This document shows positions 1 through 64,000 of a DNA stretch of 64,000 bases, one piece after another. Positions within the stretch are counted from its first letter, which is position 1; every line of letters begins with the position of its first letter. The stretch is from Bacteroidota bacterium (GTDB lineage Bacteria > Bacteroidota > Bacteroidia > Chitinophagales > Chitinophagaceae). Below the pieces are notes generated by a model. It saw nothing but the letters and a program-made list of their open reading frames with translations. It was not told the origin of the DNA and searched no databases. The stretch covers positions 54,330 to 118,329 of the forward strand of contig CANGFA010000003.1 of the NCBI GenBank assembly GCA_947453145.1. Reading direction: 5' to 3'. Made by a program: the position numbers and the translations under genes.

Positions 1-656
1 GTCCAATTGTAATGAGAGGTCCTAACGGAAGTGCTGGTCAATTGGGTGCACAACACTCCACAGCTTTTGAAAGTTATTTGGCAAATATCCCAGGAATTAA
101 AGTAGTTTCTCCTTCTAATGGTTATGATGCAAAAGGATTATTAAAGCAAGCGATTCGTTACGAGGAAGATCCTATTATGTTTTTGGAAAGTGAAGTAATG
201 TATGGGGACAAAAGTGATGTACCTGAGGAAGAATATTATATCCCATTAGGATTAGCAGATGTTAAAAAAGTAGGTACAGATGTAACTATCGTTTCTTATA
301 ATAAAATGATGAAAGTGGCTTTAGGCGCTGCAGCCGAATTAGAAAAAGAAGGGATAAGCGCAGAAGTTATTGACTTAAGAACTATACGTCCTTTGGATTG
401 GATGACAGTTTTAACCAGTGTAAAGAAAACAAACCGCTTGGTTATTATCGAAGAACAATGGCCATTTGCTTCTGTTTCATCTGAATTGTCTTACCGTATT
501 CAAAAGGAAGGGTTTGATTATTTAGATGCACCTATTCGTCGTATTACAAGTGCGGATGCACCAATGCACTATGCACCTAATTTAACCGCATTAGCGATAC
601 CTGATATCACAAGATCGGTAAAATTGGTAAAGGAAGTGATGGGACAGTTCAAATAA
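1..656 (+). CDS. pdhB: Pyruvate dehydrogenase E1 component beta subunit / transketolase-like, 5'-truncated by window start
   Basis: Reading frame open to base 1 (…PIVMRGPNGSAGQLGAQHSTAFESYLANIPGIKVVSPSN) matches the E1-beta family; ORF track start at 12 is internal. Confidence 0.93.
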   Translation, partial: PIVMRGPNGSAGQLGAQHSTAFESYLANIPGIKVVSPSNGYDAKGLLKQAIRYEEDPIMFLESEVMYGDKSDVPEEEYYIPLGLADVKKVGTDVTIVSYNKMMKVALGAAAELEKEGISAEVIDLRTIRPLDWMTVLTSVKKTNRLVIIEEQWPFASVSSELSYRIQKEGFDYLDAPIRRITSADAPMHYAPNLTALAIPDITRSVKLVKEVMGQFK

Positions 657-780
657 TAAGCTATATTATCAAATCATCCTCTCAATTCTCCTTTTATACA
701 GTTATTAAGTAATTAACAATCTTTTTTATAAATATCCCTAACAAAGGGATATTTTTGTTAGCGTTAAAATAGTAAGAAAT

Positions 781-2292
781 ATGGGTATTGCATTATTGAT
801 AATTTATTGGTTAGGATGGCATTTTGGTATTTATACCTTGTTAAAAAAAGCCGGGGTAGATGCCACCAAAGCCCTTATACCTATTTACAATACTTGGGAG
901 GTAGTTAAGTTGTGTAAAATAAATCCATTTTGGTTTTGGATTCAACTCATTCCCATTGTTGGACAATTTGTAACACTTTGGATTTCGATCATTTTTGTGA
1001 TGCATTTTAAAAAAGTTAATTTCATTCAACATACTTTAACTGTGTTAGTGCCTTTTATTTATTTACCGTATTTAGGTAATTTAAATACTACAAAATGGCA
1101 TGGTCCAGAAGCGCTGGTACATTATCATAAACCAGCTACAAGAGAATGGATTGATGCGGCTGTTTTTGCGGTAGTAGCTGCCACATTAATTCGAACATTT
1201 TTATTCGAAGCCTATGTGATTCCAACAGAAAGTATGGAAAAAACTTTATTGGTAAATGACTTTTTGTTTGTTGATAAATTAACATATGGTGCGCGAATTC
1301 CTCAAACACCTTTGTCTTTTCCTTTTGTGCATAATACGTTGCCGGGTTCCATAACAACCCCTTCTTATGTTCAGTGGATACAGTTAGATTATAAGCGTCT
1401 TCCGAAGTTTAGGGAGGTGAATAGAAACGATGTGGTTGTTTTTAATTTTCCAGCAGGAGATACCATCATTAATTTACCCGACTTTGGAAGTAAGGTTCCC
1501 TACTATGATGTTTTAAGAAGTCCAGAATTTAATGGAGATAGGAATAAACTACAAGCTGAATTTCCCATTTTAGTACATCCAGTAGATAAGACGGACAATT
1601 ATATAAAACGCTGTGTAGGCGTACCTGGTGACTTAATTCAAGTAAAAAATAGTCAGCTTTGGGTTAATGGAAGTCCTGCTTTTGTTGCAAATAATGCACA
1701 AACAGAATATATCGTTGTAACCAATGGAAAGTCTATACCCGAAGAATACATTCAAGACAGTTTAGGGATTAATAGTACCGAAGCCAATGCCGATTTTCAA
1801 TTGGTTCCTGAAACACCCAATACTTTCTTAATTAATATGACGGCAAGTGCGGCGAATAATCTTAAAAAATTACCCTTTATAAAGTCAGTAAATTATTATG
1901 TAGAAAATAGAGTTGGAATTACCTTCCCAAATGATATTGTACATTTTCCATGGACGATGGATAATTTTGGTGCAATAAGAATCCCTAAAAAAGGAGATGT
2001 GATTGCTATTAATGACAGTACCATTGAATTATATAGACGTTTAATTTGTACTTATGAGCATAATAGTTTAAAAAAAGTGAAAGATCAATATGTTTTAAAT
2101 GGTAATGTAACTGCTAATTATACGGTAAAGCAAAATTATTATTGGATGATGGGGGATAATCGCCATCGCAGTCAGGATAGTCGTTTTTGGGGCTTTGTTC
2201 CAGAGACGCATATTGTGGGAAGAGCTGCATTAATATGGTTTAGTTACAGTAAGTCCATAAGATGGAATAGAATATTCAGTCTTATTAAATAA
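781..2292 (+). CDS. lepB: Signal peptidase I, long Bacteroidota form with N-terminal multi-TM extension
   Basis: Catalytic motifs VIPTESMEKTLLVNDFLFVDK and DNYIKRCVGVPGD, C-terminal MGDNRHRSQDSRFWGFVP. Confidence 0.93.
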   Translation: MGIALLIIYWLGWHFGIYTLLKKAGVDATKALIPIYNTWEVVKLCKINPFWFWIQLIPIVGQFVTLWISIIFVMHFKKVNFIQHTLTVLVPFIYLPYLGNLNTTKWHGPEALVHYHKPATREWIDAAVFAVVAATLIRTFLFEAYVIPTESMEKTLLVNDFLFVDKLTYGARIPQTPLSFPFVHNTLPGSITTPSYVQWIQLDYKRLPKFREVNRNDVVVFNFPAGDTIINLPDFGSKVPYYDVLRSPEFNGDRNKLQAEFPILVHPVDKTDNYIKRCVGVPGDLIQVKNSQLWVNGSPAFVANNAQTEYIVVTNGKSIPEEYIQDSLGINSTEANADFQLVPETPNTFLINMTASAANNLKKLPFIKSVNYYVENRVGITFPNDIVHFPWTMDNFGAIRIPKKGDVIAINDSTIELYRRLICTYEHNSLKKVKDQYVLNGNVTANYTVKQNYYWMMGDNRHRSQDSRFWGFVPETHIVGRAALIWFSYSKSIRWNRIFSLIK

Positions 2293-2297
2293 ATATC

Positions 2298-2780
2298 ATG
2301 CACCAAAAATTTGAATTCCAATACCAGCAATTTCAAGAAAGCACAGCTTTAGAAACAACGGATCAGGAATTATTAGAAGCGGCAAGGAAGGCTACTGAAA
2401 ATGCCTATGCGCCCTATTCTAATTTTTGGGTAGGTGCTGCTGCTAGATTATCTAATAATCAAATTATTATTGGGGCTAATCAGGAGAGTGCAAGTTACCC
2501 GGTTGGTGTTTGTGCCGAGAGAGCTTTGTTAAATAGCGTCGGTAGTCAATTTCCAAAACTTTCAATCATTTCTATGGCCATTAGTTATCATCCCGTTGGC
2601 AAGGATTCTAAGGAGCCCATTTCGCCTTGTGGAATGTGTAGACAATCATTACTTGATTTTGAAAATAGATATGCTGCCCCTATAAAAATAATTTTAGCAG
2701 GTTTGCAAGGCCCCGTGATGATTATTGATTCTGCCAGTTATTTATTGCCTTTTGGATTTGACGGAAAAATCCTAAAATAA
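2298..2780 (+). CDS. cdd: Cytidine deaminase
   Basis: AYAPYSNFWVGAA, CAERALLNS, PCGMCRQSL zinc motifs. Confidence 0.93.
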   Translation: MHQKFEFQYQQFQESTALETTDQELLEAARKATENAYAPYSNFWVGAAARLSNNQIIIGANQESASYPVGVCAERALLNSVGSQFPKLSIISMAISYHPVGKDSKEPISPCGMCRQSLLDFENRYAAPIKIILAGLQGPVMIIDSASYLLPFGFDGKILK

Positions 2781-3275
2781 GGTTTGAACACCATGTTCCA
2801 ATCTAAATTCATGTTGTAAAAGCCAACGTTTTCGGGCTTTTCCCCAAGCATAACCTACTAAAGATTGATCGGTACCTATTATTCTATGACATGGAATAAT
2901 TATGGCTATTTTGTTTTTAGCATTTGCGGAGGCAGCTGCTCTAATTACTTTTGGATCGCCTAATTTTTTCGCAAGATCGGCGTAACTCATTGTTTTTCCA
3001 AAAGGAAGTTCATATAATTCTTTCCAAACTCTTTGTTGAAAATCTGTACCTTCTTGGTTAATAGGAATTGTAAATTCTTTTCTTTTACCTGCAAAATATT
3101 CTATTAATTCATCCACGCAATTATGAATGATTGCTGGAGTATTTTCCTCAAAGAATAAAGTATCAATTAAAGTATCCTCATCAACAAAAACCAATTCATT
3201 GATGCAATTTTCGTCGGCGGTAATTTTTATTTTGCCAATAGGACTGTGGTAAATATGTTGTATTAGGGTTTCCAT
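2772..3275 (-). CDS. ogt: Methylated-DNA--protein-cysteine methyltransferase
   Basis: IIPCHRIIGTDQSLVGYAWG active-site motif; start taken at METLIQHIYHSPIGK (TAATG overlap with upstream gene) rather than the ORF-track start 3347. Confidence 0.9.
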   Translation of the reverse strand: METLIQHIYHSPIGKIKITADENCINELVFVDEDTLIDTLFFEENTPAIIHNCVDELIEYFAGKRKEFTIPINQEGTDFQQRVWKELYELPFGKTMSYADLAKKLGDPKVIRAAASANAKNKIAIIIPCHRIIGTDQSLVGYAWGKARKRWLLQHEFRLEHGVQTLF

Positions 3276-4147
3276 TAGTCTTCTAACAAATTTGCAATAG
3301 CTGTCAAGTCCTTTTGTTTGAATTGTAAAGTTGGGCTGGTAAAACATTTTGCTAATTCAAGAATATGTTTTTTTATGATTCGAACATTGGAAAGTTGTTT
3401 GTAATAATAGTTCTTTGGTTCAATATTTGATCTTGTAAAATATTGATCTAAGTCTTTTTGAGAAAAAGGATGACCAGTTGTACCTTCCACATAAAACTGG
3501 ATATATTCTTGTGGGTGCGGATAGTTCTCGGTAGGATCCCAGTCCGGTGTATAAAAAGCAACAATACATTGTTTTGGGATATTAATAAAAGAAGCTTGTA
3601 TTTCTAATTGTTGACAAAGTTCTGCATATAATAGGGTGTTTGCAAATGCATTACCAGTTTTAGATTGGAGCGGTGCTGATATTAAAAACTCTTCTGGTTT
3701 TTCATAATTCACCTCCACGCCTTTAATTTGGTAATAGTTAAACAATATATTACGAAGTACATTGGCTTGTTCTAATGGCGTTAAATAATTGTTTAACTCG
3801 AGCCAAATATTGCGTCTAATTTTCTCCATTTGATGCCTAAGTGTATCCAATTGGAGTTCGGGAAATTGAAATTTAGTTACTAATAATGCACCCTCAAATA
3901 AGGAAGGATCTGGCTTTGATTTCCATTCAATAAATGCATCTTTTAAGTCCTGTAATCTTAACTTATAAATCATTAATTCAATACGCTCTAAAGTGGCTTC
4001 GTCTAAAGTGTTTTCCCATAAGTTTTCTAGGTCGGGAATAATTGGACTTCCATAAACGAGTATTCTATTTTGAATGGTATTAAAGACTTCCTCGTCCGGG
4101 TCATCTATTAATGTAAAAAGTGCTTTTATTTCTTTCTCGTTCACCAT
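3275..4147 (-). CDS. Transglutaminase-like (SirB1-type) domain protein
   Basis: Overall organisation NVLRNILFNYYQIKGVEVNYEKPEEFLI…TGNAFANTLLYAELCQQLEI resembles SirB1/transglutaminase-like proteins. Confidence 0.65.
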   Translation of the reverse strand: MVNEKEIKALFTLIDDPDEEVFNTIQNRILVYGSPIIPDLENLWENTLDEATLERIELMIYKLRLQDLKDAFIEWKSKPDPSLFEGALLVTKFQFPELQLDTLRHQMEKIRRNIWLELNNYLTPLEQANVLRNILFNYYQIKGVEVNYEKPEEFLISAPLQSKTGNAFANTLLYAELCQQLEIQASFINIPKQCIVAFYTPDWDPTENYPHPQEYIQFYVEGTTGHPFSQKDLDQYFTRSNIEPKNYYYKQLSNVRIIKKHILELAKCFTSPTLQFKQKDLTAIANLLED

Positions 4148-4345
4148 TGGGGATTGCTTGAATTTAGAATACCCAAATCAACAGCTTTTTTCTCAGATAG
4201 CGGCACATTAGTTATCCCATCATTGTGGATATAAATTGCATTGATTAATATAATAAAAATGAATATTCTTCGTTTAGCCTAATTACTTGAAAATTAATAG
4301 ACTAAATACGCTTAAAAGGTTATCTTTAGGTATCATATTATACCT

Positions 4346-5437
4346 ATGCAAACTCAAACAATTGCGACGCCAAAATTTCCTGTAAAGACCAATTCCTTAC
4401 ATACCGAGTTAAAAAGAAGAGTAAAGGAATATTTAGACAATCATGATATAAAATCCACTGGTAATTATAAATTATTTTCTAAGGCAATTCTTTTAATGTC
4501 CCTGCTTTTTATTACGTATGTTCACTTGGTATTTTATACACCACCTACTTTTTGGGCGATTCTAGAGTCTGTTTTTTTTGGGGGTTTAATTGCAGCTATT
4601 GGATTTAATGTAATGCACGATGGAAGTCATGGTAGCTTTAGTAAGTATGCATGGTTAAATAAATTGGCATCCTCTTCTATTAGTGTTTTAGGAGCTAGTC
4701 GTTTTATGTGGGGTATGAAGCATGTCACAATACACCATACCTATACGAATATAGATGGGGTAGATGATGATATTGAAGTAGGTGTTTTTATGCGCATGGC
4801 ACCCACTCAAAAATATTTAGGTATGCATCGCTTTCAACATATTTATTTCTGGTTCTTATACATGTTGTTATACATATTCTGGATTTTCTTTGCCGATTAT
4901 AAAAAGTATTTCTCTAAGAAAATAGGTTCTATTACGCTAAGTAATATGACAATAATGGAGCATATTGAGTTTTGGGCTGTTAAAGTATACCATGTTGCCG
5001 CTTTCGTAATTGCCCCTATTTATATGGTTGGCTGGGTAAGTTGGCTAGTTGGTTTTTTAGTTGCTACTTTATTCGCTGGCTTTATATTAAGTATTGTATT
5101 TCAGTTAGCACATACAGTCGAGGATACCAGTTTCCCTTTAGCGATACAACCAGATAATAAAATGCCGGATGAATTTGCAGCGCATCAAATATTAACTACA
5201 GCTAATTTTGCCACTAGAAATAAATTGGTAAGTTGGTTAGTAGGCGGATTGAATTTTCAAATTGAGCATCATTTATTCCCTAAAGTATCTCATGTGCATT
5301 ATCCAGCGATTTCAAAAATTGTAAAAGAGGCCTGCGCCGATTTTAAATTAAATTATATTGAATATCCTACTGTGTTAAGTGCAATTAAAGCACACTTTAA
5401 TTACATCAAATTAATGAGTAAGCCCTCTGTAGCTTAA
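4346..5437 (+). CDS. Membrane fatty acid desaturase (acyl-CoA desaturase type)
   Basis: Three His boxes: HDGSHGS, HHTYTN, QIEHHLFP. Confidence 0.92.
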   Translation: MQTQTIATPKFPVKTNSLHTELKRRVKEYLDNHDIKSTGNYKLFSKAILLMSLLFITYVHLVFYTPPTFWAILESVFFGGLIAAIGFNVMHDGSHGSFSKYAWLNKLASSSISVLGASRFMWGMKHVTIHHTYTNIDGVDDDIEVGVFMRMAPTQKYLGMHRFQHIYFWFLYMLLYIFWIFFADYKKYFSKKIGSITLSNMTIMEHIEFWAVKVYHVAAFVIAPIYMVGWVSWLVGFLVATLFAGFILSIVFQLAHTVEDTSFPLAIQPDNKMPDEFAAHQILTTANFATRNKLVSWLVGGLNFQIEHHLFPKVSHVHYPAISKIVKEACADFKLNYIEYPTVLSAIKAHFNYIKLMSKPSVA

Positions 5438-5462
5438 CACTTCTATTTAGATAAAAAGTTTC

Positions 5463-5508
5463 CTATAAAAAAAGGGATGCACCATACGGCGCATCCCTTT
5501 TTTTATAG
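5463..5508. terminator. Bidirectional intrinsic terminator between convergent desaturase and topA
   Basis: Perfect 18-bp stem CTATAAAAAAAGGGATGC / GCATCCCTTTTTTTATAG, 10-nt loop, A/T tracts on both sides. Confidence 0.93.
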
Positions 5509-5536
5509 TTCTTTTGGAATATTTTTTATCTTTCTT

Positions 5537-7912
5537 TTAGGATGCTTTCTTTTTTCTTGCTGTTTTGCGGGGAGGATTCTTTTTTAATTCTTCAATGATT
5601 TCTTTTACTTCCTCAATAGTTAAAGCTTCTACTTTTTCTTGTTGTTCTTTTGTTAATTTAAAATTGCGTAATCCCTGTTTAATATATGGGCCATAAGGAC
5701 CTCTTAATAATTGAATCTTTTCTTTTTCAAATACTTTAATGGTCCGCTCGTCTTTTGCTTTACGTTTTTCTGCAATCATTGGAGCAAGTTCCTCGAGGCT
5801 TACAGTGTAAGGGTCCATTTCCTTATTAAGGGAGTAGAACTTCTTGTCATGAGCCGCGTAGGGCCCAAAACGACCAATATTTACGGTTACTTCGCCTTCT
5901 TCAAATAAACCAAGGGTTCTTGGCAACTTAAATAGTTCCATTGCTTCCTCAAAACTAATAGTCTCAATACTTTGAGAGGCTTTTAATTTTGCGAATTTTG
6001 GTTTCTCTTCCTCGTCTTGGTGACCAATTTGAACCATTGGCCCATAACGGCCCATTCTTGCTATTACTTTTTTACCACTCACTGGATCAAAGCCTAATTC
6101 TCTTTCTCCTTTAGCGCGTTCTGCATTTTCTAAAGTATGTTCGATGGTTTCGTGGAAGGGGTTGTAAAACTCCTCCAACATTTTACTCCATTTTAATTTG
6201 CCTAATGCAATTTCATCAAACTCGCCTTCAATTTTAGCCGTAAAGCCAAAATCCATTACTTTAGGAAAGTTTAATTTTAAAAAGTCGGTTACGACTAATC
6301 CTAAATCGGTAGGAGAGAGTTTATTTTTCTCCGCACCGGTAATTTCAGAAGCTTGCTCCGTAGTAATTTCATCTTTATTATTCAAGGACAAAATTTGATA
6401 TACTCTTTTGATACCTTCTTTTTCTTTTTTCTCTACATAATTACGCTTCATAATGGTCGTAATAGTAGGTGCATAAGTAGAAGGGCGTCCAATACCCAAT
6501 TCCTCTAATTTTTTTACCAAACTTGCTTCGGTAAATCTGGAAGCAGGACGACTAAAGCGCTCTAAGCCAGTCATGCTTAAAAAATCCAATACCTGGCCTT
6601 TGGTTAAAGGCGGAAGTAACTTTTCTTCACCATCGGACGCAAATGCGTCCTCTTCTTCCACTTCATCGTCATCTTTACCTTCTAAATATACTTTTAAGAA
6701 ACCATCAAATTTCATCACTTCACCACTCGCTGTTAAAGTTTCTTTATTGGTAGAGATTTCAATTTTTGCTGTGGTCTTTTCAAATTGCGCATCACTCATT
6801 TGTGAAGCAATTGTTCGTTTCCAAATTAATTCATATAAACGATTGGTGTCTGCATCATCTACCTTAGACTCATTCATGTAAGAAGGTCTAATAGCTTCGT
6901 GTGCTTCCTGTGCACTCTCATTTTTATTTTTAAACTTTCTAGGTTGATAATAGTTGGCCCCAAAGCTTGAATTAATTTCTGCTTTAATAGCTTCCACTGC
7001 CGTCTCACTCAAACTAATACTGTCCGTTCTCATGTAAGTGATTTTACCACTTTCATATAATTTTTGAGCTAGCAACATGGTTTTACTCACACTGTATCCT
7101 AATTTCCTAGAAGCTTCTTGTTGTAAGGTAGAAGTAGTGAAAGGTGCAGATGGCGTACGTTTCCCGTCTTTAACCGTTACGTCCTTAACAGTATAATTGG
7201 CACCCTTACATTCATTTAAGAATTTTTCAGCGGCACCAGCAGTGGTTAATTTTTGTGGACCTTCTGCTTTAAATTTTACTTTCTTTTTATTAATATCTAA
7301 AGCAGAGAATAAAGCACTTACTTTAAATACACTCTCTGGAATAAATTGGTTTATTTCTCTTTCTCTTTCTGCAATTAATCTAACAGCAACACTTTGTACA
7401 CGACCGGCACTTAAACTTCTTTGCATGCCAATTTTTCTCCATAAAACAGGGCTTAATTCAAAACCCACAATTCTATCTAAAATTCTTCTTGCTTGTTGAG
7501 CATCTACCAAATCCATATTAATTAAACGTGGATTTTCAACTGCCTTTTTAATAGCAGGTGCAGTAATTTCATGGAATACAATACGCTTTGTTTTCTTAGG
7601 ATCTAAGCCTAAAACTTCCGCTAAATGCCAGCTAATACTTTCTCCTTCGCGGTCCTCATCCGATGCGAGCCAAACTTCCTTGGCCTTTTTGGTCATGGAT
7701 TTTAATTCTTTAACCACTTTTTCTTTTTCAGCAGAAACGGTATATCTAGGAGCAAACTTATTTTTTAAGTCTATCCCCATATCGTTTTTCTCTAAATCAC
7801 GAATATGACCATAACAACTTCTCACTTCAAACTCTTCACCCAAGATTTTCTCAATGGTCTTAGCCTTTGCAGGCGACTCAACGATTAGTAAGTTTTTTGA
7901 CATAGTAGTCAA
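5537..7912 (-). CDS. topA: DNA topoisomerase I
   Basis: LLIVESPAKAKTIEKILG, DEDREGESISWHLAE, YMRTDSISLS; basic C-terminal tail. Confidence 0.97.
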   Translation of the reverse strand: MTTMSKNLLIVESPAKAKTIEKILGEEFEVRSCYGHIRDLEKNDMGIDLKNKFAPRYTVSAEKEKVVKELKSMTKKAKEVWLASDEDREGESISWHLAEVLGLDPKKTKRIVFHEITAPAIKKAVENPRLINMDLVDAQQARRILDRIVGFELSPVLWRKIGMQRSLSAGRVQSVAVRLIAEREREINQFIPESVFKVSALFSALDINKKKVKFKAEGPQKLTTAGAAEKFLNECKGANYTVKDVTVKDGKRTPSAPFTTSTLQQEASRKLGYSVSKTMLLAQKLYESGKITYMRTDSISLSETAVEAIKAEINSSFGANYYQPRKFKNKNESAQEAHEAIRPSYMNESKVDDADTNRLYELIWKRTIASQMSDAQFEKTTAKIEISTNKETLTASGEVMKFDGFLKVYLEGKDDDEVEEEDAFASDGEEKLLPPLTKGQVLDFLSMTGLERFSRPASRFTEASLVKKLEELGIGRPSTYAPTITTIMKRNYVEKKEKEGIKRVYQILSLNNKDEITTEQASEITGAEKNKLSPTDLGLVVTDFLKLNFPKVMDFGFTAKIEGEFDEIALGKLKWSKMLEEFYNPFHETIEHTLENAERAKGERELGFDPVSGKKVIARMGRYGPMVQIGHQDEEEKPKFAKLKASQSIETISFEEAMELFKLPRTLGLFEEGEVTVNIGRFGPYAAHDKKFYSLNKEMDPYTVSLEELAPMIAEKRKAKDERTIKVFEKEKIQLLRGPYGPYIKQGLRNFKLTKEQQEKVEALTIEEVKEIIEELKKNPPRKTARKKKAS

Positions 7913-8046
7913 CCGCTCCTTCGGGATTTTTATATTGAAAATCAGCTTATTATGAAAAATGTCCTAAGCGCCTTAATAGTGCCCAAGTCTATTTCTCGTG
8001 ATGCAATATTATAGTATTAGACTTAAAAAATAAAAATCATCTGTAT

Positions 8047-8922
8047 TTAGGCGCTTAAAAAAGACACAATTTGCTCCACTATTTCGGGCGTTTTGTATAC
8101 TTTATTGTGCCCTAATTCTTTGGTAATCAAGAATTTAATATTTTCTGGTGCAGTTGCTCTAAATTTTTCTAAATCTTTTATAGGACAAACCCGATCCCCT
8201 TGGTCATGCACCCATAGTACTTGACCCTTATAATTTTCTAAAGCACGATCCGCCTCAAAATAGGTGATAGGTAAAGGGGTTAGTTTGATTAAATTGGCAA
8301 AAAAGCCTTCTCTCACTGTCTCTGACAAGTGCATCATGTTAAAATAACTTTCAAGGCTTGTGGTGGTTTTAGTAGCAGGTGCAATGAGTACAAACTTATG
8401 GGCTTCTTGATTGGGCATGCTTTCTGCTACCAACGCCAATGTAAGACCTCCCAAAGAATGACCCATAAAATGGTCAATAGGGCCACAAACTTTAATAATA
8501 TTTTCAACAGCGTCTTTGTAAACAGCGGCATTTATATATTTCCCTTCACTTTGGCCATGTGCAGGAGCATCGAATCCCAAAATTCTAAATCCATTTTTTA
8601 ATAGGGGCTGAATATATTGGTCGAATTTGTAAAAATAACTAGCATATCCATGACAAATTAATACTGTTTTGCCATTGGGCTTCTTGGGTTTCCACTCATA
8701 TCCTTTTATAGTAGTGCCTCCGGTTACCTGAATCGCAATCTTGGTTGCTTGATGGAAGATAGCGGGGGCCTTGGTTTTTTTATACTTAGGATAGGGGGTG
8801 CAAAATAAATTAAATGCGAGTTTGCCTGCAACTGACGGGGAAAGTTTTCCAATGGTCTTAAATTTAGTCCTTAAATATTGTAGATACATTCTTTCCGAAA
8901 AGCCCATTTTTGCCATATGCAC
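8047..8922 (-). CDS. Alpha/beta hydrolase
   Basis: LICHGYASYFYKF, GHSLGGLTLAL nucleophile elbow, terminal GHNKV. Confidence 0.88.
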   Translation of the reverse strand: MHMAKMGFSERMYLQYLRTKFKTIGKLSPSVAGKLAFNLFCTPYPKYKKTKAPAIFHQATKIAIQVTGGTTIKGYEWKPKKPNGKTVLICHGYASYFYKFDQYIQPLLKNGFRILGFDAPAHGQSEGKYINAAVYKDAVENIIKVCGPIDHFMGHSLGGLTLALVAESMPNQEAHKFVLIAPATKTTTSLESYFNMMHLSETVREGFFANLIKLTPLPITYFEADRALENYKGQVLWVHDQGDRVCPIKDLEKFRATAPENIKFLITKELGHNKVYKTPEIVEQIVSFLSA

Positions 8923-8994
8923 GTATTTGGCAGCAAAGATAGTACGTGGTCTGCTGCGGTCTTTGATTTTTTTTGTATTTCGACAACAAAAAGC

Positions 8995-9025
8995 CTTGAT
9001 TCAAGAAGGTTTAAAGCTATTTTTG
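8995..9025 (+). promoter_or_regulatory. Bacteroidota-type promoter for ferredoxin gene
   Basis: CTTG-N19-TATTTTTG, fits the TTTG-N19-TAnnTTTG consensus; about 22 nt before the ATG at 9048. Confidence 0.6.
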
Positions 9026-9047
9026 CAAAAACACATTAGCTATTATT

Positions 9048-9383
9048 ATGTATGCACTTAAAATTAATTTTGAAGAAAAGGGCTTAGCGCCTGTGGTATT
9101 GGAAAATGTAAAAGCAGGAGAAAGTTTATTAGAAGTATTATTAGATGCAGGTATAGAGTTACACCATAACTGTGGAGCCGTTTGTGCTTGTAGTACCTGT
9201 CATTTATATGTGAAGCAAGGAATGGAGTTCTTAGAAGAATTATCAGACAAGGAAGAGGATTTTATTGATAGAGCAGTAAGCCCAAGAATTGAATCACGTT
9301 TAGGTTGTCAATGTGTAATTCAGGAAGGTGCTGGAACCATTGAAGTAACCTTGCCCGATCAAACTCAATTTTTAGGAGAGTAG
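9048..9383 (+). CDS. fdx: [2Fe-2S] ferredoxin, adrenodoxin/Isc type
   Basis: HHNCGAVCACSTCHLYV and RLGCQCVI cysteine pattern. Confidence 0.9.
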   Translation: MYALKINFEEKGLAPVVLENVKAGESLLEVLLDAGIELHHNCGAVCACSTCHLYVKQGMEFLEELSDKEEDFIDRAVSPRIESRLGCQCVIQEGAGTIEVTLPDQTQFLGE

Positions 9384-9431
9384 CAGGGTTTGGGAAATTA
9401 AAATTTAAAATCGAAAAAATTATAAAAAGAT

Positions 9432-9671
9432 ATGACGCAGTTTGAACCACCCATTTATTGGAATGACCATGAAGATATTGCTCAAAAATTATATGAAAAA
9501 TTTGGAGACGACTACTCTGAATCTAAAATTTATAGAGTACGCTTTACGGATTTGTTGGAGTGGGTTTTAACATTGCCCCATTTTGAAGGTAAAAGAGAGG
9601 AATCCAACGAAGGTCATTTAGAGATGATCCAAAGTGCTTGGGTGTATGAGTGGCGTGATAACCAAAAATAA
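9432..9671 (+). CDS. iscX: Fe-S cluster assembly protein IscX
   Basis: IYWNDHEDIAQKLYEKFGDDYSESKIYRVRFTDLLEWVLTLPHFEG typical IscX. Confidence 0.88.
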   Translation: MTQFEPPIYWNDHEDIAQKLYEKFGDDYSESKIYRVRFTDLLEWVLTLPHFEGKREESNEGHLEMIQSAWVYEWRDNQK

Positions 9672-9702
9672 TCATACATTTAATTATTAAACATATTTCC
9701 CT

Positions 9703-10218
9703 TTGTTAAAAAATTTACAAAACATTAGCTGCTTTATTTTTGACGTAGACGGTGTACTAACCAATGGCGAAGTAATAGTGATGCCCAATGGCGTGTTGGT
9801 TCGCAAAATGAATATCAAAGACGGCTATGCGATTCAGTTGGCAATTAAAAAGGGGTATCATGTTTGGATTATTTCTGGTGGCAATTCCCTTGAAGTAAAA
9901 GAGCGATTACAAAACTTAGGGGTGAAAGAAGTGTATATGGGGATTGATAACAAATTGGAGCTCGTTAAAAAGTTAGTTGCTGAACATAAGGTGTCACTTA
10001 CTAATATTATATACTTGGGGGATGACATGCCCGACTATGAAGCAATGCAATTAGTGGGTATTGCAGCTTGTCCAAATGATGCTGCTCATGATATTAAAAA
10101 CATAGCCAACTATATTACCCTAGCTAAAGGGGGGGAGGGTTGTGCAAGAGAGGTTATTGAAAAAGTATTAAAGTTAAATGACCATTGGGATTTAGTAGAT
10201 CATATTGCTGCTAGATAA
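9703..10218 (+). CDS. kdsC: HAD-family phosphatase, KdsC-like (3-deoxy-manno-octulosonate-8-phosphatase), TTG start
   Basis: FIFDVDGVLTNGEV, YLGDDMPDYEAM, CPNDAAHDIKN. Confidence 0.85.
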   Translation: MLKNLQNISCFIFDVDGVLTNGEVIVMPNGVLVRKMNIKDGYAIQLAIKKGYHVWIISGGNSLEVKERLQNLGVKEVYMGIDNKLELVKKLVAEHKVSLTNIIYLGDDMPDYEAMQLVGIAACPNDAAHDIKNIANYITLAKGGEGCAREVIEKVLKLNDHWDLVDHIAAR

Positions 10219-10235
10219 TTTTTAAAAACAAATCC

Positions 10236-11171
10236 TTGAAGACATTTGTATATTTTTTGCGATTGATTAGATGGCCTAATTTGATATTTATTTTATTAGC
10301 TGAAGTGTTATTTCATTTTTGTATTTATAAGCCTTTATATCCCAATGCGGGAGTAGAAGTGGATATTAATTTTTCTTTAATTGTATTGACTTATTTATTT
10401 ATTGCATCTGCTGGCTATATCATCAATGATTATTTTGATATTAATATTGACCAAGTAAACAAGCCTAATAAAGTAGTGGTTGGGTCTCATATCAATAGGC
10501 GTTGGGTTATATTTTGGCATCTGTTTTTTAGTGTTATGGGTATTTATGTTTCAACCATTGCTTTCCCATTTAAGCAATATTGGCATATTCATTTATCCAA
10601 CTTACTAACTATTTTATTGTTGTGGTTTTACTCCACCAATTTCAAAAAAGATTTTTTAGTAGGCAATGTGGTTATTGCCATCTTAACTGCATGGTCTATT
10701 GCAGTGGTTTATTTTTCCAAATTTACGATTCAGCAAATTACACACCCCAACATTAAGGATATTGCTAATTTTAGATTTGCAAAACTAATGGCACTTTATT
10801 GCGGGTTTGCTTTTATATTAACTTTAATAAGAGAAGCGTTAAAAGACATGGAGGATATGAACGGTGATCAAAAGTTTGGTTGTAAAACACTTCCTATTGT
10901 ATGGGGTTTAAAATCTACCAAAGTATACATTGGAGTTTGGTTAATAGTCGTCATTGCAATCCTTGCAATTATCCAATTGTATGTGATACCATTTGGATGG
11001 TGGTATAGTATTTTGTATTGTCTTTTATTTATTATTTATCCACTCATCTATGTTTTATTAAAATTGAAAACTGCCTATGCAAGTGCCGATTTTAAAAAAT
11101 TAAGTATGTATATTAAAATTGCCATGTTCTCCGGAATTTTATCTATGTTATTTTTCTATTTTTTATTATAA
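10236..11171 (+). CDS. UbiA-family prenyltransferase
   Basis: NDYFDINIDQVNKPNK and REALKDMEDMNGDQKFGCKTLPI Asp-rich motifs, many TM helices. Confidence 0.88.
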   Translation: MKTFVYFLRLIRWPNLIFILLAEVLFHFCIYKPLYPNAGVEVDINFSLIVLTYLFIASAGYIINDYFDINIDQVNKPNKVVVGSHINRRWVIFWHLFFSVMGIYVSTIAFPFKQYWHIHLSNLLTILLLWFYSTNFKKDFLVGNVVIAILTAWSIAVVYFSKFTIQQITHPNIKDIANFRFAKLMALYCGFAFILTLIREALKDMEDMNGDQKFGCKTLPIVWGLKSTKVYIGVWLIVVIAILAIIQLYVIPFGWWYSILYCLLFIIYPLIYVLLKLKTAYASADFKKLSMYIKIAMFSGILSMLFFYFLL

Positions 11172-11174
11172 CAT

Positions 11175-11762
11175 ATGGTAAATTTTATTTTAGCATCACA
11201 GTCGCCCCGAAGAAAATCTTTATTAGAATGGGCCGAAATAAAATTCGAAATTATCGTTTCTGATATAGACGAGTCTTATCCTAATTCATTACCCATTCAG
11301 CAAGTGCCTGAGTTTATTGCAAAAAATAAAGCGCTAGCGGTAGCTGAAATTATAGCAAAACAAGGGAATGCTCAAAATGAAAATTGTATTATTGCCGCAG
11401 ATACAGTGGTGGTATTAGCAAATGAAATTATTGGCAAACCTGCAGATAGAGCTGCTGCAATTGCATCTATCAAAAAACTGGCCGGAAAAACGCATCAAGT
11501 GATTACGGGCGTCTGTTTAATTCATAATAGCGGGATGGATTGCTTTTCGGAAGTTACAGATGTTTATTTTCATTCATTAACCAATGATCAAATTGCCTAT
11601 TATGTAGATAACTATAAGCCCTATGACAAAGCAGGTGCTTATGCAATACAAGAATGGATAGGAGTTGTGGGCATTGAAAAAATTGATGGTGATTTTTATA
11701 ACGTTATGGGATTGCCAGTTAGTAAGGTGATACAAAAAATAAAGCAGCTAGGTCTTTTATAA
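11175..11762 (+). CDS. maf: Maf-family nucleotide pyrophosphatase
   Basis: LASQSPRRKSLLEWA, AADTVVVL, YKPYDKAGAYAIQEW. Confidence 0.93.
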   Translation: MVNFILASQSPRRKSLLEWAEIKFEIIVSDIDESYPNSLPIQQVPEFIAKNKALAVAEIIAKQGNAQNENCIIAADTVVVLANEIIGKPADRAAAIASIKKLAGKTHQVITGVCLIHNSGMDCFSEVTDVYFHSLTNDQIAYYVDNYKPYDKAGAYAIQEWIGVVGIEKIDGDFYNVMGLPVSKVIQKIKQLGLL

Positions 11763-11775
11763 CTTTGCTGCTTTA
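11740..11775 (+). terminator. Possible terminator overlapping the 3' end of maf
   Basis: TAAAGCAGC … GCTGCTTTA 9-bp inverted repeat followed by A tract (T tract on the minus strand, downstream of OsmC). Confidence 0.5.
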
Positions 11776-11808
11776 AAAAAAGTTGCGTACTAGATTTTAT
11801 TTTAATAC

Positions 11809-12213
11809 TTACAGCCAATTAAAAGCAATATCTAATGCTACATCTGGATGCAAACTTCTTTCAACTGGACAAGTTCTTGCTACACGTTCCAAAATCTCTT
11901 TTGTTTTATCATCCAAATTTAATGAGGGGATGGTCACATGTGCAACAATTTTACCTATTCTTCTTGGATCGGAGACCATTACTTTAGTTACTTCTACTTT
12001 TGCACCATCTAATACAATATCCATGGTTTCAGCCTTAATGCCCATGGTGGTTATCATGCAAGCGCCCAATCCAGTCGCAATTAAATCGGTGGGTGAAAAT
12101 CTTTCTCCCTTTCCTTTATTATCTGTGGGTGCGTCTGTTTCAATTGCGGATCCACTTTGTAAATGAAGACATGTGGTTCTAAGGTTAGATTCATAAGTTA
12201 CGGTTGAGGTCAT
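11809..12213 (-). CDS. OsmC family protein
   Basis: FSPTDLIATGLGACMITTMGI, RTCPVERSLHPDV. Confidence 0.9.
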   Translation of the reverse strand: MTSTVTYESNLRTTCLHLQSGSAIETDAPTDNKGKGERFSPTDLIATGLGACMITTMGIKAETMDIVLDGAKVEVTKVMVSDPRRIGKIVAHVTIPSLNLDDKTKEILERVARTCPVERSLHPDVALDIAFNWL

Positions 12214-12302
12214 AATAACGGGTTTATTGATTTATGATTTCGGTAAAATTACAATATTATTCCCCTTCAATCTTGTATTTTTGCCAAGTTAATCAAGAAC
12301 GT

Positions 12303-13223
12303 ATGCAAGAATTACCCATCATCAATGCCGAGTCAACAGAGCGTTTAAAAAAGCCCGATTGGTTGAGGGTTAAATTGCCTATTGGAGAAAGTTATAAGCA
12401 TGTAAGAGGTCTCGTTGATAATCATAAATTACATACCATTTGTGAGAGTGGTAATTGCCCAAACATGGGTGAGTGTTGGGGAGAAGGTACGGCTACTTTT
12501 ATGATTCTTGGTAACATATGTACAAGAAGCTGTCAATTTTGTGCGGTAGCAACGGGACGTCCTAAGCCTGTTGAATGGGATGAACCACAAAGAGTAGCGG
12601 AGGCTGTTTATTTGATGAAAGTAAAACACGCTGTATTAACAAGTGTAGATAGAGACGAATTACCCGACGGTGGTTCCATTATTTGGGCCAATACCATTAA
12701 GGCCATTAAAGCCTTAACCCCTGAAACTACTTTGGAAACTTTAATACCTGATTTTAGAGGCATTCAAGAACAAATAGATCGCATTATAGAAGCTGCCCCA
12801 GAAGTAGTGAGTCATAATATGGAAACTGTAGAGCGCAATACAAGACGTGTGCGTGTGCAAGCAAAATATGACCGTAGCTTAGGGGTGTTAGAAGCTTTAA
12901 AAAAAGGAGGACGCCGTACGAAAACTGGATTAATGTTAGGAATTGGGGAAGAAAAACAGGAAGTAATAAAAACGATGAAAGACCTAGTAAATGTTGGATG
13001 TGATGTGCTTACTTTAGGTCAATATTTACAACCAACCAAAAAACATTTACCAGTTCAACGTTTTGTGCATCCTGATGAATTCGCTGAACTCAGACAAATT
13101 GGCTATGAATTGGGCTTTGATTATGTAGAGAGTGGGCCTTTGGTGCGTTCCTCTTATCACAGCGAAAAACATGTAATAGCAGGTTGGGGAAGAAACAAAT
13201 GGATGGAGGAGCAATCGAAATAA
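12303..13223 (+). CDS. lipA: Lipoyl synthase
   Basis: [13 protein letters not shown] and [10 protein letters not shown] Fe-S motifs; start [11 protein letters not shown] preferred over ORF-track 12234. Confidence 0.96.
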
Positions 13224-14174
13224 TTACTCCCACATCAATGCGGATGCGCCTAATATGGCTGCATCTGATTCTTTTAAATGACTAAATAAAATCTTCACTT
13301 TATTTTCAAATATTTCAATCACATTTGCTTCCATATGTTCTCTGGTAGGCTTTAAAATTAAATCGCCTGCCTTGGTTAAGCCACCAAATAAAATAATGGC
13401 TTCTGGGCTGGAGAACATCACAAAATTAGCTAAGGACATGCCTAATATCTTACCTGTAAATTCAAAAACTTCTTTAGCTACTTCGTCATCCTGTTGAGCT
13501 GCTTCAAAAACATCTTTAGAAGTTATTTTACCAGCCGCTATATTTCTTAATATACTGGGTCTATCTGTATCCCTTAAAATCTCCATAGCAGATTCTGCAA
13601 CCCCGGTGGCAGATGCATAACTTTCTAAGGAACCTTTTTTACCAGTGCCGGGATGTAATCTGCCGTCAGGAATAATAATAGTATGTCCTAATTCACCTGC
13701 AAATCCATCATGTCCATAAATTAATTGTCCATTGGCAACAATGCCACTGCCCACGCCCGTGCCTAAAGTAATCATGATAAAATCCTTCATGCCTTTAGCA
13801 GCCCCATACATCATTTCACCAACGGCCGCAGCGTTTGCATCATTTGTTAGTTTTACAGGGAGTTTAAATTTATCCTGCAACATTTTAGCAAAAGGAATAA
13901 TGCCTTTCCATGGTAAATTTGGAGCATACTCAATGGTACCTGTATAAATATTACCATTGGGTGCACCTACTCCAATACCTTTAATACGTCCTACACCACC
14001 TACTTTTTCAATGAGCTCTGAGAGTTTTTCATAAAGCTCATCAATATAAGTGTGCACTTGTTCGTGTGTATTGGTTGCCATCGAGCTGGAGTGTAGTACA
14101 TTGCCGTCTTTGTCTACAATACCATACTTGGTTCCAGTCCCACCAATATCTACTCCTATAACGTATGAATCCAT
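13224..14174 (-). CDS. ROK-family glucokinase-like sugar kinase
   Basis: GVDIGGTGTKYGIVD, NDANAAAVGEM, TLGTGVGSG. Confidence 0.9.
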   Translation of the reverse strand: MDSYVIGVDIGGTGTKYGIVDKDGNVLHSSSMATNTHEQVHTYIDELYEKLSELIEKVGGVGRIKGIGVGAPNGNIYTGTIEYAPNLPWKGIIPFAKMLQDKFKLPVKLTNDANAAAVGEMMYGAAKGMKDFIMITLGTGVGSGIVANGQLIYGHDGFAGELGHTIIIPDGRLHPGTGKKGSLESYASATGVAESAMEILRDTDRPSILRNIAAGKITSKDVFEAAQQDDEVAKEVFEFTGKILGMSLANFVMFSSPEAIILFGGLTKAGDLILKPTREHMEANVIEIFENKVKILFSHLKESDAAILGASALMWE

Positions 14175-14219
14175 TTTTCTGTTTTTAATTAATCAAATAA
14201 AAATGAGCACACCTAATTA

Positions 14220-15911
14220 TTAGTGTCCACCTATTGCTTCTGTTTCTTCATAATTAATACCTTGCTTTTTTAATATGCCTTTCACAGCTACCGCAAAGAA
14301 TAAAATATAGGCAAAGCAAGCAACAGGCACCCAGAATGAATTATGAATACCGCTTCCTGCAACTGCATTTTGAGATGACTGTAAAAAATCAGATAATTTC
14401 CCTTGAATTGGAGGGATAATACCACCTCCCAAAATCATCATAATTAAAAAAGCAGCACCTTGTGTTGTGTATTTACCTAATCCTGCAATAGATAATGCAA
14501 AAATAGAAGGCCACATAATAGAACATGCAATACCGCCCGTTAAGAAAGCATAAATCGCTAAATCGCCTTTGTTGAAAATGCCAATTAACATAGCAGCAAT
14601 TCCAATCACACTAAATATTAATAAAGTTTTTGCTGGCTTGTCTTTACTTAAGAAGAATGCTGCAATTTGTATTCCAATACACACCACATACATATATAGT
14701 GGACTCATGTCATACTGTGCAATACTATTAGCACCAATTACAATTCCAAATGCAACCAATGGTACTATAACAGTCAATAATTTTTTAGTATTATTTTTAA
14801 ATTCAAATGCAGCAATGGCACCTGTCCAACGGCCAATCATCATACTTCCCCAATACATGGAAATATAAGGTGCAATTTTTGAAGAAGGAATACTTCCAAA
14901 ATCTTGTTGCTTTAACAATTCTCCTAAATTGGAACCAATGGCAACTTCAACACCTACATAAACAAATAAGGCAAGCATTCCCAAAACTAACTGTGGATAT
15001 TTCATTGCGCCCCAACCATTCTCGTTCTTTTGTGCAGAAAAATTTGCATAGAGTAAACCTACCACTACGGTTGCCAATGCACCAAACAACCATTTTAATC
15101 TCATTGTTTCAATTTCTAATTTTTTTACTGGGTCCGTAATGGTTGCTGGGTCAATTTTATAACTGTTAAAAATGGGAACAAACATAATAATTAAAACACC
15201 GGTCATCATTAGTAATAAATAAAGTGCTTTGTTGGCTGGCTCAATTTTTTCTTCACTTATACCAGAAGGTACTTTTTTAGAAAAATGGAACAAGGCCGCA
15301 GCAGCTAAGAATAAACATCCAGCGGCACTATATAAAATAACTACTTTACTAAGACTTAATGCAGCAATTTGGTCATCGGTAATGGCAGCTGCAGTTCCAA
15401 ACAAAGCAAAGGCAACTACTATGGGCCCGATAGTGGTACCAAAAGAATTAATACCACCCGCTAGATTTACACGACTAGCACCTGTGCTTTCATCGCCCAA
15501 AGCAATAGCAAAGGGTTGGGCAGCAGTCTGTTGTAAAGAAAATCCTAAAGCAACAATAAATAAACCAACTAACATGCCGGTAAAAGTATTTGCATTCACC
15601 GCAATAATCATTGCAGCTGCTCCAATAGCGGAAAACAATAAACCATAAACAATACTTTTTTTATATCCCCATTTACCCACCAGGTCTTTTCCACCAAATG
15701 CACCATAGGCAAATAAGCCTAGTGCTCCAAGGTAGTAAGCAAGATAAAAGGCAAAGTCTACTAGCTGACTTTGAAACTGATCTAAATGAAACTTGTGTTT
15801 ACAAAATGGGATAAATACACTATTGCTTGACGCAATAAAACCCCAGAAAAAGAATACTACAATAAGGGTACTTAACGCACCGGTGTTGGTAGGTTTTTTG
15901 GCTTGGCTCAT
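14220..15911 (-). CDS. MFS sugar permease, FHS (fucose/glucose-galactose permease) type
   Basis: [46 protein letters not shown]-terminus, 12+ TM. Confidence 0.85.
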
Positions 15912-16060
15912 AATAATCGTTAGTTTAATCGTTGGTTTATCTAAAAATAAGGTTCCGTAAAATACTTAAAAAAATCATTAAACAGTCATTTTTGTAGCTG
16001 AAAAATGGGGTTGGAATTATAAGGACAATTTTGTAAATTGAAGATTAATTAACTTAATGT

Positions 16061-17476
16061 ATGGTTATTGTCCATGTTAGTGCAGAATGTTATCCAATGG
16101 CAAAGGCGGGAGGCCTTGGTGACGTGGTTGGTGCTCTTCCTAAATACCAACAAAAAATGGGTGATGAAGCCTTGGTAGTGATGCCTATGTACAAAACTAA
16201 ATTTCTAGAACAAAAGGAATGGGATGTGCATTTTAAGGGCAAAGCTAATTTAGGAAATTGGTTCTTTGACTTTACGATTATAAAATTAAAATCATCTCAA
16301 CTTGGATTTAATTTATACTTAGTTGACATTAATGGATTATTGGATAGACCCAAAATTTATGGCTATACCGACGACAATGATCGTTTTATTGGATTTCAAA
16401 TTGCAGTGGTGAATTGGCTGTCCCATTGGGCAACGCAACCTGATGTGGTGCATTGTCATGATCATCAAGCAGGATTGGTTCCTTTCATGATGAAGTATTG
16501 TTATGATTATCAAAACTTACAAAATGTAAAAACAGTATTAACTATTCACAATGCTCAATACCATGGTGCAATGGGTTGGGATAAAAGTGTTCTAATTCCT
16601 AAATGGGATACCTGGAAACATGGACTTTTAGAATGGAATAATAGTATTAATCCTTTGGCCACAGCGGTAAAATGTGTAGATAGGGTTACCACGGTGAGTC
16701 CAACTTATATGCATGAATTAAAATTGCATAGTAATGGGTTAGAATCTTTATTTGAATATGAACAAGGAAAATGCATTGGTATTTTAAATGGTATTGATAA
16801 TGAAGTTTGGGATCCAGCTAAAGATCCTATGATGCCTTTTAATTATGCTGTCAAAGATTTCGAAACTGGCAAAAGGAAAAATAAAGAAATAATTTGTACT
16901 AGATACAATTTAAATATAAACAAACCTCTAATTGTTTTTATTGGAAGATTAGTGGGTGAAAAAGCAGCAGATATTTTACCAGGTGCCATACAGCATGCAT
17001 TGGATAAAACCAATTGTGGGGCTAATTTTTTAATGATTGGTGCAGGAGATACAGCAGTAGAGTCTGCTTTAAATTATTTAGTACAATTGTATCCAGGCGA
17101 TTATAATACATTCATTGGTTATGATGAAAAAGTAGGTCATGAAGCCTATGCTGCTGCCGACTTTTTATTAATGCCTAGCAGAGTAGAACCTTGTGGACTC
17201 AATCAAATGTATGCTTTACGCTATGGTACCATACCCATGGTGAGAGATACAGGTGGACTGCATGATACGGTAGTGGATATGGGAGTACCCGGTGGTTTTG
17301 GTATTCAATTTTTACAAGCATCGGAGGAAGATATAGTTTTCGCTATCGAGAGAGCAATAAGTGTATTCAAAGATAAATCGCAAATGAAAAAAATGATTAC
17401 ACAATGTATGTTAATCGATCATAGTTGGGATGCGGTGGTAAAGGAGTACAAAAATGTTTATGAATCAATTGTTTAA
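16061..17476 (+). CDS. glgA: Glycogen synthase
   Basis: VSAECYPMAKAGGLGDVVGALPKY, HCHDHQAGLVP, MPSRVEPCGLNQMYALRYGTIP. Confidence 0.95.
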   Translation: MVIVHVSAECYPMAKAGGLGDVVGALPKYQQKMGDEALVVMPMYKTKFLEQKEWDVHFKGKANLGNWFFDFTIIKLKSSQLGFNLYLVDINGLLDRPKIYGYTDDNDRFIGFQIAVVNWLSHWATQPDVVHCHDHQAGLVPFMMKYCYDYQNLQNVKTVLTIHNAQYHGAMGWDKSVLIPKWDTWKHGLLEWNNSINPLATAVKCVDRVTTVSPTYMHELKLHSNGLESLFEYEQGKCIGILNGIDNEVWDPAKDPMMPFNYAVKDFETGKRKNKEIICTRYNLNINKPLIVFIGRLVGEKAADILPGAIQHALDKTNCGANFLMIGAGDTAVESALNYLVQLYPGDYNTFIGYDEKVGHEAYAAADFLLMPSRVEPCGLNQMYALRYGTIPMVRDTGGLHDTVVDMGVPGGFGIQFLQASEEDIVFAIERAISVFKDKSQMKKMITQCMLIDHSWDAVVKEYKNVYESIV

Positions 17477-17492
17477 AATATAAATTTAGAAT

Positions 17493-18776
17493 ATGGCAAA
17501 TTTTGCTAAAGAAACAGTGTCCATTATTTTAGGAGGAGGGGCAGGCTCGAGGTTATCACCTTTAACAGCAAGGCGATCAAAACCTGCAGTACCTATTGCA
17601 GGCAAATATCGTTTAGTAGATATTCCAATTAGTAATTGTATTAATAGCAATTTGAACAGAATTTTTGTGTTGACGCAATTTAATTCAGCATCCCTTAATC
17701 AGCATATTAAAAACACCTATCATTTTAGCGCTTTTAGTTCGGGCTTTGTGGACATTTTAGCAGCGGAGCAAACACCAGATAATCCGGGATGGTTTCAAGG
17801 CACTGCGGATGCGGTAAGACAGTCTTTGAGACATTTGGATAAAATGGATTTTGAATACGTGCTAATATTAAGTGGAGACCAATTGTATCAGATGGATTTT
17901 AGCAAGATGATTGAGGCACATAAAAGTAGCGGGGCAGCATTAAGTATTGCAACCATTCCTGTAGGCGACAGAGAAGCGCCAGAATTTGGTATTTTAAAAT
18001 CGAATGATGAAAATGTAATTACTTCCTTTATAGAAAAACCTCAAAAAGAATTACTCCCAGAATGGACTAGTGATACAGGTGAAGCCATGAAAGCACAAGG
18101 AAGAAATTATCTAGCTTCTATGGGAATTTATGTTTTTAATAAAGAAATTCTATATAAATTATTAAATGAAGTGCATGCAAGTGCAACCGATTTTGGAAAA
18201 GAAATTATTCCAGATTCTATTGCACACTATAAAGTAATTAGTTATCAATACGACGGCTATTGGACCGATATTGGAAATATTTATTCCTTCTTCGAAGCTA
18301 ATATTGCATTAACAGACGAAATTCCTCCATTTAATTTATTTGACAGCACTAAAACGGTATATACACGTTCTAGGATGTTGCCGCCAGCAAAAATTAGTGG
18401 CACGCAAATTAATCAAGCACTAGTAGCTGAAGGTTCTATTATTCATGCAGCTTCCATTACCAAGTCTGTAATTGGAATCAGATCAAGAATTGGGAAGGCT
18501 ACTGTTATTAAAAATAGTTATATCATGGGTTGTGATTACTATGAAACGATAGAGCAAATAAATTCAAAAAATGAAAATGGTCAACCCATCATTGGTATTG
18601 GGGAAAGATGTATCATTGAGGATGCCATTGTAGACAAAAACTGTTCTATTGGCAATGATGTAATTATTAGAGGTGGGCCCCATTTGGAAAAAACAGACCA
18701 CCCATTATATACCATCAAAGACCATATTGTAGTCATTAAAAAAGGAGCCATTATACCCAATGGTTTTGTTATCTAA
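17493..18776 (+). CDS. glgC: Glucose-1-phosphate adenylyltransferase
   Basis: ILGGGAGSRLSPLTARRSKPAVPIAGKYRLVDIPISNCINS. Confidence 0.96.
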   Translation: MANFAKETVSIILGGGAGSRLSPLTARRSKPAVPIAGKYRLVDIPISNCINSNLNRIFVLTQFNSASLNQHIKNTYHFSAFSSGFVDILAAEQTPDNPGWFQGTADAVRQSLRHLDKMDFEYVLILSGDQLYQMDFSKMIEAHKSSGAALSIATIPVGDREAPEFGILKSNDENVITSFIEKPQKELLPEWTSDTGEAMKAQGRNYLASMGIYVFNKEILYKLLNEVHASATDFGKEIIPDSIAHYKVISYQYDGYWTDIGNIYSFFEANIALTDEIPPFNLFDSTKTVYTRSRMLPPAKISGTQINQALVAEGSIIHAASITKSVIGIRSRIGKATVIKNSYIMGCDYYETIEQINSKNENGQPIIGIGERCIIEDAIVDKNCSIGNDVIIRGGPHLEKTDHPLYTIKDHIVVIKKGAIIPNGFVI

Positions 18777-18790
18777 TAAATTTAATAAAT

Positions 18791-20140
18791 ATGAATACGG
18801 CCTATACAGGTGAAAAAAAGAATTTAAATTTTTGGCAAATTTGGAATATGTGTTTTGGATTTTTTGGAATTCAATTTGGCTGGAGTTTGCAAATGAATAA
18901 TATGAGTGCCATTTATGAATTTCTAGGCGCTAAGCCAGAGGATATCCCTGGCTTATGGCTAGCTGCACCCATGACCGGATTAATCATACAACCAATTATT
19001 GGTTATTGGAGTGATAGAACATGGCACCCTAAATTAGGCAGAAGACGTCCTTTCTTTTTAATTGGCGCCATTTTAAGTTCGGCATTGTTATTTGTTATGC
19101 CTAATTCACCAACTATGTGGATGGCTGCTGGCATGTTGTGGATATTAGATTCCAGTATTAACATTACAATGGAACCCTTTAGGGCTTTTGTGGCGGATAA
19201 TTTAAATGACAAACAAAGGTCGCTTGGTTTTTCCATGCAAAGTATGTTTATAGGACTTGCTTCATTTATTGCAGGGTATCTACCTCAGGTTTTAGCCAAA
19301 TGGTTCAATGTTTCTAGGGATAAATTAAATGGCTCAAAAATTCCTGAAAATATTTTATTGTCTTTTTATATAGGAGGAGCAGTTTTTTTTGTTGCTGTTA
19401 TGTATACCATATTCAAAAGCAAGGAATATCCACCTACACCTGTGAAAAATGAAAATAATCAAGAAAATAAAGTTTCTGTTTTATCTGAGATATTTAGCTC
19501 CATTAAAAATATGCCTGTTCAAATGAAACGATTGGCAATGGTTAATTTTTTAACATGGCCAGGTTTGTTTTTAATGTGGTTTTATTATACGCCAGGTGTT
19601 GCCAGACAATTATTTCATGGGGACGACAAAAGTCCAATCAAAGCGATACAGGATGCGTATACCCTGGGTGTGGAACATGCAGGCGCAACCTCTGCCATTT
19701 TAAATTTAGTAACATTTGGCTTTTCATTTACTTTGGCTTTTTGGGTAAGTAAATTAGGTAAAAAATATACACATGCAATGTGTTTAATATTAGGAGGTAT
19801 AGGGTTAATATCGGTTTATTTTATAACTAACCCTGCTAACTTATATATTAGTATGGCGCTCGTAGGTATTGCCTGGGCTTCCATTTTATCCATGCCATAT
19901 TCTATGTTAGCTGGTTATATCCCAGAACAAAAAATGGGTATTTATATGGGCATATTTAATTTCTTTATTGTGTTACCAGAAATTATTGCGTCCTTGTTTT
20001 TTGGGAAAATCATGACTAGCTATTTAGACAACAATCGTTTATTAGCCGTATTAATTGGTGGGCTTTTACTTATTTTTGCCAGTATTGTATGTATTTTAAT
20101 TATTAAAGAAGAATATCAACCGAATGAAAAGGATATTTAG
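18791..20140 (+). CDS. MFS transporter (GPH/SUT-like, probable alpha-glucoside carrier)
   Basis: GFFGIQFGWSLQMNNMSAIYEFLGA, YWSDRTWHPKLGRRRPF; 12 TM. Confidence 0.85.
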   Translation: MNTAYTGEKKNLNFWQIWNMCFGFFGIQFGWSLQMNNMSAIYEFLGAKPEDIPGLWLAAPMTGLIIQPIIGYWSDRTWHPKLGRRRPFFLIGAILSSALLFVMPNSPTMWMAAGMLWILDSSINITMEPFRAFVADNLNDKQRSLGFSMQSMFIGLASFIAGYLPQVLAKWFNVSRDKLNGSKIPENILLSFYIGGAVFFVAVMYTIFKSKEYPPTPVKNENNQENKVSVLSEIFSSIKNMPVQMKRLAMVNFLTWPGLFLMWFYYTPGVARQLFHGDDKSPIKAIQDAYTLGVEHAGATSAILNLVTFGFSFTLAFWVSKLGKKYTHAMCLILGGIGLISVYFITNPANLYISMALVGIAWASILSMPYSMLAGYIPEQKMGIYMGIFNFFIVLPEIIASLFFGKIMTSYLDNNRLLAVLIGGLLLIFASIVCILIIKEEYQPNEKDI

Positions 20141-21971
20141 TGCCATCGCGTTTTTATTTATTGCGTTTACCAATATCGTAGCACAAAATATAGAGGCGTA
20201 TCCTACTAATTGGTTTGTGAATATGAACTATAGTAAGGTGCAGGTTTTGTTAAGGTGTACTACTGCAGATTATAGAACAGCAAGTGTAAAAATAAATTAC
20301 CCAGGCATTATCTTAAAAAAAATACATCCCTTTGAAAACGGACATTACATTGCAGTTGACCTTGAAATTAGTGCAAATACAAAACCAGGCAATGTGACTT
20401 TTGCTATTGTAGCAAATGGGACAACGAGTTATTTTAATTGGCCATTACTTCCAAGAAGAAAAGATAGAGGAATCAAATTCGCCCAAGGATTAACGTCTTC
20501 AGATTTAGTTTATTTTTTAATGCCCGACAGATTTAGTAATGGCGATTCAACTAATGATAAAATTCCAGGACTCAAAGATCAGTCTTTAAATAGAGGAGAA
20601 ATTTTTTTAAGACATGGGGGTGATTTACAAGGCATAGCCAATCACTTGGATTATATGCAAAAATTAGGGGCTACTACTTTATGGATGACTCCTGTTGTTG
20701 AAAATGATATGCCAGATAGAACAGAACATGGCTATGCGGTGACAAATAATTATAAAACAGAAAGTAGGTTTGGAGGAGATAAAGCGTATTTGGCATTAAG
20801 CGATAGTTTGCATAAAAAAGGGATGAAATTAATTCAGGACATCGTTTACAATCATTTTGGAAGGTTTAATTTTTTAGTACAAGATGCACCAGATAAAAAC
20901 TGGGTACATCAATGGCCTACATATACGCAAACACATTACAGAGAACAAGCTACGTTTGATCCTTATCACTCCCAAGTTGATGCTAAACGAATGATTGATG
21001 GATGGTTCACCACAGAGATGCCAGATATTAATCAGGAAAACCCAATGGTTGAAAAATATTTAACGCAAAATGCCATTTGGTCTGTTGAAACTTTTGGGGT
21101 GGATGCATTTAGGGTTGACACGTATAAATATTGTAATATGGAAGTCATGAATCGTTTGAATAAAGCTTTATTAGATGAGTATCCTAGCATATTTACGTTT
21201 GGTGAATGCTGGGTAGACGGTGTTGCTTCTCAAGCCTATTATGTAGAAAACAATTTAAACCTACCTTTTAAAAGCAATTTAAAAGCAACTTCTGATTTTA
21301 GTTTATTGTTTGGTGGTATTATTCCTGCTTTAAACGAATCCAATGCTTGGTCGAATGGAATTATAAAATTATATAGCACTTTGGCAGCTGATTTTATGTA
21401 TAAACAAGCCAATAACAATGTAATTTTCTTAGACAATCATGATATGACCAGAATACATTCTTCTTTAGGTGAAAGTATACCAAAGACTAAAATGGCTTAT
21501 GCATGGTTGTACACTTGCAGAGGAATTCCTCAATTATATTATGGATCTGAATTATTAATGAAAGGAATTTCCAATCCCGATGGGTGGGTAAGATTGGATT
21601 TCCCAGGTGGATGGGCAGGGGATAAGAAAAATGCCTTTACAGAGACAGGGTTAACCAACGAGGAGTCCGATTTTTTACATTATGTTCAAAAACTTGGCGC
21701 TTATCGCATAAAATCATCTGCCCTTAAAACTGGGAAAATGATGCAATATATACCCGAGGATGGTTTGTATGTTTATTTTAGATATGATAAAAATCAAACG
21801 GTGATGTGTGTGATGAATACGGATACAAAATCAAGAAATGTAAAAATGTCTAAGTATACTGAGCGAACAGATAACTATACAGGAGGAAAAGATATTATTT
21901 CAGGGAATACAATTGGGTCTGAATTTTCTATTCCTGCGATGAGCATGCAAATAATAGAATTAACTAATTAA
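20124..21971 (+). CDS. Glycoside hydrolase family 13 (neopullulanase/cyclomaltodextrinase-like), exported
   Basis: Signal peptide; LIQDIVYNHFG, VDAFRVDTYKY, FTFGECW, FLDNHDMTR. Confidence 0.92.
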   Translation: MKRIFSAIAFLFIAFTNIVAQNIEAYPTNWFVNMNYSKVQVLLRCTTADYRTASVKINYPGIILKKIHPFENGHYIAVDLEISANTKPGNVTFAIVANGTTSYFNWPLLPRRKDRGIKFAQGLTSSDLVYFLMPDRFSNGDSTNDKIPGLKDQSLNRGEIFLRHGGDLQGIANHLDYMQKLGATTLWMTPVVENDMPDRTEHGYAVTNNYKTESRFGGDKAYLALSDSLHKKGMKLIQDIVYNHFGRFNFLVQDAPDKNWVHQWPTYTQTHYREQATFDPYHSQVDAKRMIDGWFTTEMPDINQENPMVEKYLTQNAIWSVETFGVDAFRVDTYKYCNMEVMNRLNKALLDEYPSIFTFGECWVDGVASQAYYVENNLNLPFKSNLKATSDFSLLFGGIIPALNESNAWSNGIIKLYSTLAADFMYKQANNNVIFLDNHDMTRIHSSLGESIPKTKMAYAWLYTCRGIPQLYYGSELLMKGISNPDGWVRLDFPGGWAGDKKNAFTETGLTNEESDFLHYVQKLGAYRIKSSALKTGKMMQYIPEDGLYVYFRYDKNQTVMCVMNTDTKSRNVKMSKYTERTDNYTGGKDIISGNTIGSEFSIPAMSMQIIELTN

Positions 21972-21973
21972 TC

Positions 21974-23914
21974 ATGTCCAAATACGAAGCAGTACATTTT
22001 GTAGATTGTCAACAACCTGTATGGAATTATTCCCTAATGACTGAGGAGGACATTCAGAATTTTCAATATGGGACGCATTATAGTTTATATAAAATATTTG
22101 GGAATCATCAAATTGAAGTTTTAGAAACAAAGGGTACCTACTTTGCTGTATGGGCACCTAATGCTACTGCTGTGTTTGTAACTGGTAATTTTAATAATTG
22201 GGATAACCAATCACATCCATTAAAAGTACGATTAGATAGTTCGGGAATTTGGGAGGGCTTTATTCCTCATGTGCATAAAGGAGAGGTATATAAATATCAT
22301 ATACATGGTTATAAGGGTGCATTGTTAGATAAAGGGGATCCTTTTTCAAATTTCTGGGAACTAAGACCTTTAACTGCTTCTATAACTTGGGATACAAAAT
22401 ATAATTGGAAGGATGCCAAGTGGTTGGAGCAAAGAAAAATAAGCAATAGAACCGACCAACCTTACTCGGTATATGAAGTGCATTTAGCAAGTTGGATGCG
22501 TCCCGATAAAACCAATGAGAATAGTTATAATTCATACTTACAATTAATTGACTTATTGGTTCCTTATGTCAAAGAAATGGGTTTTACCCACGTAGAGTTT
22601 ATGCCGGTAATGGAACATCCCTTTGATGGTAGTTGGGGTTATCAAGGAATTGGTTTTTTTGCACCCACTTCTCGCTTTGGTAATCCACAAGAATTTGCTG
22701 CATTAGTAAATGCTTTTCATGAAGCGGAAATTGGAGTAATTATGGACTGGGTACCTTCACACTTCCCTTATGACAGTCATGGACTATTTATGTTTGATGG
22801 GGCGAATACTTATGAATATGCCGACATGCGAAAAGGATATCATCCCGATTGGAATTCTTACATTTTTAATTATAAGCGAGGTGAAGTAAAATCTTTTTTA
22901 ATTAGTAGCGCACGTTTTTGGTGCGATCAGTTTCATATAGACGGTTTAAGAGTAGATGCAGTAAGCTCGATGTTAAAACTGGATTATAGTAGGGAAGAAG
23001 GGCAGTGGGAGCGAAATGAATTTGGTGGAAATGGGAACATTGAAGCCATTGCATTTATTAAAGATTTAAATGAAACATTATATCGAGATTTCCCTGCAAT
23101 ACAAACTATTGCAGAGGAGGCAACAGACTGGCCAGCTGTAAGCCAGCCTACATTTATGGATGGACTTGGATTTGGCATGAAGTGGATGATGGGTTGGATG
23201 CATGATACTTTAGATTTTTTTAAGTTAGATCCAATCATGCGGTCTGGTTCACAAAATAAGTTTACATTTTCCATGATGTATTATTATGATGAACATTTCA
23301 TGTTACCCTTAAGTCATGATGAAGTTGTTCATGGTAAAAGCCCCATGATTTATAAAATGCCTGGAGATGAATGGCAGAAATTTGCAAATTTAAGATTATT
23401 GTACACATACATGTTTACGCATCCGGGTGCAAAATTACTTTTTATGGGTAACGAAATTGCAGCAACAGATGAGTGGAATTATAAGTCTGAATTGCAATGG
23501 GATTTATTACAACACCCAAGTCATGCTGGTATGAAATATTGTGTGAAAGAATTAAATAATTTATTAAAGTCAAACAGGGCTTTGTTTGAGTTGCAATATG
23601 ACACCGCTGGTTTTGAATGGGTAGAAACCAATAAACGTCAGGAAGGCATTGTAGCATTTAAAAGAAAAGCGAATGATTGGGAAGAAGACGTTTTGGTGGT
23701 TCTGAATTTAACACCCGTTCCAAGACATCAATTTCCTATTCATGTTTATGGGAACAAAGACTGGAAAGAAATTTTTAATAGTGACAATAAAGCTTATTGG
23801 GGTGTAGGTGATTTATGCAATAATAAAATCGTGGCTACTCCACAAGACGAAAATAATGACTGGGTAATGCTTTCTTTAAATTTGCCAGCCCTCTCTGCCA
23901 TTGTACTTAAGTAA
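21974..23914 (+). CDS. glgB: 1,4-alpha-glucan branching enzyme
   Basis: YEVHLASWMR, GVIMDWVPSHF, IDGLRVDAVSSML, LPLSHDEVVHGK. Confidence 0.96.
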   Translation: MSKYEAVHFVDCQQPVWNYSLMTEEDIQNFQYGTHYSLYKIFGNHQIEVLETKGTYFAVWAPNATAVFVTGNFNNWDNQSHPLKVRLDSSGIWEGFIPHVHKGEVYKYHIHGYKGALLDKGDPFSNFWELRPLTASITWDTKYNWKDAKWLEQRKISNRTDQPYSVYEVHLASWMRPDKTNENSYNSYLQLIDLLVPYVKEMGFTHVEFMPVMEHPFDGSWGYQGIGFFAPTSRFGNPQEFAALVNAFHEAEIGVIMDWVPSHFPYDSHGLFMFDGANTYEYADMRKGYHPDWNSYIFNYKRGEVKSFLISSARFWCDQFHIDGLRVDAVSSMLKLDYSREEGQWERNEFGGNGNIEAIAFIKDLNETLYRDFPAIQTIAEEATDWPAVSQPTFMDGLGFGMKWMMGWMHDTLDFFKLDPIMRSGSQNKFTFSMMYYYDEHFMLPLSHDEVVHGKSPMIYKMPGDEWQKFANLRLLYTYMFTHPGAKLLFMGNEIAATDEWNYKSELQWDLLQHPSHAGMKYCVKELNNLLKSNRALFELQYDTAGFEWVETNKRQEGIVAFKRKANDWEEDVLVVLNLTPVPRHQFPIHVYGNKDWKEIFNSDNKAYWGVGDLCNNKIVATPQDENNDWVMLSLNLPALSAIVLK

Positions 23915-23928
23915 GATTTAATAGCATT

Positions 23929-23958
23929 AAAAAAGCCACTCAATTGAGTAGCTTTTTT
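23929..23958. terminator. Terminator after glgB / after the convergent minus-strand gene
   Basis: AAAAAAGCCACT-caattg-AGTAGCTTTTTT hairpin (one mismatch) with A/T tracts. Confidence 0.8.
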
Positions 23959-23979
23959 AAATATTGCAAGAATGTTTTA

Positions 23980-24912
23980 CTAGAATAAGCTTTTCTTCAT
24001 GGCAGTTTTGCCTTCGCCAATTTTAAAGCCATTATTGTACACCTCAATCTTGTATTCACCTTCAGCGAATCTTGATCCTTGTTTAATATCATAGCTAATG
24101 GGTAAAACTGAATTTTGCTCGTATTTGACAGTCATTTTATTCGCGAATTTCTTTTGACCATCTTCTCTTGTAGAAAATGAACCTGCATCTCCAACCGTGT
24201 TGCCATCTGGGCCTAAAATACAAATGTATAAATCCTGTGAGCCAGTTGGGGTAATTTTGTTTTTATCAATTTGAAAGGAAACGCGGATGGTATTTGCTCT
24301 TCTTGTATTATTCGTTTTCTTTTCAGAACCATCCTCTCTAACTCTTAAAGCTTCTAAGGAGAAAGTAGAGGCATGTAGGGTAGAGGCAAGATCTTGAATA
24401 CGCTCTTTTTCCTTAGTTGTTGCGGATAAATTGGTATTTAAGGTGGTGTTCTGAGTTGATAAATTTTGATTCTGTGTATTTAGCTCCTTATTTTCTGCTT
24501 GTGCTTTTGCTAAGTCGGTTGCCAGGCTTGAAATTTGATTGTTTAATTGGGCAATCATCTTTCTAGCTTCTTCTATTTCCTTCTCAGAAGCATTTTTTTT
24601 CTTTAAGATTGAGCCTATATTTGATTTTAACTTAACAATTTCGTCTGTCTTGTTTTGTAATTCACTAGACATTTGCGTGTTTGCAGAGGTTAAAGAATCT
24701 ACTTTAATAGAAGCTGCATCAAATTGTGTTTGAAGTACTTTTTTGGCACTATCAATAGTTGCAATTTTAACATCACTTTCTTTAGTCATTTCAGTTTTTG
24801 TATTACTGATTGAGTAATTAAAGTAAATCCAAGAGCCAATAATGGCAATAATTAAAATGGCAATAATTATTTTATTGCTGCTACCGTTTGATTCAGAACT
24901 CATATTTTTCAA
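23980..24912 (-). CDS. Hypothetical membrane-anchored coiled-coil protein
   Basis: One N-terminal TM, long heptad-like coil (QLNNQISSLATDLAKAQAENKELNTQ), C-terminal beta-rich region. Confidence 0.75.
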   Translation of the reverse strand: MKNMSSESNGSSNKIIIAILIIAIIGSWIYFNYSISNTKTEMTKESDVKIATIDSAKKVLQTQFDAASIKVDSLTSANTQMSSELQNKTDEIVKLKSNIGSILKKKNASEKEIEEARKMIAQLNNQISSLATDLAKAQAENKELNTQNQNLSTQNTTLNTNLSATTKEKERIQDLASTLHASTFSLEALRVREDGSEKKTNNTRRANTIRVSFQIDKNKITPTGSQDLYICILGPDGNTVGDAGSFSTREDGQKKFANKMTVKYEQNSVLPISYDIKQGSRFAEGEYKIEVYNNGFKIGEGKTAMKKSLF

Positions 24913-25010
24913 TTTATTATTGACTGTAAAGTTATAAAAAAAGAGGCATATTTGTATTATTAGATTTTTTTAGCTCAATTTTAACGCTTCGCAAACTGGA
25001 TTCAATATCT

Positions 25011-26027
25011 TTGAATATGCCCATGTCAAAAATTATAGCTAATTGGAAAAAGAATGTATTTGATGCTGTCTATTGGTTAGAAGGCGAGGAGCCTTTCTAT
25101 ATTGATGAGCTAGTTGATTATGCAGAAAAACATTTGTTAAAAGAAGCAGACCAAGCATTTAACCTATCTATTTTTTATGGAAAAGATGCAGATTGGACTC
25201 AGGTTTTAAATGCTTGCAAGCGCTATCCCGTTTCTGCAGAAAAGCAAGTGGTAATTTTGAAAGAGGCGCAGCAAATGAACCAATTGGAGAAATTGGTTTC
25301 CTATATTGAAAATCCATTGAGTTCGACCATTTTTATTGTTGCCCATAAGGATAAAAATGTAGACGGCCGTTCGGCATTAGCAAAATTATTAAAGACCAAG
25401 GCTGTCGTAGTTAGTACTAAAAAAATGTATGATAACAAGTTGCCAGAATGGGTGAATGCATGGGTGTCAGAAAGAGGTTACCAGATTAGTCCTAAAGCGG
25501 TTCAAATTATTGTAGATCATATTGGCAATGATTTAAATAGAATTCAAAATGAGTTAGAAAAATTAATTGTGAATTTGGGTGATCGGAAAAAAATGACAGA
25601 GGATGATATTGAAAAATATATTGGCATTAGCAAAGAATACAATGCATTTGAATTTCAGGATGCAGTGGCGCAAAGAAACTTTTCAAAATCAATTAAAATG
25701 ATTCAATATTTTGAATCCAATAATAAAGCAGCACCCATACAATTGATACTTCCCACTTTATATGCGTTTTTTAGTAAATTATATGCAGTATATGGTTTGG
25801 GCACAAATGATGAAAGACGAATTGCCAGTGAAGTTGGAATTCCTCCTTTTTTAGTTAAAAATTACATGGCTGCATCCCGAAATTATGCTTATGGGAAAGT
25901 AGAACAAATCCTTTTATTAATTCAGGAGTATAACTTAAAAGTTATCGGTATAAATAATGCAGATAATTCGGATGGAGACTTGCTAAAGGAATTGGTAATT
26001 AAAATAATGGATGTGCCTGCAAAATAG
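25011..26027 (+). CDS. holA: DNA polymerase III subunit delta
   Basis: YWLEGEEPFYIDELVDYAE, VQIIVDHIGNDLNRIQNELEKL; HolA architecture. Confidence 0.9.
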   Translation: MNMPMSKIIANWKKNVFDAVYWLEGEEPFYIDELVDYAEKHLLKEADQAFNLSIFYGKDADWTQVLNACKRYPVSAEKQVVILKEAQQMNQLEKLVSYIENPLSSTIFIVAHKDKNVDGRSALAKLLKTKAVVVSTKKMYDNKLPEWVNAWVSERGYQISPKAVQIIVDHIGNDLNRIQNELEKLIVNLGDRKKMTEDDIEKYIGISKEYNAFEFQDAVAQRNFSKSIKMIQYFESNNKAAPIQLILPTLYAFFSKLYAVYGLGTNDERRIASEVGIPPFLVKNYMAASRNYAYGKVEQILLLIQEYNLKVIGINNADNSDGDLLKELVIKIMDVPAK

Positions 26028-26955
26028 TTTTAGATGAATTGACATCCTTGTTTAATTGCGCCTTTAATTCATCAAGTCCATTAAATTTCACTTCACCTCT
26101 GATGTAATCATAAACCCAAACTGTAATGGTTTGCTCATAAATATCTTCATCAAATTCGAATATATTTACTTCAATTACTTTTTTGTGTCCATCTACTGTT
26201 GGTCTCACACCAATATTCATCATGCCATCTAAGATGCCATCTCCAAAACAAGCACCTTTTACGCGTACCGCATAAACCCCATTGGAAGGGATTAATTTTT
26301 CTTCGTCATTAATATGCAAATTAGCTGTAGGAAAGCCAATGGTACGGCCTATTTGGTTGCCTCTTACTATGAAGCCTTCAAAAAAGTATGCATACCCTAA
26401 TAGTTGGTTTGCTTTTGCAATATTCTTATCGGCAAGGTATTCCCTAATATGAGTTGAGCTAATAATTTCGTCCTCAACCAATTGTTCATTAATTTGTTCA
26501 ACATTAAAATTGAAATCCTGTCCATAGGTTTTTAGCAAATCAAAATTCCCTAGTCTTCCTTTCCCAAATCTATGATCATAACCAACAATAATAGTATGAG
26601 GATGAAAATGTGCAACTAAAAATTCCTGTACGTAAGCTTGCGCTGTTAAATTTGAAAAATGGTAATCAAATGGAACCACTACTAAATGATCAATTCCTGC
26701 TTTTTCTAATAGTTGAATTCTTTCATTTAAACTGGTTAATTGTTTAATTTCTCCTGGAATAGAAGAAGTAATTTTTCGAGGATGTGGATGAAAAGTAATA
26801 ATGATGGTTTCGCCATTAATTTGAGCAGCAATCTCTTGCATTCTGCTAATGATTTTTTGATGCCCTTTGTGCACCCCGTCAAAAGCTCCTGTTGTAATCA
26901 CCCCATTCAAAAATGGGGGCAAATCTTGTAAATTATAATGAACCTTCATCTTCAA
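25999..26955 (-). CDS. ribF: Bifunctional riboflavin kinase / FAD synthetase
   Basis: GAFDGVHKGHQKII, VGYDHRFGKGRLG, GRTIGFPTANL, NIGVRPTVDG. Confidence 0.94.
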   Translation of the reverse strand: MKMKVHYNLQDLPPFLNGVITTGAFDGVHKGHQKIISRMQEIAAQINGETIIITFHPHPRKITSSIPGEIKQLTSLNERIQLLEKAGIDHLVVVPFDYHFSNLTAQAYVQEFLVAHFHPHTIIVGYDHRFGKGRLGNFDLLKTYGQDFNFNVEQINEQLVEDEIISSTHIREYLADKNIAKANQLLGYAYFFEGFIVRGNQIGRTIGFPTANLHINDEEKLIPSNGVYAVRVKGACFGDGILDGMMNIGVRPTVDGHKKVIEVNIFEFDEDIYEQTITVWVYDYIRGEVKFNGLDELKAQLNKDVNSSKTILQAHPLF

Positions 26956-27016
26956 TTGCTAAATATGGCACAAATGTAAAACAATTGTACCTTTGTAGTT
27001 CAAATCAATTTAGTTC

Positions 27017-28195
27017 ATGTCATTGTATGCCCAACGCGGAGTATCCGCACAAAAAGAAGAAGTACACGCAGCTATCCAAAATTTAGATCAGGGGTTATAT
27101 CCCAATGCATTTTGTAAGTTATATGCCGACTTCTTGGGCGGACAATCCAACTATATCAATATTATGCATGCCGACGGGGCTGGAACTAAAAGTATATTGG
27201 CATATATCTATTGGAAAGAAACAGGAGATGCAAGTGTTTGGAAAGGAATTGCACAAGATGCGATTGCTATGAATTTGGATGATTTATTATGTGTAGGCAT
27301 TTATGATCAAATATTATTTTCCTCTACTATTGATAGGAATAAATCGGTGATAACAGGCGAAATATTAAGTCAGGTTATAAATGGTACACAGGCTTTTTTC
27401 AATATCCTTAAAACCTATGGGGTAAATATTGAATTCCTGGGCGGTGAAACAGCGGACGTAGGGGATGTGGTAAGAACGATTGCTGTGAACGGAACCATGA
27501 CAGCTCGTTGGCCTAAGAACAAGTTAATTACCAATGATTTAATCGCGCCTGGTCAAGTAATTGTTGGATTTTCAAGCCATGGTCAATCAAATTATGAAAC
27601 CGAATACAATAGCGGACTAGGAAGTAATGGTTTAACAAGTGCAAGACATGATGTATTAAGTAAGGAGTATGCTACTAAATATCCAGAAACTTTTGAGTCT
27701 AGTTTATCGGATAGCGTAGTATATATAGGAAAGAATAAGGTAACGGATCTGCTCACTATACCTGGATTTGGTGACATTTCAGTTGGAAAGTTATTACTGA
27801 GTCCCACTAGAACTTACGCTCCTTTGGTTAAAGCTATTTTAACCGAGCATTTTGATGCAGTTAAAGGAATGATTCATTGTAGTGGTGGGGGGCAAACCAA
27901 GTGTATGAAATATCTACCCGGTAATATGCGTATCGTAAAAGATAATTTTATGCCGATACCCCCAATTTTCAAGTTGATTCAAGCAAATTCGGGAGCCAAT
28001 GCACGTGAAATGTACCAGGTTTTTAATATGGGGCACCGCTTAGAAATATTCACCACACCCGATCAAGCTGAAAATTTAATATCAATTGCATCTTCATTAG
28101 GGATTGATTCACAGGTAATTGGAAAGGTTGAAGCAAGTGATCGTAAAGAGCTGATTTTAAAAGGTGATTTTGGTCAAGAGTCATTTAGCTATTAA
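27017..28195 (+). CDS. purM: AIR synthase-related protein (PurM, phosphoribosylformylglycinamidine cyclo-ligase)
   Basis: HADGAGTKSILAYIYWKETGD, AMNLDDLLCVG, FLGGETADVGDVVRT, CSGGGQTKCMKY. Confidence 0.88.
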   Translation: MSLYAQRGVSAQKEEVHAAIQNLDQGLYPNAFCKLYADFLGGQSNYINIMHADGAGTKSILAYIYWKETGDASVWKGIAQDAIAMNLDDLLCVGIYDQILFSSTIDRNKSVITGEILSQVINGTQAFFNILKTYGVNIEFLGGETADVGDVVRTIAVNGTMTARWPKNKLITNDLIAPGQVIVGFSSHGQSNYETEYNSGLGSNGLTSARHDVLSKEYATKYPETFESSLSDSVVYIGKNKVTDLLTIPGFGDISVGKLLLSPTRTYAPLVKAILTEHFDAVKGMIHCSGGGQTKCMKYLPGNMRIVKDNFMPIPPIFKLIQANSGANAREMYQVFNMGHRLEIFTTPDQAENLISIASSLGIDSQVIGKVEASDRKELILKGDFGQESFSY

Positions 28196-28240
28196 CTTTA
28201 AACAGTAAAATTAAAAGTATACTTTTTTAAAATATTTATT

Positions 28241-28915
28241 ATGTCAGAAGTCCTAGTCAATTTAGAAAATGCAAATATCTACCAAAGTGGAAGTTTAATC
28301 CTACAGGACGTAAATTTCAAGGTAGAAACAGGGGAATTTGTTTATTTGGTTGGCAAAACCGGAACTGGGAAGAGCAGTTTATTAAAAACATTATACGGCG
28401 AATTGACTTTAACCGAAGGTATTGGGGATGTAGTAGGTTTTAATTTGAAAGACATGACTTGGAAGACTCTACCTTTTTTAAGAAGAAATTTAGGGGTGGT
28501 ATTTCAGGATTTTCAATTACTTACAGATAGAAATGTGCATGAAAACCTAAGATTTGTGCTTAAAGCAACAGGTTGGATGGATGAAGCGATGATTGAACAA
28601 AAAATTAACGATGTTTTGGCCAAAGTGGGCCTTCAAAATAAAGGTTTTAAAATGACCTTTGAAATGAGTGGTGGAGAGCAACAGCGTGTGGACATAGCCC
28701 GCGCTTTATTAAACTCACCAAAATTAATCTTGGCAGACGAGCCAACGGGTAGTTTAGACCCCGAAACCAGTGACGAAATCATGCAATTGTTGTTTCAAAT
28801 AGCCAAAGATGACGGTACCGCTATAGTGATGGCCACCCATGATTTTATGGTGGTAAATAAGTTCCCTTCACGTACTTTAACTACGGAAGGTGGGAGACTT
28901 GTTAGTAAGGCTTAA
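28241..28915 (+). CDS. ftsE: FtsE-like ABC transporter ATP-binding protein
   Basis: GKTGTGKSS Walker [16 protein letters not shown] signature, [14 protein letters not shown] Walker B. Confidence 0.88.
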
Positions 28916-29006
28916 TTTTCCCACAATTGTGCACAAAATGCGCACTTTTTCTTGATTTATACTGTCTTTTTCTTATGTTCGCAGACATTTAAAAGGAGAT
29001 ATAAAA

Positions 29007-32000
29007 GTGAGACTAAAGTCATTAGAAATCAAAGGGTTCAAGAGTTTTGCTGATAAAACCATCGTTAGTTTTGACGAGGGAATTACAGGTATCATTGGAC
29101 CAAACGGGTGCGGTAAAAGTAATATCATTGATTCTATCAGATGGGTAATTGGGGAATCTAAGATTTCGGCATTAAGATCTGAGAATTTAGATTCTTTGGT
29201 ATTTAACGGAAGTAAAACAAGAAATGCCAGTAGTATGGCGGAAGTAAGTTTAACTTTTGAAAATACAAAAAACTTATTACCAACCGAATTTAGCACCATT
29301 ACAGTAACACGTCGTTATTACAAAAATGGGGAAAGTGAATATCGTTTAAATGATGTGGCTTGTCGATTAAAAGACATCCATAATTTATTCATGGATACGG
29401 GTGTGAGTACAGACAGTTATGCAATTATTGAATTGGGTATGGTGGATGATATTATCAAGGATAAGGATAATAGTCGTCGTAAAATGTTAGAGCAAGCTGC
29501 AGGAATTACTATTTACAAAACAAGAAAGAAAGAAGCTAAGAATAAATTAGATGCAACGGAGCAGGATTTGTCTAGAATCGAAGATTTGTTATTTGAAATT
29601 AATAACCAATTAAAAACTTTAGAGAATCAAGCTAAAAAAGCGGAGAAGTATTTTGAAATTAAAAAGGATTATCAAGAAACTGCCATTGAACTAGCCATAG
29701 CATCACTAGAAGGTTTTAATTTAAGTTATAAGGAACTTACTGAGCAACAAGAAACTGAATCAGACAAGAAAATTCAATTAGAAGCACAGATCGCATTAGA
29801 AGAAGCGGCATTAGAGCAAGAGCGTGTGGTGTTTATTGAAAAAGAAAGAGGTTTGCAAAGTTTACAACAAGAATTTAACGAGCAACTGCAAGCATTAAGA
29901 ACCAAAGAAAACGATAAAAATTTAGCTGCACAAAGACTCACTTATTTGAGTGACAAGGAAACAAGCTTACAGGAATTTTTAGAGCGTGCTGCCGGACAAG
30001 TAAAAACAATTGGGGACTCCATTGAATATACAAAGTTGCAAGTTGTAGAGGAAGAAAAAATTTATAACGATTTTAAAAATAGAGTAGAGCAATCTCAGCT
30101 TGAATTAACCAATAAGCGAACTCAGTTCGATGATCAAAGAGCAGTATTGGATGGCTTGCGTCAGGAATACCAACAAATTCAAAGAGGTCAGTTTGATGCC
30201 GAAAAGAAAGTTGCTGTATCGGATACTTCTATCCAAAATATATTAAGATCACAGGAGCAATTAGAAGGTGAACAAATACATCGTTCTGCACAAATTGCTG
30301 ATTTAACTCAGCAATTAATGGTTAAAGAAGCGGATCTTGCCGCTAAGAAGGAACATTTGGCTGCGTTGCAAGCGCAACATGAAACTGCAAAAGCAAGTAT
30401 TTTTGAAACGCAAGCAGCATTGGAGGAATTAAGATCTAAAATGGCAGAAGAATCTAGAACTTTAGATGCTAAGAAAAACGAATACGATTTATTAAAAAGC
30501 TTAGTAGACTCTATGGAAGGATATCCAGAGAGCGTTAAGTTTTTACATAAAAATACAGGCTGGAATCATAATGCGCCTATTTTGTCAGATATTTTATACG
30601 TTCAAGAGCAATATAGAACCGCTGTTGAAAATGTATTAGAGCCTTATTTGAACTACTATGTGGTGAATGATTTGAAAGAGGGTATGCAAGCAGTTCAATT
30701 ATTGGATGATAATAAAAAAGGAAAAGCAAATTTCTTTTTATTAGATCAATTAGCAGGTGCGTCAAGTTCTTCGGCACCAGCAAATACCATTGCAGCTTTA
30801 ACGGTTGTGGAAATTGATACTAAGTATGCGGCTTTGGCTAATCATTTATTAGGTAATGTATTTATTGCCGAAAATGAGCAAGCTTTAGAAGGCAATTCAA
30901 CGGGGATTATTTTAGAAAAATCAGGAAAATATGTTAAGGGTAAATATACCTTAACAGGAGGAAGTGTTGGATTGTTTGAAGGTAAAAAAATTGGTCGCGC
31001 CAAAAACTTAGAAAAGCTTTTAACAGATATTCAAGCGCAAGAAACGGTTGTGAATAGCATAAAAGAACAAATTCAAACCAAGCATAATGCTGTATTAGAA
31101 TTTAATGAGTTGTTAAAGGAAAATGAAATACGTTCTACAGAACAGACCATTAACAATCTAATCAACGAGGTTTTTGCAAATAAAAACAGACTAGAGAATT
31201 TACAAGCAGCGCATGTAGCAGCTGTTGAAAAATTAGCTGAGTACACTTCAAAGATGCAGGAAGAGCATGCTGCAATTGCAGATACAAGAGTTGCTTTAGC
31301 GGCACTAAATATAAGCTTACAAGAAACGCAGGCAAAATTAGAGTCTATCGAGTTGGCTTACCAAGCTGCTGAACAAGCTTATCACTTAGCTTCTGGTGAA
31401 TTCAACGAAATGAATTTGCAATTAACTAAACAACAAAGTAAGATAGAAGCATTGCAACAAGAAGTGGTGTTTAAGGAAAATCAATTAAATGATTTACATG
31501 CACAAATTCAAAGCAATACAGCTCAATTAACAGAAGCTTCTGCTGCAATTGTTGAAAGTAACACGCAATTGGCAGAGATTGAAGCGGAGTTGGTAAACTT
31601 AATCAGGTCCAAAGAGGAAGAGGAATTAAAATTGAACGAAGCAGACCAGGCTTATTATACTTTACGTAACGAACTTCAAGAAAAAGAAAGTGTGGTAAGA
31701 CAACAAATTAAGTCTAAGGAATTAGTGGATCAAATTATTAACGAAATCAAAGACAAATTAAATAATTTGAAATTGCAATTGTCGGGAATGAAAGAGCGCT
31801 TGAGTGTAGAATTTAAAGTAGAATTGGAAGACGTTTTAGAGAAAGGACGTCAAACCGAAGAAACCTTAGAGGAATTACAAGCAAGTGCGGAGAAGATGAA
31901 AAAGCGTTTGGAGAACATGGGTGAAGTAAATCCAACAGCTATTGAAGCGTATACCGAAATGAAAAAGCGTTACGATTTCATCTTGGAACAAAAGAATGAC

Positions 32001-32525
32001 TTAGTAACTGCAAAAGAAAGCTTAATGCTAACTATTCAGGAAGTGGAGGCAACAGCAAACCAAGCATTCTTAGAAACCTATAATACGGCTAGAGAAAACT
32101 TCCAAAAAGTATTCAAGGCTTTATTTACCGAAGAAGATTCTTGTGATTTAATATTAGTTGATCCAGATAATTTAGCAGAAACAGCAGTAGAGATTGTGGC
32201 TAAGCCTAAAGGTAAACGACCTTCTTCTATTACGCAGTTGTCAGGAGGGGAGCGAACCTTAACCGCAACAGCTATGTTGTTTGCTATTTACTTAATTAAG
32301 CCAGCACCATTCTGTATACTAGACGAGGTGGATGCTCCTTTGGATGATGCGAACGTAGGTAAGTTCACGCAAATGATTCAGAAGTTTTCTGATAACTCAC
32401 AGTTTATCATTGTTACACACAATAAACAAACCATGAGTGCAGTGGATGTGATTTACGGGGTAACCATGCAAGAGCCGGGTGTAAGTAAATTAGTCCCAGT
32501 GGATTTTAGAAGTTTAAGTAATTAA
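29007..32525 (+). CDS. smc: Chromosome segregation protein SMC (GTG start)
   Basis: MRLKSLEIKGFKSFADKT, IGPNGCGKSNIIDSIRWVIGE, coiled coils, LSGGERTLTATAMLFAIYLIKPAPFCILDEVDAPLDDANV. Confidence 0.97.
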   Translation: MRLKSLEIKGFKSFADKTIVSFDEGITGIIGPNGCGKSNIIDSIRWVIGESKISALRSENLDSLVFNGSKTRNASSMAEVSLTFENTKNLLPTEFSTITVTRRYYKNGESEYRLNDVACRLKDIHNLFMDTGVSTDSYAIIELGMVDDIIKDKDNSRRKMLEQAAGITIYKTRKKEAKNKLDATEQDLSRIEDLLFEINNQLKTLENQAKKAEKYFEIKKDYQETAIELAIASLEGFNLSYKELTEQQETESDKKIQLEAQIALEEAALEQERVVFIEKERGLQSLQQEFNEQLQALRTKENDKNLAAQRLTYLSDKETSLQEFLERAAGQVKTIGDSIEYTKLQVVEEEKIYNDFKNRVEQSQLELTNKRTQFDDQRAVLDGLRQEYQQIQRGQFDAEKKVAVSDTSIQNILRSQEQLEGEQIHRSAQIADLTQQLMVKEADLAAKKEHLAALQAQHETAKASIFETQAALEELRSKMAEESRTLDAKKNEYDLLKSLVDSMEGYPESVKFLHKNTGWNHNAPILSDILYVQEQYRTAVENVLEPYLNYYVVNDLKEGMQAVQLLDDNKKGKANFFLLDQLAGASSSSAPANTIAALTVVEIDTKYAALANHLLGNVFIAENEQALEGNSTGIILEKSGKYVKGKYTLTGGSVGLFEGKKIGRAKNLEKLLTDIQAQETVVNSIKEQIQTKHNAVLEFNELLKENEIRSTEQTINNLINEVFANKNRLENLQAAHVAAVEKLAEYTSKMQEEHAAIADTRVALAALNISLQETQAKLESIELAYQAAEQAYHLASGEFNEMNLQLTKQQSKIEALQQEVVFKENQLNDLHAQIQSNTAQLTEASAAIVESNTQLAEIEAELVNLIRSKEEEELKLNEADQAYYTLRNELQEKESVVRQQIKSKELVDQIINEIKDKLNNLKLQLSGMKERLSVEFKVELEDVLEKGRQTEETLEELQASAEKMKKRLENMGEVNPTAIEAYTEMKKRYDFILEQKNDLVTAKESLMLTIQEVEATANQAFLETYNTARENFQKVFKALFTEEDSCDLILVDPDNLAETAVEIVAKPKGKRPSSITQLSGGERTLTATAMLFAIYLIKPAPFCILDEVDAPLDDANVGKFTQMIQKFSDNSQFIIVTHNKQTMSAVDVIYGVTMQEPGVSKLVPVDFRSLSN

Positions 32526-32547
32526 TATACATTATAAATTCGCTTTA

Positions 32548-32581
32548 AGAGTCCTTGGTAGCAATACTAGGGGCTCTTTTA
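32548..32581 (+). terminator. Intrinsic terminator after smc
   Basis: 13-bp stem AGAGTCCTTGGTA-GCAA-TACTAGGGGCTCT (three GU pairs) followed by TTTT. Confidence 0.8.
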
Positions 32582-32614
32582 ATTTGAGCACCTAATTCTT
32601 ATGTACTCCATTAA

Positions 32615-33031
32615 ATGATTAAATCATCTATCATATTATTTCTTACCTGCTTTTTTTTATACCTACCATTTAGTAGGGAGCCCGATTATTTTGATAGCGA
32701 AACTGCTCCTGCAATGATTGTATCAAAACAAGGGGAGGTGTTTGCACAGTTTGATGAATTTGGTAAACCCTTTGTTTTAAAATTGGATAAGCAGCAATAT
32801 TTGGCTAAAGTTGGTCAGCAAGTGGAAGTGATTTATGAATTAAGTCATCCCGAAAAAGCTGCCATTAATAAAGCTTGGGGGTATTGGTTTATTGGCAAAG
32901 AAATGGCCTGGGCTTTTGGTGTATTTTTAGTGTTACTAGGGGTTGCATATGCAACCACAAATGAGCCACATCCAGATGCATTAGCCGAGCAATTAAGTTA
33001 TAAGGAAGAGCATAAAACAAAGTATCAGTAA
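32615..33031 (+). CDS. Hypothetical two-TM membrane protein (DUF3592-like)
   Basis: N- and C-terminal TM segments flanking a small soluble domain. Confidence 0.65.
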   Translation: MIKSSIILFLTCFFLYLPFSREPDYFDSETAPAMIVSKQGEVFAQFDEFGKPFVLKLDKQQYLAKVGQQVEVIYELSHPEKAAINKAWGYWFIGKEMAWAFGVFLVLLGVAYATTNEPHPDALAEQLSYKEEHKTKYQ

Positions 33032-33091
33032 CTATTTTGCGCCTTAAGTAATTTACGAAAAAGCAAATTCACTAAGGTTTTAGCTATGGGA

Positions 33092-33556
33092 TTAACGTTT
33101 AAGTAATCGTTTAATTTCCTTATCTACATCTCGGTTTTTGATGGTTTCGCGTTTGTCAAATTCTTTCTTACCCTTACCAATACCAATTTCTAATTTGGCT
33201 AAATGTTTTTCATTAAAAAAAATACGAAGCGGCACAATAGTAAATCCTTTTTCTTTTACCTTTACTTCTATTTTCTTTAATTCTCTTTTTTGTAATAATA
33301 ATTTCCGGTCGTGTACTTCAATGTGATTATTGGCAGAGCCATGTGAGTATGCGTTAATGTATAAACTACGCACCCATAATTCGCCTCGGTCAAAAAAACA
33401 AAAGGAGTCATTGAAACTTACTTTCCCTTCGCGTATGGATTTTACCTCTGTACCTAGCAATACCATACCTGCAACATACTTATCCTCTATGTTATAATTA
33501 AAATAGGCTTGCCTATTATTTAATTCTTTTACTGGTATTGCTTTGGTTTTTGCCAT
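33092..33556 (-). CDS. smpB: SsrA-binding protein
   Basis: NRQAYFNYNIEDKYVAGMVLLGTEVKSIREGKVSFNDSF, GKGKKEFDKRETIKNRD. Confidence 0.97.
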   Translation of the reverse strand: MAKTKAIPVKELNNRQAYFNYNIEDKYVAGMVLLGTEVKSIREGKVSFNDSFCFFDRGELWVRSLYINAYSHGSANNHIEVHDRKLLLQKRELKKIEVKVKEKGFTIVPLRIFFNEKHLAKLEIGIGKGKKEFDKRETIKNRDVDKEIKRLLKR

Positions 33557-33562
33557 AAAAAA

Positions 33563-33586
33563 TGTCCCAACCTTACGGCTGGGACA
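33563..33586 (-). terminator. Terminator-like hairpin after accD, abutting the smpB start
   Basis: Minus strand TGTCCCAGCC-GTAA-GGTTGGGACA + TTTTTT, then ATG of smpB. Confidence 0.8.
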
Positions 33587-33607
33587 ACAAAAGTAGTATA
33601 AGTATGC

Positions 33608-34534
33608 CTAGTTTCTGAATAAGAAGGCAACTTCTGATAATTTATTTTTTAATTCTTTTCTATCCACGATAAAGTCAAGGAAACCATGTTCTAATAAAAA
33701 TTCACTTCTCTGGAATCCTGGAGGCAAGTCTTTTTTAATGGTTTCTTTAATAACCCTAGGTCCCGCAAAACCAATTAAAGCGCCTGGTTCTGCAATATTA
33801 ATATCTCCTAGCATCCCAAAGCTAGCGGAGATTCCACCAAATGTTGGGTCGGTTAATAAGGAAATGAAAGGTAATTTAGCATCGCTTAATTGAGAAAGTT
33901 TTCCGCTGGTCTTTGCCAATTGCATTAAGCTAAAAGCACTTTCCATCATTCGAGCGCCACCACTTTTACTTATTACTAAAAAAGGAAGTTTATGTTCAAT
34001 ACAATAATCCACTGCACGACTAAATTTTTCACCCATCACACTTCCTAATGAACCCCCAATAAATTCAAAATCCATACAAGCCACCACATAACCTTCGCCG
34101 TTCATTTTACCTACTCCTACGCGCATAGAATCTTTCAAATCTGTTTTAGAATGAATTTCATCTAAACGCTTTTGGTAATTTTTTAAATCGGTAAAATTTA
34201 AAGCGTCTTTACTTACGATATTGTCATACAGTACTTCGTATTGTTGATCGTCAAATAAAATTTCAAAATAATCTTCACTCCCAATTCTGTGATGATAGTT
34301 GCAACTCGAACAAATAAATAAATTTTCTTTCAACTCCGCACTTGTACAAATATGATTACATGTAGGACATTTAGACCATAAGCCTTCGGGGGTTTCTTTT
34401 TTATCTGCTGTAGAAGTAGTAATGCCTCTTTTGATACGTTTAAACCATCTTGGCTTTCCGGTTTCATTGCTTGCAGATTCTTCTCCCGTTAAATTCACTT
34501 CAATATCTTCTTCTCTATTTTTCATAGTGGGCAT
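33608..34534 (-). CDS. accD: Acetyl-CoA carboxylase carboxyltransferase subunit beta
   Basis: [29 protein letters not shown] zinc finger, [17 protein letters not shown]. Confidence 0.95.
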
Positions 34535-34555
34535 TTAAGTGAGCAATCGGTAATA

Positions 34556-35623
34556 TTATGCGTTTCTGTTGATACAGTTTAAGTCATCAAAAGATTGCTC
34601 TAATCTCTTAATAAAAGACTCTTCTCCTTTTCTTAACCAAACTCTAGGATCGTAATATTTTTTATTTGGCTTATCGGCACCTTCAGGGTTCCCTAATTGC
34701 GTTTGTAAATAAGCTTCATTCTTTTTGTAATAGCCTAAAATTCCTTCCCAGAAAGCCCATTGCAAATCGGTATCTAAATTCATTTTGATGGCACCGTAAC
34801 CAATAGCTTCTCTGATTTGATTTTGAGGAGATCCAGAACCACCGTGGAAAACAAAGTAAACTGGTTTTGGAGCGGTACCTAAAGTCTTTTCAATATGTAA
34901 CTGGCTATTGTGTAAAATTTCAGGTTTTAATTCAACGTTACCTGGACTATAAACGCCGTGTACATTTCCAAATGCGGCAGCTACAGTAAACAAGTTGCCC
35001 ACTTTACCTAATTCGGTATATGCATAAGCTACGTGTTCGGGTTGCGTATATAATTTATCGTTTTCTATACCGCTATTATCTACACCATCTTCCTCACCAC
35101 CTGTAACACCTAATTCAATTTCAATACCCATTCCCAATGGAGCCATGCGTTTGAAAAATTCAACCGAGGTTTCAATATTTTCTTCGATAGGTTCTTCAGA
35201 TAAATCCAACATATGCGAGCTGAATAAAGGTTGTCCGTGTAATTTGTGATATTTCTCACTTTCGTCAATTAACGCACTAATCCATGGTAACCATTTTTTA
35301 GCAGCGTGGTCTGTATGTAATACTACAGGTACATCATAATATTTAGCTACTTGGTGAACATGTAAAGCGCCTGCTATAGCACCCTGAATATTGGCTTGTA
35401 AATTATCATTTGGCATGCCTTTACCTGCTATAAATTGTGCACCCCCATTTGAGAACTGTATAATAATTGGAGACTTTACTTTAGCGGCTGTTTCAATGGC
35501 TGCATTAATGGTATCTGTTCCTGTGGTATTTACTGCTGGAATGGCAAAATTATTTGCTTTTGCATCGTTGTATAAAGCTTCTAATTCTTTACCAAATAAA
35601 ACCCCTGATCTGTACTTGCTCAT
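34556..35623 (-). CDS. fbaA: Class II fructose-bisphosphate aldolase
   Basis: FAIPAVNTTGTDTINAA, VLHTDHAAKKWLPWI, FHGGSGSP. Confidence 0.95.
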   Translation of the reverse strand: MSKYRSGVLFGKELEALYNDAKANNFAIPAVNTTGTDTINAAIETAAKVKSPIIIQFSNGGAQFIAGKGMPNDNLQANIQGAIAGALHVHQVAKYYDVPVVLHTDHAAKKWLPWISALIDESEKYHKLHGQPLFSSHMLDLSEEPIEENIETSVEFFKRMAPLGMGIEIELGVTGGEEDGVDNSGIENDKLYTQPEHVAYAYTELGKVGNLFTVAAAFGNVHGVYSPGNVELKPEILHNSQLHIEKTLGTAPKPVYFVFHGGSGSPQNQIREAIGYGAIKMNLDTDLQWAFWEGILGYYKKNEAYLQTQLGNPEGADKPNKKYYDPRVWLRKGEESFIKRLEQSFDDLNCINRNA

Positions 35624-35787
35624 AGTTTAATTATTGAGTCACAAATATACAATTTATGCCCCAAACGGGTGTTAGTGATAAAAGGGTAAATGAGGCAAAA
35701 AATCCACAAAAAGCAACCTTATTTGCACATTTTAACGCTAAAAATGAATAGAACAGTAAGGTATTAAAGCAATAGCGAGGGATGCTT

Positions 35788-36762
35788 TTAAAGGAAACCT
35801 TTGGACTTCATCCAATCATCATTGTATACCTTTCCAACATACCTACTGCCATGATCGTGGAAAATACAAACCACTATATCGGAAGACTTGAGCGAATTGG
35901 ATAATTGCATTAAACCTTGCAAGCAACTGCCAGCACTATAACCGCAGAATAATCCTTCTTCTTTAGCTAAACGACGTGTCATTAATGCACCTTCTTTATC
36001 GGCAACCTGTTCAAAATGATCAATCACAGACATGTCATAATTTGCAGGTACAAAATCTTCACCAAAACCCTCGGCGATATATGGTTTTACATAAGCCATA
36101 TCTACCTCGCCAGTTTTAAAATAATGCGTAAGTAAAGATCCAATGGGATCAATAGCCCATACTTTTATATTAGGGTTCTTTTCTTTTAAATATTTTCCTG
36201 TACCTGTAATGGTTCCGCCTGTTCCCGCGGTACAAACTAAGTGTGTTATTTTTCCTTCCGTCTGATTCCAAATTTCTGGACCAGTGGTTTCATAATGTGC
36301 TAATCTATTGGCTAAATTATCATACTGATTAAAAAAATAGGAGTTAGGTATTTCTGCAGCTAATTTTCTTGCCACCGAATAATAACTTGTTGGATCTTCT
36401 GGTGCAACATTGGTGGGACAAACAATTACCTCGGCACCTACGGCACGAAGAATATCCATTTTTTCTTTACTCTGTTTGTCGGTAGTGGTGAAAATGCATT
36501 TATACCCTTTTACGATTGCAGCTAATGCTAAGCCCATTCCTGTATTACCACTTGTACATTCTATAATCGTCCCGCCTGGCTTTAATTTCCCTTCTGCTTC
36601 TGCTACTTCCACCATCTTTAATGCCATACGGTCTTTAATTGAATTGCCTGGATTAAAGTAGTCTACTTTTGCTAAAATAGTAGCTGGTAAATTTGATGTG
36701 ATCTTATTTAGCTTGATTAAGGGGGTATTGCCAATTGTTTCAAGAATATTATTATACCACAT
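35788..36762 (-). CDS. Cysteine synthase / PLP-dependent cystathionine beta-synthase-like
   Basis: NPGNSIKDRMALKM, ECTSGNTGMGLA, GTGGTITGTGKYLKE. Confidence 0.92.
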   Translation of the reverse strand: MWYNNILETIGNTPLIKLNKITSNLPATILAKVDYFNPGNSIKDRMALKMVEVAEAEGKLKPGGTIIECTSGNTGMGLALAAIVKGYKCIFTTTDKQSKEKMDILRAVGAEVIVCPTNVAPEDPTSYYSVARKLAAEIPNSYFFNQYDNLANRLAHYETTGPEIWNQTEGKITHLVCTAGTGGTITGTGKYLKEKNPNIKVWAIDPIGSLLTHYFKTGEVDMAYVKPYIAEGFGEDFVPANYDMSVIDHFEQVADKEGALMTRRLAKEEGLFCGYSAGSCLQGLMQLSNSLKSSDIVVCIFHDHGSRYVGKVYNDDWMKSKGFL

Positions 36763-36882
36763 AGGTGTATTAGCATTAATTGCTACTATGAAAATAGCAC
36801 AAAAAATTCAAATGCTAAGGAATGTTAGTAAAATGAAATTGTACGATAAATGAGCGGATAGGAAAGATGAAAAAAGAAGAAA

Positions 36883-37824
36883 TTACAAGTTCTCGAAGTT
36901 CGTAGTAATTATTTCGCATAATTTTGATTCAACCATTTTTTCGGACAACTTAATCATGTTGCAAAATGCTTTTGCGTTACTAATGCCATGTTGAATAATC
37001 ACAGGTTTATTAACACCTAATATGGGTGTGCCACCATAATTTTCAAAATGATAACGACTAAAGAAAGAATCGTTTCCAAGACCTTGATGCGCGGCAGCAT
37101 CATACATTGCTTCGGCAGTTTTTAAAACAATATTTCCAGTGTATCCATCACAAACAATAATGTCTGCTTTATCATTAAATAAATCACGACCCTCTACATT
37201 ACCCATGAATTCAATATGTGAATTTTCTTTTAAAATAGGGTAGGTGGCCTGCGCTAAAGCATTTCCTTTGCCTTCCTCTTCACCCATATTCAATAAGCCA
37301 ACTTTTGGGTTTTCAATATTCAATAAATGTTTTGCATATAAGTTTCCTAGGATGGCAAACTGATTTAATTGTTCAGGCTTGCAGTCGGCATTTAAACCCA
37401 CATCCACAAGGATACCAGTTTTACCTTCTAGCTTTGGAAGTAAGGAAGCAATAGTTGGACGCATTACTCCTTTAATAGGTTTAATCGTAAACATAGCACC
37501 TACTAACATGGCACCGGTGTTGCCTGCGCTCCCAAATGCATCAATGGAGCCTTCTGCTAATAATTTAAATCCAATGGCAATGGAAGAATTTGGTTTCTCC
37601 TTTAATGCTTTGGTAGGATGCTCATGATAACCAATCGCATCAGGGGCATGTACAATATGCAAAAAAGGTGAAGACACCTCATGTTGTTGAAATAGATCTT
37701 TCAACAGGGTCTCTTCACCTATGCAAAATATATTATGCTCGGAGCTAGAAAGATATTGTTGGACACCTTTTACAGCTTCCAGTGGTGCGAAATCACCACC
37801 CATCATATCTATTCCGATATTCAT
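36883..37824 (-). CDS. plsX: Phosphate acyltransferase PlsX
   Basis: MNIGIDMMGGDFAPLEAVKG, SAGNTGAML, CDGYTGNIVLKT. Confidence 0.95.
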   Translation of the reverse strand: MNIGIDMMGGDFAPLEAVKGVQQYLSSSEHNIFCIGEETLLKDLFQQHEVSSPFLHIVHAPDAIGYHEHPTKALKEKPNSSIAIGFKLLAEGSIDAFGSAGNTGAMLVGAMFTIKPIKGVMRPTIASLLPKLEGKTGILVDVGLNADCKPEQLNQFAILGNLYAKHLLNIENPKVGLLNMGEEEGKGNALAQATYPILKENSHIEFMGNVEGRDLFNDKADIIVCDGYTGNIVLKTAEAMYDAAAHQGLGNDSFFSRYHFENYGGTPILGVNKPVIIQHGISNAKAFCNMIKLSEKMVESKLCEIITTNFENL

Positions 37825-37827
37825 TAA

Positions 37828-38022
37828 TTAAGCTTTTAAAGGGGCTTTTTCAGCTACTAATTTACCTTTGTAGTACAATTTACCTTCTTGAACATGCGCG
37901 CGGTGACGTACATGGATTTCTCCTGTTGTACCATCTGTGCTTAATGTTACTTCTTGTGCTACATAGTGTGTTCTTCTTTTTGCACTACGTTGTTGTGAGT
38001 GTCTGCGTTTAGGATTAGGCAT
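37828..38022 (-). CDS. rpmF: 50S ribosomal protein L32
   Basis: MPNPKRRHSQQRSAKRRTHYV; next to plsX and DUF177 as usual. Confidence 0.96.
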   Translation of the reverse strand: MPNPKRRHSQQRSAKRRTHYVAQEVTLSTDGTTGEIHVRHRAHVQEGKLYYKGKLVAEKAPLKA

Positions 38023-38070
38023 CTCTTATGTTTTAAATTTTTACTTTATGTTTATTTCTACTTCTACTTT

Positions 38071-38622
38071 TTAGTCGTCCAAACCATCTTTAAATTTGTC
38101 TAGTCCTTTCCACAGGTTTTCATTTCTGTTTTCTAGTGGCGCAGACATCAACTTTTTTAATTCGGCCAAAGCCTTTTGATTACAGGTGGATTCTCCCTTT
38201 TCATTTTCCTTACAAATATGTTGTATTGGGAAACTCAAAGTGATGAATTCATAGATCCATGCAGCTACACTAATATGACTTTCATTTCGGTCAATGTAGT
38301 AGATGTCTGGGTCTTCCTCTTGACTGTTCATCGTATCGGGCTCGTCTACAAGTTTAATGATTAAATTAAACTCATCCCACAATTGAATCGTTAACGGGTT
38401 ACCGCATCGATCACATTGGGTGTCTACCTTGCCATCAACATCAAAATGTAATTGCATAAAGCCTTGATGCTTATCCAATTTCAATTTGATATTAGTGTCA
38501 CAATGATCAAATTCTTGAGGTCCAAAATCAATAAAGAACTTATCCTCAATATGGTATTCGAACATATGTTCGCCGGCCGTTAAACCTACAAATGGAATTT
38601 CAAATGTTCTGTTTTGGCCCAT
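38071..38622 (-). CDS. DUF177 (YceD-like) protein
   Basis: CDRCGNPL motif, acidic core, position directly upstream of rpmF. Confidence 0.88.
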   Translation of the reverse strand: MGQNRTFEIPFVGLTAGEHMFEYHIEDKFFIDFGPQEFDHCDTNIKLKLDKHQGFMQLHFDVDGKVDTQCDRCGNPLTIQLWDEFNLIIKLVDEPDTMNSQEEDPDIYYIDRNESHISVAAWIYEFITLSFPIQHICKENEKGESTCNQKALAELKKLMSAPLENRNENLWKGLDKFKDGLDD

Positions 38623-38705
38623 AACCGTACTTTAAGGGTTGGCAAAGTTAGTAAAATCCAATCAAAAGACAAAGTTTATCCTAATTTTACGTCACAAATA
38701 CCAAC

Positions 38706-39824
38706 ATGCCCCTTAGAACAACCCTAATTGAAAAATTGCCCTGGAACTATAACCGATATATAGTCGGCATTTTAGTTTTGGCATTTAGCTATTGGCCATC
38801 AGGGATATCGGCATTTTACTCCCCCTATATTTTTAGACCTATTTCAAATATACTAAGAATTTTAATGGGGAAAATAGCTTTTCCATTAGGCGAATTGGTT
38901 TATTTATTTTTAGTTATACTATTGATTTTCAAAGTGTTTAAATGGTTATCTAAAAATAAATCACATTTTAGTTCCTTATTATTTTGGAAGCATCAGGGTG
39001 TAGGGTTTTTGAATAGAGTTGTAATAATTTATATTGTTTTTGAACTGATATGGGGATTAAACTATCAAAATCTTGATCCTTCTACCGATTTTGGCCTTCA
39101 GGTTCAAGTGGATTATACCGAAAATCAAATGGATAGTTTAAGCTTGGCATTGATCAATGAGTTAAATTTAACTCGTTCAAAAATGAGCGACTTTGACCCC
39201 AAAATGATCAATTTTGATACCATTTTGATTCAAAATAGGGCAGAATTTGCTAAAAATGCCATAAAATGGCCACTTCTAAAATATCAAAATCTGTCAGTAA
39301 AAAATGCCTTTTTCCCAAGCTGGGGAGATTATATTGGATATACTGCATTTTACCAACCTTTAACTGGTGAGGCCATCGTAAGAGGGGACTTGCCAAAATT
39401 TACCTTGCCTTTTACTATGAGTCACGAAATTGCTCACCAATTGGGCTATGCCTCAGAGGATCAAGCCAATTTCATTGCCTATGTAATTGGTGTTGAAAGC
39501 GATAAGCCGTTGTTTAACTACGCAACTCAATTGCAGTTATTCACCTATGCGCAGTATGCACATTTAAACTTTATTGCAAAAAGAGGGGATTTTAAATACT
39601 ATAAACAAGTTGTTGAGCGTAATAAATCATTACTTAGTCCACAAGTGCTTGCAGATCGAAAAGAAATTAAAAGCTTCTTCCTAAAAAAACAGGATTTACA
39701 AATTCAAGGTAGTTCGGAAATGTACAATCAATTTTTAAAGTGGAATCATCAAATAAAAGGAATTGATAGTTATAACGATGTGTTGTTGTGGGTGCTGGCG
39801 TATAAAAGCAAAAAAAATCCTTAA
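38706..39824 (+). CDS. DUF3810 membrane protein with HExxH-like motif
   Basis: N-terminal TM segments, TMSHEIAHQLGYASEDQANFIAY. Confidence 0.85.
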   Translation: MPLRTTLIEKLPWNYNRYIVGILVLAFSYWPSGISAFYSPYIFRPISNILRILMGKIAFPLGELVYLFLVILLIFKVFKWLSKNKSHFSSLLFWKHQGVGFLNRVVIIYIVFELIWGLNYQNLDPSTDFGLQVQVDYTENQMDSLSLALINELNLTRSKMSDFDPKMINFDTILIQNRAEFAKNAIKWPLLKYQNLSVKNAFFPSWGDYIGYTAFYQPLTGEAIVRGDLPKFTLPFTMSHEIAHQLGYASEDQANFIAYVIGVESDKPLFNYATQLQLFTYAQYAHLNFIAKRGDFKYYKQVVERNKSLLSPQVLADRKEIKSFFLKKQDLQIQGSSEMYNQFLKWNHQIKGIDSYNDVLLWVLAYKSKKNP

Positions 39825-39840
39825 CACTAGCTAAGGATTT
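39815..39840. terminator. Bidirectional terminator between DUF3810 gene and dcd
   Basis: AAATCCTTA … TAAGGATTT 9-bp stem at convergent gene ends. Confidence 0.75.
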
Positions 39841-39867
39841 TGAATTTCATTATATAGTGCTATTGAG

Positions 39868-40404
39868 TTAGAACTTATTCTTCCACATCATACTCTCAAT
39901 TGGCTTTTCGGGTTGGCCGCTGTATTTAGCATTTGATTTTTTATTGTATGCAATTTCAATTTCTCCGTCCACTGGGAAATAAATTAATTGTCCAATGGGC
40001 ATGCCTTTGTATATACGAACGGGTTGCTTCACCGAAATTTCTAAAGTCCAATAACCGCAAAATCCTACGTCGCCTTTTCCTGCAGTAGCATGAATGTCAA
40101 TGCCCAAACGGCCGGTAGATGATTTGCCTTCTAGAAAAGGAACATGCGCATGAGTTTCGGTATATTCTAAGGTTACCCCTAAATAAAAACCAGTCGGTTC
40201 TAAAACATATCCTTCCTCCGGAATTTCAAAATAGGTAATAGTGTTATGCGCTTTCGCATCCAATACTTTATTGTCATAAGTAGCCAACCATTTTCCTAAA
40301 TGCACATCGTAGCTATTGCTCCCTAAATCCTTGCGGTCATAAGGCTCAATTTTAATAGTTTGTTTTGCTATTTCTTCTAATATTCTAGAGTCGGATAAGA
40401 TCAT
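39868..40404 (-). CDS. dcd: dCTP deaminase
   Basis: SNSYDVHLGKWLATY, LEGKSSTGRLGIDIHATAGKGDVGF. Confidence 0.95.
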   Translation of the reverse strand: MILSDSRILEEIAKQTIKIEPYDRKDLGSNSYDVHLGKWLATYDNKVLDAKAHNTITYFEIPEEGYVLEPTGFYLGVTLEYTETHAHVPFLEGKSSTGRLGIDIHATAGKGDVGFCGYWTLEISVKQPVRIYKGMPIGQLIYFPVDGEIEIAYNKKSNAKYSGQPEKPIESMMWKNKF

Positions 40405-40478
40405 CTTAAATTTTTAAATGTATTTATGTTTAATTTGCAGCTATAACCGCGCTGCAATCTAACTCAAAGCTTTTTTTT

Positions 40479-41108
40479 ATGCCTTTCTTTTATCAACAAA
40501 ATATTAACGAGACACGACATTTGGCCATTTGGTCAATCACAGAGCCGGTTTCCTTTTTTGAAACAGATGTTCAATTGGCCGTTGATATTCAAAATGAGGA
40601 GCGAAAATTGCAACATTTGGCTGTTAGATTATTGTTTAAGTTAATGATGCCCGAGGCCGATTTAAATAAAATGGTGATGGCAGATAATGGCAAACCTTAT
40701 TTGCAAGGGGTACCCTTTCACTTTTCTTTTTCCCATTGTAAAGGGTATGCTGCTGTTGCGGTGAGTGATACGGATCCCATTGGAATTGATATTGAAATTG
40801 TACATCCTCGAATTTTAAAAGTAGCGCATAAGTTTTTAAATGATCTGGAGAAAGCGTTGCTTTTAGGTTTACCTGAACAGGAACAATTAAAACAAATGGC
40901 TTTTTTCTGGGCAGCAAAAGAAGCAATGTATAAACAACATGAACAACTCGGGATTGATTTTGCAAAGGATTTTAATGTGTTAACCTTGGCCATTAAAGAT
41001 AGAGGCATAGTAAATGCACAAATTTTACATAAAGGGGTAGAAAAGAAAGTACAGTTAGATTATCATTTTGGAGAGGACTATGTTTGTGTTACTTGTTTTA
41101 CAGAATAG
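40479..41108 (+). CDS. 4'-phosphopantetheinyl transferase superfamily protein
   Basis: FSFSHCKGYAAVAVSDTDPIGIDIEIV, FFWAAKEAMYK. Confidence 0.92.
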   Translation: MPFFYQQNINETRHLAIWSITEPVSFFETDVQLAVDIQNEERKLQHLAVRLLFKLMMPEADLNKMVMADNGKPYLQGVPFHFSFSHCKGYAAVAVSDTDPIGIDIEIVHPRILKVAHKFLNDLEKALLLGLPEQEQLKQMAFFWAAKEAMYKQHEQLGIDFAKDFNVLTLAIKDRGIVNAQILHKGVEKKVQLDYHFGEDYVCVTCFTE

Positions 41109-41192
41109 TTAATAATCATTTGGATTTATGAGCAAGGTCATAGCATTTACCTCATAATTATTGTCACTTTAGGATACAATAAATTATGAGAT

Positions 41193-41618
41193 ATGATCAA
41201 CGACAATAAATACAAATACCTGGTACTTTTATTAAGTGCTAAAGAAGTACATTTATACATTTATGATAAGGTACATTTTGGAAAAATTAAATTAAGTAGT
41301 GCCGATTCTATAGAAGCTTATGAAAGAGATATGCCTGGTAGGATGGGGCAGTTTACGGATCCTTCGGCGCATAAGGAAGTGGTACTTAATAATTTTCTGC
41401 ATCATATTGATTTAGCCTTAGGTGAGATTTTGAATTTATATCCTAAGGTTCCCTTATTTATTTTAGGAACTAAAAAGACCACTGGGCATTTTAATCAATT
41501 GACTAAGCATGCGAAAGCAGTTACGGAGTATATAGATGGGAATTATAATGAAACTAGTATGTCGGAGTTAAAGGAAGTGCTAGCGCATCATATTTTGGCG
41601 TTGGATTTTGTAAAGTAG
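41193..41618 (+). CDS. Small protein resembling the C-terminal part of bacterial archaeo-eukaryotic release-factor-like (baeRF) proteins
   Basis: KYLVLLLSAKEVHLYIYD … HKEVVLNNFLHHIDLALGEIL … PLFILGTKKTTGHFNQLTKH … YIDGNYNETSMSELKEV pattern; family call is from motif memory only. Confidence 0.5.
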   Translation: MINDNKYKYLVLLLSAKEVHLYIYDKVHFGKIKLSSADSIEAYERDMPGRMGQFTDPSAHKEVVLNNFLHHIDLALGEILNLYPKVPLFILGTKKTTGHFNQLTKHAKAVTEYIDGNYNETSMSELKEVLAHHILALDFVK

Positions 41619-41662
41619 TAGGATGCTTCGCTTTTAGTATTTTATTTTTAAATCAAATTGAG

Positions 41663-41691
41663 GAGATCAGCTCATTTCATTCGCTGATCTC
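41663..41691. repeat. Palindromic hairpin module (perfect 9-bp stem)
   Basis: GAGATCAGC-tcatttcattc-GCTGATCTC. Confidence 0.85.
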
Positions 41692-41701
41692 AGAGAGTGA
41701 C

Positions 41702-41748
41702 GCGTACCCAAAGCCTTTCAACTAAATGCGTTGCATTTAGTTGGCTTT
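41702..41748. repeat. Linker plus bulged hairpin module related to the array at 63.6-64.0 kb
   Basis: GCGTACCCAAAGCCTTTCAAC shared with the array linker; AAAGC-cttt-CAACTAAATGC-GTT-GCATTTAGTTG-GCTTT. Confidence 0.85.
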
Positions 41749-41807
41749 TATATTATTCGCATGCTTTCATGAGCAAGCTCCTGTCGCATGCTTATAATAT
41801 AAAAGCC
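41743..41807. repeat. Long AT/GC hairpin
   Basis: GGCTTTTATATTAT-tc-GCATGC … GCATGC-tt-ATAATATAAAAGCC; 20 bp paired. Confidence 0.85.
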
Positions 41808-41826
41808 TGTCACTTTCGTGACAGGC
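41805..41826 (-). terminator. Terminator of tRNA-Leu
   Basis: Minus strand GCCTGTCAC-GAAA-GTGACAGGC followed by TTTTAT. Confidence 0.9.
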
Positions 41827-41830
41827 TTTG

Positions 41831-41916
41831 TGCGGAAGAGGAGATTCGAACTCCCACGCCCGGGTGTGGGCGCTACCACCTCAAGGTAGTGCGTCTACCA
41901 ATTTCGCCACCTCCGC
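41831..41916 (-). tRNA. tRNA-Leu, anticodon GAG, CCA not encoded
   Basis: Minus strand GCGGAGGTGGCGAAATTGGTAGACGCACTACCTTGAGGTGGTAGCGCCCACACCCGGGCGTGGGAGTTCGAATCTCCTCTTCCGCA; 86 nt, long variable arm, CTACC-TTGAGGT-GGTAG anticodon arm. Confidence 0.97.
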
Positions 41917-41925
41917 AAAGGGGAG

Positions 41926-41956
41926 CAAACCTACTAAAAAAAAGCGTCTCTCCAAA
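41926..41956 (-). promoter_or_regulatory. Bacteroidota-type promoter for tRNA-Leu embedded in upstream terminator
   Basis: Minus strand TTTG (41953-41956)-N19-TAGGTTTG (41926-41933), about 10 nt before the tRNA 5' end. Confidence 0.75.
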
Positions 41957-41983
41957 GTACATTTACTTTCGAAGAGACGCTTT
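41941..41983 (-). terminator. Terminator of DUF2911 gene
   Basis: AAAGCGTCTCT … AGAGACGCTTT perfect 11-bp stem with inner AAAGTA/TACTTT, T8 tract on the minus strand. Confidence 0.9.
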
Positions 41984-42000
41984 AGCTATAAACAGTTAAA

Positions 42001-42846
42001 TTATTTTATAGATGCAATCAATTCATTTGCATTTCTAACATAGTCGTCATTTTTTTCTTCAGTTGCAATTTTCTTGCATGCTTCTGCACTTGCCATTGCG
42101 CCCTTTTTATCGCCTAATTCTTTTTGCACTTTACCTTTTAATAATAACAACCAATATGCTTTTGGATTAGCTGCAATGGCTTTGTCTGCAAATACTAAAG
42201 CATTGTCATAATCCTTGTCCATATCATAATAAAAATTAGCGGCAGCTTGGAATGCATTTGGATTTACATTTGCACCAGTTGTTGCTTCTTTTACTTGCGC
42301 ACGTATTGTTGTTTTAATATCTGTGCTTAAAGGAATATTCACTAATGTATTTGCCCACTTTAAAGAAATAGTTGCTGTTTCAGGCGTGATATTGTCAACG
42401 TTGATTGTAAAGTTTTCTGTGCTATTGCTTGTAGCTTCTGGTTTTACTTGTAAACGAACAACATCCTCTGTTTCTTTATAACTGAAACTTCCCCAGCTAT
42501 TTGAATTGGTATTAAAAATGATAGTCCATTCTTGTTCACCTGGAATGGTAAATAAAGCATAAGATCCTGCTGCTAATAATTTGCTACCCACGGTTACAGG
42601 GTGAGAGAAAGTAACTTTAGTTGCGCCGTTGGCACCCGTTCTCCAAACCACACCTGTTGGTGCTAATACGGAACCATTTCCAAAAGCGGATCTTCCTTTT
42701 AATGCGGGACGAGAATAAACAATTTCAATTTTCCCCATGCCAAAATCTTGAGATAAAGTTTGTGCTGGACTCGCTGCCGGCATTTTAATTTGAGCCTGTG
42801 CTGTTAAGCCAATTAGTGTTAATACCGAAAAAAGTATTCTTTTCAT
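42001..42846 (-). CDS. DUF2911 domain protein with C-terminal TPR-like region, exported
   Basis: Signal peptide; IEIVYSRPALKGRSAFGNGSVLAPTGVVWRTGANGATKVTFSHPV. Confidence 0.88.
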   Translation of the reverse strand: MKRILFSVLTLIGLTAQAQIKMPAASPAQTLSQDFGMGKIEIVYSRPALKGRSAFGNGSVLAPTGVVWRTGANGATKVTFSHPVTVGSKLLAAGSYALFTIPGEQEWTIIFNTNSNSWGSFSYKETEDVVRLQVKPEATSNSTENFTINVDNITPETATISLKWANTLVNIPLSTDIKTTIRAQVKEATTGANVNPNAFQAAANFYYDMDKDYDNALVFADKAIAANPKAYWLLLLKGKVQKELGDKKGAMASAEACKKIATEEKNDDYVRNANELIASIK

Positions 42847-42902
42847 AATGGTTTCGTTTTGTTTTGAATAACAAACCTAAATGATTTTAGTTTATGACAA
42901 AG

Positions 42903-43811
42903 TTATTTTTTTTGAAAAGCAGGATGGAATCTGTCTAATGTATCTCTTAAAAATTCCCTGTTCATATGGGTATAAATTTCAGTGGTGGTGATACTCTCAT
43001 GACCAAGCATTTCTTGAACAGCCCTGAGATCGGCGCCGCCTTCCACTAAATGGGTGGCAAAAGAGTGCCTAAAACTATGCGGTGAAATAGATTTTTTAAT
43101 CCCTGTTTTCAAAATCAAGTCCTTGATAATATAAAATATCATTACCCTGCTTAACCCTTTGCCTCTATTGTTCAAAAATAAAATATCCTCACAATCCTTG
43201 GAAGGTGTTTGATGCACTCTTATGGTGTCCTTGTACAATTTTATATATTTAATGGCATCGGAACCAATGGGAACTAATCTTTCTTTATCGCCCTTACCAA
43301 CTACTCTTATAAATCCAACATCCAAGTATAAACAAGAAATTTTCAAAGTAATGGCTTCTGTTACACGAAGCCCAGAACTATACATGGTTTCCAGAATAGC
43401 TTTATTGCGACCTCCCTCTTGTTTGCTTAAATCAATATGCCCAATAAGGTCTTCAATTTCTTCAAAACTTAAAACATCGGGTAACTTACGTCTTGTTTTG
43501 GGCGTAGGTAAAAGGGTGGTAGGATTAATGGTGCAAATTTGCTCTAATATGCAGTATTTATAAAAGGACTTAATGCCAGAAATGATTCTTGCTTGGGAGG
43601 TGGCAGCCATTTCCATTTCACCAATACATTGAATAAAACCTTGTAAGTCTTTAAGTGTAACTTCTGAGGGGCCTATTTCTTTTCCGATGCTTTCAAAGTA
43701 ATTGGTGAGCTTGTCAATATCTCTTAAATAGGCTTCCACCGAATGGGCGCTTAATGACTTCTCTAGTTGTAGAAAAGCTTTAAAACCTTTTTTATAGATG
43801 GCCCAGTTCAT
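42903..43811 (-). CDS. xerD: Tyrosine recombinase, XerD-like
   Basis: SGLRVTEAITL, PHSFRHSFATHLVEGGADLRAVQEMLGHESITTTEIYTH. Confidence 0.92.
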   Translation of the reverse strand: MNWAIYKKGFKAFLQLEKSLSAHSVEAYLRDIDKLTNYFESIGKEIGPSEVTLKDLQGFIQCIGEMEMAATSQARIISGIKSFYKYCILEQICTINPTTLLPTPKTRRKLPDVLSFEEIEDLIGHIDLSKQEGGRNKAILETMYSSGLRVTEAITLKISCLYLDVGFIRVVGKGDKERLVPIGSDAIKYIKLYKDTIRVHQTPSKDCEDILFLNNRGKGLSRVMIFYIIKDLILKTGIKKSISPHSFRHSFATHLVEGGADLRAVQEMLGHESITTTEIYTHMNREFLRDTLDRFHPAFQKK

Positions 43812-43879
43812 ACTGATAGATAAAAGATTTGATTGTTAATAGAGAATGAGTTTATTTCGCATCAGATTTAAACAAATAT

Positions 43880-44377
43880 ATGCAAGTAAATTTAAAGTCA
43901 TTTAAGCAGAAAGTAAGCCGCAATGCAAAACAATTCAAGTCTTTTTTATCAAAATTAGAGCGTAGAGCTCCAAAGGGTTTAGATAATTTAGCAGAATTTA
44001 TTAGTCCTCAAGTTTGGGCTGAAACCGATTGTTTAAGCTGTGCCAATTGTTGTAAAACAATGAGTCCTACTTTTACCAAAACAGACGTTAAAAGAATTGC
44101 TGCGCATTTAAAAACAACACCTGCAGCTTTTACTGCACAATATTTAGAATACGATAAAAAGGATAAGGATTGGTTAAATAAATTAAGGCCTTGTCAATTT
44201 TTAGATTTAAAATCTAATATGTGTAGTATATATGAAGTTCGTCCAGCGGACTGTGCTGGCTTCCCGCATTTGACCAAGAAAAAGATGACTGAATACATTC
44301 ATGTACACAAACAGAATGTTGAATATTGTCCAGCTACTTATAAAATGGTAGAAAAGATGAAAGATTTAATTGGTTAA
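43880..44377 (+). CDS. YkgJ-type cysteine-cluster (zinc/iron-chelating) protein
   Basis: CLSCANCCKTMSP … CQFLDLKSNMCSIYEVRPADC. Confidence 0.88.
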   Translation: MQVNLKSFKQKVSRNAKQFKSFLSKLERRAPKGLDNLAEFISPQVWAETDCLSCANCCKTMSPTFTKTDVKRIAAHLKTTPAAFTAQYLEYDKKDKDWLNKLRPCQFLDLKSNMCSIYEVRPADCAGFPHLTKKKMTEYIHVHKQNVEYCPATYKMVEKMKDLIG

Positions 44378-44412
44378 GAGTTAGCTGCTTTATTTTAAAT
44401 TTCCTCAAAGTT

Positions 44413-44766
44413 CTAAAAATAAACGTCTTCAAAAAAGTCTAAAGCCCACTCATCAGTGGGCTTTTTATATATCGCAATAACATCAAATTGCATCCATTTC
44501 CATTGTGGATTAGTATATTGGTAATGCGCTGCTGCATTTTTCAAAAATTGCATTTTATGCGTATTAATCATTTGTTCCGGGTATCCAAATACAATGGAGG
44601 ATCTTGTTTTTACTTCCACTATATGCAATAGGTTTTCCTTGGTGGCAATAATGTCAATTTCCAAATGTTTGTATCTCCAATTTCTTTCAACAATTTCAAA
44701 TCCCAAATTCAATAAATAGTTGCTGGCCATGGTTTCCCCAAAAATCCCAGTATCTTTGTTTTCCAT
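44413..44766 (-). CDS. YraN family (UPF0102) endonuclease-like protein
   Basis: GETMASNYLLNLGFEIVERNWRYKHLEIDIIATKENLLHIVEVKTRSS. Confidence 0.93.
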   Translation of the reverse strand: MENKDTGIFGETMASNYLLNLGFEIVERNWRYKHLEIDIIATKENLLHIVEVKTRSSIVFGYPEQMINTHKMQFLKNAAAHYQYTNPQWKWMQFDVIAIYKKPTDEWALDFFEDVYF

Positions 44767-44800
44767 AATATATTTAAATAAATATCGGGAAATAACTAAG

Positions 44801-45940
44801 ATGCAAAAAGCGTATAAATTACATGGGATACATAAGCATTATGATTGGGGTGGTACCGCATTTATCCCTAGTTTAATGAAAACAAACAATGAGGAGCAAA
44901 AGCCATTTGCTGAATATTGGATGGGGGCACATGTTTCTGCACCAGCCAAAATTGAAACGCCAAATGGAATGGTTCCCATTCACGAATTTGGCAGCATCCC
45001 ATATTTGTTTAAAGTATTGGATGTAGCTAAAATGTTAAGCATACAAGTGCATCCAAGTAAAGAAAATGCAGAAATTGGTTTTGAATTAGAAGAGCAAGCC
45101 GGAATTGCTATTGATGCATCTAATAGAAATTACAAGGATCAAAATCATAAACCAGAAGTGATGGTGGCTTTAAGTGATTTTTGGTTATTGCATGGTTTTT
45201 TAGCTCCTGAATTATTGGAAACGCGGTTAAGAGATATTAAGTATTTTAACTCCTTACTAGCTTATTTTAAAGGAGGAGATTACAAAGGGCTGTATCAATA
45301 TTTCATGCAATTGTCTGCTCCCGAGGCAGATCTTATTTTAAAGCCCTTAATGGAGGATGCAGTAACAAGTGTAAAAAATGGAGAAGTCAATAAATTGCAC
45401 CCACATTGGTGGGCCAATAAATATTATAATGGGGTAGTGCCAGAAAATAATATTGATAAAGGTATATTCTCTATTTATATTTTAAATATTGTACAGGTTG
45501 CTAAATACCAGGCAGTCTTTCAAGGAGCAGGTTTATTACATGCATATTTGGAAGGACAAAATATTGAACTAATGGCAAATAGTGACAATGTATTAAGAGG
45601 TGGATTAACACCAAAGCATATTGATATTGATGAATTAATAAAGCATGTTCAATTTATTCCAACGTATCCAAATATTTTATTTGGGGATCCTCAAAATAAA
45701 GTTGAGACCATTTATCCTTGTCCCGTGCCTGATTTTGGTTTAAGTAAAATAGCCCTAAATAAGGGAGAATCTTACACAATAACTAGCCAAGCTTTAGAAA
45801 TGTTATTGGTTATGGAGGGGCAGTTGGAGATAGATGGGAATAGCTACTATGCTGGGGAAGTGGCCATGGTGCCTGCTTCCCAACAATTATCCATACAAGG
45901 CAAGGAAGCTTCAGTCGTATTTAAGGCCTTTGTTCCTTAG
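44801..45940 (+). CDS. manA: Mannose-6-phosphate isomerase, class I
   Basis: HYDWGGTAFIPSL, LSIQVHPSKENAE, GLLHAYLEGQNIELMANSDNVLRGGLTPKH; ATG at 44801 preferred. Confidence 0.93.
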   Translation: MQKAYKLHGIHKHYDWGGTAFIPSLMKTNNEEQKPFAEYWMGAHVSAPAKIETPNGMVPIHEFGSIPYLFKVLDVAKMLSIQVHPSKENAEIGFELEEQAGIAIDASNRNYKDQNHKPEVMVALSDFWLLHGFLAPELLETRLRDIKYFNSLLAYFKGGDYKGLYQYFMQLSAPEADLILKPLMEDAVTSVKNGEVNKLHPHWWANKYYNGVVPENNIDKGIFSIYILNIVQVAKYQAVFQGAGLLHAYLEGQNIELMANSDNVLRGGLTPKHIDIDELIKHVQFIPTYPNILFGDPQNKVETIYPCPVPDFGLSKIALNKGESYTITSQALEMLLVMEGQLEIDGNSYYAGEVAMVPASQQLSIQGKEASVVFKAFVP

Positions 45941-46023
45941 GTTATTCACATTTGAGGAAAATGATTCTGATTAAATATGGTCTTAAGTGATTATTTTTGT
46001 TTCCATCTTATTAAACATTCTTT

Positions 46024-46578
46024 ATGAAATTGAACAAACAAATTATCCTTGCTTTAGTAATTATGGTAGCTATAAGTGCTTTGTATAGAATTATGCCAGG
46101 CAGACCTATGGGTTTTGCGCCACAAATTGCAATTGCTTTATTTAGCGGTTCTTTGTTTGCAAGTAAGAAACAATATTCTTTTTTATTGCCAATTACTTCT
46201 TTACTTATTTCGGATATTTTATATCAAGTTTTATTCAACTACGGTTATACTTCAATTCAAGGATTCTATGCTGGTCAATTGGAAAACTATATTTTAATAG
46301 CAGCTACAACAATATTTGGATTTAGTTTACAAGGTTCAAAACCTTCAAAATATATGGTATCTTTCTTATCAGCACCCACAGCTTATTTTTTAGTTTCTAA
46401 CTTTTTAGTTTGGGCTCAGGGTGGAGGATATCATCATCCAAAAACGATTTCGGGATTAACTCAAACTATGGTGGACGGATTGCCTTTTTACCCTTATAGT
46501 TTAGTGAGTACAATGGTATTTGGAGCAGTATTATTTGGAGCATTCCGCATAATGGTACCCAAGTTCAAGGCTATCTAA
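46024..46578 (+). CDS. Integral membrane protein, DUF6580-like
   Basis: Several TM helices, MPGRPMGFAPQIAIALFSG. Confidence 0.75.
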   Translation: MKLNKQIILALVIMVAISALYRIMPGRPMGFAPQIAIALFSGSLFASKKQYSFLLPITSLLISDILYQVLFNYGYTSIQGFYAGQLENYILIAATTIFGFSLQGSKPSKYMVSFLSAPTAYFLVSNFLVWAQGGGYHHPKTISGLTQTMVDGLPFYPYSLVSTMVFGAVLFGAFRIMVPKFKAI

Positions 46579-46622
46579 TAATATTGAATAAAATTAGACT
46601 TGTTTCATTTCTCAAGGATCCC

Positions 46623-47084
46623 TCAGGCTAATTTTTCAAATTCTTCGTCTACTTTCCAAGGCCCATTGTCTGCTGCTTCTGTAGCTAACTGATCACACCT
46701 ATTATTGTAAGGATTATCAGCATGACCTTTTACCCAATGAAATTTTACTTTAAAAGGTTTGGATAGGGTATGATAAGCAGTCCATAAGTCTTTGTTTTTT
46801 TTGCCTCCTTTAAAATCGGTCTTAATCCAATTATCTAGCCATTTTTTTTCAACCGATTCCACAACATATTTACTGTCTGTAAAAACATGAACAGGTAATT
46901 CCTTTGTTTTTAGCGCCATTAAAGCTTGAATGACGGCTAGTAATTCCATTCGATTATTGGTTGTTTTTCTGAAAGCGCCGGATAGTTCTTTTACCTTTTC
47001 ACCCCACATTAATATGGCTCCATACCCCCCAGGTCCAGGATTTCCCCTCGAAGATCCATCCGTATAAATGACTATTTTATCCAT
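46623..47084 (-). CDS. rnhA: Ribonuclease HI
   Basis: IYTDGSSRGNPGPGGYGAIL, TTNNRMELLAVIQAL, FTDSKYVVE, WVKGHADNPYNNRCDQLA. Confidence 0.96.
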   Translation of the reverse strand: MDKIVIYTDGSSRGNPGPGGYGAILMWGEKVKELSGAFRKTTNNRMELLAVIQALMALKTKELPVHVFTDSKYVVESVEKKWLDNWIKTDFKGGKKNKDLWTAYHTLSKPFKVKFHWVKGHADNPYNNRCDQLATEAADNGPWKVDEEFEKLA

Positions 47085-47245
47085 ATGCCGAACCTAAATG
47101 GTTGATTATTAGTAATATAGTTAAATATATGCATTTTACTACTATTTTCAAACTTGAAAAAATTAATGTGTTTTATTTACACACTATTTTTTATCTTTAG
47201 TTGCTTGAAAAATTAACGATTGCCTTAGCAAATAGGGAACCATAT

Positions 47246-50005
47246 ATGAAAACCGTGAAAACGACTAAAAAGCGTGTAAAAAAACTTGTCTCCCCGAAAA
47301 CAAAACTTATAAAGGTTAGTTTTCATTTAAGATATAAAACCCATTTTGGACAGGACATTTATATTTATGGAAATCATCCGCAATTAGGTAATGATAAAAT
47401 AGATCATGCTATTCCTTTAGTGTATCTAAATAACGACTATTGGGTTTTACATTTAGAAATGGACGCATCTATTTCAAATGACAAAATTGTTTATCATTAT
47501 TTAATACAAAACGCAGACGGTACTAAATCCTTTGAAGCAGGCAATGATAAAACCATTCATCTAAATGGAATTGAAAAAGCAGAATTGGTCATTATTGATA
47601 GTTGGAATTTTACTGGGTATAAAGAGAATACATTTTACACAGCTCCTTTTATAAATGTTTTATTAAAACAACCCATTGGGCACAAGAAATTATACACGGA
47701 TGAATCGGCAACCCATATTTTTAGAGTGAAAGCGCCCATTTTGGAAGCTAATCAAACGATTTGTATACTTGGTGAATCAAAATTATTAGGTGCATGGGAT
47801 GCTAAAAAAGCATTAATGTTAAGCAAGGTACAGGATGAAGATTATTATGAAATAAGTATTAACACAGGGAAAAGTAATTTCCCTTTTGTTTACAAATATG
47901 GAATTGCCGATGTAAGTAAGAATACATTTTTAAGTTTTGAAGAAGGGGAGAACAGGGTTTTGTATGAACCAATAGGAAATAACAAATTGGTTATTGTGAA
48001 TGATGGCTTTGTGCATTTTAATATGGCTCAATGGAAAGGAGCTGGTGTTGCCATTCCTGTTTTTTCCTTAAGGTCCAATAAGAGTGCAGGCGTTGGTGAA
48101 TTTGCCGATATTAAATTATTAGTGGATTGGGCAAATAAAATAAACCTAAAAATAATTCAGATTCTTCCTATAAATGATACAACTGCCACACATACATGGA
48201 TGGATTCTTATCCCTATGCTGCCATTTCTGCATTTGCATTGCACCCGATGTATATTCGGTTAGCAGAAGTTGCAACAAAGGAACAGCAAGCTTTATTAAA
48301 ACCCTATGCTAATAAAATTGATTCTTTGAATGCGTTGAGCGAAGTAGATTATGAAGGAGTGATGAATTTAAAATGGGAACTACTTCGTTTGTTGTATTCA
48401 AAAAATAGCAAATCAGATTTAGCAACAACAACTTTTACGAACTTTTTTGAAGACAATAAAGACTGGTTGGTTTCTTATAGTGCTTTTTCTTACTTAAGAG
48501 ATTTACATGGCACGGTTGATTTTAGTAAATGGCCAACGCATGCTAATTATGATGAAACTGAAATTTCAAAATTGGTTCATCCAAAGTCTAAAACTTATAA
48601 GGATATCGCTTTCTATTATTTTGTACAATATCATTTGCATTTGCAATTATTAGATGCGTCTGCTTATGCACATCAACATGGAGTGATTGTTAAAGGAGAT
48701 ATTCCTATTGGAGTGTATCGTTTTGGTGCTGACGCTTGGCAAAACAAAGCATTGTTTCATATGGATATGCAAGCTGGAGCGCCTCCAGATGACTTTGCAG
48801 TGAGTGGACAAAACTGGGGCTTCCCAACTTATAATTGGGATACGATGGCTAGTGATGGATTTGCTTGGTGGAAATCACGATTTGATCAGATGAAGTTTTA
48901 CTTTGATGCATTTAGAATTGATCATATTTTAGGTTTTTTTAGAATTTGGAGTATTCCCATGCATGCAGTAGAAGGGATCATGGGTCAATTTGTTCCTACT
49001 ATTCCAGTTACTATAAATGAGCTCCATGCAAAAGGAATTAATTTAGATTCTTATCGTCTTACACAACCATTTATTAATGAAACTAATTTGTTTCAAATTT
49101 TTGGGTATGATAATGATTTAATCAAGAAAGATTATTTAAAATTCATTGGCGAAGGGCACTATGAGTTGTTGCCGGCGTATAAAACACAAAGACAAGTCGA
49201 AGCTTTTTTTAGTTTACTTCCACAGGATGTGTGGCATGATAAAATTAAGTTGGGCTTATATAAATTAATAAGCAATGTTATTTTATTTGAAGCAGATATA
49301 CCACATCATTATCATTTCCGATTTAATATTGAAGCAACTAGTTCCTTCCAACATTTAGATGCTAAAACACAGCATGCTTTAAAAGATTTGTATGTTGACT
49401 ACTTTTTTAAGCGTCAGGATGTAGCATGGGAAAAAGAGGCGATGCAAAAATTGCCTATGTTAAAGCTTTCCACCAATATGCTTATTTGTGGGGAGGATTT
49501 AGGATTAGTTCCTTCATGTGTTCCCAATGTTATGTATGAATTAGGTATTTTAAGTTTGGAAGTTCAAAGAATGCCAAAGGGTGCTCAAAAAACTTTCTTC
49601 CATCCCAATGATGCTCCTTATTTAAGTGTGGTAACGCCTTCCTCACATGATACCAGTACCATTCGTGGATGGTGGGAAGAAGACCGAGAAAAGACACAGC
49701 AATTTTATAATCAAGAATTAGGTCAATCGGGTGAAGTACCAGTGCATTGTGAACCATGGATAAACAAAGCCATATTATTACAACATTTATATTCGCCTGC
49801 TATGTGGGCTATTTTCCAATTACAGGATTATTTAGGCGTGGATGAAAACATGCGTCGTAATGATCCTAATGAGGAAAGGATTAATGTGCCAGCAAATCCA
49901 AAACATTATTGGAGGTATAGAATGCATTTGAGTTTAGAAGCATTAATAGATTCTAAAACATTTAATACTGAATGGAATGAAGTGATTAAGGCAAGTGGAC
50001 GTTAA
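47246..50005 (+). CDS. malQ: 4-alpha-glucanotransferase with N-terminal CBM20-type starch-binding domains
   Basis: VSFHLRYKTHFGQDIYIYGNHPQLGN; IFRVKAPILEANQTICILGESKLLGAWD; PIGVYRFGADAW, FDAFRIDHILGFFRIW; ATG at 47246 preferred over TTG 47201. Confidence 0.93.
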   Translation: MKTVKTTKKRVKKLVSPKTKLIKVSFHLRYKTHFGQDIYIYGNHPQLGNDKIDHAIPLVYLNNDYWVLHLEMDASISNDKIVYHYLIQNADGTKSFEAGNDKTIHLNGIEKAELVIIDSWNFTGYKENTFYTAPFINVLLKQPIGHKKLYTDESATHIFRVKAPILEANQTICILGESKLLGAWDAKKALMLSKVQDEDYYEISINTGKSNFPFVYKYGIADVSKNTFLSFEEGENRVLYEPIGNNKLVIVNDGFVHFNMAQWKGAGVAIPVFSLRSNKSAGVGEFADIKLLVDWANKINLKIIQILPINDTTATHTWMDSYPYAAISAFALHPMYIRLAEVATKEQQALLKPYANKIDSLNALSEVDYEGVMNLKWELLRLLYSKNSKSDLATTTFTNFFEDNKDWLVSYSAFSYLRDLHGTVDFSKWPTHANYDETEISKLVHPKSKTYKDIAFYYFVQYHLHLQLLDASAYAHQHGVIVKGDIPIGVYRFGADAWQNKALFHMDMQAGAPPDDFAVSGQNWGFPTYNWDTMASDGFAWWKSRFDQMKFYFDAFRIDHILGFFRIWSIPMHAVEGIMGQFVPTIPVTINELHAKGINLDSYRLTQPFINETNLFQIFGYDNDLIKKDYLKFIGEGHYELLPAYKTQRQVEAFFSLLPQDVWHDKIKLGLYKLISNVILFEADIPHHYHFRFNIEATSSFQHLDAKTQHALKDLYVDYFFKRQDVAWEKEAMQKLPMLKLSTNMLICGEDLGLVPSCVPNVMYELGILSLEVQRMPKGAQKTFFHPNDAPYLSVVTPSSHDTSTIRGWWEEDREKTQQFYNQELGQSGEVPVHCEPWINKAILLQHLYSPAMWAIFQLQDYLGVDENMRRNDPNEERINVPANPKHYWRYRMHLSLEALIDSKTFNTEWNEVIKASGR

Positions 50006-50047
50006 TTTTATTAGTGCTACTTTAGTATCTTCGTAAAAACGAACTTT

Positions 50048-51115
50048 GTGGAATTATCTTTTTGGGAACAATCCTTGCCTTTTGAATATCCTTTTACCAT
50101 TTCCAATGGTAGAACTAAAACACATCAACATAGTTTAATGGTGCGATTGTCATTGGGCAATTGGGAAGGTTTTGGCGAAGCGCCAGCAATTGTATATTAT
50201 AATGTGAGCGTGGAGGGGATGATGGAGCAATTAGAAAAGCACCGTAAAGTAATTGAGAAATTTGCACTTATTGACCCTGAACGTTTTTGGCATTTCTTAC
50301 ATCATTTGTTTCCAAATGATCCTTTCTTAGTTTGTGCACTAGATATGGCTGGATGGGATTTATGGGGTCAAATGAAAAAACAACCATTACATCAGTTATG
50401 GGGAACAACTTGGCCAATAAATGCTAATAATGAAATGAAAAGCTTGCCTCCAATTTGTGATTATACTTTGGGTATTGATCCTATTGAAAAAATGGTACAC
50501 AAAATGGAGGCTCATCCATGGCCTATTTATAAAGTAAAAGTGGGAACGGAATATGATATTGAAATGATCACTGCATTAAGACAACATACAGACAAACCCA
50601 TCCGTATTGACGCCAATGCTGGTTGGACAACGGAAGAAGCCTTGATAAAAATACCTGCACTTGCTTCCCTTGGTGTGGAATTAGTTGAACAACCTTTAGC
50701 AAAAGATAATTGGGAAGGTATGGAGCAATTAAAACAACAATCGGCTTTGCCATTATTTGCGGATGAAAGTTGTGTGATGGAAAAGGATGTTGCAATTTGT
50801 GCTAAATATTTTGATGGGATTAATATAAAACTTACCAAGTGTAGCGGCTTAACACCTGCGTTAAGAATGATAACAGAAGCACGTAGCCTGGGTTTAAAAG
50901 TGATGATGGGTAGCATGAATGAATCTGTGATTGGATCTGCAGCTATTGCTCAATTTTTGCCACAACTGGATTATGTGGATATGGATGGCCCTTTATTAAT
51001 GACTGAATTAAATGGAGTAGGACTCAATTATAGTTTTGAAAATGAAAATGGTAAAATTCAACCCTTACATCAATATGGATTAGGCGTTCAATATAGAAAG
51101 CCATTTGCAAAATAA
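50048..51115 (+). CDS. Dipeptide epimerase (enolase superfamily, L-Ala-D/L-Glu epimerase-like), GTG start
   Basis: YKVKVGT, IRIDANAGWTTEEA, VELVEQPLAKDNWEGM, FADESC. Confidence 0.88.
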   Translation: MELSFWEQSLPFEYPFTISNGRTKTHQHSLMVRLSLGNWEGFGEAPAIVYYNVSVEGMMEQLEKHRKVIEKFALIDPERFWHFLHHLFPNDPFLVCALDMAGWDLWGQMKKQPLHQLWGTTWPINANNEMKSLPPICDYTLGIDPIEKMVHKMEAHPWPIYKVKVGTEYDIEMITALRQHTDKPIRIDANAGWTTEEALIKIPALASLGVELVEQPLAKDNWEGMEQLKQQSALPLFADESCVMEKDVAICAKYFDGINIKLTKCSGLTPALRMITEARSLGLKVMMGSMNESVIGSAAIAQFLPQLDYVDMDGPLLMTELNGVGLNYSFENENGKIQPLHQYGLGVQYRKPFAK

Positions 51116-51134
51116 TTTATAGTAAATAGCGAAT

Positions 51135-51761
51135 ATGACACCAGAACGTACCGATAAATTAATTAAAGTATTAAGTAAGCGTCAAGCCAATTTAACGGTG
51201 GTGATGGAAAATGTACAGGATCCACATAATATTTCGGCGGTGCTACGAACCTGTGATGCGGTGGGTATTCAAGATGTTTACATTTTAACCACTAAAATTC
51301 CAAGACATAAAAAGTTTGGATACAAGAGTAGTAGCAGCGCCTTAAAATGGCTAACCATTCATGAGTTTGATAATTTAGAAGAATGCATGAAAGTCGTGCG
51401 CAAAAATTTTTCAAAAATTTTAACTACGCATTTATCAAGTGATGCGGTGCAATTATATGATATTGATTTTTCCGAATCAGTAGCTTTAGTATTTGGCAAT
51501 GAGCATGCTGGTGTAACAGATGAATGTCGCGCCTTGGCGGACGGTAATTTCATTATCCCACAAATGGGTATTATACAAAGCTTGAACATTTCGGTGGCCT
51601 GTGCGGTAAGTATTTACGAAGCCATGCGACAAAAAATGGTTGCTGGGCATTATGATCACGCAAGTTTGCCAAAGGAGCAAATGGACGGATTATTAACCCA
51701 ATGGGGAGTAGAGGAGTTGACTCCTGAAACCTATGTGCCTTATAAGCCTAAGCGAAAATAA
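51135..51761 (+). CDS. trmH: SpoU/TrmH family tRNA 2'-O-methyltransferase
   Basis: VMENVQDPHNISAVLRTCDAVGI, ALVFGNEHAGVTDE, MGIIQSLNISVACAVSIYEA. Confidence 0.92.
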   Translation: MTPERTDKLIKVLSKRQANLTVVMENVQDPHNISAVLRTCDAVGIQDVYILTTKIPRHKKFGYKSSSSALKWLTIHEFDNLEECMKVVRKNFSKILTTHLSSDAVQLYDIDFSESVALVFGNEHAGVTDECRALADGNFIIPQMGIIQSLNISVACAVSIYEAMRQKMVAGHYDHASLPKEQMDGLLTQWGVEELTPETYVPYKPKRK

Positions 51762-51780
51762 TAGTAAACTGTTTTAGTAA

Positions 51781-53550
51781 TTACATTTGTTCTGGAACAG
51801 CAATTCCTAATGCGCTCATTCCTTTTTGTAAGGTAGCCGCCGTTAAAATACTTAATTTAATTCTTACATTTTTCTTTTCTTCCGATTCTGCATTGGCAAT
51901 AGATAATTCTGCATAGAAGCTATTAAATAACTTAGCTAGGTTAAATGTATAAATAGCCACTTTAGATGGATCTAATGTTTCTGCAGCTTCATTTATTACA
52001 GCTGGGAAATTGGTAAGTTCAATTGCCAAGGCTTTTTCCAATGGCAATAATTCGCTACTAATTAAAGTAATACCCGTTCCAGTTTTTCTTAAAATACTTT
52101 TAATACGTGCATGTGTATATTGTATGAAAGGACCGGTGAATCCATGAAAATCGATACTCTCCTCTGGATTAAAAATCATTTTCTTTTTTGGATCAACTCT
52201 TAATAAGAAAAATTTTAAGGCGCCTAATCCAATGGTATTATAAAGCTCGATTAACTGTGCTTCAGTGAAGTCGGAAACCTTACCTAGAGATTCGGTTTTC
52301 ACTTTGGAAATATTAATCATTTCTTCTACCAAATCATCCGCATCTACCACCGTTCCTTCACGGCTTTTCATCTTGCCGGTTGGCAATTCCACCATCCCAT
52401 AACTTAAATGATAAATACCATCAGCTGCAGGTAATTGTAATTTTTGGCAAATTAACTTAAGTACTTTAAAGTGATAGTTTTGTTCGTCACCCACCACATA
52501 AATACTTGCATCGGTATTGAATTCTTTTTGCTTTACTTCGGCTAGTCCAATATCCTGTGTTATATAAACTGAAGTGCCATCCTTGCGGCGCACAATCTTT
52601 TCGTCTAAACCATCGCCCGTTAAATCTATCCAAACGGATCCGTCTTCCTTTTGATAAAATATTTTCTTTTTCAATCCTTGTTCCACTAATTCCTTTCCTA
52701 ATAAATAAGTATTGCTCTCGTAATAAGTTTTTGCAAAATCGGAACCAATTTTTTTATAGGTAGCATCAAAGCCTTCGTATACCCAACTATTCATTCGTTT
52801 CCATAAATCCATAGTTGCAACATCTCCTTGTTCCCATTTCAACAACATTTCCTGCGCCTCTTTTTGAATAGGGGCTTCTTTCTCTGCTAATTCTTGTGTC
52901 ATACCACTTGCAACCAATTCAGCCACCTGTGCTTTATAGGCATCATTGTATTTTACATAGTAGTCGCCTACAAAATGATCGCCTTTTTGATGCTTGTCAG
53001 AAGGGGTTGCCCCATTGGCAAATAATTGCCAAGCAATCATGCTCTTGCAAATATGAATACCTCTATCATTTACAATACATGTTTTTACCACTTCATTACC
53101 TTGTAACTTTAAAATCTCGGCAATACTCCAACCTAAAAAATTGTTTCTTAAATGACCTAAGTGTAAAGGTTTATTGGTATTAGGTGAGGAGTACTCCACC
53201 ATTATTTTACGTGGTGCATTATTTATTGGCAATAAATTTTCGGGGCTTGCATTTTTGATACTGTCAAACCAAAATTGGTTGCTTATAGAAAAATTCAAAA
53301 ATCCTTTCACAATATTAAAATTGGTTAGTACACCATTCATTTCAGCAAGCATGGCAGCACCCAATTCATTCCCTAAAACTTCAGGGCTTTTGCCTAGCTG
53401 TTTTACAAAGGCAAAAAGTACAATGGTATAATCCCCCTCAAATTCTGGTTTAGTGGCGTTTACTAATACCTGTTCGGGTTGTATTTGAATACCATATAAT
53501 TGGTGAATACAATTGGAAGTTTGCTGCTTTAAAGTAGATATCAAATTCAT
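51781..53550 (-). CDS. argS: Arginyl-tRNA synthetase
   Basis: VEYSSPNTNKPLHLGHLRNNFLGWSIAEIL, GMVELPTGKMKSREGTVVDADDL. Confidence 0.97.
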   Translation of the reverse strand: MNLISTLKQQTSNCIHQLYGIQIQPEQVLVNATKPEFEGDYTIVLFAFVKQLGKSPEVLGNELGAAMLAEMNGVLTNFNIVKGFLNFSISNQFWFDSIKNASPENLLPINNAPRKIMVEYSSPNTNKPLHLGHLRNNFLGWSIAEILKLQGNEVVKTCIVNDRGIHICKSMIAWQLFANGATPSDKHQKGDHFVGDYYVKYNDAYKAQVAELVASGMTQELAEKEAPIQKEAQEMLLKWEQGDVATMDLWKRMNSWVYEGFDATYKKIGSDFAKTYYESNTYLLGKELVEQGLKKKIFYQKEDGSVWIDLTGDGLDEKIVRRKDGTSVYITQDIGLAEVKQKEFNTDASIYVVGDEQNYHFKVLKLICQKLQLPAADGIYHLSYGMVELPTGKMKSREGTVVDADDLVEEMINISKVKTESLGKVSDFTEAQLIELYNTIGLGALKFFLLRVDPKKKMIFNPEESIDFHGFTGPFIQYTHARIKSILRKTGTGITLISSELLPLEKALAIELTNFPAVINEAAETLDPSKVAIYTFNLAKLFNSFYAELSIANAESEEKKNVRIKLSILTAATLQKGMSALGIAVPEQM

Positions 53551-53566
53551 AAAAAGGGGTTACCGA

Positions 53567-53597
53567 TTGCAAAAGTAATTAATTAAGATTACCTTTG
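53567..53597 (+). promoter_or_regulatory. Probable promoter for the GtrA-like gene
   Basis: TTG-N20-TACCTTTG, -7 box 9 nt before the ATG at 53606. Confidence 0.5.
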
Positions 53598-53605
53598 AAC
53601 TATTC

Positions 53606-54121
53606 ATGTTGAAACTACACGATTTTATTAGCAAATTAATACTTGACCTAATTGATTGGGTATATCCTTTATTTGGGAAATTCATGCCTATTCATACCTT
53701 TCGATATGCTGCTTGTGGAGGAGGGAATACGGTATTAGACATCTTAGGTTTTTTCTTTTCTTATAATTATTTATTTCACAAGATGCCCATTCACATTGGT
53801 TGGTTAACCATTAGTCCCCATATTGCTTCTTTTATGGTTAGCTTTTGTGTCACTTTCCCAATTGGCTTTTATTTAAGTAGGTATGTTGTTTTCCAAGAAA
53901 CTTCTGTAAAGAAAGCAGAACAATTATTCAAGTATTTTTTTGTGGTTTTGGGCTGTATTCTTTTAAATTATATTTTCCTTAAATTCTTTGTAGACTATTT
54001 AGGTTGGTATGCAACCCCAGCTAAGATTGTGACCACCTTTTTTGTGGTTATCTTTAGCTATACCAGTCAAAAGAATTACACTTTTAAAGCTACCCAGTCA
54101 GGGGATATAGAAGCGATTTAA
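53606..54121 (+). CDS. GtrA-like family membrane protein
   Basis: FRYAACGGGNTVLDILGFFFSYNYL, FPIGFYLSRYVVFQ, SYTSQKNYTF; 4 TM. Confidence 0.88.
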   Translation: MLKLHDFISKLILDLIDWVYPLFGKFMPIHTFRYAACGGGNTVLDILGFFFSYNYLFHKMPIHIGWLTISPHIASFMVSFCVTFPIGFYLSRYVVFQETSVKKAEQLFKYFFVVLGCILLNYIFLKFFVDYLGWYATPAKIVTTFFVVIFSYTSQKNYTFKATQSGDIEAI

Positions 54122-54230
54122 CTGCCTTTTCTGCCCGCTTATTAATTTATTATGCCAATTTAGGCCTTAATTCAAGGGTAAATACTGCCATTTATGCCAT
54201 TTTTTCACCCAATTTTGGGCTAGGACATTG

Positions 54231-54245
54231 TGGCACAATGATTGC
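54231..54245 (+). promoter_or_regulatory. Sigma-54-type (-24/-12) promoter candidate upstream of dnaK
   Basis: TGGCAC-N5-TTGC exact spacing, 38 nt before the dnaK ATG. Confidence 0.6.
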
Positions 54246-54282
54246 CTCTTATCAATTAATTAATCATTGAAAATCAATCTTT

Positions 54283-56190
54283 ATGGCAAAAATAATAGGC
54301 ATTGACTTAGGTACCACAAATAGTTGCGTATCAGTTATGGAAGGTGGCGAACCTGTAGTTATCGCAAATGACGAAGGTCGCAGAACCACCCCTTCGGTGG
54401 TAGCTTTTTTAAAGAATGGCGAACGTAAAGTTGGCGATCCTGCAAAAAGACAAGCAATCACAAACCCAGAAAACACGATCTCTAGTGTAAAGCGTTTTAT
54501 GGGTCGTCGTTTTAATGAAGTTACAGAAGAGAAATCTCACTGGAGTTACAAAATAGTACAAGGTGAAAATGATACAGTACGTGTAGACATTGATGGCCGT
54601 ATGTACACACCTCAAGAAATTTCTGCAATGGTTTTACAAAAGATGAAAAAAACTGCAGAAGATTATTTAGGAACGGAAGTGACTGAAGCTGTTATTACGG
54701 TGCCTGCATATTTTAATGATGCACAAAGACAAGCAACAAAAGAAGCTGGTGAAATTGCTGGGTTAACAGTTCGTAGAATTGTGAATGAACCCACAGCTGC
54801 AGCTTTAGCATATGGTTTGGATAAAAAGAATGTAGAGCAAAAAATTGCTGTATTCGATTTAGGTGGTGGAACTTTTGACGTATCTATCTTGGATTTAGGA
54901 GATGGTGTGTTTGAAGTAAAATCTACAAATGGTGATACACACTTAGGTGGTGATGACTTTGATAAAGTAATCATGGACTTTTTAGCCGACGAATTTAAAA
55001 AACAAGAAGCAATTGATTTAAGAAAAGATCCAATGGCTTTACAACGTTTAAAAGAAGCTGCTGAAAAAGCAAAAGTAGAATTAAGTTCATCAACTGAAAC
55101 TGAAATCAACTTACCTTATATTACTGCAGTAGATGGTGTTCCAAAGCACTTAGTATTAAAATTAACAAGAGCGAAATTTGAATCTTTAGCGGATAATTTA
55201 TTTTCACGTTGTATTAAGCCATGTGAAATTGCATTAAAAGATGCAGGTTATTCTATTAGTCAAATTGACGAAGTAATTTTAGTTGGAGGTTCTTCAAGAA
55301 TTCCTAAAGTACAAGAATTAGTAGAGAAGTTTTTTGGTAAAAAACCTAACCGTTCAGTGAACCCAGATGAAGTGGTTGCAATTGGTGCAGGTATTCAAGG
55401 TGCGGTATTAACTGGTGATGTGAAAGACGTTTTATTATTAGACGTTACTCCATTAAACTTAGGTATTGAAACAATGGGTGGAGTAATGACAACTATGATT
55501 GCTTCTAATACAACCATTCCTACTAAGAAAACAGAAGTGTATTCAACAGCTAGCGATAATCAACCTGGTGTACAAATTCATGTATTACAAGGGGAGCGTC
55601 CTATGGCAAATCAAAATAAGAGTTTAGGAATGTTTAACTTGGATGGTATTCCACCAGCTCCAAGAGGCGTTCCTCAAATTGAAGTGACTTTTGATATTGA
55701 TGCGAACGGTATTTTAAACGTAAGCGCAAAAGATAAAGGTACTGGTAAAGAGCAAAAAATCAGAATTGAAGCGGGTAGTGGTTTGACGAAGGAAGAAATT
55801 GAAAAAATGAAAGCCGAAGCAAAAGCTAACGAAGCATCTGATAAAATTGAAAAAGAAAGAGTAGAAAAATTAAACGAAGCCGATAGCCTAATCTTCCAAA
55901 CGGAAAAGCAATTAAAAGAGTTTGGCGATAAAATTTCTGCGGATAAAAAAGCACCAATCGAAGCTGCATTGGAAACTTTAAAGGCTGCTCACCAAGCACA
56001 AGATATTGCGCAAGTGAACACTGCTTTAGAAGCAATGAACGCTGCATGGACTGCTGCTAGTGAAGAAATTTACAAAGCACAAGCCGAAGGCGCTGCTGCA
56101 GGTGCAGCACCTGGCACTGACGCAGGTCAAGCAAACGGTGGTGCGAGCAATGACACTGTTGAAGATGCTCAGTTTGAAGAAGTGAAGTAA
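54283..56190 (+). CDS. dnaK: Molecular chaperone DnaK
   Basis: [65 protein letters not shown]. Confidence 0.98.
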
Positions 56191-56230
56191 GAGTTAGGTT
56201 TAACCCTTTATTTGATAAGGTTTTAAGTGA

Positions 56231-56256
56231 GCCCTCCGGAAACGGGGGGCTTTTTA
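56231..56256 (+). terminator. Intrinsic terminator after dnaK
   Basis: GCCCTCCG-GAAA-CGGGGGGC + TTTTT. Confidence 0.9.
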
Positions 56257-56333
56257 GTTAAATTCTCTTCATAATTTCATGTAATTCATAACCTAATATT
56301 TCAATATCTTTAGCGTTCAAAATTTGGTTGTTA

Positions 56334-58721
56334 ATGAAGAAAAATAACAATATACGTGAAGCCGCTGCGACGAATATAAAACAACAAACCGAAAAGAGCG
56401 TAGGCCCACAATTTAGTGAGTATCTGTCCATTATTTTCACTGCCTTATACCTGCTTGTGCATTTTGTGTCCGATTGGGGTGGTGCTGATGTAATGGGGGC
56501 GCAATGGTTATTCACTGGCACCCTGGATTTAGTTGTTTTGGGGTATATTATTTTTAACGCTAAACAGTATAAGGAAGCTATTGAAAGGGTTTCCCAACAC
56601 AGATTTACTTTGTTGTATACCTTTTTTGTATTGTGGGCATTGGGCTCTTATTTTTACGCGATTAATCCTACCGAATCCTTAGTTTGTTTGGGACGCTTGG
56701 CATCTACTTTTATTATCTTTTTTAATCTCTCTATTTTATTTTATAAAAAAAATTATCAATGGATTTTTCAAATAGTTGCCTATCTCGTTACAGCAATATT
56801 GATTTATGATGCAATTTTTGTATTGTCTAATTTCTCAAAGAATTTAGATGAGATGAATTTGGATCAGAACATACTCTCACTTATGGGCAACCATGGCAAT
56901 AAGAACGTAATGGCCGCGAGCTTAGTGATAAAAATTCCTTTTTGCTTATACGTTGTATTGAATAGTAAAATTGGAGGTAAAGTGATTGGTGTTGTAGGGT
57001 TACTTTTAGGTTTTATTAGTTTATTTGTATTGAACACCCGATCCACATTTGTTGCGATTATCTTAATTGGACTAATACATATTTTATTTACCATTTTTAC
57101 CCTAGGAAAAAAACAGATCAATAGGATTCTTGTCCGTGTTGCATTTTTCATTTTTCCATTAGTGGTATCTTATTTTGCTGCGAATGCATTGTTGAAAAAC
57201 GCCTTAAGTATGCAAGATACAGCTGGTGGCTATGGCACCATTGAATCGAGATTAAAAACAATTAATATTAAAGATAATGAAAGTAGTCGTATTCATTTAT
57301 GGGGCACCGCTTTTGATTATTTTAAAAAACATCCCATTATTGGAGGTGGTTATGGTAACTGGAAATTAGCTTCTATCCCTTATGAGAAGTCAGTTGCCAA
57401 CGAATTATTTGTGCCTTATCACTCACATAACGATTTTATTGAGAACGCTGCTGATTTAGGATTGTTAGGAGGGTTGGCCTACCTAGGATTATTTGCCATC
57501 CTTTTTATTTTTACCATTCAAGCTTTTATAAAGCCAAAGTATCAAAAATATCGTGAACTCATTGGCATCGCGTTTTTAGGAATTACCTGTTATTTTGTGG
57601 ATGCTCTTTTAAATTTCCCTGCAGAAAGGCCTGCTATGCAAACCATGTTTACTGTTTCTAGTGCTTTGGTGCTTGCTCCTTATTTTTTAGTATCGCATAC
57701 AGAAGCTATTAATAGGAAGCTTACTTCTTTTATATCCAATTTGTATTTTGTTATCGCCTTATTGTTAATTGTCCCTTCTATATATATTGCGAGTCAAGTT
57801 TATGCGTCATTTAAAATACAAAAATATGTAATGGGGGAAATTAATGCGAATCCAGTGTATGCCACCGACTCAGTGACTTTATTACCCAATATACCCAATT
57901 TGTCAACCTCAGCCTTACCTGTTAGGGCTTTAATTGCTAGATATTATATAAGAGATAAGAATTATCCAGCAGCTATTAAATTATTAAAAGAAAGTTATAA
58001 GGACAATCCTTTCATTCATTACAACGACTTTTTATTAACCAGTGTATATGCCTCCTTAAATAATTACGATAGTACTTTGTATTATGCAAAGTTGGCTTAT
58101 TACAATTGGCCTAGAGCAACTAGTTATTATAAGAACATGATGTTTGCTGCTGTTCGTAAAAAAGATACAATTGAATTAAATAAAGCTTTTGATACTTCGG
58201 TTAAATATTCAAATACTGCATTAACTTATGAGGAGTATGTAAAAGCAAGTTTTGAACTCAAAAGTAAAACCCTTGCTCAACTTAATACTTTGTTAGATAT
58301 TGCATCGAAAAAATTTCCAAAAGAAGATTTTAATAATACAAGAGCACTTATCAATAGCAATGGTTTGGTTGCGCCAACTACCAATCAATTTGCGGTAATA
58401 GGATTACAAAATTTTCAAAAAGGGAAGTTTTTAGAAGCTGCTGAAAACTATAAACAAGCCATTCAACTAGAACCAAATAATTATACGCATTATGAAAATG
58501 TGGGCATTTGCTTGTATTCAGCTAAAAATTTCACGGATTGCATTTTTTATTTTGACAAAGCATCTGGTTTCAAAGAAAACAATACCGGTAAATCACAATT
58601 TTATAAAGGACTTTCGTTAATTAATTCGGGTAAAAAAGACCAAGCTTGTTCTGCTTTAAATGTAGCAAAAGCAAAAGGGTATACCGAAGCGGATAAGTTC
58701 ATTAAATCCAATTGTCAATAA
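56334..58721 (+). CDS. O-antigen ligase/polymerase family membrane protein with C-terminal TPR repeats
   Basis: Multiple TM helices, FGTA.DYFKKHPIIGGGYGNWKL … YHSHNDFIENAADLGLLGGL motif, C-terminal TPR (GKFLEAAENYKQAIQLEPNNYTHYENVGICLY). Confidence 0.85.
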   Translation: MKKNNNIREAAATNIKQQTEKSVGPQFSEYLSIIFTALYLLVHFVSDWGGADVMGAQWLFTGTLDLVVLGYIIFNAKQYKEAIERVSQHRFTLLYTFFVLWALGSYFYAINPTESLVCLGRLASTFIIFFNLSILFYKKNYQWIFQIVAYLVTAILIYDAIFVLSNFSKNLDEMNLDQNILSLMGNHGNKNVMAASLVIKIPFCLYVVLNSKIGGKVIGVVGLLLGFISLFVLNTRSTFVAIILIGLIHILFTIFTLGKKQINRILVRVAFFIFPLVVSYFAANALLKNALSMQDTAGGYGTIESRLKTINIKDNESSRIHLWGTAFDYFKKHPIIGGGYGNWKLASIPYEKSVANELFVPYHSHNDFIENAADLGLLGGLAYLGLFAILFIFTIQAFIKPKYQKYRELIGIAFLGITCYFVDALLNFPAERPAMQTMFTVSSALVLAPYFLVSHTEAINRKLTSFISNLYFVIALLLIVPSIYIASQVYASFKIQKYVMGEINANPVYATDSVTLLPNIPNLSTSALPVRALIARYYIRDKNYPAAIKLLKESYKDNPFIHYNDFLLTSVYASLNNYDSTLYYAKLAYYNWPRATSYYKNMMFAAVRKKDTIELNKAFDTSVKYSNTALTYEEYVKASFELKSKTLAQLNTLLDIASKKFPKEDFNNTRALINSNGLVAPTTNQFAVIGLQNFQKGKFLEAAENYKQAIQLEPNNYTHYENVGICLYSAKNFTDCIFYFDKASGFKENNTGKSQFYKGLSLINSGKKDQACSALNVAKAKGYTEADKFIKSNCQ

Positions 58722-58752
58722 TTACGTACTTTCGCGCATTATAATTCAAAAA

Positions 58753-59202
58753 ATGAAGCGAATTGAACGCCATAGAGCCATCCTAGGAGTAGACGATAAA
58801 GCTACTTTAAGTGATTTAAAAAAAGTATATCGTAAAATTATGATGGAATGGCATCCTGATAAATTTCAGGATAGTGAGGAGTCCAAGAAAATGGCGGAAG
58901 AGAAATCTACAAAATTAATTGCTTCCTATCATTTTTTAGTGAGTGTGCATGCCGAGACGCATGCTGCCACTAAAACAGAATATACTGCTACAATCACAGA
59001 AGCAAGTATTGACGATTTTGAATTTAAATCTGAAATTCTACGTGTTGTTTTTTCTGATGGCAATGAATATGAATATTATGGGGTACCCAAAGCGATTTAT
59101 GTAAAATTGGTAAATTCCGATACCCCCGATCGCTTCGCACGTAGACATATTTACGAAAACTTTTTATACCGTAGTACCAGTAAAATAGTGGGCGATAACT
59201 AG
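58753..59202 (+). CDS. J-domain protein fused to a C-terminal KTSC domain
   Basis: HRAILGVDDKATLSDLKKVYRKIMMEWHPDKFQD; KSEILRVVFSDGNEYEYYGVPKAIYVKLVNSDTPDRFARRHIYENFLYR. Confidence 0.82.
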   Translation: MKRIERHRAILGVDDKATLSDLKKVYRKIMMEWHPDKFQDSEESKKMAEEKSTKLIASYHFLVSVHAETHAATKTEYTATITEASIDDFEFKSEILRVVFSDGNEYEYYGVPKAIYVKLVNSDTPDRFARRHIYENFLYRSTSKIVGDN

Positions 59203-59276
59203 TACAAGCGTTATTTCTGTTTAATTACTTAATTTATATTACACATATTACTTAAACAGTGATTTTTTCCGTCTAA

Positions 59277-61547
<2,271 letters not shown>

Positions 61548-61595
61548 TCATATAATTATTATTTTTACTATATTGTAGTATAAAATATAATTTTT

Positions 61596-62420
61596 ATGAA
61601 ATCCAAAATTATAATTGCAGTGGCTTTGTTTGTAACCATTCAAGCCACTGCTCAATTTAATACTTTTCGTGGCGCCGGTTTTGAAGTAAATTATCCTGCT
61701 AGTTTTAAAGCACATGGTGCACCAGGTTCTTTAGAGTTGAACCTTGAAAGTGTTTTCTTTACTTCGCCTGATAATTTGGTTGAGTTTTATATTTTCTCTC
61801 CAATACATAAAGGAGGAGTTGCAAATGATATTGCGTTAAAAGCAAATGAAAAATTAGCTCCAGGTGAAGTTTCAAATGGCAAAACAACCATTGCAAAGTA
61901 TTGGACCATTATTGCCAAAGACAATAGTTACGAAAGAACTTACCAGGAATCCATTGATGTAAAAACAGGAGACAATTGGGTGATTGGATTAAAGTATAAA
62001 AACCAAGCAGCGTTTAATAAATACAGAAACGAATATTTAGCTTTTAAGAAATCTTATCATAAAACAGGATCTGGTAATGCATCTCAGTCAACTGCTTCAA
62101 TACCAAAACTAAATGCAAGTTTCGGTTATGAGGAAAAGGATGATGAACAAACAGGAGGCTCATTAACTACGGTTTATTTATTATTTAATAGCAACAAATA
62201 TAAGCTGGGTACCATTCATGGTTCTGGTGATAATATTGACAAATCAGATTTTCTTAGCAAGAAAATTCCTGCATCTGCAATAGCTGCTTGTGGTGCTTGG
62301 TATGCAGGTTCAGGTTCCTACTATTATATCATTCAAAAAGGCACTAAAATTGTATTATACCAAGGTTATAATGGGGAAGAAGATCCAAATATTAGTTGGC
62401 AAAAAGTAAAAGAATTCTAA
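61596..62420 (+). CDS. Hypothetical exported protein
   Basis: Signal peptide MKSKIIIAVALFVTIQATAQF; no recognised domain. Confidence 0.7.
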   Translation: MKSKIIIAVALFVTIQATAQFNTFRGAGFEVNYPASFKAHGAPGSLELNLESVFFTSPDNLVEFYIFSPIHKGGVANDIALKANEKLAPGEVSNGKTTIAKYWTIIAKDNSYERTYQESIDVKTGDNWVIGLKYKNQAAFNKYRNEYLAFKKSYHKTGSGNASQSTASIPKLNASFGYEEKDDEQTGGSLTTVYLLFNSNKYKLGTIHGSGDNIDKSDFLSKKIPASAIAACGAWYAGSGSYYYIIQKGTKIVLYQGYNGEEDPNISWQKVKEF

Positions 62421-63097
62421 GGATTAGATTTAAGATTTAAATCTTTGGTTAGTGCTCTTACGCCTTCCATAAATTTCTTGCCAGGGTCACTTTTATAAGT
62501 AATATATTTTGGATCGGTTTCTTTCCAAAGTGCCGTGTTTTTAAATGCAGTGTATTCAGAATGGCCAATAAGGTATTCAATTTTATATTTCTTAGCTAAG
62601 TGTCTTACAAGGCCAGCATTGGCAATAACTTGTTCTTCCGTTAATGGATTTTTATCGCTTCCAATATTTTCTACACCAATTGCGCAATAATTTAAACCAA
62701 TTGCGTGTCTTGCTAAATAGTTATCCGGCATCAGTTGATAAATTTTTCCATCTCTATCAATTAAAAATTGAGAACCTACATTTAAGGCACTTACTCTTTT
62801 ATTAATGGCTCTGCTGTCCTCAATGGTTGGGCTATTAAAATAGTCATGTATACTTTTAATAGTTCCTCCGTCGGTAAAATGCAATACAATCATCACAGGT
62901 TTAATAACCGGAGTGCTTTGTGTTATACCGTGTCTGTTTTTTAAATATTCAATGCTTAAATCGGTTCGCTCTTTTGAATAATTAATAGGGAGTTGAATAA
63001 TGTTTATAGCAGTATCATTTACATTACTTGTTGCAAATAAAGCGTTGCTTGAAAAAGCAAGTATGAATATTAAAAGTAGTTGGGTTAATTTTTGCAC
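62417..63097 (-). CDS. N-acetylmuramoyl-L-alanine amidase (Amidase_2/PGRP fold), exported
   Basis: MIVLHFTDGGTIKSIHDYFNSPT … SAHYLIDRDG-like SQFLIDRDGKIYQLMPDNYLARHAIGLNYCAIGVENIG … LIGHSEY. Confidence 0.9.
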   Translation of the reverse strand: MQKLTQLLLIFILAFSSNALFATSNVNDTAINIIQLPINYSKERTDLSIEYLKNRHGITQSTPVIKPVMIVLHFTDGGTIKSIHDYFNSPTIEDSRAINKRVSALNVGSQFLIDRDGKIYQLMPDNYLARHAIGLNYCAIGVENIGSDKNPLTEEQVIANAGLVRHLAKKYKIEYLIGHSEYTAFKNTALWKETDPKYITYKSDPGKKFMEGVRALTKDLNLKSNP

Positions 63098-63132
63098 TTG
63101 TATCTTTTTATTATATTTTTTGGTTTATCTAA

Positions 63133-63579
63133 TTAAAATCGCTTTCTGCCAGCTTCATCAAATATATTAATGGGGGCTCTAGGATGCCTAGAACTAATAC
63201 CGTAATTGCAAGCATCCGTAGGAAAAATACATTGGTCTTCAATAAACCATTTCCCACCTCTATTTACAAATAAGGCGCCCACATAGCAACAGTCATGACT
63301 TTCATCTTGTGGGAAAACAATTTCTCTTCCGTCTTTACGTTCTGCTTTTCCTGTAAAATAAGCATAGCCGCCACCTACTTTAAAATGATTTACAACGTAA
63401 ATAAATTCTTGTTTATACCAAGTATACATTTCCGATCTTAATAAATCAAGCATCATGGTTCTATCCTTTTCGTTAGCAGCATTCCTTACCTTAAAATCAT
63501 AAATCATTTGAGCGTTTGTAGCAGTATTCATGAAAAACAAAAAAGCTATTAAGCTTAAAATAATGCGTATTTTTTGCAT
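63133..63579 (-). CDS. Hypothetical exported protein
   Basis: Signal peptide; DCCYVGALFVNRGGKWFIEDQCIFPTDACNYG. Confidence 0.7.
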   Translation of the reverse strand: MQKIRIILSLIAFLFFMNTATNAQMIYDFKVRNAANEKDRTMMLDLLRSEMYTWYKQEFIYVVNHFKVGGGYAYFTGKAERKDGREIVFPQDESHDCCYVGALFVNRGGKWFIEDQCIFPTDACNYGISSRHPRAPINIFDEAGRKRF

Positions 63580-63625
63580 AAGATTATATTATTTATAATG
63601 TGAATATATGAAAAAAATGTGTTTC

Positions 63626-64000
63626 TTTCAGGACTCCCTCGTCCTTCGGACTCGGAGTTCCTTCAATAGTCGGGCGTACCCAAACCCTATTTCAGGACTC
63701 CCTCGTCCTTCGGACTCGGAGTTCCTTCAATAGTCGGGCGTACCCGAAACCTATTTCAGGACTCCCTCGTCCTTCGGACTCGGAGTTCCTTCAATAGTCG
63801 GGCGTACCCAAACCCTTTCAACAAATCACTTCGTGCTTTGTTGGGGACTGCCGACTCACTGCGTTCGTCGTCTTCCCTTACTTCAACGAGGGGCGTACCC
63901 AAACCCTATTTCAGGACTCCCTCGTCCTTCGGACTCGGAGTTCCTTCAATAGTCGGGCGTACCCAAACCCTTTCAACAAATCACTTCGTGCTTTGTTGGG
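63626..64000. repeat. Modular tandem array of palindromic cassettes with constant GGGCGTACCC linker (continues past window)
   Basis: 64-bp unit starting at 63626, 63690, 63754, 63909; linker at 63672, 63736, 63800, 63891, 63955; two copies of a CAACAAA…TTTGTTG hairpin at 63816 and 63971; 155-bp higher-order period. Confidence 0.95.

Follow-up and report, generated by a model that had tools for sequence, protein, structure and literature searches.

A hairpin array at a contig end is the amplified tail of a structured, probably mobile element that sits behind tRNA genes of Bacteroidota

What is the array of short palindromes at the end of the stretch of Bacteroidota DNA that we analyzed (64,000 nucleotides, hereafter the window)? 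The initial annotation had reported five linkers of one sequence, GGGCGTACCC, that join three kinds of hairpin module, and had interpreted the array not as a simple satellite but as a family of structured elements that move or recombine, or else as a structured RNA that is processed. The linkers are all there (at 63672, 63736, 63800, 63891, and 63955), and the spacing and the order of the modules (A-A-A-B-C-A-B) are also as described. If one mismatch is allowed, 0.63 matches to GGGCGTACCC are expected per shuffled window, and six were never reached. This linker is specific to its locus and has no other occurrence in its own genome. We rejected it as a signature of the family because it is present at the tRNA-Leu(CAA) array only (see below), and we defined the family by structure instead.

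The window ends at base 118329, which is the last base of contig C3 (the genome assembly is 2.13 Mb in 57 contigs and is 95% complete). The end of C3 and the start of contig C12 overlap by 44 bp, and C12 then leads into a minus-strand gene for tRNA-Leu(CAA). This junction lies inside a repeated unit, hence the two contigs are only putatively adjacent. Their adjacency is supported by the order hscB - tRNA-Leu(CAA) - array - amidase gene in three relatives (L110, L155, and L170), as hscB is on C12 and the amidase gene is in the window. The initial annotation had pointed beyond position 64000, and there the array would indeed resume, at the start of C12, and run up to tRNA-Leu(CAA). It seems that the assembly broke within the repeat, which left the initial annotation with only the far end: it read the wrong strand, missed the adjacent tRNA gene, and took the linker for the unit instead of the core. 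The relevant strand is the minus strand, which is the tRNA sense, and there the linker reads GGGTACGCCC, a conserved segment that follows the core.

The core is about 129 nt long and lies directly behind the tRNA. In the tRNA sense it has a terminator hairpin H1 (AAAGCC...GGCTTTTTT), then H2 with a run of U as its 5' strand, and then H3. After H3 comes a strand that is complementary to the first bases of the core, so that a closing stem (P1) encloses everything; this is followed by GGGTAAG or GGGTACG and by one or more tail hairpins, which we call type M. In these terms, the B module of the array corresponds to H3, the A and C modules to tail hairpins, and the linker to the GGGTACGCCC behind the core (Table 1). 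The array consists of repeats of the closing-stem strand, GGGTACGCCC, and a tail hairpin, and one repeat also takes in H3. In other words, it is the amplified tail of one tRNA-tail element. The amplification is local, and direct repeats suffice to explain it. The family has a second member in the window, namely the copy that had been noticed at 41.7 kb, which follows tRNA-Leu(GAG).

Table 1. Features of the two elements in and next to the window (positions are in the window unless marked C12)
Feature	Position	Strand	Remarks
tRNA-Leu(GAG), host of the second element	41831..41916	-	
Core behind tRNA-Leu(GAG): H1, H2, H3, P1	41701..41829	-	140.8 bits with model R1, of which this copy is itself a part
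Single tail hairpin, type M	41660..41700	-	Contains ATCTCCTC, a short and degenerate copy of the tRNA 3' end that is not clearly above the control
148-aa open reading frame	63133..63579	-	Neighbor outside the element, co-directional and directly downstream of the array; without a Pfam match
Tail array of the tRNA-Leu(CAA) element	63626..64000	-	64000 down to 63626 is the tRNA sense
Three A modules (span 63626..63809)	63626-63671, 63690-63735, 63754-63799	-	Each joined by the closing-stem strand and GGGTACGCCC (plus-strand GGGCGTACCC at the first three linker positions)
Module B, copy 1	63810..63846	-	Repeat of H3 and closing-stem strand
Module C	63843..63878	-	Tail hairpin, type M; GGGAAGACGACGAACGCAGTGAGTCGGCAGTCCC in the tRNA sense; near in sequence to the tail hairpins behind tRNA-Leu(TAA)
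Module A, copy 4	63909..63954	-	Tail hairpin, type M; 3' strand GAGTCCTG resembles, as judged by eye, the T-stem GATTCCTG of tRNA-Leu(CAA)
Module B, copy 2	63965..64000	-	Core 3' hairpin H3 and closing-stem strand GGGTTT; clipped by the contig end, inside the stretch identical to C12:1-44
Core part of the tRNA-Leu(CAA) element, and tRNA	C12:1-128 (array into core); C12:130-213 (tRNA)		Continuation of the window array

As the initial annotation had proposed, we built a covariance model and scanned this genome and other Bacteroidota, which gave many further copies with covariation. The consensus of eight cores from this genome has 26 of 47 pairs changed on both sides, and the folds of single cores surpass those of shuffled sequences by 5.7 to 8.4 standard deviations. 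In an alignment of 64 copies, 95.4% of the cells could pair and there were double changes at 43 of the 47 pairs, in 685 cells, versus 185 in shuffles (none of 500 shuffles reached any of these measures). A second and more distant set of copies repeated this result, and all helices of the core are kept by compensatory changes. In the tRNA sense, mispairs are much more often G-U than A-C (105:12 in the set of 64 copies, and 59:13 and 78:22 in distant sets; the alignments were fitted to the structure model and can favor G-U over A-C), while overlapping matches on the antisense strand had ratios of only 8:8 and 5:5. A palindrome that is maintained on both strands would give equal numbers, so the excess of G-U implies selection on the tRNA-sense single strand. 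Strand-specific compensatory changes beyond the controls are what a structured RNA would show, and these results point to a structure that is selected in the single strand, most simply as RNA, with the proviso that single-stranded DNA would leave the same traces in sequence.

The strand asymmetry bears on another account, in which palindromes grow at terminators by template switching during replication, there is no selected product, and covariation is due to correction of the palindromes. Everything in these elements is palindromic, some have hairpins within hairpins, and tails amplify freely, all of which would fit. Correction of palindromes is strand-symmetric, however, and should give equal numbers of G-U and A-C; this account also offers no reason for the link to tRNAs or for so exact an insertion (both below), and we consider it very improbable. 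The nested hairpins are in L118 (at 200-330), L030, and L032 (the last two behind tRNA-Arg(ACG) and tRNA-Ser(UGA)), where further hairpins lie in H2 and seem to have been inserted into hairpin loops.

The cores are tied to tRNA genes. The covariance model had nine strong core matches in this genome, and eight of them were directly behind a tRNA and on the same strand. The ninth (on contig C50) has no tRNA; it lies against the end of a coding sequence on the reverse strand. A survey of the tRNAs of this genome found the core behind those for Lys, Met, Arg(UCU), Cys, Leu(UAA), Leu(CAA), Leu(GAG), and Ser(GGA), another copy that is clipped by a contig end behind tRNA-Glu, and divergent versions behind Arg(ACG), Ser(UGA), Pro(GGG), and perhaps Pro(UGG). 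In a wider set of 162 copies, 124 are within 20 nt behind a tRNA identified by ARAGORN and 16 more, mostly tandem units, are further downstream; of the 22 that are left, several come after a fragment of a tRNA 3' end or after a tRNA that escaped ARAGORN. Two loci with a missed tRNA are L116 and L124, where the tRNA-Leu(UAA) upstream of the core is apparently split by a group I intron. We also note that tRNA-free cores at C50 (L046, 143-271), L109, L111, L145, and L245 abut, on their upstream side, a reverse-strand coding tail that resembles "VASIGASLEEFAxDVRAIL", which is possibly a second kind of insertion site. This C-terminus looked like the tail of an integrase, but we failed to identify it as such.

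The family is widespread. At least 23 of the 25 genomes from the same genus that were listed in one draw carry the core; in another draw, several genomes lacked it, so it is not universal in Sediminibacterium. Within the order, we found it in at least 77 of 399 genomes and at least 50 of 160 genera, and across the phylum in at least 29 of 393 genomes and at least 23 of 179 sampled genera, some of them in families that do not belong to the class. (The counts for the order and the phylum are lower bounds, as few candidates were scored per genome.) Rfam has no family other than tRNA at the element sites in the window and in 15 element loci. No sequence in IMG/VR has the exact pattern of the commonest H1, which is a narrow test for virus-borne copies. 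We found no description of tRNA-tail elements in the open-access literature, where most subscription papers are absent.

How do the copies come to be behind so many tRNAs? At many loci in genera other than Sediminibacterium, the unit ends with a repeat of the final 17 nt of its host tRNA, a stretch that starts at A58 of the T-loop and stops one base past the discriminator. The copy is perfect at L257, L259, L261, L262, L270, L271, L279, L285, and L287, and these perfect copies beat every other tRNA type as a control. A duplication of fixed length at the tRNA 3' end (17 nt from A58) is thus present at nine or more loci. In L257, L260, L261, L262, L285, L287, and L107, a plain terminator comes after the repeated 17 nt and is apparently the displaced original. 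There are also exact tandem units: three of 159 bp in L270 and four of 153 bp in L271.

The clearest case is next to ung. In genome G257, tRNA-Arg(UCU) is followed by an insertion of 159 bp, then a slightly diverged 17-nt copy (AATCAATCCGGGGTCAC), and then AAAAGCGAGGTCAATACGGCTTCGCTTTTTTAC. In G443, whose Ung protein is 96% identical to that of G257, the site is empty: the same tRNA end leads directly into the same terminator and flank. The tRNA in G257 is left intact by the insertion. The other genomes of this genus in which we saw the tRNA next to ung also lack the core, so an insertion in G257 is the simpler reading. This is the only occupied/empty pair that we found at close range, and the argument for gain rather than loss rests on the distribution in the genus. 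The site has some of the features of a MITE, as the element is short and non-coding, with a target-site duplication and an empty counterpart. The complete genome G017 has plain terminators behind several tRNAs that carry the element in the genome of the window. Within Sediminibacterium, copies behind orthologous tRNAs are mostly inherited, and the 17-nt copy has decayed. We consider three points to be established: the linkage to tRNAs, the fold with its strand-specific covariation, and insertion with duplication of 17 nt at one clean site, with many other sites consistent with this. Together, many copies per genome and across the phylum, very strong covariation, and the clean occupied/empty site back the core of what the initial annotation had proposed, a structured family rather than a simple satellite; that an RNA is produced or processed remains a supposition.

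The tRNA-Leu(CAA) site shows how a copy changes once it is in place. The core is behind this tRNA in some 45 genomes of the Sediminibacterium group, with H1 nearly constant. The stem-loops of H2 have been swapped as whole blocks, and the tails range from no repeats to several, with the window's array among the longer ones. Like it, a number of the other loci reach a contig end. Across L149-L204, which share this orthologous site, the swapped H2 stem-loops are of at least four sequence types, and H1 has scarcely changed.

This persistence could mean that the structure is a trailer of the tRNA that benefits the host, that is, an RNA that tunes termination, processing, or sRNA function, is inherited vertically, and is repeated by slippage only. 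Strong covariation with strand asymmetry would be expected of such a trailer, as would retention across the 45 or so genomes, and H1 is a good terminator. There are natural models: we take 3'ETS-leuZ, a tRNA 3' external transcribed spacer, as a comparison case, and tRNA 3'ETS and dual-terminator sRNAs (rrA/rrB/rrF) are similar to the element in that they have the potential for RNA behind a stable-RNA gene and between two terminators. In the E. coli rRNA operons, small RNAs lie between two terminators (PMC8144298). However, those are fixed host loci, whereas the elements are many, insert and disappear, and have one common fold. The plain terminators at orthologous tRNAs of G017, the clean empty site, decayed copies at tRNA-Leu(CAA) in L196 and L198, and the failure of cores to stay with one tRNA type across genera all argue against a host trailer. 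We view it as a real possibility, if an unlikely one.

The tie of cores to tRNA types can be quantified. Across genera, the similarity of cores behind the same tRNA type is 0.642, versus 0.641 for different types, and 195 of 500 permutations reach this. Cores behind different tRNAs are more alike within one genome (0.716) than between genomes of a genus (0.691). Since the element is not tied to one tRNA and yet each copy ends with the right tRNA end, the 17 nt look like a target-site duplication that was probably copied from the target. There is one feature of the tail that does follow the tRNA: in the last hairpin (M), the 5' strand matches, as a complement, the 3' strand of the T-stem in the tRNA of its own locus better than those of other tRNAs (0 of 500 permutations). 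We had also suspected, from the Lys and Cys loci, that the tail mimics the 5' strand of the acceptor stem, but permutation tests gave no support to this. Of the likenesses between tail and tRNA that we tested, only the complementarity to the T-stem survives.

We propose that the tRNA-tail element is a small mobile element (about 140-160 bp), usually without genes, that inserts into the 3' ends of tRNA genes, and that the array in the window is an amplified tail; we think that this is probably correct. Upon insertion, 17 nt would be copied from the 3' end of the target tRNA. H1 would replace the displaced terminator, so the tRNA would stay functional and the insertion would be tolerated. A folded single strand, which might be read-through RNA from the tRNA or single-stranded DNA, would be recognized by the machinery for mobilization or processing. 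The direct repeats would then permit tandem and partial amplification, as in the window. Further points run counter to this. Some copies, including the one on C50, are not behind a tRNA; the genome of the window has no match to a Y1 transposase, a reverse transcriptase, or Cas1 (below); and if termination at H1 is efficient, then RNA beyond H1 would rarely be made, which would speak against the RNA route.

What enzyme might move the element? Stem P1 pairs the ends of the element as an inverted repeat would, and we found no autonomous relative that bears a transposase. The initial annotation had suggested a RAYT/Y1 transposase, and we found none: Y1 transposases (PF01797) have no match in this 95% complete genome. 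This also counts against describing the elements as REP/BIME-type repeats that are mobilized by RAYT. Like REP, BIME, and REPIN sequences, the element is short, present in many copies, hairpin-rich, intergenic, and amplifying, and its mismatched hairpins and GAGC-AAA-GCGAG-like loops are reminiscent of them. Unlike them, it is tied to tRNA 3' ends, duplicates 17 nt, and has a large fold of several helices that covaries strand-specifically. The 124 of 162 copies near a tRNA are not the dispersal irrespective of tRNAs that REP or BIME sequences would give. We find this account hardly credible.

Reverse transcriptase (PF00078) and Cas1 (PF01867) each had no match in this genome or in 14 of the 15 other Sediminibacterium genomes listed. 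This counts against a retroelement (a group II intron, a retron, or a SINE-like element) and against insertion of the casposon type. Some casposons insert at tRNA 3' ends, where they duplicate about 14-16 bp of the target. A casposon encodes Cas1 and is kilobases in length, in contrast to the roughly 150 bp of the element and the lack of a Cas1 match in its own genome.

Prophages and ICEs at tRNA genes also form a direct repeat of the tRNA 3' end and restore the tRNA, and the elements could be cassettes of a tyrosine recombinase (similar to those of integrons or prophages) whose attachment site is the T-arm and 3' end of the tRNA, perhaps as a folded single strand. The T-loop is a usual site for integrases, and the 17-nt direct repeat begins there; both junctions are on the 3' side of a hairpin loop (the T-arm and M), and the loops of M are variable. 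But an attachment site carried by the element would bind it to one tRNA type, and cores are not sorted by type across genera (the 195 of 500 permutations above). The unit also has neither the integrase nor the cargo of a prophage or ICE. We noticed no integrase gene beside ordinary units, and an integrase-like gene in L240 is part of a larger island. Recombinases of this kind are common, but we rate a tyrosine recombinase as rather unlikely here. Loci L098, L103, and L119-L121 suggest larger integrative islands at some of the tRNAs that also host elements, which we considered as carriers of the element and set aside, as no integrase was noticed at ordinary units. A separate observation is in L237-L238 (G009:C21:84794-102690), where segments of about 13.5 kb and 4.2 kb lie between copies of the 3' half of tRNA-Met, with an element core behind each copy. 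The segments have NosD-like, ABC-transporter, and probable copper-related genes, and are possibly tandem genomic islands at one tRNA.

The remaining candidate is a GIY-YIG endonuclease. In one unit of the tRNA-Ser array of L325, a GIY-YIG gene (PF01541, 4e-17) takes the place of H2-H3; the flanking repeats are the same, and the first hairpin is nearly so. In L301, which has the same ung site, a GIY-YIG gene (1.6e-14) lies between tRNA-Arg and a copy of the 3' half of tRNA-Arg. Such units are candidates for autonomous relatives, and non-coding units might be gene-less derivatives of a homing-type system that is driven by the endonuclease. However, these are the only two cases in all of the loci that we scanned; near the elements of the window's genome, the loci examined had none. 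Also, the borders in L301 differ, as the copy spans the whole T-arm and part of the anticodon arm. We give homing a small chance, and the GIY-YIG insertions are only a lead to the mobilizing enzyme.

If mobile insertion is the right explanation, is it confined to Bacteroidota? The closest precedent is the RtT or tyrT 178-bp repeats of E. coli (RF00391), which also form tandem units behind a tRNA gene. In E. coli K-12, the 19-nt sequence AATCCTTCCCCCACCACCA, which runs from A58 of tRNA-Tyr to its CCA end, bounds units of 175-178 bp; in our E. coli locus (L320), it is at 145, 320, 439, 617, 795, and 973. So the border is a direct repeat from A58 to the tRNA 3' end in both, of 19 bp with the encoded CCA in RtT and of 17 bp without it in the Bacteroidota element. 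A pairing of the form GGAT...AATCC closes the end of the RtT unit, as in the element. On the other hand, RtT has a different core sequence and fold, is at one tRNA only, and has no H1 right behind the tRNA. RF00391 has four matches in L320 and none in the window or in 15 element loci, and our model R2 has no match in L320. The two share an architecture and are not one family.

The number of RtT copies differs between strains, with 0-3 in the genomes listed, one of which has no annotated unit. At tyrT in E. coli NZ_CM149577.1 (2704050-2704282), tRNA-Tyr is annotated and RtT is absent, and the joined flanks match over their full length; this is an empty or deleted RtT site. We know of no description of RtT as mobile. 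A different kind of tandem unit is behind tRNA-Leu(UAA) in L340, with copies of a T-arm-like hairpin and of the tRNA end.

We also offer a broader proposal, which we hold tentatively and think somewhat more apt to be wrong than right: that an RNA-based class of mobile element parasitizes the tRNA genes of Bacteroidota. Its members would enter at the 3' end, rebuild that end and the terminator, be transcribed from the tRNA promoter, and spread as a folded single strand, and E. coli RtT would be a surviving example outside of the phylum.

If our explanation for the tRNA-tail elements is true, then many tRNA genes of Bacteroidota bear an unannotated structured element that supplies their terminator, and these elements influence where contigs break and record insertions. 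It also suggests an origin for the RtT repeats. Borders from A58 to the 3' end are common to two phyla, which suggests that small elements have a general means of persisting harmlessly at tRNA genes. And it raises a tractable question, namely which enzyme recognizes both the T-arm and the look-alike hairpin M.

Finally, the other end of contig C3 also has a tandem repeat (L010 29-271, or G000:C3:29-271), which gives SLPRRMTMRSIGNPKT repeats if read as protein. The start of contig C5 (L031 1-268) has the tail array of a tRNA-Cys element, which this repeat resembles. It thus seems that C3 is broken within arrays of this kind at either end.
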